Source of the DNA: Candidatus Methanogranum gryphiswaldense
GTDB lineage: Archaea > Thermoplasmatota > Thermoplasmata > Methanomassiliicoccales > Methanomethylophilaceae
Assembly: GCA_019262145.1 (NCBI GenBank)
Contig: CP076745.1
Location: forward strand, 741,093 to 805,092
DNA length: 64,000 nucleotides
Direction of reading: 5' to 3'
The translations under genes were made by a program, and so were the position numbers. A model generated the notes under the pieces. That model worked only from the letters and a program-made list of their open reading frames with translations. It was not told the DNA's origin and searched no databases. The number at the start of each line of letters is the position of its first letter. Within the stretch, counting starts at the first letter, position 1. Positions 1-64,000 of this stretch are shown here, piece by piece.

Positions 1-526
1 CAACTTTAGGTAAAGAAATCACAATATAATTCTCTTCAAAAGCATACGCATATCTATCACCTGACATAAAACGGCAGATAGATTCGGCGGCTTCATTCGG
101 ATCGCGGAAAATGGTAATTTCATACTTCTCTGTTTCCGCAATCATAGCTCCTTTGGGAAGTATTATGAAAAGACCGCTGTAATCTTTATCTAAATTTTCA
201 TTAGTATATCCGCGTATTTCCTCATTCATGATTATGCCTGGGGTAATTACAATTTTATCTGCAAATTCAGACTTTACAAGCTTATACATGAATTTCTGAG
301 GAATCTTGACTAATTTTTTGCTGTTTGTAGCGGAACATACGATCAAAATGCAAAAATTGGCATTTCCTTCTTCGATAAGTGCATTCAGTTCTTCATCTAT
401 AAGCTCAAACTTACCTCTGATAACAAGATGAATACCAGAATCAGAACATGAAATATCACAATTGATAATTGAAAGATAATCGTCTGAATTCTTCTGCAGT
501 TTAGGATAGGGGTAATTATTGGACAA
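1..526 (-). CDS. hypothetical protein, partial (3' end off window), partner of the GHKL ATPase
   Basis: The minus strand is open from 526 to the window edge, about 175 codons, with no stop. The best start is TTG at 524-526: the strong Shine-Dalgarno GGAGGGTGAG lies at 531-540, four bases upstream, and no ATG is suitably placed. The start overlaps the last codons of the upstream ATPase gene by 11 bases, so the two are almost certainly co-translated. The protein begins SNNYPYPKLQKNSDDYLS and continues with alternating beta-rich stretches. There is no signal peptide or membrane segment. I do not recognise the family. Position behind a GHKL ATPase in a defence-rich island suggests a defence module, which is inference. 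Confidence 0.7.
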   Translation of the reverse strand, partial: MSNNYPYPKLQKNSDDYLSIINCDISCSDSGIHLVIRGKFELIDEELNALIEEGNANFCILIVCSATNSKKLVKIPQKFMYKLVKSEFADKIVITPGIIMNEEIRGYTNENLDKDYSGLFIILPKGAMIAETEKYEITIFRDPNEAAESICRFMSGDRYAYAFEENYIVISLPKV

Positions 527-2384
527 TTTTCTCACCCTCCACATCGATTCTGCAGGAAATTGGATAATCCAACACAATTGTCAGAGCATTGCGCTCATTT
601 TTTATCGGATGAATAGGACCTATGCGTCCATCTGACACATTATATTTTGTTCCGTTGGGGCCGTACGCAGCCTTTATGTCAACAGCTCCCCCATCGCTGT
701 TATCTGCATAGATAATGTGTGCTTTAAGATAAATTTCATCAGAACTATCCACATTAAACATAATATGATATGAATTATTTTTGATATCAGTGCAAATTGT
801 ACGAACTTTTATAAGATTGACCTGTCTGATTTTAAAGATACGTTTATAATCGCTATCGCTGACAGGATTGACAGAGGGAGGAAGCGGATCAACAACTGAT
901 TCATTTGTATCGTTATGTATGGGTTTGGTATCACTGTCGTAATCAAACGATGATTCTTCTTCTGTCTGACCGGCAGGCAATATAGATTTAACAGTAGCCA
1001 AAGGTTTCGACAGTTCGGAACTTTTCTTTTTAGTTTTGACCCTGCTGATCGGATCATAAAAGAATTCCTTTTTTGAAATTTCTACATTCTCATTTTCATC
1101 ATTCACAGGAATATACCTGTTGAGACCGATCGCATCTTTGCTATCCTTCATATCCAGCGCTGTCATTTCATCAGCAATTTTACGAATATCTCCTTTTATT
1201 GCATTTATAAGATTCTTCACATCTTTCTTACGAGACTCATCAGTCACTTCAATATTCCATTCATTATGGGATATATCTTCAGCAGAAAGCAAAAGGGAAG
1301 AAGCTTTCGGACTTCTGATAATTGCAAGACCGATTATTTTTTCACGGGGCAATTTATGAAACTTGCTGCTGATGGTCATTCCAGCTCTGACAGATGCAAC
1401 ATAGAAATTATCTTCTGATTTGGCCAAATAAATTCCATAATCAGCACAAATGTATTTAGGGCCTTCAAGAAAACATTTAATTAATTCAGAAATGCGGTTA
1501 ATCTCTGCAACTTCTTCCTCAGCAATAGGATTGAGGCATCCTAAAACATATTGAATGGAATTGTCATCAATAATAACGCCGTTAATATCTATAATTAATT
1601 TCTTTTCTAGAATGCTAACAAAGAAATCGCGGATTACTGCGAGTTTTATCTGATCGTCATCATTCGAACTATCAATAAAAGCCGGTATGTATATGTCTGT
1701 ACCTGGAACATCTCTGCTGAAATCAGGATCTAAAAACAATTGGTGCGCTGAATGCTTTTCATTTTCATCATTATAACATCCTACACTGTCATGTTTTACG
1801 TTATCATCATCGCGATATGTGATTTGATAAGAGCATCCAAGAGAAGCTTCATATCCTTCAGTATCCAGTGTAGAAAAAAATACACAACCGATACCAGACA
1901 TTCTGTAGAATGATTCCTTCCCTCTTCCTTTGGAACCGCCGGATTGAGAATCTTTATTCGAAATTCCTTTGCCCAAAGTAATAGCATTCCAGGGTGTTGC
2001 GGAATCTTCATTCTCATTGGAACCTATTAATCCAGTAGTATTGAAGTCGCTGATACGCATTACAGTCATATTTTGTTTGTTGAGATAATTTTCTCTCTGC
2101 TGATATTTTTCGAACGCGAAGGTATTTTTATCGATCTTACGAGTTTCATTTTTGCAATATCCGAGAACTTCACGGAAAGAATCAACATCCGGAAAATCTG
2201 CCGTATTAATCATAAACTTATGAAATACTACTTTAACAGGTGATTTAACAGAGGAGTCATTGCTGTTTTGACAGATTTCTCTGACAAAAGTTTGAATTGG
2301 TGAATTCCTGCTGTCTATTTCATTTGCGTTGATACCTATCTTTTGATAACTATTTGTTTTCGGAAACTTCCAGCAAGATTTCAT
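516..2384 (-). CDS. GHKL-type ATPase (MutL/MORC/Hsp90-like fold), putative defence protein
   Basis: This 622-residue soluble protein carries the GHKL ATP-binding motifs. The N box is REICQNSNDSS (about 35-45), the ATP-lid aspartate motif is ISDFNTTGL (111-119, with D113 and G118), and a glycine-rich lid GSKGRGKES lies at about 150-158. The remaining 450 residues resemble no domain I can name and include a low-complexity linker near residues 430-500. GHKL ATPases with this N-terminal pattern are known from MORC/MutL-like restriction and phage-defence operons. The gene overlaps the downstream partial gene by 11 bases and diverges from an HNH nuclease gene. A defence role is inferred from family and context. 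Confidence 0.75.
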   Translation of the reverse strand: MKSCWKFPKTNSYQKIGINANEIDSRNSPIQTFVREICQNSNDSSVKSPVKVVFHKFMINTADFPDVDSFREVLGYCKNETRKIDKNTFAFEKYQQRENYLNKQNMTVMRISDFNTTGLIGSNENEDSATPWNAITLGKGISNKDSQSGGSKGRGKESFYRMSGIGCVFFSTLDTEGYEASLGCSYQITYRDDDNVKHDSVGCYNDENEKHSAHQLFLDPDFSRDVPGTDIYIPAFIDSSNDDDQIKLAVIRDFFVSILEKKLIIDINGVIIDDNSIQYVLGCLNPIAEEEVAEINRISELIKCFLEGPKYICADYGIYLAKSEDNFYVASVRAGMTISSKFHKLPREKIIGLAIIRSPKASSLLLSAEDISHNEWNIEVTDESRKKDVKNLINAIKGDIRKIADEMTALDMKDSKDAIGLNRYIPVNDENENVEISKKEFFYDPISRVKTKKKSSELSKPLATVKSILPAGQTEEESSFDYDSDTKPIHNDTNESVVDPLPPSVNPVSDSDYKRIFKIRQVNLIKVRTICTDIKNNSYHIMFNVDSSDEIYLKAHIIYADNSDGGAVDIKAAYGPNGTKYNVSDGRIGPIHPIKNERNALTIVLDYPISCRIDVEGEKIVQ

Positions 2385-2637
2385 GATACCACTCGATTAC
2401 GTCAAGGATAATCGCTGGTATGAATTCGTCAGATTATAAATCATATTGTTAAAAAAGCAATTCGAATACATGCGCTATCAGAATAATTTTTTTTTGTGTT
2501 TTGCTATAGATAAGGGAATACGCGAATTCACACTATTTCTGTATCTGTTATAAATTTTATTTTTTTAGAGAGTTATGTTAGATTATTAGAATTGTTAAAC
2601 CCGGCAGATTAAAGTGTTTATTAAAATATTATTTGGT

Positions 2638-3456
2638 ATGAAAGAAATCCAAAGAGTTCCATATTCAACGGAGGAAGATATTCTTGTGGTGGAACTCTAT
2701 TCGAGGACGCCATATGCAAAGATTCACAGCGATAATCCTGAAATTATAGATCTTGCTAGATTTCTGACGGACAATGGACATCCGCGCACCCCTACTGCAA
2801 TTAGATTCAAAATGGAAAATCTGAAATCTGTGGATGAGAAATATCTGGATAATGGCAGGAGAAAGGGAATGTCCAATATCTCCTCTCAGCTGAGTGATGT
2901 GTGGAAAAGATTCCATGACAGCGGATTTTCCGATATAGATTCTGAGGCTGACAAGGCCAGGAAAATCATTCAGGAAGGCCTCATATCAGATAACAATGAA
3001 AAGTCGTATTTGTCATATGACATTTCAATTGACGGTCGCATTGTAGAACGTATTGCAAAGGTAAGAGTGAATCAGCCTCTTTTCAGAAGCAGGGTAATGG
3101 CCGCATATAATGGCAGATGCTGTGTAACTGGGTTGGATGTGCCGATTTTTCTTCAGGCATGCCATATAAAACCCTGGAAAGATTGCGAAGGGGATCTCAG
3201 CTCGCAACGTATGGATGTAAGGAACGGGCTTTGTCTGAATGTGTTGTATCACATTGCATTCGATGAGGGTTATATGGGTATCGACGAGGATAGGGCAGTC
3301 ATGTATTCGCCGAGATTCAAAGAATATTATGATAAGGATTTCATATCCAGAGTTTTCACGCCGTTTGAAGGAAAGAAAATTGATATAAATGTTAGGATAC
3401 CGGCAGGCGAGTTTTACCTCGATTACCATCGTAAAAATGTTTTCATGGATTCATGA
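2638..3456 (+). CDS. HNH endonuclease family protein (restriction-type)
   Basis: The protein has about 272 residues. The N-terminal part (WT-like start, YSTEEDILVVELYSRTPYAKIH) matches a helical domain often found before HNH_2 nuclease domains in restriction-type proteins. The C-terminal HNH core has CCVTGLDVP, then QACHIKPW, then MDVRNGLCLNVLYHIAFDEG, supplying the paired His/Asn/His residues. The second histidine region reads LYHIAFD rather than the usual LHD.AFD, so the active site is slightly unusual. I prefer ATG 2638 because homologues begin near this point; an upstream GTG at 2614 would add eight residues. A TATA-like box lies near 2548-2559. DNA cleavage as part of restriction or defence is likely from the family. 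Confidence 0.75.
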   Translation: MKEIQRVPYSTEEDILVVELYSRTPYAKIHSDNPEIIDLARFLTDNGHPRTPTAIRFKMENLKSVDEKYLDNGRRKGMSNISSQLSDVWKRFHDSGFSDIDSEADKARKIIQEGLISDNNEKSYLSYDISIDGRIVERIAKVRVNQPLFRSRVMAAYNGRCCVTGLDVPIFLQACHIKPWKDCEGDLSSQRMDVRNGLCLNVLYHIAFDEGYMGIDEDRAVMYSPRFKEYYDKDFISRVFTPFEGKKIDINVRIPAGEFYLDYHRKNVFMDS

Positions 3457-3513
3457 AACGGAGCTTATCAGGCAAACAAATTAAGGAAATATGTATAAAA
3501 AGTTTCTAGGAAC

Positions 3514-4719
3514 TCATTCCTTTTCATCATTTCCAGGTTCTAATTGTTTGATTTCGCCTAATGCATTGCCGATCAACCCTTGGAAGTCACCGTACATACC
3601 AGATGTGTTCCTGATGACTGCTTCAATGGCCTTCTCTTGTTTACCCCAGCGTTTCTCAGTCGCTCTCTTCTCCTTATCCAGTTCATCCTTTAACATTTTG
3701 TAATTGTCGATTATTGCCTCTACGCGATGTTTGAACTCCGGTCCTGTAAGATATTGATAAAGGAATTCCATTTTGGCATCCTTGTTCTGGGAGTTCTTGT
3801 TCGCCGCGTATACAGCCAACATCTGTGTACGGACCAGTCTCGCTACGGCCAATGCGAATCTTGGACGGGTGATCCAGATCCCGTCAACTTGCGATATGTC
3901 CCCGTATGATTCCGGTACGTTGACCGAGATCAATACTCCAATTACGGCATTGGATTCGCGGATGTCCTCTTTGAATTTCTGTATCCACGATGGTTGCCAA
4001 GCGGCATTCTTCGTTTCCCACAATATGAGGCCGCATTCCTCTGAGAAGTTCTTGACCAGGTGTTTGATATCGGCGCCTCTCTGTCCCTTCTTGACATCCA
4101 GGATCTCGTCGTATGGGAACTCGTTCTTGAGGCATTGCTCCAGTTCCAGCTCCAATACCTCTCCCTGGTTCTGTTGGGACCCTTGCTCGGCCTTCTTCTT
4201 GGCTTCCGAGAGGGCGGTCTTCGTATCCTCGAGCTGTTTCTCCATCTGTCTGTATCTGAGTTCCCATGCTTCGTCGGCCTTTTTCTTTTCTTCTTCTTTG
4301 ATCTTGCCGGTCTCTTCAAGGATCTTCTTGTTGGCCTCTAACTGGGCCTCTTCACGTGCCTTTTTCTCTGTGCGTAACTCTTCTAGGAGGCCGTTCAGCT
4401 TTTCGCGCAGTTCAGTGTTGGTCTTGTTGTCTGCTTCTTTGTCCTTCTTGAGCTCTTCGATTGTCTGTTCATGGGATTTTTTGATCCTTTCTGTTTCTTT
4501 CTCAAGCATCTCTCTGATAAGTTTCTGAGCATCATCGTTTGCCTGTTGTTTTGCTGCAGATATCTTCTCATCATTCTCTTTGGCAGCGGCAGCGAGTTCT
4601 TTCTTATGTTGCTCTTCGAGTTCCAGTTTTATCCTGGTCTCCACTTGATCCTCCAATGCTTTGTCTATCTCTATGAGAGTTCCGCATTTTGGGCATTTTA
4701 TTTTACTCATTGACATCAT
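3514..4719 (-). CDS. DUF2130 domain protein with zinc finger and long coiled coil
   Basis: This protein of about 400 residues begins with a CPKCG half zinc-ribbon. A charged coiled coil rich in E, K and A follows (about 25-185), then the DUF2130 domain (about 190-390). The domain contains GADI followed by ILWETKNA, a D...ExK arrangement resembling PD-(D/E)XK nucleases; that resemblance is my reading. The C-terminal half has the family segment RFALAVARLVRTQM. The biochemical role of DUF2130 is not established to my knowledge. ATG-ATG at 4719 sits about 30 bases downstream of a TATA-like stretch, so a near-leaderless transcript is plausible. The gene diverges from the PHP-ATPase gene. Confidence 0.8.
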   Translation of the reverse strand: MMSMSKIKCPKCGTLIEIDKALEDQVETRIKLELEEQHKKELAAAAKENDEKISAAKQQANDDAQKLIREMLEKETERIKKSHEQTIEELKKDKEADNKTNTELREKLNGLLEELRTEKKAREEAQLEANKKILEETGKIKEEEKKKADEAWELRYRQMEKQLEDTKTALSEAKKKAEQGSQQNQGEVLELELEQCLKNEFPYDEILDVKKGQRGADIKHLVKNFSEECGLILWETKNAAWQPSWIQKFKEDIRESNAVIGVLISVNVPESYGDISQVDGIWITRPRFALAVARLVRTQMLAVYAANKNSQNKDAKMEFLYQYLTGPEFKHRVEAIIDNYKMLKDELDKEKRATEKRWGKQEKAIEAVIRNTSGMYGDFQGLIGNALGEIKQLEPGNDEKE

Positions 4720-4851
4720 TGATGTATTGTTTTGATTCTTTTTTAAATATAATCATTTTTGATTTTTATTTTAGAGTATGCAGGTTTTATCAATTTATTG
4801 TTGTTTTATGTTATTAATTATATATATTGATAAATGGTAACATAGTTGAGT
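4720..4851. promoter_or_regulatory. divergent promoter region between DUF2130 and PHP-ATPase genes
   Basis: This 130-base AT-rich gap separates two divergent genes. On the minus side a TTTAAATATAAT-type box lies near 4740-4752. On the plus side TTAATTATATATATTG near 4814-4829 is placed 25-30 bases before ATG 4852. Both starts would be leaderless or nearly so, which is common in Thermoplasmatota. Confidence 0.45.
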
Positions 4852-7161
4852 ATGGCAAATTCAGAGGATAATAAAACTGCAAAGATAATAAAATTTGATT
4901 TACATATTCATTCTTATAAGAGCATATATAAAGAAGCTCCAAATGTGGTTGATAATTCAACAAAAGAAAATCTTAGAATTTTATTTGATAAATTAAATGA
5001 AAATGAAGTATCTTTATTTTCAATAACAGATCACAATCGTTTTGATGCCGAGTTATATGAAGAGATTGAAAGAATAATTAAACTTAATGAATACCCTAAT
5101 GTAAAGAATATTTTAGCAGGAATTGAATTTGATGTTAAGTTAGAAGAAGATATGAAAGATTGTCATATAATTTGCATATTTAATGCAAAAAATTCTATTG
5201 CTGCGTATCTTCATATTGAAAAATGTATCAATGAAAAACCATTAATGAAAAAAGACGAGTTTTATTTAAAAAAAGATTTTGAGAATTTATTAGAGAATAT
5301 TGGAATGGATACAATATTAATTGCATCTCAAAGAAAAGACATTTCTAATCATAATGGAAAAAATGCATCATTAAGCGATTCTACATTAAATGTGGAAGAT
5401 GTTATAAAAATCGGTTATATTGATGCATTAGAATTTCAAAAACCAAATGTGGAAGGAATTTTAAATAGTAATCTCAAAGATCTACCACATAATATTTTGT
5501 TAATTTCTGGGAGCGATTGTCATGATTGGAGATATTATCCTAATCATGATGGAATAAATGGAAATCCCAATTTTCATCATTCTAAATCAAAAATGATGCC
5601 CACATTCAAGGGGCTTTTAATGACTATAAGTTCTCCAGAGCTTAGATTGAATAGTATTGAAAATAGTAATATTTCATATATTCGTAGTATAGAAATAGGA
5701 AATAAAACCATAGAGTTGGTGAATGGTGTTAACGCAATAATTGGTGAAAATGGTTCAGGTAAGTCTACTTTATTGCAACAGATTAGTGGAAAGGAATCAA
5801 AGAAAGATTACATAGTAAAGATAGTAAAAGAGAACAATATAAAGAGCATCAAAGAAGGAAACCCTATATTGAAATTTATTTCGCAGGGTGAGATAATAAT
5901 TAATTTTAATAAGGGTAGTTTATTTGACACGAATTGCTATCCCGATATCGACACTTCTGAATTTACTGATTTGTATAGTAAATATTCAAGAGAATTAAAG
6001 CAGTATATTGAATATTCAATTAATAATGAAAAAGTATTAAGTGAGTTGTATAAGAATGAAATAAAATTTGAAAAATATAATTTGGATAAGACACATTACA
6101 TTCAGATAGATTCTGAAATGAAACCAATTGAGAATAATCACGGATCTAAATTAAAGATCATAGATGGATTGATCACTACTATTGAATCTTTATTAGGCGA
6201 TGTATACTTTAGTGAGGATTTTCAAAAATTGAATGATATTTTAAATAATTTATCGGAAATTAAAGATAAAATTAAAATTAAAAATGATGCGATAGAGATA
6301 AAAATAAAAGTTCAATCAATTGTCACAAGCTGTAGTATTGATTATATGTTAAAAGTATATCCTTTATCAACATCAAAAGATAAAGATATCACAAATTATG
6401 AATGTAAAAAATCAAATTTTATTTTTAAAATAGTTGAAGCGTTAAAAAGTAAAAATAAAATAGTGTCTTGGCCGGAATTACCAAAAAAAGTGAATGGTAC
6501 CAGTTCAAAAACAGTTAAAGGATTCCAATTTAACGTAGAGGCAAACTATGATAAAAAGGACATGGGAAAAGGATTTTATTCAAAAATGTTTGTAAAAAAA
6601 TATCAAAATGAAGAATCGTTAAAAAAAATAAATACATTAGAGGAATTTTCTGAGGCAGTAATGATCTGCACAGATGTTTCAAATATTGATGATTGCTGGA
6701 ATGCTAATTTTCAAAAATTTATTGAGGAATCAACCAACTTTATTCGATATATAAAAGATGAGGGGTCTAGTTCAGGTATAGGAAATACGCTTGGAGAAAT
6801 GTCTTTGGCATACTACAAATATTTTACACAAGATAATAAAAGTTGGGATGTCATACTAATTGATCAACCAGAAGATAATATATCCAACAATAATATAAGT
6901 TTAAAGTTAATTAATTATTTTCAAAGTTTAAGGAATAAAAAACAATTGATATTTGTAACACACAGTCCTTTGATGGTCGTAAATATGGATGTCGATAATG
7001 TTGTTTTTCTCAAAAAGATTAATGGTACCATAACAGCAGTAAATGGTTGTTTGGAATATGAAGATAACGATGTAAATATTCTTGGCATCATTGCGGAAAA
7101 CATGGATGGTGGAAGAGAAACGATAGAAAAAAGGTTGCGTGTTTATGGAAAAAAATATTAA
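4852..7161 (+). CDS. PHP phosphoesterase fused to SMC/AAA-like ATPase
   Basis: The 769-residue protein joins two enzymes. The N-terminal PHP domain (about 12-260) shows DLHIHS (H18, H20), ITDHN (D60, H61), GIEFDV, CHIICIF and SGSDCHDW, a complete set of PHP metal ligands. The second half is an SMC/ABC-type ATPase with Walker A GENGSGKST (about 298-306), signature LGEMSL (about 647), Walker B DVILIDQPED (about 666-675) and a THSP switch histidine (about 703). The long middle is the helical insert of such ATPases. This layout resembles TrlF-type PHP-ATPases. I chose ATG 4852 over TTG 4846. A 60-base sample is 27% GC, well below the later window, suggesting transfer. A nucleic-acid-directed defence role is inferred. 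Confidence 0.8.
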   Translation: MANSEDNKTAKIIKFDLHIHSYKSIYKEAPNVVDNSTKENLRILFDKLNENEVSLFSITDHNRFDAELYEEIERIIKLNEYPNVKNILAGIEFDVKLEEDMKDCHIICIFNAKNSIAAYLHIEKCINEKPLMKKDEFYLKKDFENLLENIGMDTILIASQRKDISNHNGKNASLSDSTLNVEDVIKIGYIDALEFQKPNVEGILNSNLKDLPHNILLISGSDCHDWRYYPNHDGINGNPNFHHSKSKMMPTFKGLLMTISSPELRLNSIENSNISYIRSIEIGNKTIELVNGVNAIIGENGSGKSTLLQQISGKESKKDYIVKIVKENNIKSIKEGNPILKFISQGEIIINFNKGSLFDTNCYPDIDTSEFTDLYSKYSRELKQYIEYSINNEKVLSELYKNEIKFEKYNLDKTHYIQIDSEMKPIENNHGSKLKIIDGLITTIESLLGDVYFSEDFQKLNDILNNLSEIKDKIKIKNDAIEIKIKVQSIVTSCSIDYMLKVYPLSTSKDKDITNYECKKSNFIFKIVEALKSKNKIVSWPELPKKVNGTSSKTVKGFQFNVEANYDKKDMGKGFYSKMFVKKYQNEESLKKINTLEEFSEAVMICTDVSNIDDCWNANFQKFIEESTNFIRYIKDEGSSSGIGNTLGEMSLAYYKYFTQDNKSWDVILIDQPEDNISNNNISLKLINYFQSLRNKKQLIFVTHSPLMVVNMDVDNVVFLKKINGTITAVNGCLEYEDNDVNILGIIAENMDGGRETIEKRLRVYGKKY

Positions 7162-7411
7162 TATTTTGATGAAAGACGATAACAGTATTGATGTTATTGT
7201 AGACAGTGTTGTTAAGCATACGATAAAAGAAGATATGAAAATAAATGCAAAAAATATTTTGGATATATTATCTTTTGAAGTTGGAGACACATATAAAATT
7301 ACTAGCACAAATAATACTGGTAAAAATGAGGACGTTGTTAGATTTTTTTGCCAATTATTGGAGGATATAATAGCAAAAATAAAAATTGAATTTTCAGCAC
7401 AAGTAGAATGA
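7145..7411 (+). CDS. small hypothetical protein coupled to the PHP-ATPase
   Basis: The gene starts inside the last codons of the PHP-ATPase gene (ATG 7145; GTG 7139 is the alternative), an overlap of about 17 bases, so translation is probably coupled. The product has 88 residues, is rich in I, N, D and K, and lacks membrane segments or cysteine motifs. I recognise no domain. It has the same low GC as its neighbour, supporting a shared origin. The arrangement suggests an accessory or regulatory subunit of the ATPase, which is inference. Confidence 0.6.
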   Translation: MEKNINILMKDDNSIDVIVDSVVKHTIKEDMKINAKNILDILSFEVGDTYKITSTNNTGKNEDVVRFFCQLLEDIIAKIKIEFSAQVE

Positions 7412-7602
7412 AGTCGATTTCTAATTTAATCATTCATTATGTTATCGCTGTATTGAACAGAGGATTGTTCAATGAAAGCTGATACTCAACGTAAGCCTGT
7501 CGGAACAGAAGACATTTCAGATACAATGAAGTGTGATTATTATGAATATTACTATTAATCTTTAGGGCATATATCGGTCGGGTCTATCCTCATTTTTGAG
7601 TT

Positions 7603-7745
7603 TTATATTGGATAGCACTGTATCTTTCTTTTTTTGTCTGTTATTATGGGCTTGAACACTTTGATTCTATAGATCCCCGTGAGGAGGTAGAGATTACCGA
7701 TGAACTTCTCTATTTTCGAGATGTTTTGATATGATACATCTTCAT
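7603..7745 (-). pseudogene. 3' fragment of an unidentified gene
   Basis: On the minus strand a short open frame encodes a coherent peptide containing NEDVSYQNISKIEKF and GNLYLLTGIYRIKVF, ending at TAA 7603-7605. It has no start codon and joins directly to the decayed zinc-peptidase remnant at 7742. It reads like the C-terminal end of a helical protein, but I cannot name the family. The whole 7412-8121 stretch contains no intact gene apart from a doubtful 28-codon ORF at 7472-7558. Confidence 0.35.
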
Positions 7746-7912
7746 TGCATCGAGCGGTTCCCGATTTTCCTTGTCGCAAGTTTCTTCGACCATTTTATGT
7801 AGATGTCATCCGTATTTTCGGTCAGTTCCATATCGGTAAGTCTGTTCATCGAATCCTCAAAGTAATGAACTTTGCGTTCAATCTGTCGTATCCTAAGTTG
7901 TTTTCAATTTTT
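7742..7912 (-). pseudogene. decayed copy of the SprT/YgjP-like zinc-peptidase gene
   Basis: The minus strand translates to segments aligning with the intact gene at 9845-10525: KIENNLGYDRLNAKF against GRIGNDFGYDRTTAEF, and EDSMNRLTDMELTENTDD against QDSMDRLSDIGLTENTDD, continuing to IYIKWSKKLATRKI. The segments lie in different frames, about 90 internal codons are missing, and the HExxH C-terminal half is absent. This is a duplicate that has lost its catalytic part. It keeps its position beside the same RNA-like element as the intact copy. Confidence 0.75.
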
Positions 7913-8048
7913 ATGAATTTCAGAAGGAATTTTACCTTCGGATTGAAACTGTGAGGAAGTGGGCTTACGTGACTTTTTCAAACAAATAGGAAAAGGAATT
8001 GCATGTTCTACGAAGGATAAGTAGAATGGTAAAGCCCAAAAACTCATA
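7911..8048 (+). ncRNA. structured RNA-like element, copy B
   Basis: This element aligns with copy A at 10536-10681 over its whole length. The conserved core is GGAAGTGGGCTTACGTGACT followed by a hairpin CTTTTTC/GGAAAAG. Copy B closes with TATGAATTT/AAAACTCATA and TTTTACC/GGTAAAG, and has a variable hairpin TTCTAC/GTAGAA. The same helices exist in copy A with different bases. Wobble pairs fit plus-strand transcription. It ends 74 bases before the Vsr-like gene and lies divergent from the decayed peptidase. No known RNA family comes to mind. Confidence 0.5.
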
Positions 8049-8121
8049 TTAAGATGAATCTAGGATCGATCTCTTAATAATGTAAAAAGAAATAAAACAC
8101 TATTCACGTATACTGTTACAA

Positions 8122-8550
8122 ATGTCTGAGGATGTATCGATTGAAAACGATTTTGAAGAAATGTATTATTCTTCAAAGAAGCATAGACTTAGTCATGCAT
8201 ACGTTTTATCTTCGAAACTTTCTAAAATCTATTCAGGTTATAAGAAAGATATTGACGATCTTCCAGGTTGTCCAGACATTGTATATTTAAAACAAAAGAT
8301 TGCCGTATATTGTGTTTCCGACCTTTGGCATTGCAGAGATGTAGAAAGGGTCACACGCGATACAAGATATTATGCCGATTTCTGGTTAGAAATGATAGCC
8401 AGATCCATTAGAATGGATTTAGAAATCGATAAAGAAATGAATGAACTCGGTTATACTGTAGTACGTGTCTGGAATTCTGATATTGATGAGAATCCAGATG
8501 AGGTTGCAGAATATATTAAAAAAATCGTGGATGAACAAAAAGTGAAATGA
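8122..8550 (+). CDS. Vsr-like (very-short-patch-repair fold) endonuclease
   Basis: The 142-residue protein matches the Vsr core: LPGCPDIVYLKQKIAVY (the Asp of PDIV is the catalytic metal ligand), WHC in place of the usual WHG, and a C-terminal NELGYTVVRVWNSDI matching the family's L..GW.V.RIWE. Vsr enzymes nick T:G mismatches beside Dcm methylases. No cytosine methylase gene is present here, so repair of methylation damage is unlikely. The stop codon TGA directly abuts the ATG of the next gene, a Shedu nuclease, so the two are probably one translational unit with a role in DNA restriction. The partnership is inference from position. Confidence 0.75.
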   Translation: MSEDVSIENDFEEMYYSSKKHRLSHAYVLSSKLSKIYSGYKKDIDDLPGCPDIVYLKQKIAVYCVSDLWHCRDVERVTRDTRYYADFWLEMIARSIRMDLEIDKEMNELGYTVVRVWNSDIDENPDEVAEYIKKIVDEQKVK

Positions 8551-9780
8551 ATGATAAATGAAAATTATTTAGAATACACTAACGATGAGGTTCTATTCCA
8601 TTATCTATATGGAGAAAATACAGATTGGATCTACAATAGATTTCAATATTTGGATGGTCAAACTGGAAAAGATGAGCAGCCACATGTTATTCTCAATAAT
8701 GGGTTGTTCGAATTCAAACAATCGGATCTGAAAGAGATAGGTGAGTTTGAAGCAATTTTCAAAGTAGGATATTTTGATGGAAATTATTATAAATTTAATG
8801 AAGAGGCTATAAGAACGAAATTTCCATTGAAGATTCGCAAGGGTTTCGAATTATATCTAGATGATTTTCAATTAATGAAAGGAACTCCTGTGATCAGAGT
8901 ACTTGATAATATCCTTAAAAGTGAGATCATAATTGGAGATGGAGAAGGGGAGATATCATTAGATACTTTAAAAGAAGCAAAACAAAAGTATCCAGATAAA
9001 AAAGAGATCAACATTTACATAAGGTCTAGGGTTGCAAGGGTAATATCTGATGAATTGGATATAAAAACCGATTATGATAAGAAATTAATGGAATATGTAA
9101 GTAAAAAAACAAGAGGCCTAAAGGAATCTGAATCTAGTAGATCACTACTGAATGAACTGGAGATCGAGAGGCTCACATACACACGTGATAAATTAAAAGA
9201 TATGCTGAAAAATAGGCATTCTTATAATGAGTTAACTTGGCAATTGGAAATTTTAAGGTTATTTCGTGTGATTTATCCACAATATGTTCGTATAATCAAG
9301 GGTGTTAATCTTCCTGCCGTAAACAGACATAAAAAAATTGTAGATTTTCTTATAGTGAACAGTTTAGGATATGTCGATGTCATAGAAGTTAAAATCCCAG
9401 ATAAAAAAGTGATTTTGAAGAGTCAAAGATACAGGAATAATGCCATACCTTCGAAAGAATTATCTAATTCTGTAATTCAAATAGAGAATTATCTGTATTC
9501 CTTGAGTAGTTGGGGTAAAAAAGGTGAAGAGACACTCACAGCGCTTTATAAGGATGAACTTCCAGATGGTATGCAATTAAGGATTTCCAATCCGAGAGGC
9601 CTATTGATAATTGGTATGTTGGAGGATTTGGATGAAGATGAGTTATTTGGATTTGAGTTGACAAGGAGGCATTATTCGCACATTATAGACATAATGACCT
9701 ATGATGATATGATAAAACGTATAGACACGTTGATTGAAGCTCTTGGTACGGATGGAGACATAATAATTGATAAGAAGTAA
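8551..9780 (+). CDS. sduA: Shedu-type anti-phage nuclease (SduA, DUF4263)
   Basis: The 409-residue protein has a C-terminal Shedu/DUF4263 domain (about 225-395). Characteristic stretches are LTWQLEILRLFRVIYPQY, the nuclease core VDFLIVN...VDVIEVKIP with D265, E279 and K281 as the PD-(D/E)XK residues, NSVIQIENYLYSL, and NPRGLLIIGMLED. The N-terminal 200 residues are not recognisable; N-terminal regions vary widely in this family. Shedu is a known single-gene phage-defence nuclease. Here it starts immediately after the stop of a Vsr-like nuclease gene with no gap. A hairpin terminator follows at 9820-9840. Confidence 0.82.
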   Translation: MINENYLEYTNDEVLFHYLYGENTDWIYNRFQYLDGQTGKDEQPHVILNNGLFEFKQSDLKEIGEFEAIFKVGYFDGNYYKFNEEAIRTKFPLKIRKGFELYLDDFQLMKGTPVIRVLDNILKSEIIIGDGEGEISLDTLKEAKQKYPDKKEINIYIRSRVARVISDELDIKTDYDKKLMEYVSKKTRGLKESESSRSLLNELEIERLTYTRDKLKDMLKNRHSYNELTWQLEILRLFRVIYPQYVRIIKGVNLPAVNRHKKIVDFLIVNSLGYVDVIEVKIPDKKVILKSQRYRNNAIPSKELSNSVIQIENYLYSLSSWGKKGEETLTALYKDELPDGMQLRISNPRGLLIIGMLEDLDEDELFGFELTRRHYSHIIDIMTYDDMIKRIDTLIEALGTDGDIIIDKK

Positions 9781-9819
9781 TGGATTGGATTTTTTCCATT
9801 TTTTATTAAATTAAAGTTT

Positions 9820-9840
9820 AGAGAGGCTCACGGCCTCTCT
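9820..9840. terminator. hairpin between convergent genes
   Basis: AGAGAGGC and GCCTCTCT form an eight-base stem with a short loop between the ends of the convergent Shedu and zinc-peptidase genes. T-rich sequence lies on both sides, so it could serve both strands. Confidence 0.55.
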
Positions 9841-9844
9841 TTGT

Positions 9845-10525
9845 TTAATGGTAGAAACACATCTTTTCAATCCATTTCTCGGCTTCTTCTTTCTTTTCGA
9901 ATTTAGAATTTAGTTCTTCGTATCTCGAGGTGTGCTTCTCGCTGGTGGGATCGAATCCTACAATCACATGGCATAATTCATGGTACAGGCAGTAATCTAT
10001 CACGTAATCAGGTACCATCTCGCTGTCGAGATGTTTCGATATCGATATCACCTTCATCAGTACAGAGCTGTTCCTGATTTTCCTCGCCACAGGCTCCTTC
10101 GACCAGCTTATGTAGACGTCATCCGTATTCTCTGTCAGTCCTATATCGGAAAGTCTGTCCATTGAATCCTGGAGGTCCCTGAAGTCGCCTTTGGCATTCC
10201 TCAGGATGTTTCTGCTCCTCTTCAAGTATATCGGTCTCTTGATCTGCGAGAATTCAGGTCTTGTAACCCAATCGCACATCTCTTTTGAATATCCCTGATC
10301 GTATGTTCCTCCGAGTTTCGAGAACAGTGTTCTCACGAGGTCCTCGATGACTTCATCCGGAGCATCGTTGAGATAATCCGATACTTTGAACTCAGTCCAC
10401 TTGTAGCTTCTCTGCCATCTGACTTTGAAGTCCTTGAAGGCCATGAATTCTGCGGTAGTCCTATCGTATCCGAAGTCGTTTCCTATTCTTCCGAATATCT
10501 CGTTCATTCTTTCATCTGTTGTCAT
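9845..10525 (-). CDS. SprT/YgjP-like zinc metallopeptidase
   Basis: The 226-residue protein has YHELCHVIVGFDPTSEKH, an HExxH zinc motif at H182-E183-H186 near the C-terminus with a downstream glutamate (EELN) as likely third ligand. This fits SprT/YgjP-type (DUF45) peptidases. The N-terminal two thirds contains a conserved SDYLNDAPDEVIE segment also found in the paralogue at 16580-17269, so the organism has at least two intact copies. A third, decayed copy lies at 7742-7912. The structured element of copy A lies just upstream on the opposite strand. SprT proteins process DNA-protein crosslinks; whether that applies here is unknown. Confidence 0.75.
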   Translation of the reverse strand: MTTDERMNEIFGRIGNDFGYDRTTAEFMAFKDFKVRWQRSYKWTEFKVSDYLNDAPDEVIEDLVRTLFSKLGGTYDQGYSKEMCDWVTRPEFSQIKRPIYLKRSRNILRNAKGDFRDLQDSMDRLSDIGLTENTDDVYISWSKEPVARKIRNSSVLMKVISISKHLDSEMVPDYVIDYCLYHELCHVIVGFDPTSEKHTSRYEELNSKFEKKEEAEKWIEKMCFYH

Positions 10526-10535
10526 ATTTCTTTAC

Positions 10536-10681
10536 AACTCCTTTTTTCAGAAGGGGCTTTACCCATGAACGGGAGCTGCAAGGAAGCGGGCTTACGTTAC
10601 TTTTTCAAGACAGAGAGGAAAAGGAACGATATGCCCCGCGGACGATGCGGGAGCGAAGGGTAAAGCACCGAAAAAGGAGTT
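10536..10681 (+). ncRNA. structured RNA-like element, copy A
   Basis: A 146-base element is closed by ACTCCTTTTTTC at 5' and GAAAAAGGAGT at 3', then GCTTTACCC/GGGTAAAGC. Inside are CCC/GGG, the conserved hairpin CTTTTTC/GGAAAAG, and CCCGC/GCGGG. Copy B at 7911-8048 keeps the same helices with different bases, which indicates selection for structure. The U-G wobble in CTTTTTC/GGAAAAG would be C-A on the other strand, so I favour plus-strand transcription. It begins 11 bases before the peptidase gene start, on the opposite strand, and ends 77 bases before the next plus-strand gene. Function is unknown. Confidence 0.55.
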
Positions 10682-10702
10682 CGAATGTGTGCACTTTCTG
10701 TC

Positions 10703-10720
10703 AGTTATATTTACTGTAGT
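10703..10720 (+). promoter_or_regulatory. shared upstream motif, copy 1
   Basis: AGTTATATTTACTGTAGT matches 16 of 18 bases with AGTTATACTAACTGTAGT at 11001-11018. Each copy sits about 38-55 bases before the start of one of two paralogous small genes, so a common operator or promoter element is likely. Confidence 0.4.
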
Positions 10721-10758
10721 CCCTTTCTTTAATTTTCATTTTCAATATTTATCTGATA

Positions 10759-10961
10759 TGCAGTCAGATGATGCATTCAAAAAGAAGAAGAAAGCAACGA
10801 TGGAACAAGATACGTACGACATACTGTTCGCGGTAAGGGATCTCCTGTTATTGGCAGACAGCATGATCGACAGAATCCACGGCAAAAGGTCCGAGGAGGT
10901 CGAAAGGGTGTTCCGCTGTGCGGAGGGGGAGCTTTACAGTTTCATCGATCGGACCGAATGA
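10759..10961 (+). CDS. small hypothetical protein, paralogue 1 of a tandem pair
   Basis: ATG 10759 follows an AT-rich TATA-like stretch (CAATATTTATC) and gives about 66 residues; ATG 10801 is an alternative start. The C-terminal part, YDILFAVRDLLLLADSMIDR, aligns with YEILFALRDLLMSTRDVVRE in the next gene. The product is predicted to be helical and soluble, with an N-terminal lysine run. I recognise no family. The structured element of copy A and the shared motif lie directly upstream. Confidence 0.5.
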
Positions 10962-10998
10962 GCACCCATCAAACCCTTTAGATCTTTATGGATCTGCA

Positions 10999-11027
10999 GG
11001 AGTTATACTAACTGTAGTAGTAACTCC
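10999..11027 (+). promoter_or_regulatory. shared upstream motif copy 2 inside an inverted repeat
   Basis: The arms GGAGTTA (10999-11005) and TAACTCC (11021-11027) enclose a smaller ACTA/TAGT repeat. The 18-base motif shared with 10703-10720 lies within. A TATA-like CCTTATAAAAC follows at about 11025-11035, so the repeat could be an operator upstream of the box. Confidence 0.45.
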
Positions 11028-11055
11028 TTATAAAACGGGCGATCGTCCTTTGTTC

Positions 11056-11256
11056 ATGGACGATGATTATTCGGAAAGGGGCCACGCGCAAACAATTTAT
11101 GAATGTCAGTACGAAATCCTGTTCGCATTGCGCGATCTGCTGATGAGCACGAGAGATGTGGTCAGAGAAAGGTATGGAAGCGAGCCTGAGAATCTGGAGA
11201 GATCGCTGACGACTGTTGACAGGGAGGTTCAGTTGTTGATATGTAGATCGCACTGA
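11056..11256 (+). CDS. small hypothetical protein, paralogue 2 of a tandem pair
   Basis: ATG 11056 is placed about 25 bases after the TATA-like box at 11027-11033 and gives 66 residues. Longer frames from upstream would run through the promoter and are unlikely. The segment YEILFALRDLLMS aligns with the preceding gene product, showing tandem duplication. The protein is acidic at its N-terminus and helical throughout. No known domain is visible. Confidence 0.5.
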   Translation: MDDDYSERGHAQTIYECQYEILFALRDLLMSTRDVVRERYGSEPENLERSLTTVDREVQLLICRSH

Positions 11257-11301
11257 GTTCAGGATACAAGACTATATCGTTTATCAAACATACAGTATGA
11301 T

Positions 11302-11709
11302 ATGATTATAACAGATAGATTTTGTCCAGTATGTAACGAGGTGCGAACATATGTGCCAAAATTCAAAACCTTGGTATTTGTCGGATTAATATTGGTAGAA
11401 TCGATAATATTCATATGTCTAGCATCATTTTCAAAAGAATCTGGAGATTATTTCAGCGGGATGATAAATAACTCTGTAATCACTTGTATATTCGTTGGAA
11501 TAATCCCTCCCTTGTTTTATTACATAGCAATGAGAGGAAAATATATTTGTTCAAAGTGCAAATCTGATATAGGCTTGTCCTTTTTTTCTGATAATTATAA
11601 GATTCATACAGAAGAATCTAAAGCAGAAAGAGGGAAATGTCTATATTGCGGAACAGTCAATGATCCAACGGATAAGTATTGTTTAAATTGCGGTAAAAGT
11701 CTAAAATAA
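11302..11709 (+). CDS. membrane protein with zinc-ribbon motifs
   Basis: The 135-residue protein starts with CPVCNE and has two membrane segments (about 28-46 and 58-78). A cytosolic tail follows with CSKCKS and a final zinc ribbon CLYCGTVNDPTDKYCLNCG. The spacing of the cysteine pairs fits treble-clef or ribbon zinc binding. Small membrane proteins with terminal zinc ribbons are common in archaea, mostly with unknown function. A TATA-like stretch precedes the start. Confidence 0.65.
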   Translation: MIITDRFCPVCNEVRTYVPKFKTLVFVGLILVESIIFICLASFSKESGDYFSGMINNSVITCIFVGIIPPLFYYIAMRGKYICSKCKSDIGLSFFSDNYKIHTEESKAERGKCLYCGTVNDPTDKYCLNCGKSLK

Positions 11710-11765
11710 ATTAAAAATTCTCAACTCAACGAAATTGACTTCTAATTTGTTGAGTTGGAATATAT

Positions 11766-12044
11766 TTAATATTCTTCCGGTAACAGTATTGTGGTCACCG
11801 ATCTGTTCCATTGGGTGATGATCTAGATTTTAGTCCTGCCTATGTGATACGAGGAGAATAATCTGTCATCATTTTTCAGAGCATCATCGTTAGCTTCTTT
11901 GTCATCATCGCTGATGCTGCCCCGATCACCGTTCATATAGCATTGGGGAGCTTTATCGATCACTGATCTGAAAAGCATGTCATTCGCCATATCACGTATG
12001 CCTGAGGTCATCATTATGGTACCTGTTTCGAATAAGGCCATCAT
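11766..12044 (-). pseudogene. small plasmid-type protein gene with in-frame TAG codon
   Basis: The frame runs from ATG 12044 to TAG at 11823-11825 (73 residues). It then continues without interruption through IITQWNRSVTTILLPEEY to TAA at 11766-11768. That tail is the hallmark of a widespread small plasmid-associated family whose C-terminus reads roughly KIWIITE.DRS.TTILLPEEY, so TAG replaces a tryptophan codon. Either the gene is decaying by a TGG-to-TAG change, or TAG is read through, for example as pyrrolysine if the host encodes it. The neighbour at 12073-12281 is frameshifted, which favours decay. The protein's function is not known. Confidence 0.65.
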
Positions 12045-12072
12045 GCCATCTCACTGCCACATACCAGGTGTT

Positions 12073-12281
12073 TTATCGCATTGGTGAGATGGAGATTACT
12101 TCCATCCTCTTATCGTCGTTGAACAGCTTAGTGGCTATTTCGAGTTCCTGCAGGGCTTTGACCCTTTCAGGGTCGCTGAGTTCTTTGCAGATTTGTTTTT
12201 TGCTGAACAGGGATTCTTGGTCTATCTCTTTCTTGTCTAATGTCCTGTTAAGATTCGGAACAGATAATTATGGAATGCCAT
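12073..12281 (-). pseudogene. frameshifted small gene, partner of the plasmid-type gene
   Basis: From ATG 12281 the frame gives MAFHNYLFR and then hits TAG. Adding a single base after CGA restores NLNRTLDKKEIDQESL and onward through KALQELEIATKLFNDD to TAA at 12073-12075, a plausible 69-residue charged helical protein. The current length of 209 bases is one short of a multiple of three. It ends 28 bases before the next gene on the same strand, suggesting a former two-gene cassette. I do not recognise the family. Confidence 0.5.
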
Positions 12282-13213
12282 TTTTTATAACAATACAAAT
12301 TGATTTAGTTTAAATCTAATATATTTAATGTAGTAGCTTAATAACATATCTTATTTACAGAATGCAAATTTTTATTTTGGTTATATAATAATAATTTAGT
12401 ATTTATCTTAACTAACATTATTTGTTGCAGCGTATTGTTTATTTTATTGTAGTCCAATAATAATTAAGTTAATAACTTAATTAAATATATAAATTTCATA
12501 TTGCAATTATTTTTAAGGTCTATAGTAAAAAATCCAATTATTATTGTAAAAATTTGATCAATTACTATAAAAGTTGAAAAATCACCAATATAATATGCAT
12601 TTTCTGGATTTCAGTATCAAAACTCATGGATTTTTAATGCAAAACCGGTCTGTTTGAGTTGATATTCGGGAGTCCGTCGTGGACGCGATTACTATCAATT
12701 TGCATTCAAATTTGATTATTTCCCTATAGGTTCTTCATTATTTTTCATTTTTAAGGTAATATTGTATAAATAATGCAAAAAATTGAACATAATTTGATGT
12801 TATGTAAATTTTATAGTTAATAGCTTAATTAAGTTAATTTTTATTGATATATAATAACGTAATTTTACCCTTAGCAATTATTTATGTTAGTTAAGCTATT
12901 AACTTAATTAATAATGGTTCTATACATTATAGACATTTATCAAGAGATAGTACTTAAAAAATTAATCTAATTTAGCTAATTACTTTATTTTTTAAATAGT
13001 GTTATTTTATGAAACGAACTAATGCAAATAATATATGTTATTAAGCAATTAACTTAAAAATTAAATGTAAATTATAATGTGTAATTGTAATCTGTAAATA
13101 ATTACGTTAATTAAGCAATAAGCTATATTTTTATCAATGACAATAGATAAAATGTAAGATAAAGTAAAGTAGTTAAAAATATTTAATTTGTTAAGTTATT
13201 AGCTTAACAAATA
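12282..13213. repeat. AT-rich repeat region with palindromes and AATGCAAA motifs
   Basis: No gene is visible in these 930 bases. At least seven copies of a palindromic motif of the type TTAAGYTATTAACTTAA occur near 12332, 12461-12483 (11-base arms around one central base), 12815, 12888, 13040, 13104 and 13187-13211 (a nearly perfect 25-base palindrome). The octamer AATGCAAA occurs five times (12361, 12636, 12699 reversed, 12772, 13021). A short GC-richer core lies at 12645-12687. Such clustered motifs fit a replication origin, partition site or protein-binding array. No Orc1/Cdc6 gene is nearby. Confidence 0.55.
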
Positions 13214-14095
13214 TCAATCAATGATGCGGAATCCTGATTCATCGCCCTGAACATCGAATTTTATGTGTCTGTCCCTCAGGATCGCCATGATGGTCTTCGC
13301 ATGTACTCCGAGTCCGACATTCATGAATTGGTTCTCCACTACCCTTTGTCCGTTGGTCTCGACCGTAGGTTGGAATCCAAGTGGGAAATGTGCAGTCTGG
13401 ACCTGTAATGCGTACAGATTGCAATCCTTATCGAATATGGGTCCACCCGATTGTCCTTTCAGACCAGGGGTCGATGTTTCCACGTATAACAATTCGTAAT
13501 TGCCATCCTTGCTTGTACCATTCAGGATGTTCCTAGTGTGTATCCCGTCATTGGGGAACAATGGAAGCGGGAGGACTCCTTTCTTGATGCGGAACGCATT
13601 CTGATTCTCAACGAATTCAGATTCCACATGTGCAAAGGGGAAACCCAAGCGGCAAAGGCTGGTTCCTGGGCGCATTGTGGCAGGGTCTCTGAATTTGGGG
13701 TAATTTTTGATCCACAGGGGGTTGAATGGTTCCAACCTTCCGACGGCGAGATCGATCTGCCTGTTCACGTATGCATCTACCAATCTCACTCCGTCCCATG
13801 CCCACCAAAAAGAATGATTTGTGAGCCAAGTGGGATCTGTCTTTATAGAATTCTCGGGAGACCCTGGAGATCTTTGGCGATTGTTGTTTAGAGCCTCTAT
13901 CTCCTTGATCTTATTCTGATCGGCTTGGAATTTGACAAACGAGTCGAACATATGTCCTGCGGTAAGGATCCAACCCTGATCGTTCAATACGATGAATGAA
14001 CCGCAACTTGCGTTTACCGTACCGTCAATTGTCCTTGTCGAAACGATAACAGGGCGGGTAAATAATGCTGCCTTCTCACAAGCATCTGCGAACAT
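13214..14095 (-). CDS. trypsin-like serine peptidase
   Basis: The 293-residue protein has a trypsin-fold catalytic triad: H48 in TAGHMF, D115 in QIDLAVGRL, and S216 in GQSGGPIFD. There is no signal peptide or membrane segment, so it probably acts in the cytosol. Stand-alone cytosolic trypsin-like peptidases are frequent in prokaryotic conflict and stress modules, but nothing here shows the substrate. The gene ends two bases from the last palindrome of the AT-rich repeat region and may lie at the border of the accessory island. Confidence 0.75.
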   Translation of the reverse strand: MFADACEKAALFTRPVIVSTRTIDGTVNASCGSFIVLNDQGWILTAGHMFDSFVKFQADQNKIKEIEALNNNRQRSPGSPENSIKTDPTWLTNHSFWWAWDGVRLVDAYVNRQIDLAVGRLEPFNPLWIKNYPKFRDPATMRPGTSLCRLGFPFAHVESEFVENQNAFRIKKGVLPLPLFPNDGIHTRNILNGTSKDGNYELLYVETSTPGLKGQSGGPIFDKDCNLYALQVQTAHFPLGFQPTVETNGQRVVENQFMNVGLGVHAKTIMAILRDRHIKFDVQGDESGFRIID

Positions 14096-14161
14096 ATCTG
14101 CATCATGTTTATTTTACTATAAAATCAATCTGGGCCCAAAAAAGCGAAAAAAAGAGAATTG

Positions 14162-14183
14162 AAAAAGGGACGGATCCCTTTTT
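14162..14183 (-). terminator. hairpin terminator
   Basis: AAAAAGGG and CCCTTTTT form a stem just downstream of the stop of the minus-strand gene at 14187. A T run follows in the transcript. Confidence 0.6.
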
Positions 14184-14186
14184 TGT

Positions 14187-14705
14187 TTATTGTTGTTCGT
14201 TGAGTGCTTTCAGTATATCTGGTGCATCAAGAATCGCATTACCGATGGTCATGACGAGTTTTTCGTTATCCATGATCATATCGACGATTCTGGGGTCGAC
14301 GAGTGCCATTCTTCCGATGTGCATGACGTATACTTTTGCAAGGTCCATGGCGTATTTTGCCTTAAGTTCCATTGCAAGGTCTTCTTCCTCGCGATCGGCC
14401 TCATTAAGACTGGGAAGATAGAATTCCATATAGAGTTGTGCAAGTTCCGATGGCAGAGATGCGATATCGTAGAGGTTTCCCGTCATATCGTTAGATCCGT
14501 CCTTGAGGTCCTCAACGATCGTTTTGTAACCTGCGATATCATTCGTCAGGAAGTTGATCATATTGAGGTATTTCTCAGATTCTTCACCTTTGTTATCTGC
14601 TGCTTTTTTGTCGTATTCATCGATTTCCATGATCTTACGTCCGATCACAGAGCGCATCAATCTGACCTGTTCTTTAATTTCCATGTTCCCATCCATTATG
14701 TTCAC
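14187..14705 (-). CDS. hypothetical helical protein
   Basis: This 172-residue acidic, helix-rich protein has no cysteines, membrane segments or recognisable catalytic motif. ATG 14705 and an internal ATG eight codons later are both possible starts. Its codon use resembles the Sel1 genes that follow. A terminator hairpin lies immediately downstream. I do not recognise the family and assign no function. Confidence 0.6.
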   Translation of the reverse strand: MNIMDGNMEIKEQVRLMRSVIGRKIMEIDEYDKKAADNKGEESEKYLNMINFLTNDIAGYKTIVEDLKDGSNDMTGNLYDIASLPSELAQLYMEFYLPSLNEADREEEDLAMELKAKYAMDLAKVYVMHIGRMALVDPRIVDMIMDNEKLVMTIGNAILDAPDILKALNEQQ

Positions 14706-14856
14706 CTGTGCAGCAATATGCTATTGCTTGCAAATCTGTATGTTTTTGATAGCATATAGTTTTTTTTACGATATGCCACATATTTGAAAAAATGGCCATT
14801 CGATCTAAGAAAAAAACAAAATATTGTAATTGGTTAAAATGGTAGATCGGATCGTT

Positions 14857-14906
14857 GCAAGGTCCTTGTCTTTGTATGATCATCATTTGATCACAGGGGA
14901 CCTTGC
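14857..14906. other. intergenic inverted repeat
   Basis: GCAAGGTCC (14857-14865) and GGACCTTGC (14898-14906) are perfect nine-base arms. An inner TGATCA/TGATCA pair lies inside. The element sits after the stop of the Sel1 gene at 14916 (read on the minus strand). It could be a terminator, although no T run follows, or a small structured transcript. Confidence 0.4.
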
Positions 14907-14915
14907 AGACCCTAA

Positions 14916-15581
14916 TTAATATTTTTTGTTCCTAGGAACTCTTTTCACGACCTTTCCGCAGAACGGGCATTTGTTGATGGGGAGGTCATTGCCATTCTCA
15001 TCTTCTCCGATGAGCTGAGGTCCTTGGTATGTGTCCATCACAACGATCGTTTCGTTGACCATCGCATCGAACATGGGTTTACAACATGCTGCCATGACGT
15101 CGACATCGGATATTTCCAAGTTGAGCAGCGGTCTGCTTTTCAGGTCCTTGATCCTTTGTTCTGTGATCATATCATTGATCCTTTCTGCATCCAGATCTGC
15201 GCCAGGATATTCTGTGCTTGCGGCATAAGCGAGTAATTTGACCGCTTCATAGAGGTCCTTTTCAGTCCCAATTCCTTTTTCATACATCAGCGCGAGATGG
15301 TACATTGCATTGGGATCTAGTGCATGGGATGCTTCAGAAAGCAATGAATATGCCTTTTTTGCATCGGTCTTTACGCCGTCTCCAGTAAGATACATGATGC
15401 CAAGTTCACGTTTTGCTGGGAGAAAATCCTGATCTGCCGCTTTCTCGAACCATTTGGCAGCGATATTGTAATCGATCGCATATCCGTCCTGACCAAGACA
15501 GTATGCGATACCAATTTTGTATTGTGATTCGGCATCTCCTTCCTGAGCATTTTTCAACAATGGTCCTGAGCGCATGTTCAT
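14916..15581 (-). CDS. Sel1-repeat protein with C-terminal zinc-ribbon tail
   Basis: The 221-residue protein contains about three Sel1-like (TPR-type) repeats of roughly 36 residues, recognisable by A...YKIG.AY and AKWFEKAADQ patterns. A C-terminal module has a CC pair and ends in CPFCGKVVKRVPR. The same tail occurs in the hydrolase at 46321-48096. Sel1 repeats mediate protein-protein contacts. The start overlaps the stop of the upstream Sel1 gene by four bases, so both are translated from one message. Confidence 0.75.
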   Translation of the reverse strand: MNMRSGPLLKNAQEGDAESQYKIGIAYCLGQDGYAIDYNIAAKWFEKAADQDFLPAKRELGIMYLTGDGVKTDAKKAYSLLSEASHALDPNAMYHLALMYEKGIGTEKDLYEAVKLLAYAASTEYPGADLDAERINDMITEQRIKDLKSRPLLNLEISDVDVMAACCKPMFDAMVNETIVVMDTYQGPQLIGEDENGNDLPINKCPFCGKVVKRVPRNKKY

Positions 15582-16495
15582 TCCTCTTCGTCTTCCATAT
15601 CGTCAGGGTTCTCTTTAAGTTTGTCAAGGAGCGTCTCGGCAGAATAGCAACCGTTGTCTTTGGCCAGATTGAGCCATTTGAGACCTTCTTCCTTGTCCAA
15701 TGTGACACCGAAACCATCCATGTAATAGCATCCGATGCAGTACATCGATTCAGAATATCCGGCGAGTGCGGCCTTCATGAACCAATCGAAGGATTCCTTG
15801 GGGTCCTGTGGAAGGTCATCCGATTCGTTGTAGTACAATATTCCCAATCTGTCCATGGCGTAGACGTCACCATGGTCCGCGGCCTTCTTGTAGTACTCTG
15901 CTGCCTTCGATCTGTTGGTCTCAGTTCCTAGACCTACCTCATAGCAGCAAGCTACCTGATACATGGCGTTGACGCTTTCCTTCTCTGCGGCCTGCCTGTA
16001 TAATTTGAAGGCCTTGCTCTCATCCTTTTCGACGCCGAGTCCTTCTTGGTAAAGGTATGCGAGCGAGTTCCTGGCCTCGGGGAATCCTTTGTTGGAGGAG
16101 TTCCTGAACCATTTGGCGGCCTGTTCGTAATCTTGTTCGATGGCTATTCCGTCAAGATACATCACGCCGAGATAGAACTGGGCCTCTGCAACACCTGCTT
16201 TGGCTGCTTTCTTAGAATATTCAAGGGCCTTTTCCTCATTCATGCCCTTGTAATCTTCTGTAAAGAGCATTTTTACCAAAACGGTCATCGCATCAACATG
16301 CCCGGCTTCGGCGGCTATCTCAAGATATTCGTAGCCTTTATCGATGTCCTGTCCGATCTCCCAACCATACAGGTAGGATAGCCCCAATGTGTACTGTCCG
16401 TCCAAGTTGCCTTCTGCTGCAAGGGCCATGATCTCGTCTATGTCCGCCTCAACGTCGCCATTGTCGGTCTCGAGTACGAATTTTTTTTCAGGCAT
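15578..16495 (-). CDS. Sel1-repeat protein
   Basis: The 305-residue protein is built of about seven Sel1-like repeats, each with the A...LG..Y..G pattern, for example AQFYLGVMYLDGIAIEQDYEQ. The first 25 residues and the acidic tail (DMEDEEE) lie outside the repeats. No catalytic motif or signal peptide is visible, so it is probably a cytosolic scaffold. It is the first gene of a two-gene unit, overlapping the next Sel1 gene by four bases (ATGA). Confidence 0.8.
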   Translation of the reverse strand: MPEKKFVLETDNGDVEADIDEIMALAAEGNLDGQYTLGLSYLYGWEIGQDIDKGYEYLEIAAEAGHVDAMTVLVKMLFTEDYKGMNEEKALEYSKKAAKAGVAEAQFYLGVMYLDGIAIEQDYEQAAKWFRNSSNKGFPEARNSLAYLYQEGLGVEKDESKAFKLYRQAAEKESVNAMYQVACCYEVGLGTETNRSKAAEYYKKAADHGDVYAMDRLGILYYNESDDLPQDPKESFDWFMKAALAGYSESMYCIGCYYMDGFGVTLDKEEGLKWLNLAKDNGCYSAETLLDKLKENPDDMEDEEE

Positions 16496-16579
16496 GTATC
16501 GGGAAATCAGGTTTGTATATTTATTATTGGAGATTGTTAGACGGAGGATGGGACAGATTTAAAGATATTTTTATCTGTT

Positions 16580-17269
16580 TCAAAGATTCTTTTTGAGGCA
16601 CATGAGGAATTTGTCGCACTCTTTTCTGTCCGGATAATTCTTCTCCATATGTTTGAAATCGGAATCATGCGACCGCTGGAATGGGCGATATCCCTGTCTC
16701 AGATGCAGGGTCTCATGAAAGACCACATAGTCCAGGACATTTTCAGGTACTTTCGGATCGTCGAGTGCGCTGGATATTGCCACTATGCGGACAAGCGGTG
16801 AACAGTATCCGACCTTTCTGTAGTTGGGTCTGTCCGTCCAGGTATAGTAGGAATTGTCTATGTCGGAAGGTATTATCAGACCCGTATCGAGAAGTCTTTG
16901 GACCGAGTCCATGAGGTCATATTGTTTTCCAACATGTGTTCTTGCAAGATTCTTGCTTCTTTGGATGAAAAGTTTGCGTTTATTCTTTCTGAATGTATCG
17001 CTGGTTATCCATTCCATGTACGCGGGCATAGAAGGGGCCTTTTTTCCATTGGCCATATTTATGATCGATTCAGTGAATTCAATGAGGGCTTCGTCGGGTG
17101 CATCGATGAGATAATCGGAAATCGACAGTTCTAAAGAGTTCAGACGGATCTTCCACGATACAGAAAGGTCCCTCGTGCTCTTGAAACAAGCATCGAATTC
17201 AGTGTATCTGTGCTTTTTTGCTAAAGGAGTGAGAAGTTCTGTTAATTCCTCATCGCTTCTTGAACGCAT
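16580..17269 (-). CDS. SprT/YgjP-like zinc metallopeptidase, second paralogue
   Basis: The 229-residue protein shows VFHETLHLRQGY, with HExxH at H185-E186-H189, and HDSDFKHMEK downstream. The segment SDYLIDAPDEALIEF matches SDYLNDAPDEVIEDL in the paralogue at 9845-10525, and RSKNLAR matches RSRNILR, so the two clearly share ancestry. It overlaps the end of the ygiQ gene by 20 bases and is probably co-transcribed with it. Unlike the other copy, it has no adjacent structured element. Confidence 0.75.
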   Translation of the reverse strand: MRSRSDEELTELLTPLAKKHRYTEFDACFKSTRDLSVSWKIRLNSLELSISDYLIDAPDEALIEFTESIINMANGKKAPSMPAYMEWITSDTFRKNKRKLFIQRSKNLARTHVGKQYDLMDSVQRLLDTGLIIPSDIDNSYYTWTDRPNYRKVGYCSPLVRIVAISSALDDPKVPENVLDYVVFHETLHLRQGYRPFQRSHDSDFKHMEKNYPDRKECDKFLMCLKKNL

Positions 17270-18971
17270 CCTTCCTCCCGGGCGGATCGAGTATGATGTC
17301 CTTTTGCCTCTGTTTCATTTGCATTGAATGTTCTACTCTGATGTCTTCAGTGTCATTGATGTTCCTGTGGGTGTGGTACATCATGGTCGCTAAGGTCGAA
17401 GGCGTTGGTGTGAAGATCTGGACCTGTTCAGGGTTGGTTTTCAGTTCACTATGAATGAATCTGTTCAGTTCCTCCATGTCACCCATATGGCATCCAGGAT
17501 GGGCAGCCATCAGATAATATGTCAGGAATTGTTGTTTTCCAGATCTTTCGTTGGAATCATCGAACATGTCCTTGAAATCGAGCAGAACGTTAGAGTCTGG
17601 TTTCCCCATAAGGTCCAATATCTTTTTCGAAGTGTGTTCAGGTGCTATTTTCATCTGGCCAGATATATGGTCCTTTACTATGCAGTCAAGATATTTTCCA
17701 CCGGATATCCCATCGTATACGATCATATCGTATCTGACGCCGGATGTAACGAACACCTTCTTGACATTGGGTATAGATGATAGTTTTTCCAGAAGGTCTA
17801 TCTGTCTCTTATGATTTAGAGGAAGGTTCTGACAAGGTTTGGGGTATAGGCATCTTTTATCTTTGCATGCTCCATGTGTTGCTTTTTTCTCACATTCGAT
17901 GCCATACATGTTAGCTGTCGGACCACCTACATCGTAGATAATGCCGTTAAAATTAGGTGAACTGGCTATTGTTCTTGCTTCAGAGATGATCGAACCCTCG
18001 GTCCTTGAAACGACTGTCCTTCCCTGATGTACGGCGATAGCGCAGAATGAGCATTCTCCATAGCATCCTCTGTGCGTGGTTATTGAGTTCTTGATGGTTT
18101 CGACAGCCTTGACGTGTCCTTGTTTTGCGTAATATGGGTGGACAACATTTTCGTAATCAGAAGAATAAATCGCGTCCAATTCCACAGGTTTCAGACTCCT
18201 CTGCGGTGGATTTTGTACAAGGAACCTATTGGCGTGTGGTTGGACGAGTCCTTTTGCTGTTACAGGATCACAATTCTCATAGAAGATTCTGAACATTGTC
18301 ACAAAATCATGATTCTTATCTTTTTTTACACTTGCCTCTTCGTATGACGGGAGTTCTATGAAATCCTTAGGTTTTTCAGAGGACATGTAACATATTCCTT
18401 TGATCTCCTTCCATTCCTTATTGTCGCGTATCGCGCAGGCAAGTTCCAGATTGGAAAGTTCCGCCATCCCGTATGTTATGACGTCCGCCTTCGCGTCTAA
18501 AAGTATCGACCTTCTCACTGAATCGGACCACACATCATAATGTGCTATGCGTCTGAGGCTCGCTTCTATACCGCCGAGGACTATCGGTTTTCCCTTGCAG
18601 TATTTTTTGATGAGATTCGTGTATGCAATGCAGGCCCTGTCTGGACGTCTGTTGTTCTCTCCGCCAGGAGTGAAATCATCATCTTTTCTGAATTTGTTCG
18701 TCGGTGTGTAATTAGCGACCATGGAATCGACACAACCGGCGGTCACAGACCAAAAAAGATCTGGTTGACCTAGACGGCTTATGTCGATCTCCGAGGACAT
18801 GTCTGGTTGACATATGATCCCGACCTTGAAACCATGGTCGATCAGATAATGTCCTATTATCGAGGCGCCATTGTAAGACGAATCAATGTATGTGTCGCCG
18901 GATACTATGATGATGTCGAGTGATTTCCACCCTCTTTTCTTTACTTCCTCTGTTGTTGTAGGTATGAACAT
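17250..18971 (-). CDS. ygiQ: YgiQ-family radical SAM protein (UPF0313)
   Basis: The 573-residue protein matches YgiQ over its length. It has an N-terminal cobalamin-binding-like region (ISGDTYIDSSYNGASIIG), a radical SAM cluster motif GCYGECSFCAI (CxxxCxxC, about 303-310), and the C-terminal segment FTPTPSTLATMMYHT typical of the family. The reaction catalysed is unknown. The gene is seven bases downstream of the acetyltransferase gene and overlaps the zinc-peptidase gene, forming a run of co-oriented genes from pdxY to the peptidase. Confidence 0.88.
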   Translation of the reverse strand: MFIPTTTEEVKKRGWKSLDIIIVSGDTYIDSSYNGASIIGHYLIDHGFKVGIICQPDMSSEIDISRLGQPDLFWSVTAGCVDSMVANYTPTNKFRKDDDFTPGGENNRRPDRACIAYTNLIKKYCKGKPIVLGGIEASLRRIAHYDVWSDSVRRSILLDAKADVITYGMAELSNLELACAIRDNKEWKEIKGICYMSSEKPKDFIELPSYEEASVKKDKNHDFVTMFRIFYENCDPVTAKGLVQPHANRFLVQNPPQRSLKPVELDAIYSSDYENVVHPYYAKQGHVKAVETIKNSITTHRGCYGECSFCAIAVHQGRTVVSRTEGSIISEARTIASSPNFNGIIYDVGGPTANMYGIECEKKATHGACKDKRCLYPKPCQNLPLNHKRQIDLLEKLSSIPNVKKVFVTSGVRYDMIVYDGISGGKYLDCIVKDHISGQMKIAPEHTSKKILDLMGKPDSNVLLDFKDMFDDSNERSGKQQFLTYYLMAAHPGCHMGDMEELNRFIHSELKTNPEQVQIFTPTPSTLATMMYHTHRNINDTEDIRVEHSMQMKQRQKDIILDPPGRKDAFKKR

Positions 18972-18978
18972 GTGCGCC

Positions 18979-19464
18979 TCAATAAATGTACTCGTAGACG
19001 TGGTCGTTCATGTAGAATCCATCTCCGATATCAGTTTTCACATCTTTCTCTATAGTGAAACCGTTCTTCTCGTATGTTCTGCATGCTGTAGAATTGTCAA
19101 CATTCACAGTAAGGTAGGCTCTTCTTAGGTTGAGCGTTTTTCCGATATCGAGTATCTCTTGGATGGATCTTGAACCTAGGCCTTTTCCTCTGAATTGTTT
19201 GTAAATATAGATCTTACTAATAAAAAGTGAATCTTTTTCTGGATTGACAGCAAAATATCCAATTTTCTCATGCTTTTCAAAGATGAAACCGTATTGATAT
19301 CCAGCGTTCATCTGTTCCAATATCTTCTTCTCGGTTTGGAACTTCATTATCATGTAATCTGTTTGTTTGATGCCTATTATGTCAGGGAAATATTCATGCC
19401 AGATCTCGTTGGCCATTTTTGATATTTCTCTTGCTTCTGACGTGTTGGCAAATGTTATTGACAT
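18979..19464 (-). CDS. GNAT-family N-acetyltransferase
   Basis: The 161-residue protein shows the GNAT fold. The acetyl-CoA loop is YKQFRGKGLGSRSIQE, preceded by the strand LFISKIYIY and followed by RRAYLTVNVDNSTACRTYEKNGF. Full domain length is present. The substrate cannot be told from sequence; members acetylate amines of small molecules or protein N-termini. It lies one base after pdxY and seven bases before ygiQ in a compact operon. Confidence 0.85.
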   Translation of the reverse strand: MSITFANTSEAREISKMANEIWHEYFPDIIGIKQTDYMIMKFQTEKKILEQMNAGYQYGFIFEKHEKIGYFAVNPEKDSLFISKIYIYKQFRGKGLGSRSIQEILDIGKTLNLRRAYLTVNVDNSTACRTYEKNGFTIEKDVKTDIGDGFYMNDHVYEYIY

Positions 19465-19465
19465 A

Positions 19466-20311
19466 TCAAAGACCCATATCCTTCAGTAGTTTGGGTATGC
19501 CCATCTCAAAGTTGACACCGAATCTTATGTCCGTGCCTGCATTTCTTGTTCTGACAATGCTCTCAGCAGTGAAATCTACGGCAAGTTCATTGGCTCTTTT
19601 CAGACTGAGGCCGTTAACCATGGAGGATACAATGACAGAACCGAATACATCACCGGTACCGTGATAATAACCAGGTATGAGCTTGTGGAATGCGTATTCG
19701 ATGGTATCGGCTTCCACATCGTAAGCGGCGGCTCCGAGGTCCTCATTGTTGAAGAAAACCCCAGTAAGGACCACTTTTTTTGAGCCCAGTCCACTAAGTT
19801 TTCTCAGAAGATTCTCGATCCATTCCTTTGTGTATGGGCCAGTTATGTATTTTTCCCCGACCATGAGACATGCTTCCGTTATGTTAGGAAGGATGACGTC
19901 TGCTTTTTTACATAGTTTTTTCATACCTTGAGGGAAATTCTTTGGGAATATCTTGTAGAGTTCTCCGTTGTCGGCCATCACGGGGTCTACGATGATCAAA
20001 GTATCTTTGTCTTTAAGATCATCGAATATGCCAGATACTATCTCGATCTGTTCGAAAGAACCTAAAAATCCTGTATATATGGAGTCAAATTTAAGGTTAA
20101 GTGTTTTCCAATGATCGACTATGGGTCTCATATCCTCAGTGAGGTCCCTATATGTGAATCCCGTGAACCCGCCTGTGTGCGTGGACAGTACGGCTGTTGG
20201 CATGACCGTGCATTCCAGACCTGTTGCGGATATTATTGGGAGTGCGACTGTTAATGAGCATCTTCCGAAGCATGAGATATCATGTATGGCGAGGACGCGT
20301 TTCTGTTGCAT
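19466..20311 (-). CDS. pdxY: pyridoxal/pyridoxamine kinase (PdxY-like, ribokinase superfamily)
   Basis: The 281-residue protein begins with VLAIHDISCFGRCSL, the substrate loop typical of PdxY-type kinases, and contains VDPVMADNGELY and the anion-hole segment GYYHGTGDVFGSV. It should phosphorylate B6 vitamers to pyridoxal phosphate, which the TrpB enzyme in this window needs. It heads a compact minus-strand run with the acetyltransferase and ygiQ genes. The gene resembles bacterial versions and may be a transfer, which is inference. Confidence 0.82.
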   Translation of the reverse strand: MQQKRVLAIHDISCFGRCSLTVALPIISATGLECTVMPTAVLSTHTGGFTGFTYRDLTEDMRPIVDHWKTLNLKFDSIYTGFLGSFEQIEIVSGIFDDLKDKDTLIIVDPVMADNGELYKIFPKNFPQGMKKLCKKADVILPNITEACLMVGEKYITGPYTKEWIENLLRKLSGLGSKKVVLTGVFFNNEDLGAAAYDVEADTIEYAFHKLIPGYYHGTGDVFGSVIVSSMVNGLSLKRANELAVDFTAESIVRTRNAGTDIRFGVNFEMGIPKLLKDMGL

Positions 20312-20383
20312 GACCAGGGGTTATATGTCTATGATAATAAATTTGTCCATAGTTTTTTTAAAGGTGGATGTATTTTTGCAGTC

Positions 20384-21253
20384 ATGGATAAAGAGAAGAG
20401 ATTGTTCGTACTTTTGTTGATAGTATCGACAATATCTCCACTTGTTTTGATGCTTACAAGAATGGGATCGCTAACATCTGGATATTCCATCTGGATCGGA
20501 TTTTTGATGATAGCGATTTTTGTCCCAATCATTGCGTTGGGCGTATATATGGCATTTACAGGAAAAGGGCAATCTCTCATATCTGGATACAATATGATGT
20601 CTAAAGAGAACAGGGCTTGTTTTGATGGTCGTGCATTGGCAAAGGCAACGGGATGGGTGTTATTGATAATATGTATTCCTGTGCTGATCGGGATGGTAGC
20701 CATATTCTTCTTTGACGATCTATTGACGCTGTTATTCTCTACCGCATTGGCCATAATTCTGGCGGTCGTTCTTTTGATATATATGAACACGGGGGGCCGT
20801 TATCTTAAAGATCCCACTGTTAGGCCGAAGTCATCATTATCGAAGAGAGGAAAGATCGTAATATGTGTTGTAGTGGCAGCAATAGCAGTTGTCTCAATAG
20901 TTGGGATATATGCATTGACGCAGTCAGGTTCCGTCGATGCTGAATTGGGAGATGACGAGTTGCATGTCAGTGCTCCCATGCTCGATGAGAACATATCGTA
21001 TTATGAGATCGGTTATGTTGAATTGAAGCAGAACCTGGATTTGGGATACCGTGCATCTGGATTTGCTGGAGCTCATGTTCTTTCCGGTCTTTTCCATAAT
21101 GATCTCTATGGCGATTATCATCTTGGGGTGTACAAGTCAGTGGATCTATACATCGTGGTACATTACAACAATGAGGTCCTTGTGTTCAATCAAGATTCTG
21201 TGGCAGATACCACGAGTTTCTATGAGGATCTTCTCATAAAATTGGCCGTTTGA
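20384..21253 (+). CDS. DUF3784-type membrane protein with C-terminal globular domain
   Basis: ATG 20384 (MDKEKRLFVL) starts just before the first hydrophobic segment; longer frames overlap pdxY. The 289-residue protein has about five membrane helices. Between helices 2 and 3 lies GKGQSLISGYNMMSKENRACFDG, the hallmark of DUF3784. After the last helix (about 166-186) a soluble domain of about 100 residues follows, resembling a small PH-like beta fold. Function is unknown. It shares a short divergent promoter region with pdxY. Confidence 0.7.
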   Translation: MDKEKRLFVLLLIVSTISPLVLMLTRMGSLTSGYSIWIGFLMIAIFVPIIALGVYMAFTGKGQSLISGYNMMSKENRACFDGRALAKATGWVLLIICIPVLIGMVAIFFFDDLLTLLFSTALAIILAVVLLIYMNTGGRYLKDPTVRPKSSLSKRGKIVICVVVAAIAVVSIVGIYALTQSGSVDAELGDDELHVSAPMLDENISYYEIGYVELKQNLDLGYRASGFAGAHVLSGLFHNDLYGDYHLGVYKSVDLYIVVHYNNEVLVFNQDSVADTTSFYEDLLIKLAV

Positions 21254-21284
21254 TTTTTATCGTCGAAGGATATAGGTAGATATT

Positions 21285-22214
21285 ATGGCGCCATCATCAG
21301 ATGAACACTTGGAAACTGCTCTGAAGGACTACAACAATAAGGTCAACAGACTCGAGTTTGATGGAGGTACGGACGAGGAGTTCTTGGACGCGTACATCAA
21401 CAGAGGGTGCATCCTTTCGATGATGGAGTATTATGTATCTGCCATATCCGATTTCGATGATGCTGTCGAGATAATCGCGCATATGGAAGCATCCGGCAGA
21501 AATGTAGATGCTGGAACTTTTGTAAAGGCATTCGTTTCCAGAGGTGAGATACATGGAGGCGACGATCTGAGGCCGATGGCTGATGATTATGCCAACGCGG
21601 CCACGAGGCTCAATGAGTTGAAAGATGGTTGTAAATATTATGACCGGAAGAAGATCATACTCATGTGCATAGGATGTGTGGAGAACCTTGTGGATGAGAA
21701 TTTTCCCGGAGAGATAGAACCATTTGTCAATAAGGCTTGGTCATTACTTTTGACAAAAGAGGATTCCTGGTCCAAGAATCGTTATTTGGAATTATTGAAT
21801 CTGAAAGGTCAGTCGGAGATAGATCTTGAGATGAAGGAAGAGGCAATAGAGTCATTTGCGGATGCTATATCTATAGGAACGGAGCTTTTGGAAAGGGGAG
21901 ATCTGGAAGATGTTATGTCGTTGGTCTTTGCTTTCATATCAAAAGGGGATATAGAACAAGAAAAAGGGCTCATTGATAGCTACATAATAGACAGGAAAGC
22001 GGCCATTGTTCTCTTGGAACAAATGATGGAAGCAAATAAATTGGATGACGTTCACGTACTCGCTCAACTGCATCAGGACCTGGCGAACACATATTTGACC
22101 CTAAATAAGATAAAGGAAGCAGAAGAGCACCTCATGCGTGAAGTCGCTTTGGACATGAACGGTGCAAGGGAATACATACAGAATTTCTCCAACAGGCCAA
22201 TAGTACCAAAATAA
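21285..22214 (+). CDS. TPR-like helical protein
   Basis: The 309-residue soluble protein contains helix-turn-helix repeats with TPR character, such as AYINRGCILSMMEYYVSAISDFDDA and LHQDLANTYLTLNKIKEAEEHL in shorter windows. No catalytic residues are visible. It starts 32 bases after the DUF3784 gene on the same strand, so they may be co-transcribed. A scaffold role is likely from repeat type, with partners unknown. Confidence 0.65.
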   Translation: MAPSSDEHLETALKDYNNKVNRLEFDGGTDEEFLDAYINRGCILSMMEYYVSAISDFDDAVEIIAHMEASGRNVDAGTFVKAFVSRGEIHGGDDLRPMADDYANAATRLNELKDGCKYYDRKKIILMCIGCVENLVDENFPGEIEPFVNKAWSLLLTKEDSWSKNRYLELLNLKGQSEIDLEMKEEAIESFADAISIGTELLERGDLEDVMSLVFAFISKGDIEQEKGLIDSYIIDRKAAIVLLEQMMEANKLDDVHVLAQLHQDLANTYLTLNKIKEAEEHLMREVALDMNGAREYIQNFSNRPIVPK

Positions 22215-22316
22215 TAGCTGCGATCAACAAAATAATGACCACTACTTTATTTCTATGATGCTATTCTATCCATTATAGAACAAAAGCATCAAACATATTA
22301 AGGGTCTCAGAACTAC

Positions 22317-23639
22317 ATGTTTAAAAGGAAAAATATGATCAATAACAATTTTACACAGAAATTATACGGCATATTATTTCCGGATTGCAGTGTTAAAAGA
22401 TTTGTTAAGATTTCATTTTTGATCGTTTTGATGTTCATACCCATAATAGTGTATTTTGCAAAATGGGCAGACGTGGACCATTATTTCACATATGCAAGTT
22501 ATGTGGTCGAGGGCTTGGTTCCATACCGTGATTTTGATTTCGAATATCCCCCGGTATCATTGCTATTCATGGTGATACCAAGGCTATTTACTTCGGACCA
22601 TGACACATATTGCATTATCCAAACATTTCAGGCATTCATATTCTTTGCAATCGGAGTATATTATGTATCAAAGATCGCTGAGATGAACAAGACGCACAAC
22701 GGAAGACTGCTTTTTCTTCTGCTGATAACCCTACTGATGGCCAATATATTTGTCATCGCAAGGAATGACATATACCCCACTGTATTCTGCATAATGTCCT
22801 TCTATTATTTCTTTCAGAAAAAATACACAGCCTCGTGGATACTCATATCTCTCGGGGTCATGACCAAGATATTCCCGTTGTTCATAGCACCGGTTCTTTT
22901 CATTCCTCTGCTGTTGAAGAAGGATTATGTTGCAGTAGTGAAAGGCATCATTATCTGCGTGTCGGTATGTCTGCTTATATCGTTGCCGTTCATAATATTA
23001 GATCCGTCCACTGCATTCAGTTACCTGTTCTATCATTTGGATCGCGGATTGCAGATAGAATCGGTTGCCAGTTCTTTCATAATGTTCTTCAACATATTCG
23101 ACCCAGGTACGATCTCTGTAGGTTTCAGTTATGGGTCCCATAATCTAGTAGGTGAATTGCCAGATGCGGTAAGCCATATCTTGGGATATGTTCTCCCTAT
23201 CGCTCTGTTGGTCTTCTTCATATGGGCCTTGATGAGAATATACAGAATGAGGTCCGACTGGGATTCGATGCATGTTCACAGGGTGGCAGCCATAGTGGGT
23301 CTGGAGATGATCATCATATTCATATTGTTCAATAAGGTCTTCTCCGCGCAATACATAATTTGGGTCCTTATGCTTTTAACGATAACACAATTCTATTGTT
23401 TCAATACAAAGATAAGAAATGAACTCCTCATATTGGCATTCTTCTATGGTGTATTTTCAATGATCAATGGGGATTTCACGTATGATTATCTTGTAGAGTT
23501 GAATAATGGGGCTGTGCTTGTGGTCTTCATTAGAAATATCCTTCACATTGCATTGATGATCGAAGTAATACGTTTGATCATAATAGAGACCCGTCCTGGA
23601 ACAAGAAGTACTGCATGTGATACGGATTGCACCGTATGA
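22317..23639 (+). CDS. GT87/DUF2029-type membrane glycosyltransferase
   Basis: The 440-residue protein has about ten to eleven membrane helices. After the first helix, the extracytoplasmic loop reads DVDHYFTYASYVVEG with RDFDFEYPPVSLL, the acidic motif of GT-C polyprenyl-phosphate-dependent transferases. This fits GT87/DUF2029 mannosyltransferase-like proteins that add sugars on the outer face of the membrane. The substrate is unknown; surface glycans or lipids are likely. It stands alone, with an AT-rich promoter upstream. Confidence 0.75.
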   Translation: MFKRKNMINNNFTQKLYGILFPDCSVKRFVKISFLIVLMFIPIIVYFAKWADVDHYFTYASYVVEGLVPYRDFDFEYPPVSLLFMVIPRLFTSDHDTYCIIQTFQAFIFFAIGVYYVSKIAEMNKTHNGRLLFLLLITLLMANIFVIARNDIYPTVFCIMSFYYFFQKKYTASWILISLGVMTKIFPLFIAPVLFIPLLLKKDYVAVVKGIIICVSVCLLISLPFIILDPSTAFSYLFYHLDRGLQIESVASSFIMFFNIFDPGTISVGFSYGSHNLVGELPDAVSHILGYVLPIALLVFFIWALMRIYRMRSDWDSMHVHRVAAIVGLEMIIIFILFNKVFSAQYIIWVLMLLTITQFYCFNTKIRNELLILAFFYGVFSMINGDFTYDYLVELNNGAVLVVFIRNILHIALMIEVIRLIIIETRPGTRSTACDTDCTV

Positions 23640-23782
23640 CGGTCTTTTGAATAATACAAGATCTAACGTCAAATTAGCTGTGATCAAAACAGGGAATAAC
23701 GCTGACCTTAGGTTCATCATTAGACCATTATCAAGTATGATGCAAATTAATTCCAAATTATAGATTCAGTACGATCTAGTTC

Positions 23783-23926
23783 ATGAAGAAGGATCAACAG
23801 ACCAATTCATGGAAGAAATTGGACAGAGACCATTGGGAGGCCCAGTGTTGGCTGAATGTTAAAAATACATGGGATCCAATCATTTTCAGCATTTTCGGCG
23901 AACTCCTGGATACAGTTATATGTTGA
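23783..23926 (+). CDS. possible 47-residue small protein
   Basis: ATG 23783 opens a 47-codon frame ending at TGA 23924-23926. The product is tryptophan-rich (DRDHWEAQCWLNVKNTW) and its composition looks protein-like. It ends 18 bases before the helicase gene. No homologue comes to mind and no clear Shine-Dalgarno is present. The preceding 140 bases (23640-23782) contain nothing I can identify. Confidence 0.3.
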   Translation: MKKDQQTNSWKKLDRDHWEAQCWLNVKNTWDPIIFSIFGELLDTVIC

Positions 23927-23944
23927 ACAATATTGGGGTATGAT

Positions 23945-26005
23945 ATGCAAGCAAGGTTCTGCAGATACTGCCACAGTCTCATGACTCCGGGCAGTGAACG
24001 CTGCAGGCAGTGTGGGAGAGAGCTCTCCGATGACTCCGACAGTAATCAGTCCAGCCTTATGGGATATATGAGCGCTAAGGCAGCTCAGAAGGTCGTCTAT
24101 CAAGCAAATAAGGCTGCACCGTACATGCCATATGCACCAAGGGAGGGTCAGTTGGATATCATCTGCGATATTCGTTCAGCTCTTGACGACCATAGACATA
24201 TCGTGGTCGAGTCAGGCACTGGAACAGGAAAGACCATAGTTTCTTTGGCAGCAGGTCTGGAGCATGCAAAAAGAACCAGTAAGAAGGTAGTGTATCTTAC
24301 CAGGACGATATCCCAGAGTGACCAGGTCATGAAGGAACTCAGGGCAATATCCTCCATACAGGATATCTCTGGAATAACTTTGACCGGGAGGAACAAGGCC
24401 TGTCCGCTTTTCAGAGGCGAGGAGTACGACAATCTTCTTCCAAATGTATTGTCTCTGATGTGCGAGGACAAGAAATCAAAAAGCAACAGAGGTTCTGCGG
24501 GCGGTTGCAGATATTACGACAGAACAAAACAGATGCTTTCCGACATTGAGAACTATTGCAGGACCAATTTCCCGACATCAGACGAATTGGACAAATACTG
24601 TATTCAGCAGGGTGTCTGTCCTTATGAGACAAGGAAGGCCCTGATGAAGGAATTCGATGTCATAGTGGCACCTTATATCCATATTCTTTCTGAAGATATA
24701 AGGGTCAATTTCCTCACCAATTTGGGTGGTGAGAACGTATCTGTACTCCTCATTGTGGACGAGGCCCACAATCTGATAGATGCTGCAAGACAGCAGGAGA
24801 GTTATTCGATATCCATCCATATGATCGAGGCCGCGATCGACGAGTGTACAGCATTCAAGAGACCAGAATTGTATGAAGGGGTGGTGATGGACGATCTGGT
24901 CAATTTTATCAAGGTCATTGTCAGGCAACTCGGAGTAAGATACATAACGTTAGGAGTCACAGAATGCAAACTTCCTAACAATGCTGTCGAGGAAATGATA
25001 TACAAAAAATTCAGTCTGGATCAAAAAACGCTTGATATGGCCGTGAATAAGATGATAGAGTTGGGAGAGGACAGAATGGACGTTCTTCTGGACAAAGGAG
25101 AACAGAACATGTCCCCCATCTATGCTCTTGGGGTTGCATTGAAGAATTGGACATCTTCAGAAGGTGAAAGGTATGTCAAATCGATAAAGACACGTGATGA
25201 TGGGGAATATCTTTCAGCCGCGTGCATAGACCCATCAGACATAGTAAGGTTCATGCAAGGCTTGGATGGGGCTATTCATATGTCTGGTACCCTTCAGCCT
25301 TTGGAACAGTACTACAAGGTGATGGGACTTCCAAAGAATACTTTGGCAAGAACATATCCTTCTCCGTTTCCTCCAGAGAACAAATCTGTGATATTTGTCG
25401 AAGACGTAACGACAAAATATGACGTTATGAGTAAAGACCCAGCAATGTTAACTAAGATAGAGAGGAAGATAGCATCACTTTGTAATGCGGTCGATAAGAA
25501 CACGTTGATATTCTTCCCTTCATACAAGATGATGAACAGTATGCGCCCCTTCCTTGAGAGAGATATAGACAAGAGTCTGTATTGGGAAGAGCCAGGTCAT
25601 CAAAATAAGACCATGCGGTCGCTTGATGTATTCAGGAAAGGTAATGATGGTATTTTCTGCTGTGTGATCGGTGGTTCAGTTGCTGAAGGTATAGATTTTC
25701 CAGGTGATGAACTTTGTTTTGCAATTTTGGTAGGTATACAGTTCCCTCCGCCGTCCTTGGAATTGAAGGCGATGAGCGATATGTACGACCAACGTTACGG
25801 TGCGGGCATGGGATGGAAGTATCTTCAGGAGACACCTGCAGTGCGTAAAATGAGGCAGGCGATAGGTCGTTTGATAAGGACGGAGACGGACAGAGGGATG
25901 GCCGTAATACTTGATTCACGCGCTTCAAGATACCAGAGGCAACTCGAGGCAAAACCCTCTGACGATCCAGTAAGAGATGTTGTGCAGTTCTTTGCCAAAC
26001 ATTAA
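23945..26005 (+). CDS. XPD/DinG-family superfamily 2 DNA helicase with N-terminal zinc ribbon
   Basis: I take ATG 23945 as start, directly before a four-cysteine ribbon (C6, C9, C20, C23). Walker A is ESGTGTGKT (about 89-97) and the DEAH box is VDEAHNLID (about 270). Between them lie cysteines in ACPLF, GCRYYD and QQGVCPYE, matching the Fe-S cluster site of XPD-type helicases. The C-terminal motor has AEGIDFPG and QAIGRLIRTETDRG. It should unwind DNA 5' to 3' in repair. The zinc ribbon is an addition to the usual XPD layout. The length of 686 residues is normal. Confidence 0.85.
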   Translation: MQARFCRYCHSLMTPGSERCRQCGRELSDDSDSNQSSLMGYMSAKAAQKVVYQANKAAPYMPYAPREGQLDIICDIRSALDDHRHIVVESGTGTGKTIVSLAAGLEHAKRTSKKVVYLTRTISQSDQVMKELRAISSIQDISGITLTGRNKACPLFRGEEYDNLLPNVLSLMCEDKKSKSNRGSAGGCRYYDRTKQMLSDIENYCRTNFPTSDELDKYCIQQGVCPYETRKALMKEFDVIVAPYIHILSEDIRVNFLTNLGGENVSVLLIVDEAHNLIDAARQQESYSISIHMIEAAIDECTAFKRPELYEGVVMDDLVNFIKVIVRQLGVRYITLGVTECKLPNNAVEEMIYKKFSLDQKTLDMAVNKMIELGEDRMDVLLDKGEQNMSPIYALGVALKNWTSSEGERYVKSIKTRDDGEYLSAACIDPSDIVRFMQGLDGAIHMSGTLQPLEQYYKVMGLPKNTLARTYPSPFPPENKSVIFVEDVTTKYDVMSKDPAMLTKIERKIASLCNAVDKNTLIFFPSYKMMNSMRPFLERDIDKSLYWEEPGHQNKTMRSLDVFRKGNDGIFCCVIGGSVAEGIDFPGDELCFAILVGIQFPPPSLELKAMSDMYDQRYGAGMGWKYLQETPAVRKMRQAIGRLIRTETDRGMAVILDSRASRYQRQLEAKPSDDPVRDVVQFFAKH

Positions 26006-26040
26006 AAATAGCTATATACATCCTTTAAAATTGTTGTATC

Positions 26041-26979
26041 ATGGCACTGTTGAATGTACTTGTCAATGTCAGATATTGGATATTGGCAGGCGTCATATGT
26101 GCATTCTTGATAGGTTCTATCGGAGACATAGCTTCGACATTGCTCATAGTCGTTCTGATAATCCAGATGTCCTTGTCAATGGAGGGTCTCACCCTACGTA
26201 CCAAGGACATATCAGATAATTCCAAGGGAATAATACTTTCACTTGTTTCGTGTTTTGTGATAAGTAGTGGTTCAGCTTTATTGATGGGGCTTTTCTTCAG
26301 ATCTGCATATCCTGATATATGGAGTGGGTGGGTAATGCTTGCCGCAACACCTTGTGCAGTGTCGGTCATAACATTTGCGCTTTATTTGAAAGGTGATATC
26401 AAATTATCGATATTGGCGACAACTGTCATTTACTTATGTGCTTTGATATTCACTCCTTTGATGACATACATATTTGCTGGGGATGCGGTGAATCCTCTTC
26501 AGATATTGAAATATGTTGTATTATTCATCGTTATACCTTTGGTTGCGACATATCCATTGAAGAGATTGCATCTTAACAGGGATGTCAAGGTCATCGGGAT
26601 CAACATGATGATGTTCATGATGGTGCTGTTATCCGTGGGGTTCAATAGAGACTATTTCTTCAGTGAACCTACTATGGTGGTGTATATCGCTTTGGCATCT
26701 TTTGTTAGGATATTCATTGTCAGTCTTGTGATGTTCTACATAATGAAGAGAGCAGAAGTTCAAAGGGATAAGGCGTTCGTATATCTGGGAATGGCAGTTT
26801 GGAAGAATTCCGGGTTAGCATCAACATTGTGCATACTGCTTCTTGCAGATGCTCCGGAGGCTGTACTTCCTTGTGTTATATCTCTCCTTGTGGAGACCAT
26901 ATGGTTCGGTTCGTTGAGTGGTTATTTCAATAAGAAATGGCCGCACAGTTCAGTTGAAGGAGAGCCTGTCACACTTTGA
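26041..26979 (+). CDS. bile acid:sodium symporter (BASS)-like membrane transporter
   Basis: The 312-residue protein has about nine to ten membrane helices. The family core LAATPCAVSVITFALYLKGD lies in the first half, and GMAVWKNSGLASTL with DAPEAVLP in the second half resembles the second discontinuous helix. Members carry organic anions with sodium. The substrate here cannot be inferred. The gene follows the helicase gene by 35 bases, possibly on the same transcript. Confidence 0.75.
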   Translation: MALLNVLVNVRYWILAGVICAFLIGSIGDIASTLLIVVLIIQMSLSMEGLTLRTKDISDNSKGIILSLVSCFVISSGSALLMGLFFRSAYPDIWSGWVMLAATPCAVSVITFALYLKGDIKLSILATTVIYLCALIFTPLMTYIFAGDAVNPLQILKYVVLFIVIPLVATYPLKRLHLNRDVKVIGINMMMFMMVLLSVGFNRDYFFSEPTMVVYIALASFVRIFIVSLVMFYIMKRAEVQRDKAFVYLGMAVWKNSGLASTLCILLLADAPEAVLPCVISLLVETIWFGSLSGYFNKKWPHSSVEGEPVTL

Positions 26980-27028
26980 TCCCCTATGTTTGTATATAAT
27001 GTAAACCGAGTTTGTTTGTCGATGTGTC

Positions 27029-27037
27029 TTTAAATAT
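27029..27037 (+). promoter_or_regulatory. box A of the tRNA-Ser gene
   Basis: TTTAAATAT lies 24-32 bases before the tRNA, the standard distance for an archaeal TATA box. Confidence 0.65.
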
Positions 27038-27060
27038 GATAATATATTAGGGAGGAACAA

Positions 27061-27145
27061 GCGGAGATAGCTAAGCCTGGCCCACGGCGCCGGTCTTGAA
27101 AACCGGTGGTGTCTCACCACGGGAGTTCGAATCTCCCTCTCCGCG
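27061..27145 (+). tRNA. tRNA-Ser (anticodon UGA)
   Basis: The acceptor stem is GCGGAGA/TCTCCGC with discriminator G (27145). The anticodon stem CCGGT/ACCGG holds the loop CTTGAAA, giving anticodon TGA at 27097-27099. A long variable arm (GGTG..CACC) is typical of serine tRNA, and the T arm is GGGAG-TTCGAAT-CTCCC. The gene has no intron and no encoded CCA. Confidence 0.95.
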
Positions 27146-27362
27146 CTAACTTTTTTGTCCAGATCGTCATTTTTTGGAGTTCAAATTTTTTGGGGATTTC
27201 TAGATTTCTGTATATAATGAACTGGATTCAAACTTAACTTTTATTGATGTAATATTCCTGCTGTCTAGGAGGGACACGCGGGGCAGTGAAACGACACAAT
27301 TCCTTCAGTATTTTGCACAAAAACTTAAAGAAATATATTTGCTGATTATTGTTTTAAACAAA

Positions 27363-27387
27363 TATACATATATACATATATACATAA
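27363..27387. repeat. short tandem repeat TATACATA x3
   Basis: About three tandem copies of TATACATA occur 45-70 bases upstream of the next gene. They may supply its TATA box. A possible hairpin nested at about 27266-27300 is too weak to call. Confidence 0.45.
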
Positions 27388-27432
27388 CAAGTATCATATA
27401 CTCAGATTCATATATACACCTGAGGAAAAAAT

Positions 27433-27717
27433 ATGAAATCATTAAATGAAAAAGAAAAATCAATCAAAAAAAAGTTTGGTAAGACAGAAAAGAAAGTAAA
27501 AGCCTCGTTGAATGAGACAGAAGACAAAGTAAAAATCTCGCTGAATGATACAGAAAAGTCAGTTAAAAAAAAGCTTGGCAAGACAGAAGACAAGATGAAG
27601 TCATCTCTGGATAAAACCGAAAAATCAGTAAAAAAGTCTTTAGGCGAGTCAAAAGATAAAATAAATTCTTCGCTGAGCAAAACTAAAAAATCTGTTAAAA
27701 AATCTTTAGATAAATGA
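27433..27717 (+). CDS. lysine-rich protein of 11-residue repeats
   Basis: The 94-residue protein is almost entirely eight copies of an 11-residue unit, consensus SL.KTEKSVKK, as in SLNETEDKVKI, KLGKTEDKMKS and SLDKTEKSVKK. It has no cysteine, tryptophan or membrane segment. An 11-residue periodicity is known from group 3 LEA proteins, apolipoproteins and synucleins, which form amphipathic helices on membranes or when drying. The strong positive charge would also suit nucleic-acid binding. GAGG lies a few bases before the ATG. Function is inferred only from repeat type. Confidence 0.65.
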   Translation: MKSLNEKEKSIKKKFGKTEKKVKASLNETEDKVKISLNDTEKSVKKKLGKTEDKMKSSLDKTEKSVKKSLGESKDKINSSLSKTKKSVKKSLDK

Positions 27718-27953
27718 GTAGAAATTAAGACCTCTTTAGGATTCTGCAGTAGAGCGATAAAATAACGGTCGATTGTTGGATCTTAAAATTTTTTATTGAA
27801 TTTTTAGATGAGTATGCATATTTTCAATATCGTTATAAATTATGCATTGTAAGCGAACGTGGTCTGATTAAGAGGTCTTGGGTCTTTTGATATTAATGGG
27901 ATTATAAATGAAAATATACGATATTTTTAATATCTATATACGTATATACAATT

Positions 27954-28217
27954 ATGACAATATGTGATTTAGATCCAGAGACAGTAAACGATCTTAAGAA
28001 TATGATCTGGGATTATGATCTGACGAAACAACAGGCCATTAGCTATTACTTTTATCAGAAAGGCAATACTATGCAAGAGATTGCAGAGATGTTGGATATT
28101 AAACAGCCAAATGTCTCAGCACACATATCCAAAGCTAAAGTGAAGATAATCGAAAAGACCGGTGTGAAGCTTGATTTGATTTGCAATGCTCGGAAAAAAG
28201 ATACGTTTCTCGATTGA
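27954..28217 (+). CDS. small helix-turn-helix DNA-binding protein (sigma-region-4-like)
   Basis: The 87-residue protein has the helix-turn-helix TMQEIAEMLDIKQPNVSAHISKAKVKI, preceded by LTKQQAISYYFYQKG, as in sigma region 4 or LuxR-type domains. There is no other domain. The gene has a TATA-rich stretch (ATCTATATACG) about 25 bases upstream, so the transcript may be leaderless. Such proteins act as transcription regulators. A ten-base inverted repeat AAGACCTCTT/AAGAGGTCTT flanks the upstream gap at 27727 and 27870 and could be a binding site. Confidence 0.7.
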   Translation: MTICDLDPETVNDLKNMIWDYDLTKQQAISYYFYQKGNTMQEIAEMLDIKQPNVSAHISKAKVKIIEKTGVKLDLICNARKKDTFLD

Positions 28218-28428
28218 GATACGAAAATTCAATCAAGGTTGCGATATTCGATCATCGATTCTTTTGGTAATGCAAATTTCAATTTTGCTATAGTTTGTAT
28301 GAATAATAATGGGGAAAATAAAAATACTGTGTGAAAGAACCTACGTAACATCGTGAAATAAAAATAGCAAGAGCAGGTCACAATCACATAGGATTATTGA
28401 TTTCAGGGTTTAGGAATAATGTGAAAAT

Positions 28429-29295
28429 ATGGTCTCTATATTCGAACAGATAAAAAGATTCATCATCGGAACGATCGTAGGTGTAGCCTCGATGCTTCCT
28501 GGGGTCAGCGGTGGGATAATCGCTGTCTGTTTTGGAATATATGAACGATTGGTAGCAGACCTTGCGGACCTAAGACATAGACTCAAGATGGATTTTGTAT
28601 TCATATCGGTAATTGGATTGGGCATTTTATTTGGTATGGTGGTCTCTGCATTTGGATTGGACTATTTGATGAATAAATATCTGGTCCTCGCCTTGTTCTT
28701 TTTCTTCGGCCTTATAATCGGACAGATACCAGAATTATGGAACATAACAAAACCTAAAAGTAATAAATTTAACAAATACAACGTAGTTGCATTGATAATC
28801 GGGTTTTCTGCAATGCTTGTCATTTTAAAATTGGGGATCGGAGAAGACGTATCTGTAGGACACAATATGTGGTCGTATCTGTGTCTTATTTTTGTGGGTG
28901 TCGTAATTGCGGTATCAAAATTGGCACCAGGCATAAGCGGTTCAGCGATACTGTTGGCACTTGGCCTTTATCAGCCATTGATGAATGCCGTCACTAATTA
29001 TGATTGGGCATTATTGATTCCTCTTGGAATCGGATTGATAGTAGGTGTTCTAGGTTTTGCAAAAGTTATAAATTATGCCTTGAACTACCACAGAATATCT
29101 ACTTATTGTACAATATTGGGTCTTACGGTGGGCTCTGTGATCGTCATATTTAGTTATGCTTACGCAGAGATTACATCTGTTTCCGATGTTCTCGGTGGAA
29201 TATTGGCAATCTTCATAGGAGTTGGAATGAGTATTTTGTTTGTCAAGATAGGAAAGATCTCTTTCAATCAAAATCAAACAAATGAAACTTTGTAA
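28429..29295 (+). CDS. DUF368 membrane protein (polyprenyl-phosphate transporter family)
   Basis: The 288-residue protein has eight to nine membrane helices and the DUF368 signatures GVASMLPGVSGGIIAV near the N-terminus and SKLAPGISGSAILLALG in the second half, an internal duplication. Bacterial members (PopT) recycle undecaprenyl phosphate across the membrane. In archaea the cargo would be a dolichyl-type phosphate used for glycosylation, which is inference. It stands alone. Confidence 0.85.
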   Translation: MVSIFEQIKRFIIGTIVGVASMLPGVSGGIIAVCFGIYERLVADLADLRHRLKMDFVFISVIGLGILFGMVVSAFGLDYLMNKYLVLALFFFFGLIIGQIPELWNITKPKSNKFNKYNVVALIIGFSAMLVILKLGIGEDVSVGHNMWSYLCLIFVGVVIAVSKLAPGISGSAILLALGLYQPLMNAVTNYDWALLIPLGIGLIVGVLGFAKVINYALNYHRISTYCTILGLTVGSVIVIFSYAYAEITSVSDVLGGILAIFIGVGMSILFVKIGKISFNQNQTNETL

Positions 29296-29760
29296 GTTGT
29301 ATTGATTAAAATCTCATATGTAAGTTATATTTCAAGATGACTGGTTAATTTTTGATTTGTAATTTGATGAATTTGATATAAACCATGTTTTTTGTATGGT
29401 TGAATCCTTGACATATGTTCGAGAATATTATTTTGAGCTAAATTATGTATTGTGTTTTGATTGATGACAATTTACTTTTGTCTTTACACGAACTTGTTTT
29501 TTTTATAGAATATTGATTGCTTGTGAGTGAATTAAGTGATAATTAGGTTATATTTTGTAATATAGAATTATAAACGATACATGATAATGTAAGTCGTTAC
29601 CGTCGTTATTTTGACAGAGATGACCGTATTCCATTAATGATGTTGGCAAATCTATTTGCATCAAATTGGCATATCGGGTTTGCTGAATTCAATCATTTAA
29701 CAACAAAGTGTGTTAGGCATTCTTGTTGATGTGATGATATGATAAAAAGATGTGAAACTC
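29296..29760. other. AT-rich intergenic region without recognisable gene
   Basis: These 465 bases contain only short frames. AACCAT/ATGGTT arms at about 29380-29403 around a T-rich loop may end the DUF368 transcript. The rest holds AT-rich stretches, some near the next start, which may carry its promoter. Confidence 0.5.
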
Positions 29761-30720
29761 ATGGAGACGATATTCGCAGACAAATTATCAAAGAGATATG
29801 AGGATAATTTGGCGGTCAATTCCCTTTCTTTGTCCATATGCCCAGAGATATACGGTCTTCTTGGACCCAACGGATCTGGTAAGACAACCACCGTGAATAT
29901 GTTGACAACAATGATGAGGCCGACATCTGGAAATGCTACGATCTGCGGTCATGATATAAGGACAGAACAGAAATCCATCAGGGAATGTATGAGTTACGTT
30001 CCGCAGTATATCGCTGCAGATACAAAGCTTACAGGCAGAGAAAATGTGAACCTCTATGCTAAACTGTATGGGCTGAAGGATAAATCAGAAAGAAGATCAA
30101 AGGTCGATGAGGCCTTGTCCATGATGGGCCTTTTGGAACGTGCTGAAGATCTTACAAAAACATATTCCGGCGGAATGCACAGAAGGTTGGAGATCGCCCA
30201 GGCATTGGTACATGACCCAGAGATTCTTTTTTTAGATGAACCGACCGTTGGTCTTGACGTCTCTGCAAGAAGATCCATATGGAAGCACATCGTAAATTTG
30301 AAACATAATGGAATGACGATCTTCGTGACGACCCATCAGATGGAAGAGGCAGAAAGGTATTGCGACCGCGTTGGCATAATGAAACTCGGAAATCTTCTCA
30401 GAGAGGGTAAACCCGCAGATCTTACAGCTTCGGTGAAATCGATAATCTCGATAGGTGCGGAAGGTCCTGTACCGGAATCGCTTATTGAAAAGATACAATT
30501 GATAAAGAATGAGAATGGGGAAGCGATATTCCTTTCTGAGGACTCAACGGACATGGATGATATCCTTTCCGCATATGAGATGGAAGGAAAAAGGATAATA
30601 ACATCATCGATAAGAAAACCCACTTTGGAGGACATTTATCTCCTTTCTATAGACAAAGGTACAGAAGACATCGGGTCATTCGATCGTGGACAGTTCAACA
30701 ATATGATGAGGAGGAGATGA
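29761..30720 (+). CDS. ABC transporter ATP-binding protein (ABC-2 / drug-exporter type)
   Basis: ATG 29761 (METIFADKL) is preferred over GTG 29752. Walker A is GPNGSGKTT (34-42), the signature is YSGGMHRR, and Walker B is ILFLDEPTVGLD followed by a switch THQMEEAE. The C-terminal 90 residues are the regulatory tail seen in DrrA-type exporters. The stop overlaps the start of the permease gene (ATGA), so the two form one exporter. Substrate is unknown; multidrug or lipid export is typical. Confidence 0.88.
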   Translation: METIFADKLSKRYEDNLAVNSLSLSICPEIYGLLGPNGSGKTTTVNMLTTMMRPTSGNATICGHDIRTEQKSIRECMSYVPQYIAADTKLTGRENVNLYAKLYGLKDKSERRSKVDEALSMMGLLERAEDLTKTYSGGMHRRLEIAQALVHDPEILFLDEPTVGLDVSARRSIWKHIVNLKHNGMTIFVTTHQMEEAERYCDRVGIMKLGNLLREGKPADLTASVKSIISIGAEGPVPESLIEKIQLIKNENGEAIFLSEDSTDMDDILSAYEMEGKRIITSSIRKPTLEDIYLLSIDKGTEDIGSFDRGQFNNMMRRR

Positions 30721-31448
30721 GCATGTACAGAATGTTCGCCTACATAGAGCGTGACCTCATAAGATGGGGACGTTCGCCTCTCAATATCATTGCGACATTG
30801 GCTATGCCTGCGGCTTGGCTAATATTTGTGGGATTGATCATGCCGGTAAAGTATGACAATTATCTCGATTTCGTGACTCCCGGTGTTTTGATACTTACCA
30901 TGATGACAGCTGGTCTTGCCGCCGGTTCATCCATAATGTTCGATAAGACGCTGGGCTATCTGAATAAGTTTTTGGCATTACCCGCTCCCAGAGAGAGTAT
31001 ATTGGCTGGCAAGATCATCTTCATCACAGTGAGAGGATTGCTGCAGACAACTGTCATATTGGTCATAGCGATCCTTATAGGGGCCACTGTTCAATCATTC
31101 ATATGTTATTTAGAGATCTATCTTGTATTATTCCTGTTCGGGGTCATGATGTCAGCACTTGGATCTACAGTAGCACTCTATCTCAATGATCACGATACTT
31201 ATGCTGCATTCCAAGGGATGGTATCCATGCCTCTGTATTTTGCATCAACGGCGTTGATACCTTATGATCAGATGCCAGAGGCATTGAAGATCGTATCCAC
31301 GTTGAATCCATTGACCTATGCGATAGATGCAATAAGGGATCTGGCTGCAGGTGAGGTTCCACTGATGGAGATCGGCGTATTATTCCTATTGACAGTGGCC
31401 ATATTGTTGATATGCGCCTATAAATTCCGTAAGGTAACCATACAGTGA
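30717..31448 (+). CDS. ABC-2 type transporter permease
   Basis: The 243-residue protein has six membrane helices and the ABC-2 layout, including GLAAGSSIMFDKTLGYLNKF and a C-terminal LNPLTYAIDAIRD motif. It begins within the stop of the ATPase gene (ATG 30717; ATG 30723 is the alternative). Together they make a half-size exporter that should dimerise. A terminator hairpin follows at 31465-31484. Confidence 0.87.
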   Translation: MSMYRMFAYIERDLIRWGRSPLNIIATLAMPAAWLIFVGLIMPVKYDNYLDFVTPGVLILTMMTAGLAAGSSIMFDKTLGYLNKFLALPAPRESILAGKIIFITVRGLLQTTVILVIAILIGATVQSFICYLEIYLVLFLFGVMMSALGSTVALYLNDHDTYAAFQGMVSMPLYFASTALIPYDQMPEALKIVSTLNPLTYAIDAIRDLAAGEVPLMEIGVLFLLTVAILLICAYKFRKVTIQ

Positions 31449-31464
31449 AAAATAATAAATTATC

Positions 31465-31484
31465 GCGGACAGGATCTGGTCCGC
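31465..31484. terminator. hairpin between convergent genes
   Basis: GCGGAC and GTCCGC form a stem with an eight-base loop between the permease and chelatase genes, with AT-rich flanks on both sides. Confidence 0.55.
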
Positions 31485-31501
31485 AGTTAAAAATTAAAAT
31501 A

Positions 31502-34500
31502 TCAGATCTTTTTCTTCATTCTCATCCGTTTATCGATCTTTGTGGCTATTTCTGAAAGATTTTCATTCCATCCTTCGACCTCGTTAGATGTAATGATGTC
31601 GATGTTGCCTCCCTGATATTCGCCTTCGCCTGCAAGTTCTTCCATCCAGGATTCGATCTCGACGTAGTTCTCTTTGAGCTCTTCTAGTATCTTTTCATCT
31701 GCATTCCAAAGACCGCGTTGGTTTGCCTCCAACATGCGTCTTGCGATCTCTTCCAGAGCATACGGGTTGTTCTCTTGGAAGAACTTCTTCATCTCTGGGT
31801 CATTGACAAATGTGGATGTTATCTGATCGAATATCCAGTCATCTACTTCATGTGTGGATGCTTCCCATCCGTAGACACGGGTTATCCGTTTCATCATGTC
31901 AGTTGCACCCTTGTAACCGTGTTGTTTCTCTCCCTCAATCCAGCGAGGATTGAATAATTTCGTTCTAACTGTTCTGCGTATCTCGTCCGCTAATGTATGG
32001 ACATTTATGTCCTTCGGTTCACGAGTGTCGCCATAATACGATCTCACTTCTTTTCCCGAAAGCTGTCTGGATGCTGCTGTAAGTCCCCCTTGGTTACTGA
32101 AGTAGGAGCAACATCCAAGAAGATCATGTTCGTCAGTGGCGGTCTTGTTATAAGTGATGCTGACCGTTGAGAGATTTGATGCGAATTGACCATGCATGGC
32201 CTTTCCGTTCCTGTTACCTCCGTATGCATAACCGTTGGATGTTATGTAGATGTCAGAAAGGTCCTTTTCTGTTTTCCAAGAACTGGCAAAGACAGCCAGA
32301 TTAACACCAGATACGTAGGATCCGGGAGGAGCGCAGAAGAATCTTGCTGTTGCCTCATCGATATCAACGCCTTCACAAAGTGATGTCTGGGTATGTTTCC
32401 TGATAAAATTCATATCTTCAGGTTCATCCAATTCCGATAGTTCGCGTACTGCGGCATCCAATAGGTCGACGCAATTCATGAAATTGTCCCTTAATATTCC
32501 GGATGTGCGCACTGTCACATCTATGCGGGGATGTCTCATTTCCTCCAATGGTATGATCTTGTAATTGTGTACTTGTCCGTTAGGGCCCCATATCGGCTTT
32601 ACACCAATTAAAGACATGATCTGGGACATTACTTCTCCGTCTGCCATCAGAAGATCGTTGCACATCCAGAAGAATGCTATATTCTCAGGTATTTCTCCGG
32701 TGTCATCAAGATATTTCTTGATGATCCCGTCAGCCAATATTATTCCAACCCTCCATGCTGTGTTGGTTGGCAGGCGGTGCGGGTCGAGGGAATAGAAGTT
32801 CTTACCTGTCGGTAAGATATCTGGACGCCCTCTCGTTATTAGTCCTGATGGTCCGGGAGGTACATATCCTCCTGCCAATCCATTTAAGAGAGCTTCGATC
32901 TCATGGGAATCATCGATGCGTTTGGAAATGTCCATTACTTTTTCCTTGTACATATCCAGCAGAGATATCTGGTCTTCATTCGCGTCCAGGCATAGTATGT
33001 TCAATGCCTCGTCGGCATTTTTTCCTTCAAGGAGCATGCCGATCATATCGCGTGTTTTGTTACCTATCAGTTCTATTACTGCACCATTTGAAAGTCCCAT
33101 ATCGAGATCGTAGCCTTCTTGATTTTTGTACATATGATCAAGATCAACTTCCATGATCTCCGCGATAAGGTCCTTTATAGAACCAGAACCAGCATCATAC
33201 TTCAATATGGAGTTAATGAATTCTACTCTCATATTGCCTTCTGGAACTGTGCCAATTATATGCATGCCCATGTTCATCTGTGAGTTCCTTATCTTTGAAA
33301 GGATCTCGTGGCATTTTCTAACACACTCATCAAGAGGGGTGTCATGTGTCAGGTTAAGTTCAGTGAGGTTGGCTTTTTTGGCGGCATCCATTATCATATG
33401 TTTCAATTGATGTGAATGGGAAGGATCTTGGCGGGCATTTTCGTATTGTTCAAGGAGATTTTCAAGGTCTGTGAAGTCATCGTATAGTGAACTTCCTACC
33501 ATTACACATTGCATATGATCTACCAATGTGGCACATGATCTTCTTTTTGCGATCGTACCTTCTGGCGGGTTGTCAGAATTATAGATGTACAGATGAGGTA
33601 CCTTACCGATGCCGATCATAGGGTAACAATTATCTACGCTCATCCCTGTTGTCTTGCCTGGAAGGAACTCAAGGTTTCCATGGGTTCCTACGTGAACGAC
33701 CGCATCTGCACCCCACATCTCCTCGTAGTAGAAGTATGTGGCCAAATACTGATGTGTAGGGGGACATAGAGGGTCGTGCAGTATCTTGCACACTTCTCCA
33801 TCGCATCTAGCGCCGTAACATCCTCTCTTCGGTTGTACTGCAAGTATGGCATTGCCATATGAGACACCGGTTATCAGGATCTCGTTGTCAAGCACCATGC
33901 TCTTACCTGGAGGTTCTCCCCAGGTATCGACGATCTTCTTTTTCAGTGTGGGTTCCAGTGTCTCGAAGTATCTATTGTACTCGTCCACCGGCATCCTGTA
34001 GATGACACCGCCATGTTTGCTTATTTCTTGTACAGTGGTCCATCTGAACTCAGATATGGCCTTGTGGTCCATTATGTTTGCAATGAGCGCTTTTCCATTC
34101 TCGGGTGGGTCCACAGAATATCCTTCTGCTTTCATTGATTTCAGGATATTTGCCATGCTCTCATGGGTATCCAGATGGGATGCCCCTCCGACGTTTGCCT
34201 CAACACTGGCACATGGATTATTATTAAAGAAGAATACGATCTTCCTTTCGTTGACAGGCTTTTGTCCCATCTTTATTCTTCTCATTACACGTTCTGCAAG
34301 TCTTTTGCTGCTTGCAGGTATCAATGTGCGTTGGTAATCCATCTCTTCATTCGGACGTGTTGCTGCCAGCATAATTGGTTCGATCATTCCTTCGAATTCA
34401 GGGAATGCGATCATCCATGCTATGTCCTCTGTCAGTCCTGGTGAGTTCTCCCATTTCTCGATAGACTGATGTGTGGCTATTACTGGTTGGAATACGGGAA

Positions 34501-35335
34501 TATTTAACTTTTCTAATAGTTCTGCTCCTGAAATGGCAGCTGATTTCTTATCTTCTCCGTTCTCAGAGAAACCTACTAGGAACGATGCCAATTTAACAAT
34601 TGCAGAAACCATCGGCTTATCATCTTTCATGAGGTATTTTTTTATGCCATCTGCTATGTTTATGGAACCTCTTTCCTTGCTGCTTGTGGACAAGGAGTAG
34701 AACATTATGACGTTGGCTCCTTCTTTTTCAATGTCACGTAAAACAGGGAATTCAACGCCCGCACATCCGTCAGATGCCCATGATGAACGTGTTGCAATTA
34801 TGCCAACCCATGGTTTTTTTGGATCGTACTTATACCATTCGAGATACTCTTCCGTCGAATCAAATATATGTCCATTGGCATCAGGATGAATGATCCCTTG
34901 CCAGGGGATCTCTTCCGGTGGAAGCGCTACTTTATTTGCACCCATGAGAACGTTGTTGAGGTAGACCATCAAACGGTTGCAGTTCTCTTGACCATTGTTT
35001 ATGAGGTATGTGTAAGCTTTTATTGCGATGTCATGATCTACATTTGTATTGGCCCAATAAGTAGGGTCGGTTCCTACCGATATCAATTTTTTCGATGAAG
35101 AATATTTGCTAGTTATTTCTTCGATCTGACCCCAAAATTGTTGATTGTTCTTGTAATACAGGATTATGTCAGCATCTTTGATCGCTTCTTCCAGACGTGA
35201 CATGGATGACGGATTGGCTTCTGCTTCGTGATGTGTCAATATAAAAAGATCTATTGAGGATTCATATGCGGCCTTCTTCATCATGGATCCATATGTGTCC
35301 CATGCGACCATTACAATCTTGGTCTTTTTATTCAT
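31502..35335 (-). CDS. cobN: CobN/BchH-type metal chelatase large subunit
   Basis: The protein has about 1277 residues, the usual size for CobN. It begins MNKKTKIVMVAWDTYGS; I chose ATG 35333-35335 because AAGGTGAT lies seven bases upstream, whereas the longer frame adds an unconserved stretch. Typical CobN segments are GVEFPVLRDIEKEG, VVHVGTHGNLEFLPGK and PSGLITRGRPDILPTG. The family inserts cobalt or magnesium into tetrapyrroles with two AAA partners, both encoded next door. In a methylotrophic methanogen the likely product is a corrinoid; the metal cannot be proved from sequence. Confidence 0.88.
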   Translation of the reverse strand: MNKKTKIVMVAWDTYGSMMKKAAYESSIDLFILTHHEAEANPSSMSRLEEAIKDADIILYYKNNQQFWGQIEEITSKYSSSKKLISVGTDPTYWANTNVDHDIAIKAYTYLINNGQENCNRLMVYLNNVLMGANKVALPPEEIPWQGIIHPDANGHIFDSTEEYLEWYKYDPKKPWVGIIATRSSWASDGCAGVEFPVLRDIEKEGANVIMFYSLSTSSKERGSINIADGIKKYLMKDDKPMVSAIVKLASFLVGFSENGEDKKSAAISGAELLEKLNIPVFQPVIATHQSIEKWENSPGLTEDIAWMIAFPEFEGMIEPIMLAATRPNEEMDYQRTLIPASSKRLAERVMRRIKMGQKPVNERKIVFFFNNNPCASVEANVGGASHLDTHESMANILKSMKAEGYSVDPPENGKALIANIMDHKAISEFRWTTVQEISKHGGVIYRMPVDEYNRYFETLEPTLKKKIVDTWGEPPGKSMVLDNEILITGVSYGNAILAVQPKRGCYGARCDGEVCKILHDPLCPPTHQYLATYFYYEEMWGADAVVHVGTHGNLEFLPGKTTGMSVDNCYPMIGIGKVPHLYIYNSDNPPEGTIAKRRSCATLVDHMQCVMVGSSLYDDFTDLENLLEQYENARQDPSHSHQLKHMIMDAAKKANLTELNLTHDTPLDECVRKCHEILSKIRNSQMNMGMHIIGTVPEGNMRVEFINSILKYDAGSGSIKDLIAEIMEVDLDHMYKNQEGYDLDMGLSNGAVIELIGNKTRDMIGMLLEGKNADEALNILCLDANEDQISLLDMYKEKVMDISKRIDDSHEIEALLNGLAGGYVPPGPSGLITRGRPDILPTGKNFYSLDPHRLPTNTAWRVGIILADGIIKKYLDDTGEIPENIAFFWMCNDLLMADGEVMSQIMSLIGVKPIWGPNGQVHNYKIIPLEEMRHPRIDVTVRTSGILRDNFMNCVDLLDAAVRELSELDEPEDMNFIRKHTQTSLCEGVDIDEATARFFCAPPGSYVSGVNLAVFASSWKTEKDLSDIYITSNGYAYGGNRNGKAMHGQFASNLSTVSITYNKTATDEHDLLGCCSYFSNQGGLTAASRQLSGKEVRSYYGDTREPKDINVHTLADEIRRTVRTKLFNPRWIEGEKQHGYKGATDMMKRITRVYGWEASTHEVDDWIFDQITSTFVNDPEMKKFFQENNPYALEEIARRMLEANQRGLWNADEKILEELKENYVEIESWMEELAGEGEYQGGNIDIITSNEVEGWNENLSEIATKIDKRMRMKKKI

Positions 35336-35549
35336 CTTTAAATCACCTTGCACCATCGGCCTTGAGCTAACGTATGACCGTGTTTGAATCAAGATGTGAT
35401 AACCTTTCAATTAGATAATCTTTAACTAAAAATTAACACCCATCACATAAGTAACTGATTTTATTATGTTGCGTATGATTTGTTGACTCGGTGTATCATT
35501 AGAAAAAATAAAAATGACTGATGTAAATTGTTTTGGATCGAGATTTATG

Positions 35550-37541
35550 TTACAGTGTAGAAGAGAAAATTCCAATAGCGTTAGATACGGTGTCTGCGCG
35601 CAGGTCCTCCAGCTTCAGATATTTTGCATCCATTTTGTCCGCTAGTTTCTTAGCGAACCCCAAGGTCAGCATACCCATCTCTGAATCAAGTACAAGGGAT
35701 GGATAACCGCATTCTCTTATGCTCAAACATATTGAGCTTATCTCATCCATAGGTTTGGCATCCGATCTGCTAACGTTTCCTCTTCCGTCGGAAACGACCA
35801 CCATCATCGGCCTGATCTTCGGGTCCTTTGACTGCTCCTTTGTTATCAGTTCATGGGCCTTGATGAGCCCATCCCCGAGAGGGGTCTTGCCCCCGGTCGG
35901 GATCTCGTCCATGCTCTTCTTTGCCAGAACAATGCTGTTGGTCGGAGGTAGTACGATCTCTGCAGTTGTCCCTCTGAAAACTATTAGGGATACGCGGTCT
36001 CTTTTTTGATAGGCGTCTGTCAGTAGTGAGGATATCGCGCCTTTAACAGCGATCATCCTTTGTTGTGCGCCCATGCTCCCGCTGGCATCCACGACGAATA
36101 CGATGAGATTTCCCATCTTCCTCTCTTTTACTTTTTCTCTGATATCTTGAGATTCGATCTTGAGTGCCATGTTGCTGTCATTTTTACTCTGATGCAGAGC
36201 AGCGGCCCTAAGGGTCGCGTCCAATGCGATGCTGGTTGGTTTTCCACGTGGCATACGGTATCCTACGTAGCGTCCGTTGTTGGATTCCGTTTCCGTTCTC
36301 CTTCCTCCGCTGTCACGGACCACACTGTCTATCCTGAGTCTGCTGTCGATGGAATTGTGTTTTACTGAGAATTCTTCTCCGGTCTTGAATTCTGTGGTGC
36401 TTGACGAGTCTGAATGACTGTCATTGCGGTTGTCATCGTCGCCGGGTTCTTGTTCATCATTGTTATCGGGCTGAGGTTGATGATCATTCTGTTGATCGTT
36501 CTCTTCATCATCGTCATTCTCATCGTTCTGATCCTCATCTTGATCCTCGTCCTCTGGTGGAGGGGAATATTCAGGCGGGTCTTTGGAACGATGAGAGAGG
36601 ACCAGCACTGCGGCGAGTCTGACATCCTTCTCCTCTACCTCTGTGCGCCCCTCGTATGCTGCAATGGCCTTGGACGTCTTCACCATGGCAATGTCGCCTC
36701 TATGGCCGTCCACGTGTGCCTCTATGCAGATCTCGATGATGAGTCTGAGCATATCGTCGGATATGTGTACGTTCCTGAGTATTATTTCTGCATTGTATAC
36801 CCGTTGTGAAATGGCTTCGTCCTTTGTCTTCCATTTTTCGTTGAATCCTGCGGGGTCTGATGAAAAACTCATTATCCTTTCCAGGATGGTGATGCGATTG
36901 TCGGGATCGGATATCCCTTCTATATTGACGCACAGTCCGAATCTATCCAAAAGCTGAGGTCTCAGGTCCCCTTCCTCGGGGTTCATCGTGCCGATGAGTA
37001 TGAATTTGGAAGGATGTGAGAACGAGATCCCTTCTCTCTCGACGGTGTTTATCCCCATGGCTGCGGAGTCCAATAACACATCGACGATGTGATCATTGAG
37101 AAGATTGACCTCATCGACATATAGGATGTTCCTATTCGCTTCGGCGAGTATACCTGGTTCGAACTTCTTCTCTCCGTTCTTTATCGCTGCACTTATGTCC
37201 AAAGTACCGACGACCTTGTCCTCGGTTGCAGACACAGGAAGTTCAACGACCTTCATTCTTGTAGTATGCGATGTTCTGTTCATGTTTTTGAAACAATTGG
37301 AGCACATGGTCTCGGGATGGATAGGATCACAATTGTATGGGCAGCCAATAATGACCTTCTGTTCGGGCAATAATGCCGCTAATGAACGCACTGCAGTGGA
37401 TTTGGCTGTTCCGCGTTCTCCTCTTATCAGCACGCCACCGATGTCAGGGTCTATTGCATTTAGGAGTAATGCCTTCTTTAGAAGATTCTGACCAACAATT
37501 GCTGAGAAGGGATAAATGTTGGAATTATTCCTTTCGCCCAT
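35550..37541 (-). CDS. fused AAA/VWA chelatase subunit (ChlI-ChlD type)
   Basis: The 663-residue protein has an AAA ATPase domain with Walker [10 protein letters not shown] (41-49) and Walker [12 protein letters not shown] very acidic Asn/Asp/Glu/Gln linker (about 325-390) follows, then a C-terminal VWA domain with the MIDAS motif VDASGSMG (about 483). The CPYNC...CSNC cysteines after Walker A resemble a zinc site. It should couple ATP hydrolysis to the CobN subunit. It lies upstream of cobN on the same strand with a 215-base gap. Its AAA part shares identical DNA blocks with the gene at 37701. Confidence 0.88.
36928..37229. repeat. inverted copy of chelatase AAA segment (arm 1)
   Basis: Blocks at 37130-37229 (100 bases) and 36928-37016 (89 bases) are identical, reverse-complemented, to 38016-38115 and 38229-38317. 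The DNA between them encodes the same protein but differs at many synonymous sites. A third identical block of 32 bases corresponds to 38184-38215. Confidence 0.85.
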
Positions 37542-37700
37542 AAAATAACAATATCACTAATTTATAAATAATATTACCCAAGACATACTTTAGTTTTTAT
37601 AATATGTTCATATTCATTTCTTAGTGAACGGCACGCATTCACACAAATTCCGTGAATCGGGGATCATAATGCTGTGTAAAACTTATTCGGAAGTGTATTC

Positions 37701-38732
37701 ATGAGCGAAAAACACGAACGTATCATCTATCCATTCTCAGCAATCGTCGGTCAAGAAAAAATGAAGATGGCTTTGATTCTCAATGCTGTAAACCCATCTA
37801 TTGGCGGAGTACTTATTAGGGGAGAGCGCGGAACAGCCAAGTCCACTGCAGTGCGTTCATTGGCTGCTTTGTTGCCAAAACAGGACATGGTAGTAGGATG
37901 TCCTTTCGGATGTGACCCCAATGACCCGGACTCTATGTGTGAATCCTGCAGATCAAAGAAAGGGAATTTTCATAAGATAGAACAGAGGATGCGTGTGGTG
38001 GAGTTGCCAGTATCCGCAACCGAGGACAAGGTCGTCGGTACTTTGGACATAAGTGCAGCGATAAAGAACGGAGAGAAGAAGTTCGAACCAGGTATACTCG
38101 CCGAAGCGAATAGGAATATCTTGTACGTGGACGAAGTGAACCTGTTGAACGATCATATTGTGGACGTTTTACTTGATTCCGCGGCCATGGGGATAAACAC
38201 CGTCGAGAGAGAAGGCATCTCCTTCTCCCATCCTTCCAAATTCATACTCATCGGCACGATGAACCCCGAGGAAGGGGACCTGAGACCTCAGCTTTTGGAT
38301 AGATTCGGACTGTGCGTAAACATTGAAGGGATATCCGATCCAGATGTTCGTCTAGAGATAATAAAACGTAAGATGGTATTCGATGAGAACCCTTTGAAAT
38401 TCAGGAAGGAATGGGAATCAGATGAGAAGAAGATCGAATCCGATATCGTAAGGACGCAAAAGATACTTTCTGATGTCAAGATCGATTCGATTATGCTTAG
38501 AAAGATAGTGGACATCTGTATTGCGTTAGATGTGGACGGTCACCGTGGAGACATCGCGATGATGAAGGTGTCCAAGACCCTGGCCGCATATGAGAACAGG
38601 ACAGAGGTCGAGGAGTCAGATATCAGAAGGTCTGCCGAGATGGTACTTTTGCACAGGATGAGGAAGACCCCGTTCTCGGAAACGAGACTTGACGGGTCAA
38701 TGATAGACAAAGTACTAAAGAATGAGAAATGA
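37701..38732 (+). CDS. AAA chelatase subunit (ChlI/CobS-like)
   Basis: The 343-residue protein has Walker [10 protein letters not shown] (41-49), Walker [11 protein letters not shown], and the ChlI-specific insert [18 protein letters not shown]. Cysteines CPFGC and CESC follow Walker A, as in its paralogue. It is the small AAA subunit that forms the hexameric motor of the chelatase. The gene is divergent from the AAA/VWA gene across a 160-base AT-rich promoter region. About 118 consecutive residues are identical between the two proteins. Confidence 0.88.
38016..38317. repeat. inverted copy of chelatase AAA segment (arm 2)
   Basis: This is the partner of arm 1, in inverted orientation about 790 bases away. 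It has identical blocks 38016-38115, 38184-38215 and 38229-38317, separated by diverged synonymous stretches. Confidence 0.85.
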
Positions 38733-38825
38733 CATTTTTTGTTAGGTATACGTCAGAATCAATAGAAAGATTATTTACACACATAATCGATTGAATCAAA
38801 CAAACGTTTCTTGGAGGTAGTGTTT

Positions 38826-39143
38826 ATGGATAGTAAGAATGTTAGTAACTCTTTCAAGGTTTTCATGGATGAGGCACCTGAATATTCAGCGATATGGATG
38901 GAAACCGCTCAAAGATTGGATTCTGTATCCTCACTTGATAAAAAGACCGAGGAGATCGCATACATTTCAATACTGGCCGCAGTAGGTCTTGAGAGCGGAA
39001 TACCATTTCATGTCAAGTCTGCAAAGAGATCAGGTGCAACAAGAGATGAGATAAAAAGTGCGATATTGTTGGGATTGCCTGCTGTTGGAAATATGGTGAT
39101 CAAAGCCCTTCCTATAGCACTTGAGGCATATGACGGAGATTGA
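38826..39143 (+). CDS. carboxymuconolactone decarboxylase/AhpD-like protein lacking CxxC
   Basis: ATG 38826 has Shine-Dalgarno GGAGGT at 38813-38818. The 105-residue protein matches the all-helical CMD/AhpD fold, with EIAYISILAAVGLESGIPFHVKSAKRSGATRDEI. The usual redox pair CxxC before the histidine reads ESGIP here, so the peroxidase activity of AhpD is not expected. The histidine is kept. A non-redox role is therefore likely. It stands alone before the convergent trp operon. Confidence 0.75.
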   Translation: MDSKNVSNSFKVFMDEAPEYSAIWMETAQRLDSVSSLDKKTEEIAYISILAAVGLESGIPFHVKSAKRSGATRDEIKSAILLGLPAVGNMVIKALPIALEAYDGD

Positions 39144-39175
39144 ATTCTAATATCGCAAATTGAAGTATAGAAAAT

Positions 39176-39188
39176 GGGCCATAGGCCC
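39176..39188. terminator. hairpin at the end of the trp operon
   Basis: GGGCC-ATA-GGCCC lies just beyond the trpA stop and also after the AhpD-like gene. AT-rich sequence flanks both sides, so it may end both convergent transcripts. Confidence 0.5.
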
Positions 39189-39189
39189 G

Positions 39190-39969
39190 TTAATTAATTT
39201 TTCTTATGGCATCCTTCATGCTTTTGACGTATTCTCCGACATGAGGTGCAGCATCTTTGCCATACTGGGCCACGATCTTGACAATGGCGCTTCCGACAAT
39301 GGCACCGTCGCTGAGGTCCGCCATCTTGGCTGCTTGTTCCGGCGTGGAGATGCCGAATCCTACAGCGCATGGTATGTCGGTGTTCTTCCTGACCAATCTG
39401 ACCATGGATCCTATGTCTGTGGTTATTTCCCCCCTGACACCGGTCACACCCAACGATGAGACGATATAGACGAATCCACTTGCTTCCTTGGCTATCATTG
39501 ATATGCGGTCCTCTGAAGTAGGTGCAATCAATGATACAAGGTCCACATCATACCTTTTGCATATAGGATCGAACTCGTCCTTCTCCTCATATGGGATGTC
39601 AGGAAGTATCAGTCCGTCGATGCCGATCTCTTTACATTTGGATATGAATCTATCCGAGCCGTATGAGAATACCACATTGGCATATGTCATGAATACCATG
39701 GGCACATCCACTTTTTTGCGGATCCTTATGACCATATCGAATATCTTGTCCGTGGTGACACCCTTTGACAGCGCACGGGCGTTAGCAGCCTGTATGACCA
39801 GTCCCTCTGCGGTCGGATCAGAGAAAGGTATCCCCAATTCAATAAGATCCGCTCCGTTGTCGGCCATGGCCACGATGATCTTCTCGGTGGTCTCAAGGTC
39901 GGGATCACCGCATGTGACGAAGGGGATGAATGCTTTGCCATTGGCAAAAGCTACTTTGATCCTGCTCAT
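39190..39969 (-). CDS. trpA: tryptophan synthase alpha subunit
   Basis: The protein from MSRIKVAF (ATG 39967-39969) has about 259 residues. It shows [27 protein letters not shown] (the catalytic Glu and Asp) and [11 protein letters not shown]. It cleaves indole-3-glycerol phosphate to indole, which passes to TrpB. The start overlaps the stop of the trpFB gene (ATGA), so I reject the 14-residue longer frame. It is the last gene of the operon. Confidence 0.95.
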
Positions 39970-41771
39970 TCTCTGATGTCCTCCCCTCTGTATCTCGCTA
40001 TGGCCGCGCAATCCTTGTCGCCGCGTCCAGACAATGTCACGACTATGATATCGTCCTTCTTCATATCGGGGGCGATCTTCATCGCGTATGCTATAGCATG
40101 AGCGGATTCTATGGCAGGGATTATGCCTTCCATTCTTGAGAGGTATTCGAACGCTTCTACTGCCTCTTCATCAGTTATTGGGACATATTCTGCTCTTCCA
40201 ATGTCATGCAACCAGGAATGTTCTGGTCCTATGCCCGGATAGTCCAGTCCTGCGGATATGGAGTACACCGGTGCTATCTGGCCGTATTCATCCTGGCAGA
40301 AGTAGGATTTCATACCGTGGAATATGCCTGGACGTCCAGTGCTGATGGTGGCAGCCGTTTCAAAGGTGTCTACGCCGCGTCCTGCCGCTTCACAACCTAT
40401 CAGGCGCACATCCTTGTCATCTATGAAATTGTAGAATGACCCTATGGCGTTGGACCCTCCTCCCACACAGGCTATCACTGCTGTTGGGAGCTTGCCTTCC
40501 TTTTCAATGATCTGTTCTTTGATCTCCTTGGAGATGACACTTTGGAAGTCGCGGACCATCGTCGGGAACGGATGGGGTCCCATGACGGAGCCCAGACAGT
40601 AGTGAGTATCGTCAATGCGATTTGTCCACTCGCGGAATGCCTCTGAAACAGCATCTTTCAGCGTGGATGTTCCGGATCTCACAGGTATTACTTTGGCACC
40701 GAGCAATCTCATCCTGTAGACGTTCAATGATTGGCGTTTGGTGTCCTCCTCTCCCATGAATATGACGCATTCCATATCCATGAGGGCGGCCGCAGTAGCT
40801 GTGGCTACACCGTGTTGGCCCGCACCTGTTTCTGCAATTAGGCGGGTCTTGCCCATCTTTTTTGCCAATAAGGCTTGTCCTAACACGTTGTTGATCTTGT
40901 GTGCACCGGTATGGTTGAGGTCCTCGCGTTTGAGGTATATCTTCGCGCCGCCGAGGTCTTTCGTCATCCTCTCTGCCAGATACAGTCTGCTGGGCCTCCC
41001 TGCATATTCGGTCAGGAGTTTGTTGAGTTCCTGTTTGAATTCAGGGTCGTCCTTGTAATGATTGTATGCTTTTTCCAGTTCAATGACGGCATTCATCAGT
41101 GTCTCGGGGATATATTGCCCGCCGTGCATACCGAATCTTCCTTTCTTTGTCATTTTCGATTCTTCCTTGTCTTGATCCTTCACGTTCTGTATGAATTGCA
41201 AGATCTTTGATCCATCTTTCTTTCCGTCGGTCTCCACACCCGAGCTCACATCTACGGCGAACGGGTGCGATGAGCGTATCGCTTCTGAAATGTTACATGG
41301 GTTCAATCCGCCCGCCATGAAGAACGGACGTACCATATCCTTTGTGAATGCCCAGTCGAAGGTCATACCTGTTCCGCCTCTACCGTTGTCGAGCATTATG
41401 ATGTCTGCATTGGTAGATCTGGTCATTTCCACGTCATTTGCATTTTCCATGTTAAATGCCTTGATTATGGGCACGCTTGTCGATCTACGGACGGCCTCAA
41501 TGAATTCGTTGTCTTCGTGGCCATGCAATTGTACGATCCCGATTGTACCGTCCTTGACCAATTCTGTGATCAGTTCCACGGGTTGGTCCACAAAGACACC
41601 GACGCTCACGATCTCATCATTCATTATGGAACGGAGTCTTCTGGCATCATCGGGAGTTATCCTTCTTTGACTTTTTTCTGTGAATACGAATCCTGCATAA
41701 TCAGGTCTGCCCTCGTTGACGTATCTTACATCATCGGGCGTTTTGAGTCCGCATATCTTGATCCTTGTCAT
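39966..41771 (-). CDS. trpFB: fused phosphoribosylanthranilate isomerase and tryptophan synthase beta subunit
   Basis: One 601-residue frame holds two enzymes. Residues 1-200 are TrpF, with KICGLK (C7 catalytic), QLHGHED and [10 protein letters not shown] (D128 catalytic). A short charged linker (about 198-206) leads to M207, the start of a complete TrpB1. That part has [10 protein letters not shown] (PLP lysine 292), [12 protein letters not shown] and [11 protein letters not shown]. No stop or frameshift separates them. The enzymes catalyse the third and the last steps of tryptophan synthesis. The gene overlaps trpC and trpA by four bases each. Confidence 0.95.
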
Positions 41772-42556
41772 GATGGCCTCCTAAGCTCGTCCAAAGCGGC
41801 CTTCTTGTCCTTTGAGCGCATCAGGGCCTCTCCGATCAATATGCCGTTCACACCGGCCTTCCTAAGGGCCTTCACATCCTTGTTGTCCTTTATCCCGCTC
41901 TCGGCTATGAACAGCACATCATCAGGCACATTTTTTCTTAATCTAATGCTGTTATCGAGATCGACCGTGAAGTCCCTGAGATCCCTGTTGTTGACACCTA
42001 TCATCCTGGCACCCGCTTCCAACGCAGATGATATTTCGTTCTCATCATGGGCTTCCACCAGTGCGGACATCCCAAGCTCATCGCATATCTCGATGTATCC
42101 TCTTATCTTGTCAATGTCGGATATTGAGCATATCAGCAATATTGCTGATGCGCCCAATGTCTTGGCCTCATAGATCATATATTCGTCGACCGTGAAATCC
42201 TTTCTCAGACACGGTATGCTGACATTCTCGCTTATGGTCTTCAGATGCGAATCATCACCTAGGAACCATCTTGGTTCTGTCAGAACGGAGATGCATGATG
42301 TACCTGCGGATTCGTATTCCATGGCGATATTCAAAAATGGATATTCATCCACCATCCGTCCTTTGGAGGGCGATGCCTGTTTGCATTCGCAGATGAATCC
42401 GATGTCTTTTTTCGACAATGCTCTTTCAAATGGGAATCCTGTGTCGCATTCCATGGAAAATGCTCTTTTTTTCATCTCATCGAGGGGGATGGTCTTCTTT
42501 GACATCTCGACCCTGGTCCTCGAATTATCAGCTAGCTTACGCAGTATGTCGTCCAT
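41768..42556 (-). CDS. trpC: indole-3-glycerol phosphate synthase
   Basis: The 262-residue TIM barrel shows [52 protein letters not shown] and IAESGI, the canonical TrpC motifs including the catalytic lysines and glutamate. It converts the TrpF product to indole glycerol phosphate for TrpA. Full length. It overlaps trpFB by four bases and follows trpD by ten. Confidence 0.95.
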
Positions 42557-42566
42557 GTCTTTGCAC

Positions 42567-43583
42567 TCAGCTGTTTGATGACGTTATGAACTCTTCCAGT
42601 TTTGCATATGCCTTTCCGCTGTCGATGGTCTTTGCTGCGAGGTCCATGCCCTGTCCGATGTCCGATGCTTTACCTGCTATGTAAAGTGCGGAGCCTGCAT
42701 TGATGAGTATCGCATCGCGACGCGGTCCCAGGTCACCGTTCAGTATAGAACGGGTTATCGCGGCGTTATCCATCGGAGAACCGCCTATGAGTTCTTCTTT
42801 CTTGCATCTAGTAAGCCCGAAGTCCTCTGGACGTATGACAAATGATCTGTAGTATCCGTCCTTTATCTCACATACGCTCGTGGGCGCGCTCAGTGATATC
42901 TCGTCAAGCTTGTCCTGTCCATATACCACGAATCCGCGTTCTATGCCCAGATTGGTCATGACCTTGGCAAGAGGCTCGACCAACGACTCGCTGTATACTC
43001 CGAGCAGCTGCATCGAAGGTGATGCAGGATTGGTCAGTGGTCCGAGTATGTTGAATACCGTGCGGAATCCGAGTTCTTTTCTTATCGAACCCACATATTT
43101 CATCGAGGAGTGATATTTCTGGGCGAAGATGAAGCATATGCCCACATCTCTAAGGAGTTGTACACATTTCTCGGGTCCAAGATCTATTTTCACACCTAAT
43201 GCTTCAAGACAATCAGCAGTTCCGCATCTGGATGATGCTGCTCTATTACCATGTTTGGCCACTTTAACGCCTGCGGCTGCCGCAACCAATGCTGAAGTAG
43301 TGGAGATGTTGAAGCTCTGTGACCCATCGCCTCCTGTGCCCACGATGTCCATGACCTTCATGTCATGATGGATCTTCGTTGCATGTTCGCGCATCGCTGC
43401 AGCGCAACCGGAGATCTCGTCTATGGTCTCTGCATTTGTGCTCTTTGTTGAGAGGGCCGCCAAGAAAGCTGCGTTCTGTATCTGCGTGGTCTGACCTGTC
43501 ATGATCTCGTTCATGACCTGGTACGCCTCTTCGTAAGTTAGGTCCTTCTTGTCCACTATTTTTACTATGGCCTCTTTGATCAA
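42567..43583 (-). CDS. trpD: anthranilate phosphoribosyltransferase
   Basis: The 338-residue protein has the PRPP-binding loop [29 protein letters not shown] and the segment [14 protein letters not shown], all typical of TrpD. It transfers phosphoribosyl to anthranilate, the second committed step. Length is normal. It begins four bases after trpG and is not fused to it, unlike in some bacteria. Confidence 0.95.
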
Positions 43584-43587
43584 GAGT

Positions 43588-44163
43588 TCATCTCCTTACG
43601 ATATCAAGGAAATTGCGCATTATCTTTTCACCGTCAAGGGTCATTATGGATTCCGGATGGAATTGAACACCGTATGTGTCATGGCTTCTATGACAAACGG
43701 CCATCACTTCTCCGTCATCGCTCTTTGCTATTGTCCTCAGGCATGCAGGTAACGTTTCCTGTAATGCAGCCAGGGAATGGTAGCGTGCTACCAGGATATT
43801 TTCGGGGCATCCTCTGAAGATGGGACTTTCCGTGTATAATTTTACCATTGATTGTTTGCCGTGCATCTGTTTCTTGGCATACGATACTGTCGCACCATAG
43901 GCTTCGCATATCGCCTGATGTCCTAAACATACACCGAATATCGGTATCTTGCCACCTAGTTCACGTACCAATTCTACGCACACCCCGGCATCTTCCGGCC
44001 TTCCAGGTCCCGGAGATAAAACGATTGCACTCGGTTTCAGTTCAGATATTTGTTTTATGGTCATCTCATCGTTCCTTATGACCCTTATATCGGGTTCTAT
44101 GGTGCCTATCAATTGATACAGGTTGTAAGAAAAACTATCATAATTATCGATCAGAAGTATCAT
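43588..44163 (-). CDS. trpG: anthranilate synthase glutamine amidotransferase subunit
   Basis: The 191-residue class I amidotransferase has [13 protein letters not shown], the nucleophile motif GVCLGHQAI, and a C-terminal QFHPESIMT with the catalytic His and Glu. It supplies ammonia to TrpE. Its start overlaps the trpE stop by four bases, which fits the fixed 1:1 stoichiometry of the TrpEG complex. Confidence 0.95.
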
Positions 44164-45620
44164 TCGGATCCCTCCGCCATTTTTAGTGCTTTAACGACTG
44201 CCGCTGCCTTGCTTATACATTCTTGGTGTTCTTTTTCAGGAATTGAATCTGCAACTATGCCTGCACCCGTTCTGATGAATACCTTTCCGTTCTTTTTGTA
44301 GGCGATCCTTATCGCGATGCATGTATCGAGGTTGCCAGCAAAGTCGATATATCCGATCGCTCCGCCGTATATTCCACGTTTGTTGTTCTCTATGTCATTT
44401 ATCAGTTGACACGCTCTTATCTTGGGTGCTCCAGACAAGGTCCCTGCAGGAAGTATTGCATCGATCGCATCCAAGGCGTCGAACTCGTCGCGTATCTCAC
44501 CGCGTACAGTGGACCCTATGTGCATGACGTGGGAGAAACGTTCAATGCTGTGATATTTCTCGACCTTTACTGTGCCGAATTTACTGATCTTTCCGATGTC
44601 GTTCCTTCCGAGGTCCACAAGCATATTGTGTTCAGCCAGTTCCTTTGTATCGGACAAAAGGTCCTTCTCGAGGGCCAGATCTTCTTCTTTGGTCTTTCCT
44701 CTTGGACGTGTTCCTGCCAGAGGGAAAGTGTGGAGTACTCCGTCTTCCAATTTCACCAGTGTCTCTGGTGATGCTCCAGCGACCTCCATATCGGAACCTG
44801 AGAAGTAGAACATATATGGCGACGGATTGAGTTCTCTCAGTTTGAAATATGTGTTTAGAAGACTGCCTTCATATTCGGCTTCCAAACGATTGGAGAGGAC
44901 CATTTGGAAAACGTCGCCTTCTCTAATGTGGAATTTTGCTTTATTCACCATGGCACAATATGTGCCCTCATCGAACAACGGTTTGAGTTCTGTCAGCATC
45001 TTTCCTGGCTTTTCTTCTTTCTGTTTCCCATTCTTCACAAGGTCTGCCATATGGTGCAGGTCCATGACCGCTTTGTTATAATTGGTCTCTACGTCATCCA
45101 GGCCCATATTAGCAATGAGGATGATCTTATGTTCGACATTGTCAAATGCAATGACCTTGTCAAATAGCATTATGTCGACGTCTTTGAATCCCTCCGTATC
45201 TTCTGCATTGAGATGAAGTGTAGGCTCAGAATATTTCAGATAATCGTATGAGAAATATCCCACCAGTCCTCCTGCAAAAGGTGGAAGGTAGTCCAGACGC
45301 GGGCTCTTATATCTATCCAGGATCTGTCTGATATATTTCCCAGGGTCTTTTGTTTCGAAAGATAGGGAATCAACTTTCATCTCACCGTTCACACATGTTA
45401 TGGATATTTTGGGATCATATCCTAAGAATGTGTATCTTCCCCAGGTAGCATCCTCTTCCACCGACTCCAGAATGTAGCAGTGGCCGGAGACATTTTTCAG
45501 AATGCGAAGGACCTCTATCGGTGTCCTCACACCCGATGGGATTTCCATGCTTACAGGGGTTGTCTTATATTTGCCGTCTGCAGCAATTTTCCCGATCTCT
45601 TCAAGGCTGGGGCGTATCAT
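44160..45620 (-). CDS. trpE: anthranilate synthase component I
   Basis: The 486-residue chorismate-binding enzyme shows ESVEEDATWGRYTFLG near the N-terminus (the feedback-inhibition region has LES), and the catalytic segments PFAGGLVGYFSYDYL, LAGTRPRGKTKEED, LVDLGRNDIGK and GTLSGAPKIRA. It makes anthranilate from chorismate. It is the first gene of the operon, preceded by a TATA box and a small inverted repeat over the likely ribosome site. Confidence 0.95.
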   Translation of the reverse strand: MIRPSLEEIGKIAADGKYKTTPVSMEIPSGVRTPIEVLRILKNVSGHCYILESVEEDATWGRYTFLGYDPKISITCVNGEMKVDSLSFETKDPGKYIRQILDRYKSPRLDYLPPFAGGLVGYFSYDYLKYSEPTLHLNAEDTEGFKDVDIMLFDKVIAFDNVEHKIILIANMGLDDVETNYNKAVMDLHHMADLVKNGKQKEEKPGKMLTELKPLFDEGTYCAMVNKAKFHIREGDVFQMVLSNRLEAEYEGSLLNTYFKLRELNPSPYMFYFSGSDMEVAGASPETLVKLEDGVLHTFPLAGTRPRGKTKEEDLALEKDLLSDTKELAEHNMLVDLGRNDIGKISKFGTVKVEKYHSIERFSHVMHIGSTVRGEIRDEFDALDAIDAILPAGTLSGAPKIRACQLINDIENNKRGIYGGAIGYIDFAGNLDTCIAIRIAYKKNGKVFIRTGAGIVADSIPEKEHQECISKAAAVVKALKMAEGSE

Positions 45621-45626
45621 CTATTC

Positions 45627-45711
45627 ACTTTCCTTTGAAAGTTTGACTGAAATAATCTACATTCCGTCTTGCTTTCAAGAAACCCTTAAAATCAAATAGC
45701 GTATATATTTA
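45627..45711 (-). promoter_or_regulatory. trp operon promoter and leader
   Basis: A TATA box AAATATATAC lies at 45701-45711 on the minus strand, predicting transcription from near 45676. ACTTTC (45627-45632) and GAAAGT (45637-45642) form an inverted repeat seven bases before the trpE ATG. It covers the GGAAAGTGA that would serve as ribosome site. It could be an operator or a translational control hairpin. Confidence 0.5.
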
Positions 45712-45850
45712 TCTACATCAATGTATATTTTAATTCATTACTGAATTGAAATTAATATAGAATATTTTTCAATTTCAATAGGTGGATGTACAGCTCCTCC
45801 ATAGGTATGTTTATGTTGTAAAAAGTATTAACGGCCCTTAAGGTGATTAA

Positions 45851-46234
45851 ATGAAAGTGGCAGTAACCTATGAGAACGGTGAGATATTCCAACATTTTGG
45901 AAGAACTGAACAATTTAAGATGTATGATGTGCACGAGGGGAAGATAGCTTCGTCTTGTGTCATCGGTAACGACGGCATGTCTCACGGGGGTCTTGTTAAT
46001 GTTTTGGTCGCCAACAAGGTAGATGCGTTGATATGTGGAGGTATCGGAGGCGGGGCCAAGGATATTTTGACATCCCAAGGCATCAAGATATACCCCGGTG
46101 TATCTGGAAATGCCGATGACTGCGTGAAACGGTTCGCATCGGGCAAACTTGATTTCGACCCTGAGACGGAATGTCACAGTCATGAGGAACACGGCGAGGA
46201 ACATTCTTGCCAGTGCGGACACGGAAAATCATAA
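45851..46234 (+). CDS. NifX/NifB-type (dinitrogenase iron-molybdenum cofactor family) protein
   Basis: The 127-residue protein starts MKVAVTYENGEIFQHFGRTEQF and contains CGGIGGGAKDILTSQGI, the core of the NifX/NafY/NifB C-terminal domain. Its C-terminal tail is rich in His and Cys (HSHEEHGEEHSCQCGHGKS), a likely metal-binding extension. No nif genes are nearby. Stand-alone members are common in archaea and may handle Fe-S or metal cofactors. A hairpin terminator follows directly. Confidence 0.88.
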   Translation: MKVAVTYENGEIFQHFGRTEQFKMYDVHEGKIASSCVIGNDGMSHGGLVNVLVANKVDALICGGIGGGAKDILTSQGIKIYPGVSGNADDCVKRFASGKLDFDPETECHSHEEHGEEHSCQCGHGKS

Positions 46235-46238
46235 AACT

Positions 46239-46260
46239 GTTGCGGGATGGTTCACGCAAC
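46239..46260 (+). terminator. hairpin terminator with T run
   Basis: GTTGCG and CGCAAC form a stem immediately after the NifX-type gene, and a run of seven T follows about eight bases later. Confidence 0.6.
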
Positions 46261-46320
46261 AATTCAATTTTTTTGTCGTTAATCCAAAAGACTATTCCAT
46301 TGCATGTCCGTATCCATGAT

Positions 46321-48096
46321 ATGTCAAGGACACTTCCTACAGCCCTCGGTCCGACCGCCGTGTATGATAACGGTATCAGAGACGGTACTCCTATCCTATA
46401 TCTCCATGGTGGTCCTGGAACTTCAGATCCGTATAAGATAGTGGAGATCTCGGTACAATGTCAGGTTTACACGTACGACCAATACGGATGCGGAAATTCG
46501 TGGTGTCCAGAAGACCCAAACGAATTTTCACTTGAGATGTTCGTAGAACAGCTCAGGGAAGTAATATTGAGATTAGGATTGAATGAAAGTGGTTTTGTCC
46601 TGTGTGGAAGTTCTTGGGGTTCATTTTTGGCCTGTGCATATATCGGAAAGTACGGTACACCATGGGTCAAGGGCCTGATATTGGCCTCACCATACCTGGA
46701 TGATGTTCATTGGAATAGACGCATAGATGAATTGATAATGGAACTTCCAGAAGAGTTCAGCAATGAAATAAGGAGATGCAGGGCCGCAGGAATCTATGGT
46801 GAAGAGACCGCATTGGCATGCAGGGCCCTTTACAGTGAACATTATGCAAGGAATGGACCAGATCTCATAGCGGATACGGATTTTATCACGAAGGATGACC
46901 TTTACAAGGTAATGTTCGGTCCGGCCGAGATATTGTGCAATGGAAAGATGAAAGGAGCGAAAGTATCGCGGTATCTGAAGGATCTGGATATACCAGCCAT
47001 GATAATATGCGGTGATTTCGATATCACAGGACCGGAGATGGCATTGGAATATGCCGAGTCCATGAAAGAGTGTGAATGTGTGATCTTGGAGGATACGGGC
47101 CATATGATCAGCCGCGATGACCTTGGAAGGTTTGTAAGACTTTTTATGGATCGGTTTTCGGAAGGAAATGTCGGTCCTGTCACGGGAGAAAGATATCTCC
47201 CGGAGAATGGATATGATGTTATCTTGGACCCATCCAACATTGCAGATTCACCGGACCATGAAAGAGATAGGGCAATGCGTATGAGCGCAGATGAATGCAT
47301 AGAAACAGCAAGAAGATACGAGAATGGCATTGGGGTTCAAAGGTCTTATTATTCTGCGTTGATCTTTTATCAGAATGCACTGGATCATATTTTAAAGCCA
47401 TATCAAGAGGCTTTGGACGGTCCAGGGATGAAAGCGTATAGTACTCAATACGATCGCAGGGATCCGAGCAGACGGTTAATCCTATCTGAGAGGGGGTTCG
47501 AGGCCATATGTTGTGAGGAACTTGGCAATGTCTGTGAAGAATTCACATCGTTATCGGATGAGGATGGTAAAACATTAAGATGGAAGAAAAAAACCTATCG
47601 TAATGGTTCATTGAAAAATGATGTCATCGAGATCGGTCCTTGTCCGTTCTGTGGTTGTAAATTAGAAAATATTGCGGCCGATGAAAAGAAGATCGATGAA
47701 TTGGCCACAGGTCTCGGTCCAGAACAGATATTGAAGATCGGAAAGAAGTACGAGGCGTCTGGAAGCATGAAGGATTGCATCATAGCACTAGGTCTGTACA
47801 AGAAGGCATTTCTCGATGCGGTCCCATCAGATCTTGTCGGATCTATCGATAATTGTGCCTCAGCCATAGGATCGTTGGAGAACATATTGTTAAAGAACGT
47901 AAATGGAACGCTAACACGTTCAAGCGTATGCTTCGAATCTGTATGTTGTGATGCATTCTCAGAGAATCTCAGAGAGGTATCTCCGCAACAAGACGGGTTC
48001 TATTGTGATGTCAGATTGGGCGATACATGGTACATGAACATCCATACATGTCCATATTGCAGATCAAGGGTCAAACGTGTTCCCAGGCATTATTAA
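46321..48096 (+). CDS. alpha/beta hydrolase (prolyl-aminopeptidase-like) with zinc-ribbon C-terminal region
   Basis: I take ATG 46321 (MSRTLPTALG); upstream in-frame sequence crosses the terminator of the previous gene. Residues 1-285 form an alpha/beta hydrolase with YLHGGPGTSD (oxyanion loop), the nucleophile elbow CGSSWGS, a C-terminal Asp region (ICGDFDITGPE) and catalytic His in EDTGHMIS. This resembles proline iminopeptidases. The remaining 300 residues carry Sel1-like helices and two copies of a CC...CPFCG/CPYC module ending in RVKRVPR. The fusion is unusual, and the tail is shared with the Sel1 protein at 14916. Confidence 0.78.
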   Translation: MSRTLPTALGPTAVYDNGIRDGTPILYLHGGPGTSDPYKIVEISVQCQVYTYDQYGCGNSWCPEDPNEFSLEMFVEQLREVILRLGLNESGFVLCGSSWGSFLACAYIGKYGTPWVKGLILASPYLDDVHWNRRIDELIMELPEEFSNEIRRCRAAGIYGEETALACRALYSEHYARNGPDLIADTDFITKDDLYKVMFGPAEILCNGKMKGAKVSRYLKDLDIPAMIICGDFDITGPEMALEYAESMKECECVILEDTGHMISRDDLGRFVRLFMDRFSEGNVGPVTGERYLPENGYDVILDPSNIADSPDHERDRAMRMSADECIETARRYENGIGVQRSYYSALIFYQNALDHILKPYQEALDGPGMKAYSTQYDRRDPSRRLILSERGFEAICCEELGNVCEEFTSLSDEDGKTLRWKKKTYRNGSLKNDVIEIGPCPFCGCKLENIAADEKKIDELATGLGPEQILKIGKKYEASGSMKDCIIALGLYKKAFLDAVPSDLVGSIDNCASAIGSLENILLKNVNGTLTRSSVCFESVCCDAFSENLREVSPQQDGFYCDVRLGDTWYMNIHTCPYCRSRVKRVPRHY

Positions 48097-48105
48097 GAAT
48101 ATGGC

Positions 48106-48121
48106 GGGGCCGTAAGGCCCC
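48106..48121. terminator. GC hairpin between convergent genes
   Basis: GGGGCC-GTAA-GGCCCC is a perfect six-base stem with a tetraloop between the hydrolase and htpG genes. Confidence 0.65.
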
Positions 48122-48129
48122 TAAATAAT

Positions 48130-50046
48130 TTAAAACAGGCCAAATACCAGGTCTGAATATCCCACTGTGTCTTCTAAGGGAAGTCCAGCAACGATGACCG
48201 CTTGATCATACATGATCTTGGACATCTTGGCGGCCTTATCCTTATCGCTGGCATACGCATTCGCCAGTGCTTTGAAAGCAGAGTGATCTGCATTGAGTTC
48301 TAGGACGCGATTGGCCTTTACTTTTTGGTCTTCTGCACCCGGGACACTCATGAAATATTTCTCCATCTCGATGCTTACATGCCCGTCGGATGTCAAAAGT
48401 ACAGCATGGTTCTTCAGTTTGTGCGATAATCTGACAGCAGTGACCTTGTCACCGAGGGTATCTTTTATGAAGTCGAGTAATTCCTTGGATTCTTCGGATC
48501 TGGTCTCTGCCTCTTTTTTCTCTTCCTCTGATTCCAGCCCGAGATCGTCTGTGGTCACATTGCAGAGTTTTTTCTCTTTATAGGTCTGTATCGCATTCAT
48601 AACGAATTCGTCGATGTCCTCGGTCAGGCAGAGTATGTCGTAACCCTTGTCTTTAACCGGTTCGGTCTGCGGAAGGTTCTTCGCATGTTCGAAGGTGTCT
48701 GCAGATACGAAATAGATGCGGTCCTGACCTTCAGGCATCGACTTGACGTAATCGTCAAATGATATCATTTTGCCGTTGTTGGCAGAATGGAACATCAGAA
48801 GGTCCTTGAGAAGGTCCTTGTGCATTCCGTATTCGTCAACCACTCCATATTCGATCTGACGGCCGAATCCTTTATAGAATTCCTCATAAGTAGCACGTTC
48901 GTCTCTCATCAGGCGTTCGAGTTCTGCTTTTACTTTCTTTGTGAGATTTGCCTCTATGGATTTGAGCTGACGGTCATGCTGCAATACCTCTCTGGAGATA
49001 TTCAACGAGAAATCTGGAGAATCAACGACACCACGTACAAACCTGAAACAGAAAGGCAACAGGTCCGCACATTTTTCCATTATCATGACACCGTTGGAAT
49101 ACAATTGCAATCCTGGCTGGAAATCGCGGGTATAGAAGTCGTAAGGTGCTTTGCTCGGGACGAAAAGCATGGCCTTGTAACTGACCGTACCTTCTGCGTT
49201 TATGCGGATCACACAAATAGGGTCCTCGAAGTCACGGAATTTATTCTTGTAGAATTCCTCGCATTCTTCGTCAGATACTTCTGATTTGCTCTTTTGCCAC
49301 ACAGGGATCATGCTGTTTATGATCTTATCCTGGACTTCTTCGATGTATTCTTTTTTAGGTTTACCGTTCTCATCGACCTCTCCAGTGTCCTTGTAACCAT
49401 CGGATTCCACATCCATGTGTATGGGCCAGCGGATGTAGTCAGAATATTTCTTTATCAGATCTTCGATATTGAATGACTCAAGATATTGGCTGTAGTCATC
49501 GTCATCTTTGTCTGGTTTAAGGTGCATGATGACATCGGTTCCAAAACCATCTTTCTCGCATTCTTTGATCGTGTAACCTTCTATCCCATCGCTTTCCCAT
49601 TGGTATGCTTGGTCTGCACCAAATGCTTTGGATATCACCGTGACCTTATCTGATACCATGAAAGTAGAATAGAATCCAACACCGAATTGTCCGATGATGT
49701 TGCTGTCCTTGCAGGTTCCGATCTCCGTCTTGAAATCGAGAGAACCGCTGTGCGCGATGACACCTAGATTCTTGTCCATATCGTCCTTGTTCATTCCGAT
49801 ACCGTTGTCAGAGACCGTTATTGTACGTGACTTTTCATCCACCGAGATCTTGATCTTGAGATCGTCCTTGTTCACACCGAGGGATTGGTCGGTCATTGCT
49901 TTGTAGTTTAGTTTATCGATCGCATCCGATGCATTCGAGATCACTTCACGAAGGAATATCTCTCTGTGGGTATAGATCGAGTTGGCCATAAGGTCAAGTA
50001 GGCGTTTTGATTCTGCTTTAAACTGTTTTTTCGACATTTTATTCAC
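48130..50046 (-). CDS. htpG: HtpG molecular chaperone (Hsp90)
   Basis: The 638-residue protein is a full-length bacterial-type Hsp90. It has the N-terminal GHKL ATPase motifs LREVISNASDAIDKL, SDNGIGMN and GQFGVGFYS, a middle domain with catalytic arginine in NISREVLQ, and a C-terminal dimerisation domain. It lacks the charged linker and MEEVD tail of eukaryotic Hsp90. HtpG is uncommon in archaea, so transfer from bacteria is likely. The gene is monocistronic, with AT-rich sequence upstream. Confidence 0.95.
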   Translation of the reverse strand: MNKMSKKQFKAESKRLLDLMANSIYTHREIFLREVISNASDAIDKLNYKAMTDQSLGVNKDDLKIKISVDEKSRTITVSDNGIGMNKDDMDKNLGVIAHSGSLDFKTEIGTCKDSNIIGQFGVGFYSTFMVSDKVTVISKAFGADQAYQWESDGIEGYTIKECEKDGFGTDVIMHLKPDKDDDDYSQYLESFNIEDLIKKYSDYIRWPIHMDVESDGYKDTGEVDENGKPKKEYIEEVQDKIINSMIPVWQKSKSEVSDEECEEFYKNKFRDFEDPICVIRINAEGTVSYKAMLFVPSKAPYDFYTRDFQPGLQLYSNGVMIMEKCADLLPFCFRFVRGVVDSPDFSLNISREVLQHDRQLKSIEANLTKKVKAELERLMRDERATYEEFYKGFGRQIEYGVVDEYGMHKDLLKDLLMFHSANNGKMISFDDYVKSMPEGQDRIYFVSADTFEHAKNLPQTEPVKDKGYDILCLTEDIDEFVMNAIQTYKEKKLCNVTTDDLGLESEEEKKEAETRSEESKELLDFIKDTLGDKVTAVRLSHKLKNHAVLLTSDGHVSIEMEKYFMSVPGAEDQKVKANRVLELNADHSAFKALANAYASDKDKAAKMSKIMYDQAVIVAGLPLEDTVGYSDLVFGLF

Positions 50047-50160
50047 TCCTACAGTTGAACTGTTTCTTTTGTTTAATTGTTTGTTCTTCTATATAAATGT
50101 GACAATACTACTGACTATGGTATAGATTGCGAAAAAGTAGTAGAATGATAAAAAAGGAAA

Positions 50161-50178
50161 ATGTGGCATTTGCCACAT
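50161..50178 (-). terminator. hairpin terminator
   Basis: ATGTGGCA and TGCCACAT form an eight-base stem just past the stop of the minus-strand gene at 50187. On the minus strand a T-rich tract follows. Confidence 0.65.
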
Positions 50179-50186
50179 GTTTATTT

Positions 50187-51974
50187 TTAATTCTTTCTTA
50201 GGTGTACGGCCACTCCCACTATACCAATTACAACGATCACAGAGACGACCACGAACAAGACGATCCAGTCCGTGTCATTATCATTATTTGTAGGTTCAAC
50301 GGATGTGTCGTCCTCTTCTGTATCATCGGTGTCTTCGTCGGAACTGTCATCCGTATCCTCTTCGTCATCATCAGAAACTTCCGTTATTGTGAATTCTAGA
50401 TAATACGTTCCCGTGTATCCGCTTTCTGTGGAAAGTTCAATAATGAGTATGTACGAACCAGTGTCTGTCGGTAGGATGGCGTTGACACCATCTATTCCTG
50501 AAGCACTGTAGAGTATCGTGGAATAATAGCTCTCAGACGGGTTGTCGGTAATGGTCACTTGTAGATATTCTCCGTATTCGGAGAGATCCAGCGTACTTCC
50601 GTTGATCGTCAAGGTTATCGAAGATATGCTCATGGACACAGATTCGAACGATGTTGCATAATTCAATCCGTTCACAGAAATGGTAACAACATTGGAGCTA
50701 TTCGAACTAGCACTTACCCCATTGAAGGTCATACTGTTTTTCGAAAGACTGAATGTAGTAGAACCTGTGGCAGTCGAATTTCCACTGTATTTCATCTGTG
50801 TTCCGTTGACATACACATAGTAGCTTTCTCCTATCGATAGATCATCAGAACTGAATGTAAGACTAGTGAAATTCCTTGTTACCTCACCTGAATATATGAC
50901 AGTACCGTCCGTGGAGGTAATCAGGACAGTGGAATCAGCAGATTGCGTGGTAGAGAAATAAAGTTCCATGAATGCCTGGGACGAACTGCTTGAGACTGCA
51001 TCATTCCTTGCACCAGTTGCGAATACGGTACCTCCGTTGATGATTATCTCCTCATCAGCATCGATACCCCCATCTGCTCCGTTGTGCGCAGTTGCGATGA
51101 TGGTACCTCCATTGATTATGAGGTATCCATTGGAATCGATACCGTCTCCTTCAGTTCCTAGGCCGCCATTGATCACTAAAAGGCCGCCATTTATCTCTGT
51201 TACCGAGATCCCATCTTCGTTGGTGTTTATACCGTCGTCTTGCGAGTCAACGTATATGTTCCCACTGTTTATGGTAAGGTGAAGTTCCGAATCTATACCT
51301 TCGTTCTCTGCCGTCACATAGAGTACACCTGTGCCGTCAGTTTCTCCAGATATTATCATGGACATCTTAGAATAGATGGCGCCGTCGTACTTGTGCAACT
51401 TGCTTGTAGTTCCTATTTCGTATATCTTTGCTACATAGGAACCTTGAACATAATTTACAGAATCGTCTGCGATTATGATATTGGCCCCTGCTTCGTCAGA
51501 GATATCTGTTGTGACAGTAGAACTGTCCCCCGATTCCCAAACGCTATAGAATATTATCGCCGGTGCTACAGTGCATGTGATATCTACACTGTCAAGTATC
51601 AATGTCACTGTGTCGTCGCCAGCATCGATCGCGATCTGTCCATAAGACAGTGTTCCCGATATCCTGTATGTTCCACCCTGTGTTATTGTTATCACCGTAT
51701 GTTTGCTTGCTTCGCTTTCGTCGTGCATGTCCGATGTAGAACCTGCACCATAGGAACTGTCTGTTCCGCTTTCGTAATACACTATTGTCGCTCCGACATA
51801 AACCGCAGAACTGCTGTCTGTAGAAGCTTCGCTACCGTCGACCAGGATCCCGCTGTCGCTGAGCACGATCAAGATCTCGTCCGATGTTGCTGCCTGAGAT
51901 GTTTCCAGCGCTAAGGCTGAACTCATCATCAGGACGATAGCGATCATCGTGACACTCAATACTTTGCCTTTCAT
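50187..51974 (-). CDS. secreted, membrane-anchored carbohydrate-binding-domain protein (DUF4353-like)
   Basis: The 595-residue protein has a signal peptide (about 1-28). A beta-helix-like region (about 90-350) follows, with repeated GDGIDSNGYLIINGGT and DDGINTNED patterns typical of the DUF4353 carbohydrate-binding family. A beta-rich region comes next, then an acidic D/E/T spacer (about 540-565) and a C-terminal membrane helix with a basic tail. It is therefore displayed on the cell surface. A glycan-binding or adhesion role in a host gut is plausible from the family. The following minus-strand gene also encodes an exported acidic protein. Confidence 0.78.
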   Translation of the reverse strand: MKGKVLSVTMIAIVLMMSSALALETSQAATSDEILIVLSDSGILVDGSEASTDSSSAVYVGATIVYYESGTDSSYGAGSTSDMHDESEASKHTVITITQGGTYRISGTLSYGQIAIDAGDDTVTLILDSVDITCTVAPAIIFYSVWESGDSSTVTTDISDEAGANIIIADDSVNYVQGSYVAKIYEIGTTSKLHKYDGAIYSKMSMIISGETDGTGVLYVTAENEGIDSELHLTINSGNIYVDSQDDGINTNEDGISVTEINGGLLVINGGLGTEGDGIDSNGYLIINGGTIIATAHNGADGGIDADEEIIINGGTVFATGARNDAVSSSSSQAFMELYFSTTQSADSTVLITSTDGTVIYSGEVTRNFTSLTFSSDDLSIGESYYVYVNGTQMKYSGNSTATGSTTFSLSKNSMTFNGVSASSNSSNVVTISVNGLNYATSFESVSMSISSITLTINGSTLDLSEYGEYLQVTITDNPSESYYSTILYSASGIDGVNAILPTDTGSYILIIELSTESGYTGTYYLEFTITEVSDDDEEDTDDSSDEDTDDTEEDDTSVEPTNNDNDTDWIVLFVVVSVIVVIGIVGVAVHLRKN

Positions 51975-52073
51975 AGTCTCACTTCCTTGAAGTTCAGAAG
52001 GAGCTCGGCCCTGTGTCCAATGTTACATAGATTCAGACACGGATCCGTCGTTTCGAATACAGGGTCGAGTTCT

Positions 52074-52981
52074 TTAGAACTCGATACCTGCTGTCGAAAT
52101 GCTGTAGTGAACACTGTACCCGGTATTTTGGATGGCAGGGTATGAAATGACAAGGGTCTCTGTCATATCCCAGGGCAGTGTACTGAAAACATTCTCCTGC
52201 TCTTCATCATCATTATCTTCGACCTGTGAAGGTTCCGTTTCTGTATTGTTGGTATCCTCATCAACATCCTCATCTTCTTTCGAATTGGGTGTGACCTTGG
52301 ATATTTCAGCGATGACAGTGGAATCACTGTATCTTTCAATAAGGTCAAGAAGTTCACTCGAGCATGAAGTACCAAAGTATGTCGCAATTTCTTTTGCTAT
52401 GAAATTTTTGAATCCCTCGGTATTTTCAGAGGATGTGATCGAAGATTCATAGGTCTCATCAACTACTATTTCAATGATGTTCAAGTCTGCAGATACATTG
52501 GAGTTATCCACATCTTCTTGTTCATCGTTGTAAAAGTTTTTGGTATTTTCAGTTATGAGGTTCATTGAGGAAAACACAGTCTCGGTCATTAGATATGGAT
52601 AACCCTCAGAAGGAGAATTCACATCTATAGTAACTGAATTCGATGTGTTAACTACATCATATCCTACGAACTGTAGCATATCGTTGATGAAATCTTTATC
52701 TTGATCGCTCATCCCACTGGAGTGGAATTCGTCATTCCCGATCAATACTACTTTGGATCCAACGGATTCATAGTGTTCTTTTTCGGCATAGACCTTTTCT
52801 TGTTCGGTTATGATCTCCGTAAGGGAGTCATTGCCATCGATGGTCGAGTAGATGATGACGACATCGGGTGTATCAGCCGATGCGCAAGTGTCCTCTTTTT
52901 CTTCGATAAAGAAAAGGCACGAGAGGGTCAAAAGCATGGCTAATGTAGCCGCAATTGCCTTCTTGTGCACAAAGGACATAA
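52074..52981 (-). CDS. exported acidic hypothetical protein
   Basis: I choose ATG 52979-52981 (MSFVHKKAIAATL) because it directly precedes a signal-peptide-like segment (about 6-24); the longer frame runs through the divergent promoter region. The product of about 302 residues has a mixed alpha/beta core and an acidic, Asp/Glu/Asn-rich stretch near 240-270. No known domain is recognised. The N-terminal part DTPDVVIIYSTIDGNDSL resembles the start of an alpha/beta fold. It is upstream of the DUF4353-like surface protein on the same strand, 100 bases apart. Confidence 0.6.
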
Positions 52982-53139
52982 TTGTATCAAGGAATCGAGA
53001 AGAATTTAAAGGTTGTTGAACTAAGTTTCTATAACTTGTACATATACGTTCAATTTGTTGATTTATCGACAAACGATAAATATTAAGATCGTAGGGAAAC
53101 ATTGGACATTGTAATAATTCAGCGTATGAATACGTACAA

Positions 53140-54366
53140 ATGAAATACTCAAGACCTCCTCCGGATACTGTGTTGATATTTGGGGCCGTTGTAGATACAT
53201 TCCAAGAATTGACGTTACTGGAGTGGATATTCGTTCTAGTGACCATGGTCTATACGCCGTTCGGCATATACCAGGCCTATCTTACAATACGCTCCACTTT
53301 TCTCACGGACGAGAAATATCTTTCGACCAAGACCAGGCTTGAAAAGCCAAATAATGCGATAGTTGTGATCACTACGAACGGTATGGCAACAGATGTTGTT
53401 GAAAAGATCATTTCTGCTGTAAAAGGCTATGAGTTACCAGTTGAGATATTTGTTGTCAAAGAACTGCGTGATGATTTTAGTTACAGTTGCAATGAGATAA
53501 CTGTACCCAAGGAATTTGCCTGTCCGAATATGTCAAGGAATAAGATGCGTGCATTGCAGTACGGCAATATCTGGTTGCATGAGCACGGTTATGATAAAGA
53601 AACCTACATAATCCACTTGGATGACGATAGTATAGTCGACCGTGATTATATCGAGTATGTCCGGAACTATCTCACCGCTGAAGGTGCACAGGGGTGCATC
53701 CTTCTAAGGGCTTTTGGTAGACATATGCTGTCATCATTAGCAGACATCGTCAGGATAGCCAATTGTGAGGTTTGGTGCAAACGTCGGAATAAGATCAACA
53801 AACCCCAATTCGTCCACGGAGAAGGCATCGTGGTAAGAGCGGATATTGAATATGAGATCGGATGGGATTATGGAACATATGGGGCCGAAGATCTCATTAT
53901 GGGATTGAAGATCTCACAAAAATATACATTTGATCATATTCCGATGGGTAAGGTCTTCATTGCACCGCCTACGACTGTAAAGGACTACTATAAGCAGAGA
54001 AGAAGATGGTTCTGGTCAGTGATCCATAATGATGGTGTTGTAAGAAGATTGAGTCCTGTAACATTCGTTGTTTACATGTATATGTATCTGGTCGGTGTTT
54101 TGGGGCTCATAAGTTTATGTCTATTTCCCATACTGTTGTTAACCCAGATATATCTCAGTCCTATAGTCATAGTATTGTGTGTGATCAATATAGTCTGCTT
54201 TTTTGGTTATTATCAATATGGTGCGTCATTCCTAAATTCAAAGAAGGTATCCTTGATATTATTGGCAGTGCAAATTCCCATAGCTTTCTACGAGGGATTC
54301 ACGGTACTGTACTCAATTATCAGGAAGCCAGATTTCAATACATTTGAAACGATCAAGAAAGTTTGA
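53140..54366 (+). CDS. membrane glycosyltransferase family 2 (Egh-like)
   Basis: The 408-residue protein has an N-terminal membrane helix (about 30-48) and a GT2 catalytic domain. The motifs are IHLDDDSIVD (metal-binding DxD-like), GAEDLIMGL (catalytic acidic residue) and QRRRWFWSVIH (the QxxRW motif of processive enzymes). Four C-terminal membrane helices follow. This layout resembles egghead-type beta-mannosyltransferases. It likely builds a surface or lipid-linked glycan. It is divergent from the exported acidic protein. Confidence 0.8.
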   Translation: MKYSRPPPDTVLIFGAVVDTFQELTLLEWIFVLVTMVYTPFGIYQAYLTIRSTFLTDEKYLSTKTRLEKPNNAIVVITTNGMATDVVEKIISAVKGYELPVEIFVVKELRDDFSYSCNEITVPKEFACPNMSRNKMRALQYGNIWLHEHGYDKETYIIHLDDDSIVDRDYIEYVRNYLTAEGAQGCILLRAFGRHMLSSLADIVRIANCEVWCKRRNKINKPQFVHGEGIVVRADIEYEIGWDYGTYGAEDLIMGLKISQKYTFDHIPMGKVFIAPPTTVKDYYKQRRRWFWSVIHNDGVVRRLSPVTFVVYMYMYLVGVLGLISLCLFPILLLTQIYLSPIVIVLCVINIVCFFGYYQYGASFLNSKKVSLILLAVQIPIAFYEGFTVLYSIIRKPDFNTFETIKKV

Positions 54367-54625
54367 TCTTTCTTGATTCGATTTCTTCCTTATTATGTAC
54401 TTCGAACGGGTCAGGAATGAGCAGTGGACGTTTATCGCTTAACCTTTCATAAAGCAAGACGATCAGTCCTATCATTATGCTGATGATCATAAGTATGGTA
54501 AGGATGTATCCTATCGTCCAAAGACCTTTTGGACAGAAAATATAGCTACTGAACGCGATAACTAATATTGCCGCAGAGATGGAATAAGGAATAATTCTTA
54601 ATTTGAATTTTTTTCTATTATCCAT
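54353..54625 (-). CDS. small two-helix membrane protein
   Basis: The 90-residue protein has two membrane segments (about 12-30 and 36-60) separated by a short loop, a basic N-terminus (MDNRKKFKLR) and a charged tail. It overlaps the end of the glycosyltransferase gene by 14 bases in convergent orientation. No family is recognised. Confidence 0.55.
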   Translation of the reverse strand: MDNRKKFKLRIIPYSISAAILVIAFSSYIFCPKGLWTIGYILTILMIISIMIGLIVLLYERLSDKRPLLIPDPFEVHNKEEIESRKIKLS

Positions 54626-54690
54626 GCACTCACTCAGTTATATGAATCAATTCTGAGATTAAAAATGATTGTAAGTATGTTTCAATCCGT

Positions 54691-54894
54691 TCATATCATG
54701 TCGAATGACATTAGGTACGCTGCGACGGTGCCCACTATGAAGACGATCAGGACAATTATCATGAAGAAGAACATTCTTTTTGTCGATGCGTCGTGGGTGT
54801 CGATCTTGTACATTTTGTAGTATTCGAAAGAAAATACCGCGAGAACTATTGTCGCGAACGAGCACAATATTGGTGTTATGAATGATGTTGCCAT
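54691..54894 (-). CDS. small two-helix membrane protein
   Basis: The 67-residue protein has two hydrophobic segments (about 5-24 and 42-64) with a charged loop YKMYKIDTHDASTKR between them. Its ATG (54892-54894) lies at the end of a perfect 13-base inverted repeat (54891-54921), so start accessibility may be controlled. The antisense and out-of-frame alternatives lack hydrophobic order. No family is recognised. Confidence 0.6.
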   Translation of the reverse strand: MATSFITPILCSFATIVLAVFSFEYYKMYKIDTHDASTKRMFFFMIIVLIVFIVGTVAAYLMSFDMI

Positions 54895-54921
54895 GACCTT
54901 TCATCCCGTGAAAGGTCATGG
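54891..54921 (-). promoter_or_regulatory. 13-base perfect hairpin over a start codon
   Basis: CCATGACCTTTCA (54891-54903) and TGAAAGGTCATGG (54909-54921) pair perfectly around a five-base loop. Read on the minus strand it follows the stop of the gene at 54932 and covers the ATG of the gene ending at 54894. It may terminate, attenuate or control translation. Confidence 0.6.
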
Positions 54922-54931
54922 GTATTATAAA

Positions 54932-55192
54932 TCATTTCAGGAGAGGTGCACTGAGTGAGTTTCCTCTAATGAAATTGACGAATACTTTGAGTATGCTCTG
55001 AAGATATGCGTCAAGGTTCTGTTGTTCATAGGGGGGGTTCATCCACCTTTTTACCAATTCGATGAGTTCTGCACTTGTACATCCATCTGGGTGGTCAGCA
55101 ACGAATTCCTTCCAATGGGCCATTCCTACGCGGAATCCCATTGTCTCTTTGAGTTGCATGATCTCTGGGTTGGTGATGTGGTACGTATCCAT
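54932..55192 (-). CDS. small hypothetical protein
   Basis: The 86-residue soluble protein (MDTYHITNPEIMQLKETMGF) is helical. It contains WKEFVADHPDGCTSAELIELVKRWM, which reads like a winged-helix or Ada-type fragment, but I cannot confirm a family. It ends 11 bases before the 13-base hairpin and may be co-transcribed with the following membrane protein. Confidence 0.55.
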   Translation of the reverse strand: MDTYHITNPEIMQLKETMGFRVGMAHWKEFVADHPDGCTSAELIELVKRWMNPPYEQQNLDAYLQSILKVFVNFIRGNSLSAPLLK

Positions 55193-55272
55193 GATAAATG
55201 GTTAGCGAGGAAGACCCTATATTAAGTTATCCACTATGTACTCCTAGAAATTTCGGATATCGAGTGATATAG

Positions 55273-55962
55273 ATGAGATACGGCGAGGTATGCACAGGAG
55301 TTTTCATAGAAAGGCCCAACAGATTTATCGCAATTGTGGATGTGGAAGGCATAAGGACGAAGTGTCATGTTAAGAATACCGGTCGTTGCAAAGAACTTTT
55401 GGTAAATGGAGCAAAGGTCGTATTGGAAAGATCGAAGAAGAAAAATAGGAAGACCGATTATGACCTCATTTCAGTGTACAAAGGGGGAACCCTTGTGAAT
55501 ATAGATTCTCAGGCGCCCAACAAGGTGGTCATTGAAAAAATTGGCACAATAATAGGTCCGTACGATAAGATGGTTCCAGAATACAAGATAGGCGATTCGA
55601 GGCTAGATGTATATGTTGAATCAGACAATACAAGATATTTGATCGAGGTCAAAGGAGTGACCTTGGAGAAAAATGGTACGGCACTTTTTCCTGATGCCAG
55701 GACCGAGAGAGGTGTTAAGCATATCAAAGAGTTGATGAAAGCGGTTTCTGAAGGATATGATTCCATATTGATATTCGTAATCCAAATGAAAGGCGTAGAT
55801 CGGTTTGAACCAAATTATGGGATGCATTATGAATTCGGTAGAATGTTGGAGTTGGCCCATTCCTGTGGCGTAAGGGTACTGGTTTATGATTGCGTCGTCA
55901 AAGAGGACGAAATATCATTATCTGATCCAGTACCCTTGATCCTGGGTCATTCGTATTCTTGA
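55273..55962 (+). CDS. sfsA: DNA/RNA nuclease SfsA-family protein
   Basis: The 229-residue protein matches SfsA. It has an OB-like N-terminus (FIERPNRFIAIVDVEG, CHVKNTGRCKELL) and a PD-(D/E)XK-like core with DSRLDVYVE and YLIEVKGVTLE, then FPDARTERGVKHIKEL. Bacterial SfsA was named for sugar fermentation stimulation and binds DNA; nuclease activity has been proposed from the fold. Full length. It converges on the membrane protein gene, overlapping by 16 bases. Confidence 0.93.
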   Translation: MRYGEVCTGVFIERPNRFIAIVDVEGIRTKCHVKNTGRCKELLVNGAKVVLERSKKKNRKTDYDLISVYKGGTLVNIDSQAPNKVVIEKIGTIIGPYDKMVPEYKIGDSRLDVYVESDNTRYLIEVKGVTLEKNGTALFPDARTERGVKHIKELMKAVSEGYDSILIFVIQMKGVDRFEPNYGMHYEFGRMLELAHSCGVRVLVYDCVVKEDEISLSDPVPLILGHSYS

Positions 55963-56876
55963 TGTTTTACCCTGTTGTTCTTTGGTTCTTGTGCATTTAT
56001 CTTTTCTATGATGTCCAAATAATCTTCTAATGCTTTTTGCTGGTCTACTATCATCTGATGTACCAGATACACATTTTTCATCATAGGTTCTGCATATGCG
56101 AACTTCCCATTCTCCGGTTCGTTTATGATCATATTAATGACCATAGATTTTACCGATCTTGTACCGGATGTGGCATCTTGATACTCCACTACTGCCTCAA
56201 GAGCAGATGCACCATAGGTGGTTGCATTGATGTAATTCATGCCGGCATCACACAGGTCCTGATATGATGCAAAATCTACAGATTCAACAAGACGGCTCAT
56301 GCCGACCACTAATTTGTCTTGGTAGTATTGGTATACCTCTATCTTGGATTTACCCACATCTGAAACGAGATTCGAGGGTCCGTACATATCTTTGAGGTCG
56401 CAGAGCCTAAATGTCGTGTTTATTTGGAATTTTTTCAAGGTCATTTCATTAGGGGTGATGACCATGTTCTTCCTTGCCAGATACATATCTATCATTGGTT
56501 GTATGATTTTATTATGTCTTATGATCGCTCTACGTTCTTCACGTTGCTTTCTGTTCTCATTGTTGAACATATTGACACTATCAAGAAATATCAGTACGAT
56601 GGCTGCTGCTATCAGGCTGTCCATGGTACTGCTGATATGCGATTGCCAGGAGCCGATACCGTCACCGAACAAACAAAGAATTAGGCCCATGAAGACGATC
56701 AGTACGAATATAATTAGGAGAGAATAGATCGTGATCATCGATAGATGTCTTTTCTCACTCCTTGCAGCACTTCCAATCTTTAGTTTTTTGGACTTTCGTT
56801 TATTTGAGGTATTGGTTTTATCGGACCCATGTGGGTCATTTGATTTTTTAGAGGATATGTGAATTATGGGTCGCAC
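55947..56876 (-). CDS. two-helix membrane protein of the HPr-kinase-like operon
   Basis: The 309-residue protein has a basic, low-complexity N-terminus (about 1-45), two membrane helices (about 48-70 and 85-103) and a 200-residue soluble C-terminal region that is helical. I recognise no family. Its start lies inside the end of the HPr-kinase-like gene (13-base overlap), so it is translated with it. A signalling role at the membrane is possible from the partner, which is inference. Confidence 0.6.
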   Translation of the reverse strand: MRPIIHISSKKSNDPHGSDKTNTSNKRKSKKLKIGSAARSEKRHLSMITIYSLLIIFVLIVFMGLILCLFGDGIGSWQSHISSTMDSLIAAAIVLIFLDSVNMFNNENRKQREERRAIIRHNKIIQPMIDMYLARKNMVITPNEMTLKKFQINTTFRLCDLKDMYGPSNLVSDVGKSKIEVYQYYQDKLVVGMSRLVESVDFASYQDLCDAGMNYINATTYGASALEAVVEYQDATSGTRSVKSMVINMIINEPENGKFAYAEPMMKNVYLVHQMIVDQQKALEDYLDIIEKINAQEPKNNRVKHQEYE

Positions 56877-57874
56877 CTTCTTATTATGTTCCTTATGATA
56901 TCCTGGGTCTGTTCTGGTGTTCCAATTGTGTTGATCATATGCACATTACAATCATCCAGAAATTTTCTTAGGAATTCTGTCCTTATCCGCATTTTGCGTT
57001 CGGACCTAATGATTTGGTGAGGATTACAGAGGTCATTTATTAACATATAGTGTAACGCTTCTTCAGAGGAAATGGCAACAGATCTGCACTGGTCTGTTGG
57101 GTCGCGTTTCATCAGTATCACATGTCTTATTGTTGTACTATTCGATACAGAATCATTTCCAGCAATCCATCTTATGTTGGCTATTCCCCTTCCGTTACTA
57201 TCGAATCTGACATTTTTTACGAGAGGTTTGAATTCTTCCCATACATCTCCGATATCAGCATCAATGTAGCAATTCTTTTCAGATCCATATGCCACGGGTC
57301 TTCCTTTACCTAATTTAACAAAGTACCAGTCATCCGAGATCAAGCGTGAGTTCACATCCCTGAGCAATCCCCATGATTGAGTGGTCTTGCCCGTCTTCGA
57401 AGGAGCAATGAGGGTCACACCGACATCATCGACATCTAATACTGCACCATGAATGGAAAATCTATCGTGTGCCTCTTCTAAGATATTGCCCGTTATTCCA
57501 AGTGCTATGCTCTTTATCCATCCATAGTAGTCAATGTTGAATAGAAATGCAGTACAGGTTCTGGGTTCAAAAAAAACTTCCATATCAAGTTCTAAATCAT
57601 TGATGCAGAATAATCTGGCATGCGGTACCGTATGGTCGGACATGGCATAAAAATTGTCATTCCACATTTCGATATGTTCTCTATCTGATGTACATAGCTC
57701 GACGCATACTCCCGCGATGTCAGCTTTTGCAGAGAATAGGATATTGGAACAAAATCTCATCTTGTAAGCATCGCATGTTTCCTGGTCGATCAATTTGACT
57801 GAATAACCCATATGATCAATTACGATAAGTATACGAGATAAATCATCTTTTGTATCATGGAATGAAATCAGCAC
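56864..57874 (-). CDS. HPr kinase/PEPCK-like P-loop protein
   Basis: The 336-residue protein has a P-loop LIAPSKTGKTT (about 156-165) within IHGAVLDVDDVGVTL, followed by RLISDDWYFVK. That order of strand, P-loop and Asp-Asp is characteristic of HPr kinase-like proteins. The first 130 residues are an unassigned alpha/beta domain. Archaea generally lack the sugar phosphotransferase system, so HPr is not the likely substrate. Related proteins act in peptide or polysaccharide synthesis loci. It overlaps HxlR-type and membrane-protein genes on each side. Confidence 0.7.
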   Translation of the reverse strand: MLISFHDTKDDLSRILIVIDHMGYSVKLIDQETCDAYKMRFCSNILFSAKADIAGVCVELCTSDREHIEMWNDNFYAMSDHTVPHARLFCINDLELDMEVFFEPRTCTAFLFNIDYYGWIKSIALGITGNILEEAHDRFSIHGAVLDVDDVGVTLIAPSKTGKTTQSWGLLRDVNSRLISDDWYFVKLGKGRPVAYGSEKNCYIDADIGDVWEEFKPLVKNVRFDSNGRGIANIRWIAGNDSVSNSTTIRHVILMKRDPTDQCRSVAISSEEALHYMLINDLCNPHQIIRSERKMRIRTEFLRKFLDDCNVHMINTIGTPEQTQDIIRNIIRRCDP

Positions 57875-58260
57875 GTCTTTTTGACATCTGTATCTATGTC
57901 CTTTTCGAATGTGACCATGTTCAAGAATATGTTATCTAACGCCCAGTTGGCCAATTCTTTTAGTATGGGTCCAAGGCTTCTGCCACGATCGGTTATACTA
58001 TAGACAACACGTACTGGTACTTCAGCGTAGATCGTCCTAGATATGAGGCCGTCCCTTTCAAGTTCTCTTAGTTGATTGGTCAGCACCTTTGGAGATACCA
58101 TCGGCATCTGAGATAAAAGTTCTGAAAATCTCATGTCGCCTTTGATCATAAGTTTGCAAAGGACCGTAGATTTCCATTTCCCTTCGATCAGGGACATTGT
58201 AGCGTCAACAGCGCAGTCCATCCTGGGTGCGTTGTCCTTGTTTAGCATAGTTACCCCCAA
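57868..58260 (-). CDS. HxlR-family winged-helix transcriptional regulator
   Basis: The 130-residue protein shows the HxlR core: MSLIEGKWKSTVLCKLM, MRFSELLSQMPMVSPKVLTNQLRELERDGLISR and VVYSITDRGRSLGPIL. A cysteine (MDCAVDATM) before the first helix is often the redox sensor in this family. It is divergent from an Fe-S flavoprotein gene with a 73-base gap, and it overlaps the HPr-kinase-like gene by seven bases. It probably regulates one or both units. Confidence 0.85.
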   Translation of the reverse strand: MGVTMLNKDNAPRMDCAVDATMSLIEGKWKSTVLCKLMIKGDMRFSELLSQMPMVSPKVLTNQLRELERDGLISRTIYAEVPVRVVYSITDRGRSLGPILKELANWALDNIFLNMVTFEKDIDTDVKKTC

Positions 58261-58333
58261 CCACTATTACTATTTCAAAATTCTCTAACAATTCTTTTAT
58301 ATTACTACTATCCTTTGGTAAGTTGGTGGTTCA

Positions 58334-58879
58334 TTGTCAATTGTGGCAGTAATATCTAGTCCTAGAAAAGGCGGAAATTGTGATACTGTGGTTAACGCCA
58401 TAGCAGATTCAGCAAAGGAAAATGGTAAGGATGTCAAAATCTTTTATTTGAATCCCATGACAAATAGGAAAGGGTGTCAGGGATGCAATGGATGTAAAAA
58501 AGCTGGTAGATGTGTGGTAAAGGATGACCTCACTCCAGTTTTAGATGCGATCAGGGATTCAGAGGGTGTTATATTATCATCACCGGTCTATTTTGGCGAG
58601 GCGTGCGGACAGTACAGATTACTGGAGGATCGGTTCTATTCGTTCCTCAATGGGGATTTCAGTCTGAATATCGGTACAGGAAAAAAGGTCGCCATAGTTA
58701 CTTCTTGTGGATCGGCTGGAGCTCAGGAATTGGCAGATAAGTTTGAAGGTGTGATGGTAAATTACTTTAAATTTAGTTCAGTTGGAAAGATCGCCATCAC
58801 GGGTGGAAATCCTCTTGACGCGGCCAAGAACAACAAGGATATAATGTCCAAGGCAAAAGAGATAGGTAAAAAGATTTGA
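58334..58879 (+). CDS. flavodoxin-fold NAD(P)H-dependent FMN reductase / iron-sulfur flavoprotein-like
   Basis: The start is TTG 58334, preceded by GGTGGT at 58325-58330; no ATG fits. A TATA-like TTTTATATTA lies near 58289. The 181-residue protein begins IVAVISSPRKGGNCDTV, an FMN-binding loop. It then has the cysteine motif GCQGCNGCKKAGRCVVKDD of Fe-S-flavoprotein-type reductases, and ILSSPVYFGEACGQ. It likely transfers electrons from NAD(P)H or ferredoxin. Its divergent HxlR regulator suggests redox-controlled expression. Confidence 0.85.
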   Translation: MSIVAVISSPRKGGNCDTVVNAIADSAKENGKDVKIFYLNPMTNRKGCQGCNGCKKAGRCVVKDDLTPVLDAIRDSEGVILSSPVYFGEACGQYRLLEDRFYSFLNGDFSLNIGTGKKVAIVTSCGSAGAQELADKFEGVMVNYFKFSSVGKIAITGGNPLDAAKNNKDIMSKAKEIGKKI

Positions 58880-58886
58880 AAACAAT

Positions 58887-58904
58887 GGAGAGGTCGATCC
58901 TCTC
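58887..58904 (+). terminator. hairpin terminator
   Basis: GAGAGG and CCTCTC form a stem just after the flavoprotein stop, followed by a T-rich tract (CGTTTTTCT). Confidence 0.65.
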
Positions 58905-58941
58905 CTAAACGTTTTTCTATACAGTCTACATATTTGTCCTA

Positions 58942-59343
58942 ATGACTGGCAGCGTAGAGATCGATGTTCACACGACTGAGTTCGGTATGATGGATATCAC
59001 TGGTGATGTGCGTGATGTGATCTCCAAAAGTGGTTTTAAAAGTGGGATAGTGGTAATATATTCTACTCACACCTCAGCGGGTATAACAGTTAATGAAAAT
59101 GCAGATCCGGATGTCAGGAACGATATTATGTTTGGACTTCGCGAATCATTTCCTGATAGGTTCGAATTCAAACACAGTGAAGGTAATTCTTGTGCTCATA
59201 TAATGACGTCCGTGATCGGATCGTCGGCTACAGTGATAGTGGAGAATGGCGAGATGTTGCTTGGCCTTTGGCAAGGTATATTTATATGTGAATTTGACGG
59301 ACCAAGGGCCAGAAAGGTACTTGTTAAGATGATTTCGGACTGA
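58942..59343 (+). CDS. YjbQ-family (UPF0047) protein
   Basis: The 133-residue protein matches YjbQ over its length. It has YSTHTSAGITVNENADPDVRNDI (conserved His and acidic residues), NSCAHIMTSVIGSS, and LLGLWQGIFICEFDGPR. Some members show thiamine phosphate synthase activity in complementation tests, but the physiological role is unsettled. It has its own promoter region upstream and stands before a flavodoxin gene. Confidence 0.93.
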   Translation: MTGSVEIDVHTTEFGMMDITGDVRDVISKSGFKSGIVVIYSTHTSAGITVNENADPDVRNDIMFGLRESFPDRFEFKHSEGNSCAHIMTSVIGSSATVIVENGEMLLGLWQGIFICEFDGPRARKVLVKMISD

Positions 59344-59389
59344 TCGTTGCATAATTCTTATTAACAGGTACTTTCATTAAGGCAATGGG

Positions 59390-59806
59390 ATGGAAATGCA
59401 ACCTACAATTGCAGTAATATATGCTTCCAGTATAACTGGAAATACGAAAAAGACAGGAAAATACATTGCCGATGCTCTTAAGGCCGATACATTTGACCTC
59501 AAAAAGCAGACGGTGATCGATCTCAAAGGATACAAACAGATTGTGTTCGGAACCGGCATCCATGCAGGAAAACCTTACAGTCCGTTAGTGAAATTCTTAG
59601 AGAAAAATAAAGCTGACCTCACTGGTAAGAAAGTATCTCTTTACATCTGTTGCATGTTCGACGATGAGAAAGGAGAAAAACAGTGTGCGACGGTCTCCAC
59701 TACACTCGGTATAGCCGATGCTGCATTTTTCTGCGGAAAAGGCGAGAAAGACGAAGCAGGCTTCGAGAAGAAAGTGGACGATTTCATTGCAAAGCAGCGT
59801 GCTTGA
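59390..59806 (+). CDS. flavodoxin-family protein
   Basis: The 138-residue protein shows the FMN phosphate loop IYASSITGNTKKTGKYIA and IVFGTGIHAGKPYSPL, a flavodoxin or HemG-like fold. It should act as a single-electron carrier or oxidoreductase. The stop TGA is directly followed by the ATG of the DUF1294 gene, so the two are probably co-translated. Confidence 0.85.
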   Translation: MEMQPTIAVIYASSITGNTKKTGKYIADALKADTFDLKKQTVIDLKGYKQIVFGTGIHAGKPYSPLVKFLEKNKADLTGKKVSLYICCMFDDEKGEKQCATVSTTLGIADAAFFCGKGEKDEAGFEKKVDDFIAKQRA

Positions 59807-60088
59807 ATGGAAACATTCAGCACGGGCTTCCTTGTGCTGCTCGTCGTTTATCTGGTCATATGCATGATAGCTTTTGCTTTGTATGGTATTGATAAGCGTA
59901 GGGCCATCAAGGACCAATGGAGGATATCGGAGGCTACATTGCTGACCGTGTCTTTCTTTGGAGCAATTGGTGCTGTAGCAGGAATGAAGACATTTAGACA
60001 CAAGACACAGAAGCTAAAATTCAAGGTGGTTTATTTGTTCCTTGTCTTGAATATTGTTCTTTTGGCCTACGCGTTCATCAAAATCTAA
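59807..60088 (+). CDS. DUF1294 membrane protein
   Basis: The 93-residue protein has two to three membrane helices and the DUF1294 signatures YGIDKRRA, RISEATLL, FGAIGAVAGM and FRHKTQKLKF. The function is not known. It begins immediately after the flavodoxin gene. The family is widespread in bacteria and some archaea. Confidence 0.9.
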   Translation: METFSTGFLVLLVVYLVICMIAFALYGIDKRRAIKDQWRISEATLLTVSFFGAIGAVAGMKTFRHKTQKLKFKVVYLFLVLNIVLLAYAFIKI

Positions 60089-60094
60089 ACTTTT

Positions 60095-61030
60095 TCATGA
60101 ATATAATTTTCCGATATCAGTGTCGATATCTTCTGAACCTAGAAGTACGACCCTGCTGTCGGGTCTCTCTTTTATTAATTTCATGTTCACTAGATCTCCT
60201 AGCTGTATTGAAAAGTCTTTGATCTCTTCAAATGATGGCATATTCGTGATTGAAAGTCTTTCTCTCGATCCTCCGACAAACACATAGCCTTTAGGTTCTA
60301 TGAGATCTGGTTCGGCAATATTATCGAGTTTAGCATAATCCTCTATCCATCCGAAGTTCAGGTCTTTGACCAACGTATGCCTTATGACGGTCCTTGTATC
60401 GAGTGATGGGAACGATTCAAGTGTTTTCATGAGTCTTTGCCAACCATCTTTGATCTTTGGGCGGCATACTTTTTTGTAAATTTCTTCGTTGGGTGCAGCT
60501 ACGGTGACATACATCTGTCTCGGCAGTGTATCCAAGGCATTCATCTCATCGGGATATGTTCCATTGGTGACAAGGAACGTTGTCATTCCACGACTGTGGC
60601 ATTCTTTGAAGAAATCAGATAGATATGGGTAGGTGATCGGTTCACCGGCCAATGATATGGCAACCTGGTTCGGATTGTATGCTTCTTCAAACATCTTTTT
60701 GCTGCATCTCGGGTCTCCCTTGAATCCCGATATCAAAAGCCTCTGTTGTTCTATGAGAGCGTCTAACATCTCTTTGGGTTCAGCCCAGTCAGTGACCTCA
60801 AAATCTCTTCCTTCGACCCTCCAGCAGAATGTGCATTGATGACTGCACTCATTTATCGCAGGTGTCATCTGTAAACATCTGTGACTTTTTATGCCATAGA
60901 AATCCTGTTTATAGCAATGTCTTTCATGAAGCATACTTTCCTTCATCCAATGACAGAGTTTTACTGCTGCGTGGTCTTTGTAGAGCCTGTATTGTTGACG
61001 TATGAGAAGATCGCGATAAGATTCATCCAT
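60095..61030 (-). CDS. taw1: tRNA 4-demethylwyosine synthase (Taw1/TYW1)
   Basis: The 311-residue radical SAM enzyme shows INECSHQCTFCWR (CxxxCxxC at C62, C66, C69) and the TYW1 segments GNTYP-like TNGTYP and SLAGEPITYPYL. It builds the tricyclic base of wyosine from N1-methylguanosine in tRNA-Phe position 37. It is the archaeal form without the flavodoxin domain. It is the last gene of a compact operon after rfcL, eight bases away. Confidence 0.9.
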   Translation of the reverse strand: MDESYRDLLIRQQYRLYKDHAAVKLCHWMKESMLHERHCYKQDFYGIKSHRCLQMTPAINECSHQCTFCWRVEGRDFEVTDWAEPKEMLDALIEQQRLLISGFKGDPRCSKKMFEEAYNPNQVAISLAGEPITYPYLSDFFKECHSRGMTTFLVTNGTYPDEMNALDTLPRQMYVTVAAPNEEIYKKVCRPKIKDGWQRLMKTLESFPSLDTRTVIRHTLVKDLNFGWIEDYAKLDNIAEPDLIEPKGYVFVGGSRERLSITNMPSFEEIKDFSIQLGDLVNMKLIKERPDSRVVLLGSEDIDTDIGKLYS

Positions 61031-61038
61031 TGGATCAC

Positions 61039-62487
61039 TTAAAATTCAAATAAGTTGCGTTGTGTTTTTTTGGTTTCAGGTTTGGATTGTACATCCTGTA
61101 CCATCGTTGTTTGTATCTGTTCTATTACAGGGGGTATATCAACGATAGGTTCTGGTTTTTTTATTATTTGTGTTGTTTCTTTTGGAGGAAGTGTCTTTAA
61201 AAAGGCTTTTTTCACTTGTTCTGAATCGATCTTTTTATCGATCAGATATCCGAGTTCTTCTGGTTCAAGTGTAGCATCTTTGACTAACATTACACAGTAT
61301 TCTTCCGAATTCCTGCATAGTTGTTTTACGTTGGGAAGTATGTCAAATTCTACTCTTTTTGTGGATGTATGGTTAAGGACAGCCAATTTGTAACAAATGG
61401 AATATTTGAGAGCACGTGTGTTCTTGGAATGAGACATTTTAGATAGATACATGGGAAAACGAATTCTTTCATGTGAGACCAGACTGTTCATCCTCGCTGT
61501 TGCAACACCCATCGTCATCATATCGCTGGCATAAGCCCAGAATCTATAGTATTGACGTCTGTGCACCCTTCCTAGATAAACATCTGCACGGCATAGTTTT
61601 TCATATCCTCTGACCAGGTCCCCAGGCTCACGATATTCATATGGAAGGTTTTCGTCCACCCAGAGTATGGCGGTCTCTGGGTCGGAATCTGCTTTTGAAA
61701 GCATTGCTCTAGCCGATCCAGGGTCGTTCTTTCTGAAAATCGCGTCTACGACAGCATACATATCTTTTTTTATATTTCTTTCAGATATTTGATCTGCCGA
61801 TCCATATGATATGTTCTGTGTTCCCAATCCCAAGGATTCCAGGTCCCTTATGGCCGCACGCATATCACCGTTTGAATTTGATGTGATCCTATCAAGAACA
61901 CCTGTATCGATGGTAATGTTCTCCTTTTTTGCAATGGCAGCAAGGGCAGCAACTATGGCACGAGAGGTCGGCTTTCTAAATGTTATTTGTATAGTGTCTG
62001 TTTTTATTGCAGAACTTTTTTTTGAAAGGGCATAGAAGTCATTGACGATCAATATCACCGGTTGTTTGGTGGTCTTGATAAGCTCGTTAATCGCCGGAAG
62101 AGCACCCTTATCCACGGAACCGAATAGGTTGTCCGCCTCATCGAGAACAATGAGTTTTCTGCCACCATTTTTGACATCCAGATAGTTTCCACTGTTATCA
62201 AATGTATTCGAATTTGCGCCCCTTACAGCAATGTCCCTGATGATGTCCCCTGTCCGTTGATCGGACGCATTCATCTCAACTATCCCCCAACCCATATCAA
62301 TGGCAAGTGCTTCAGCGGAGGTGGTCTTTCCAACACCAGGTGTCCCGATCAGTATGAGGGCTTTCTTTTCCGGTATTCCCATATCCCATGATTTTGCCCA
62401 AGATAGCATCTCGTTGGTAGCAGATGGATTACCGACGACGTCTTTTAGGGTCTTCGGCCTATACTTCTCGGTCCAATCCTCAGACAT
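61039..62487 (-). CDS. rfcL: replication factor C large subunit
   Basis: The 482-residue protein begins WTEKYRPKTLKDVVGN and has Walker A GTPGVGKTT (48-56), Walker B LIVLDEADN (about 112-120), and sensor 1 VILIVNDFYALS. The C-terminus ends in RNLFEF, a PIP box for PCNA binding. It loads PCNA on DNA with RfcS, whose gene is not in the window. It starts one base after the zinc-ribbon protein gene's end. Confidence 0.95.
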   Translation of the reverse strand: MSEDWTEKYRPKTLKDVVGNPSATNEMLSWAKSWDMGIPEKKALILIGTPGVGKTTSAEALAIDMGWGIVEMNASDQRTGDIIRDIAVRGANSNTFDNSGNYLDVKNGGRKLIVLDEADNLFGSVDKGALPAINELIKTTKQPVILIVNDFYALSKKSSAIKTDTIQITFRKPTSRAIVAALAAIAKKENITIDTGVLDRITSNSNGDMRAAIRDLESLGLGTQNISYGSADQISERNIKKDMYAVVDAIFRKNDPGSARAMLSKADSDPETAILWVDENLPYEYREPGDLVRGYEKLCRADVYLGRVHRRQYYRFWAYASDMMTMGVATARMNSLVSHERIRFPMYLSKMSHSKNTRALKYSICYKLAVLNHTSTKRVEFDILPNVKQLCRNSEEYCVMLVKDATLEPEELGYLIDKKIDSEQVKKAFLKTLPPKETTQIIKKPEPIVDIPPVIEQIQTTMVQDVQSKPETKKTQRNLFEF

Positions 62488-62488
62488 G

Positions 62489-63001
62489 TCACTCCTTTTT
62501 GATCTTCTTTTGTTGACGTGGCATGAAAGCCAGGGTCAGGGCCTCCATTGCCTGTATGAAGTAGATGAATATACTTGCTAAGAAAAGTATGGTACTATAA
62601 TAGGACGTGAGATTTCCATAATAGGTTAGATAGAACAGAGGAACGGATATTACCAAGTATATTGCCGCTCTTTTGTAACTTCTAAACCAAAGATGCCCCA
62701 ATCCAAATATGTTGAAGAATCCGGGGCCTAATGCCAGAATTATGCCTACTATTCCGCTCTTGTTGAGTTTAGGTCTGAACGTCGAGGTCATTTGATCCTT
62801 TGTTATCGTTGCACCGCAATGTTGACAGAACAAATCACCGGGATTTATATCACATCCGCACGTTTTACAGATGTTGTTTCCTTGAACGACATTCCCTTTA
62901 TCATCTAGTTTTATCGCGCTTTTGCTGGAACGCCCACAGTGATGACAGAATTCTGAATTTTCTGGAATCTCGTTTCCACATTCAGGACAGATCGTTTTCA
63001 T
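62489..63001 (-). CDS. zinc-ribbon membrane protein
   Basis: The 170-residue protein has two zinc ribbons, CPECGNEIPENSEFCHHCG and CKTCGCDINPGDLFCQHCG, followed by three membrane helices (about 82-160) and a lysine-rich tail. The membrane part resembles TM2-type or small sugar-transporter-like segments, but I cannot assign it. It lies between the ABC ATPase and rfcL genes in a tightly packed operon. Confidence 0.75.
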   Translation of the reverse strand: MKTICPECGNEIPENSEFCHHCGRSSKSAIKLDDKGNVVQGNNICKTCGCDINPGDLFCQHCGATITKDQMTSTFRPKLNKSGIVGIILALGPGFFNIFGLGHLWFRSYKRAAIYLVISVPLFYLTYYGNLTSYYSTILFLASIFIYFIQAMEALTLAFMPRQQKKIKKE

Positions 63002-63014
63002 TTTTTTTCCTTCC

Positions 63015-63806
63015 TTATGTTAAATGCATGCGATATATGCCATTAGTGCATTCGACTTTAATAGGTTCGCCGTATACTTCACTAACGGTATCGGAATTCA
63101 ATACTTTTGATTTCTTGCCGTCGGCGAATATTTTTCCATTTTTCAACATTATCACTCTGTCTACACAGAGAGGTATGTCTGTAAGGTCATGTGTGATCAT
63201 CATTATACTTATGCCACGTTCAATTAGAATATCGAACATCTGTCTGAATCTGGAATTCATTACAATGTCTAGTCCAGTCATCGGTTCATCAAGGACGAGC
63301 AGTATAGGATCTGTCACAAGTGCTCTGGCTATCAACGTACGCCTCATCTCTCCCAATGACAGGCACTCAATCTTTCTTTCCAATAGATCTTCTATACCCA
63401 TCATGGTTGCCATTTCGTATGCTTTTTTGATCATGGTATCGGTCACGTTCACATTTCTGAAGATATCTAGGCTTCCGAAATATCCAGACATTATTACTTC
63501 GAACACTTTAGTATCGGATCTGAACTGATTCTGCAGGTCCATCGATACGACACCCATCTTGTTTCTGAGTTCGAATATATTCCAATTGGATTCCCCGAAT
63601 ATCTTGATTACAGATGGGTCCTCCTGATCATAAAAAGGAAGAACATCCCCCCTGAGAAGTTTTAGGAGGGTTGTTTTTCCCGAACCATTAAGTCCGATTA
63701 TTGCGACATTCTCCCCCAGACCTATGTCCAGGGTTATTGAGTCGAGGATCTTTCTGCCATCACGCACAACAGAAACGTTCCTCAGTTCAAGCGCACCATC
63801 AGCCAT
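63015..63806 (-). CDS. ABC transporter-type ATP-binding protein
   Basis: The 263-residue protein has Walker A GLNGSGKTT (38-46), signature LSLGEMRR, and Walker B LLVLDEPMTGLD, then THDLTD. Signature and length resemble the ModF/PhnC-like stand-alone ATPases. No permease gene is adjacent. It heads an operon with the zinc-ribbon protein, rfcL and taw1 genes. Confidence 0.85.
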   Translation of the reverse strand: MADGALELRNVSVVRDGRKILDSITLDIGLGENVAIIGLNGSGKTTLLKLLRGDVLPFYDQEDPSVIKIFGESNWNIFELRNKMGVVSMDLQNQFRSDTKVFEVIMSGYFGSLDIFRNVNVTDTMIKKAYEMATMMGIEDLLERKIECLSLGEMRRTLIARALVTDPILLVLDEPMTGLDIVMNSRFRQMFDILIERGISIMMITHDLTDIPLCVDRVIMLKNGKIFADGKKSKVLNSDTVSEVYGEPIKVECTNGIYRMHLT

Positions 63807-63839
63807 ACAACCGCATATGTATTGTCATTTAAATGTTCT

Positions 63840-64000
63840 TCATTCTGCTGTTTTATTGGCATCGGCCGTTGTGATCTCCGCTTCAGGTTCGTCATTCTGC
63901 GGGACATTCTTTTTGAAAAGAAGTACCGCCACCATTGCCAGGATCGATATTGGGAGTGCGATGATCACAGGGTCAACGTACATCAAGCTTGAATTCATGA
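63840..64000 (-). CDS. C-terminal part of a probable sodium:solute symporter (partial)
   Basis: The minus strand is open from the window edge to TGA 63840-63842. The 52-residue segment has YVDPVIIALPISILAMVAVLLF, a last membrane helix with the DP.(I/V)IALP(I/L)S pattern of SSSF symporters, then an acidic tail. The rest lies outside the window, so the substrate is unknown. Confidence 0.55.
   Translation of the reverse strand, partial: MNSSLMYVDPVIIALPISILAMVAVLLFKKNVPQNDEPEAEITTADANKTAE

Follow-up and report, generated by a model that had tools for sequence, protein, structure and literature searches.

The window analysed here, a stretch of 64,000 nucleotides from Candidatus Methanogranum gryphiswaldense, contains two copies of an element of about 150 nt, at 7911-8048 and 10536-10681, exactly where the original prediction had placed them. 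An archaeal replication factor C large subunit marks the host as an archaeon. The strand drawn there is called + throughout, and the sense of the SprT-like gene beside the element is minus. Between the copies lie two plus-strand genes, encoding a Vsr/DUF559-like endonuclease (8122-8550) and the Shedu nuclease SduA (8551-9780), and a minus-strand gene (9845-10525) for a SprT-like protein of 226 aa, which retains its HELCH motif and starts 11 nt from copy 2. This last gene had been overlooked in the original prediction, which had pointed to a plus-strand gene about 75 bases past each copy; such genes are indeed found, at 74-80 nt, and the DNA matching this position is unrelated and variable at other copies of the element. 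Copy 1 starts at a decayed second SprT-like gene (7706-7894, minus strand), a relic with a deleted start region and one stop codon (83% DNA identity over 106 nt). A third SprT-like gene elsewhere in the same genome, 56% identical, has no element. To the left of the pair are genes for an HNH restriction-type nuclease (2614-3456) and for an AAA ATPase protein that weakly matches several defence ATPases (4846-7161). Two tandem small plus-strand ORFs at 10758-10961 and 11058-11256 have a motif in common (YDILFAVRDLL and YEILFALRDLL, respectively), and an apparent relic of the first lies beside a copy in genome G012.

Structure of the two window copies

Copy 2 is an intact element on the + strand, which scores 97.8 bits (E 6e-20) with covariance model R3. 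Its outermost helix, P1, pairs AACTCCTTTTT at 10536-10546 with 10671-10681, and the outer edge of the latter arm, 10681, is the equivalent of the recurrent homology junction described below; the complement of the Shine-Dalgarno (SD) sequence GGAG of the SprT-like gene, at 10538-10541, falls inside the P1 5' arm. P2 pairs GCTTTACCC (10556-10564) with 10658-10666. Further inwards follow the P3 5' arm GCGGGC with the core UUACG (10586-10596), a region of P3/P4 covariation, then P5, formed by CTTTTTC/GGAAAAG around a variable loop (10600-10623), and finally the core CGAUA(UG) with its bulged A and the P3 3' arm CCCGC (10627-10639), which is near-invariant in the family. On the + strand, both window copies are much more stably folded than their dinucleotide shuffles (z = -6.7 and -5.0).

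The helices originally proposed for the two copies could be confirmed, among them ACTCCTTTTT/AAAAAGGAGT against TATGAATTT/AAACTCATA, with 8/9 positions paired, CTTTACCC/GGGTAAAG against TTTTACC/GGTAAAG, and the hairpin CTTTTTC/GGAAAAG. The pattern of the proposed shared core, GGAAGYGGGCTTACGTNACTTTTTC, has exactly two matches in the window, compared to none expected in shuffles. The core as the family defines it, however, is kept only in copy 2, as copy 1 (7911-8048, +) reads TTGCATG where the family has CGATATG, TTGCA thus replacing the near-invariant CGATA. Its outer helices still pair, using different bases, but by the family standard copy 1 counts as degenerate because the most conserved inner motif is lost, and taken alone it may be a non-functional relic. 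The last proposed helix, CCCGC/GCGGG against TTCTAC/GTAGAA, is present in both window copies, but CCCGC/GCGGG lies outside the family consensus, in which the CCCGC arm pairs with the upstream GCGGGC (10586-10591) instead of the downstream GCGGG. We have therefore rejected it as a family helix; it is weak or absent elsewhere, and P3 takes its place. A small protein encoded within the element (frame EGALPMNGSC...GLRYFFK) was also considered and dismissed, since the frames vary among homologues.

A covarying family found in one archaeal family

A covariance-model search of related genomes had been proposed as a check of the original prediction. Model R1, based on both window copies plus two relatives in G012, retrieved four copies in another genus, and R2 and R3, built stepwise from these, then found many more. 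The resulting list comprises 53 copies, distributed over 27 genomes and 7 genera, including a few weak scorers (e.g. L165, L157, G010 and G085), all within the archaeal family to which the window itself belongs, with up to seven copies per genome. Some are decayed, such as window copy 1 and copies in G012 and G153. When 147 genomes of the order were searched with stricter filters, no element turned up outside the family. In viral contigs, an exact-pattern scan yielded 42 matches to a 15-base core, which were taken collectively to be chance hits, and protein scans for the SprT-like protein and the recombinase gave no match.

The consensus is a single long imperfect hairpin, composed of P1, P2, P3, P4, P5 and a variable loop, in which P3 is GCGGGC/GYCCCGC or a variant thereof and P4 is UACG/CGAUA with a bulged A, the near-invariant inner motif of the family being UUACG/CGAUA with this bulge. 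Over 44 aligned rows, the seven helices comprise 35 pairs, with 89% pairing. Covariation among further homologues, likewise proposed as a check, is extensive: 31/35 pairs change on both sides, with 362 double-changed cells as against 115 in shuffles, and the covariation score is 0.578 versus 0.193 in shuffles, dropping to about 0.1 when the partner is shifted by one base, all on an alignment that was fitted to the model and is hence biased towards its pairing. By eye, this pairing can also be made out in copies whose arms differ completely, such as CTTTCTCTCC/GGAGAGAAAG and TTCCATTTCC/GGAAATGGAA. No Rfam 15 family reaches its gathering threshold on the element, in agreement with the earlier view that no RNA family matches, and a tRNA-Ser is the only match in the window. 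The element is thus structured, is under strong selection for pairing and lies outside all Rfam families; this part of the original prediction stands.

Element and ORF form one module with a sharp outer edge

In 41/53 copies, an ORF of at least 55 aa starts between -8 and +20 nt from the element (median distance 2 nt), a loose criterion that random points on the same loci reach in 32% of cases. These ORFs diverge from the element, being located on the minus strand relative to its + strand, and 35 of the 41 have an SD-like motif in or beside P1. Most encode SprT-like proteins; the others are short and end in (D/E)DGNY (DDDGNY ORFs), except for one unrelated protein of 121 aa. The SprT-like and DDDGNY families are unrelated to each other, yet they keep the same spacing to the element. 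The HExxH zinc motif has been lost in 17/18 full-length element-linked SprT-like proteins, the window protein being the one that keeps it, and is retained in five element-free SprT proteins, which suggests that the linked paralogues form a pseudoprotease family. A PADLOC search with the SprT-like protein gave no match. Upstream of element-free SprT-like genes (L004, L020-L048) lies a motif common to them, TAACTGTA, with a T-rich TATA-like box after it, and those of one genus also carry a short hairpin (CATACGAT..ATCGT) immediately preceding the SD; ACTGTA motifs similar to the upstream motif occur in the window near 10712 and at 11000-11035.

Similarity between related copies spans the element and the ORF and ends at the outer edge of P1, its exact onset falling within 1-8 nt of this edge. 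Among 52 pairs with an element identity of at least 0.84, which are not independent since several have a member in common, identity is 0.81 over the 70 nt towards the ORF, compared to 0.42 over the outer 70 nt, with one exception; the shuffled background is 0.36 (sd 0.18). The outer stop remains sharp even at 95-98% element identity, as in L180_5229 and L158_14628, where the element is 0.98, the ORF side 1.00 and the outer side 0.46 identical. In G023, three elements lie within 4.6 kb; two share 96-97% identity, yet their outer flanks are unrelated. At the other end, SprT modules cease to be similar close to the stop codon, behind which 18/20 have a small GC hairpin. As similarity halts at the P1 edge and near the stop codon, what is conserved as a unit is the element together with the ORF, with no conserved promoter, and gene order points to the minus-strand ORF, which makes up one conserved module with the element. 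Between window copy 2 and its G012 counterpart, similarity reaches further out, so that, judged by their flanks, the two look like the same ancient insertion. When an empty site was sought with the flanks of one G073 module, relatives matched only the module and a nearby repeat. A dispersed repeat of about 200 bp lies beside one module (L168:4799-5002) and is found again in several genomes and at the ends of contigs.

Strand asymmetry

The + strand, i.e. the complement of the ORF, folds better in 40/45 copies, with a mean difference of -6.6 kcal/mol; in random windows, the purine-rich strand gives -2.1 (sd 7.1). Wobble pairs had originally been taken to indicate plus-strand transcription. On the model-fitted alignment they do lean this way (84 G-U versus 47 A-C pairs), but a strand-neutral fold shows no preference (52 versus 56), and as the two counts disagree, we have given up calling the strand from them. 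On +, the element has its 5' end either 2-11 nt from where the minus-strand gene starts or within that start, so that a plus-strand promoter would have no space. TATA-like scores on the minus strand were no better than in shuffles and thus cannot serve as proof of a leader; upstream matches on the plus strand are weaker.

Islands, recombinases and cargo

In several genomes, two or three elements that share one orientation are spaced 1-10 kb from each other. Such arrays flank restriction and defence genes, in the window the Vsr-like and Shedu genes. Among the island cargo are also type I and III restriction systems, identified by their sequence, as well as a C5 methylase and AlbA_2 ATPases. In 13 loci, related tyrosine recombinases are encoded on the outer side of the element, on its + strand and hence divergent from the module ORF, at a distance of 1-14 kb with other genes in between; PF00589 was found in the three that were tested. 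The strongest whole-genome matches on element-bearing contigs, read by hand, have the same orientation. This recombinase family is also present in genomes without a detected element, and the window has no close match to it. A conserved protein of about 150 aa, beginning with MGDRI and lacking a Pfam match, is encoded after the DDDGNY ORF in several islands, at L179:8641-9090 and, as relatives, in L149, L150, L153, L154 and L155.

Discussion

The reading we prefer, if tentatively, is that the defence-rich islands of these archaea contain mobile gene modules and that the element is their structured end, acting as a recombination hairpin or cassette end. One DNA strand, probably the ORF complement, would fold into the hairpin; the linked tyrosine recombinase would recognise this stem by its fold and its conserved bulged core, and at the base of the hairpin it would join modules and cargo, such as restriction systems, Shedu, Vsr and AlbA_2 ATPases, in a manner resembling the use of attC by integron integrases. 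Any copy transcribed together with its ORF would also supply the 5' leader of the mRNA. Such a hairpin would explain the sharp outer edge, the arrays, the recombinases and the strand bias, and the covariation and the occurrence of all 53 copies in one family also speak for it. On the other side stand the absence of attC boxes, the 5' position, the intervening genes and the failure to find an empty site, as well as the recombinase family in element-free genomes and the window without a close recombinase match. Moreover, the same two ORF families nearly always follow the element, which looks like regulation.

A cis-regulatory leader on the minus strand is a close second and a serious contender. 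Here the hairpin would be the 5' UTR of the SprT-like or DDDGNY mRNA, with P1 covering the SD, and a ligand, a protein (perhaps the SprT-like protein itself) or temperature would open or close the helix and thus control translation. Its fixed place at the start codon, constant in the 5' UTR of particular gene families, is what a leader explains: the 41 linked ORFs, 35 of them with an SD-like motif, belong to two unrelated families with identical spacing, and with the hairpin past the stop codon in 18/20 cases the SprT unit resembles a whole transcript. However, the promoter side is unrelated even between copies that are 95-98% identical, TATA-like scores do not exceed those of shuffles, the pairing asymmetry leans to the other strand, and one SprT subgroup has its SD at the P1 edge or beyond. 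This same asymmetry, with the lower + energy in 40/45 copies, the excess of G-U over A-C pairs on the fitted alignment and the conserved purine-rich loops and bulged A on +, is what recommends a free plus-strand non-coding RNA, as originally proposed, which might be antisense to the site where translation of the minus-strand gene begins. We consider this improbable, as its promoter would have to reside inside two unrelated ORF families, upstream TATA-like matches are weaker and the strand-neutral counts are balanced. A hitchhiking relic without function, for example old transposon terminal repeats beside SprT-like genes, would fit the decayed copies in the window, G012 and G153, but is most unlikely, and for the family as a whole it is already refuted by the covariation in 31/35 pairs (44 rows) and the near-invariant core.

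Taking the recombination hairpin further, it is conceivable, if rather doubtful, that we are looking at an undescribed integron-like cassette system of one archaeal family, which shuffles defence genes via a tyrosine recombinase and whose folded single-strand site would sit at the module 5' end, beside SprT-like proteins that mostly lack the zinc motif. A recombination hairpin would provide a handle on the assembly of restriction and defence islands in these archaea. To our knowledge, the element is outside any described defence system, even though Shedu, Vsr and restriction cargo, as in known defence islands, lies between or beside elements in the window, G073, G017 and G023. Few cis-regulatory RNAs are known from archaea; a leader would be a new class of them, controlling apparent pseudoproteases. 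Either reading leaves a new covarying family of about 50 members with usable covariance models.

With translational riboswitches and mRNA leaders the element has in common its fixed position at the start codon and an SD in or beside the closing helix, and the CCCGC arm of window copy 2 could pair alternatively in a riboswitch-like manner; it differs in matching no Rfam class, in its unconserved promoter side and in its opposite strand asymmetry. Like the tRNA and tmRNA integration sites of tyrosine recombinases, it is a structured edge that forms a recurrent junction with foreign DNA, but it is neither a tRNA nor a tmRNA and is repeated within one island. Integrons, archaeal ones included (PMC9668308), with their attC sites and gene cassettes, are among the closest known systems. 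Like the element, attC sites are long imperfect hairpins, conserved more in structure than in sequence, whose ORF-complement strand folds better (40/45 for the element, with no bias in strand-neutral counts); integron cassettes, too, are compact units of ORF and hairpin with sharp edges, in arrays of one orientation, from which the tyrosine recombinase diverges. In contrast, the attC boxes RYYYAAC/GTTRRRY at the two ends of one strand were found in 0/51 copies, single boxes occurring at shuffle level, so that we have rejected the element as a canonical attC. Furthermore, the integron hairpin is located at the ORF 3' end and the element at the 5' end, its conserved core sits mid-stem, other genes separate the recombinase from the first element, and few ORF families recur. 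Since the boxes are missing and the polarity is mirrored, the element would seem attC-like in behaviour without being a member of attC, and if it is a recombination hairpin, it would mean that tyrosine recombinases have arrived independently, for a second time, at recognising a site by its structure.
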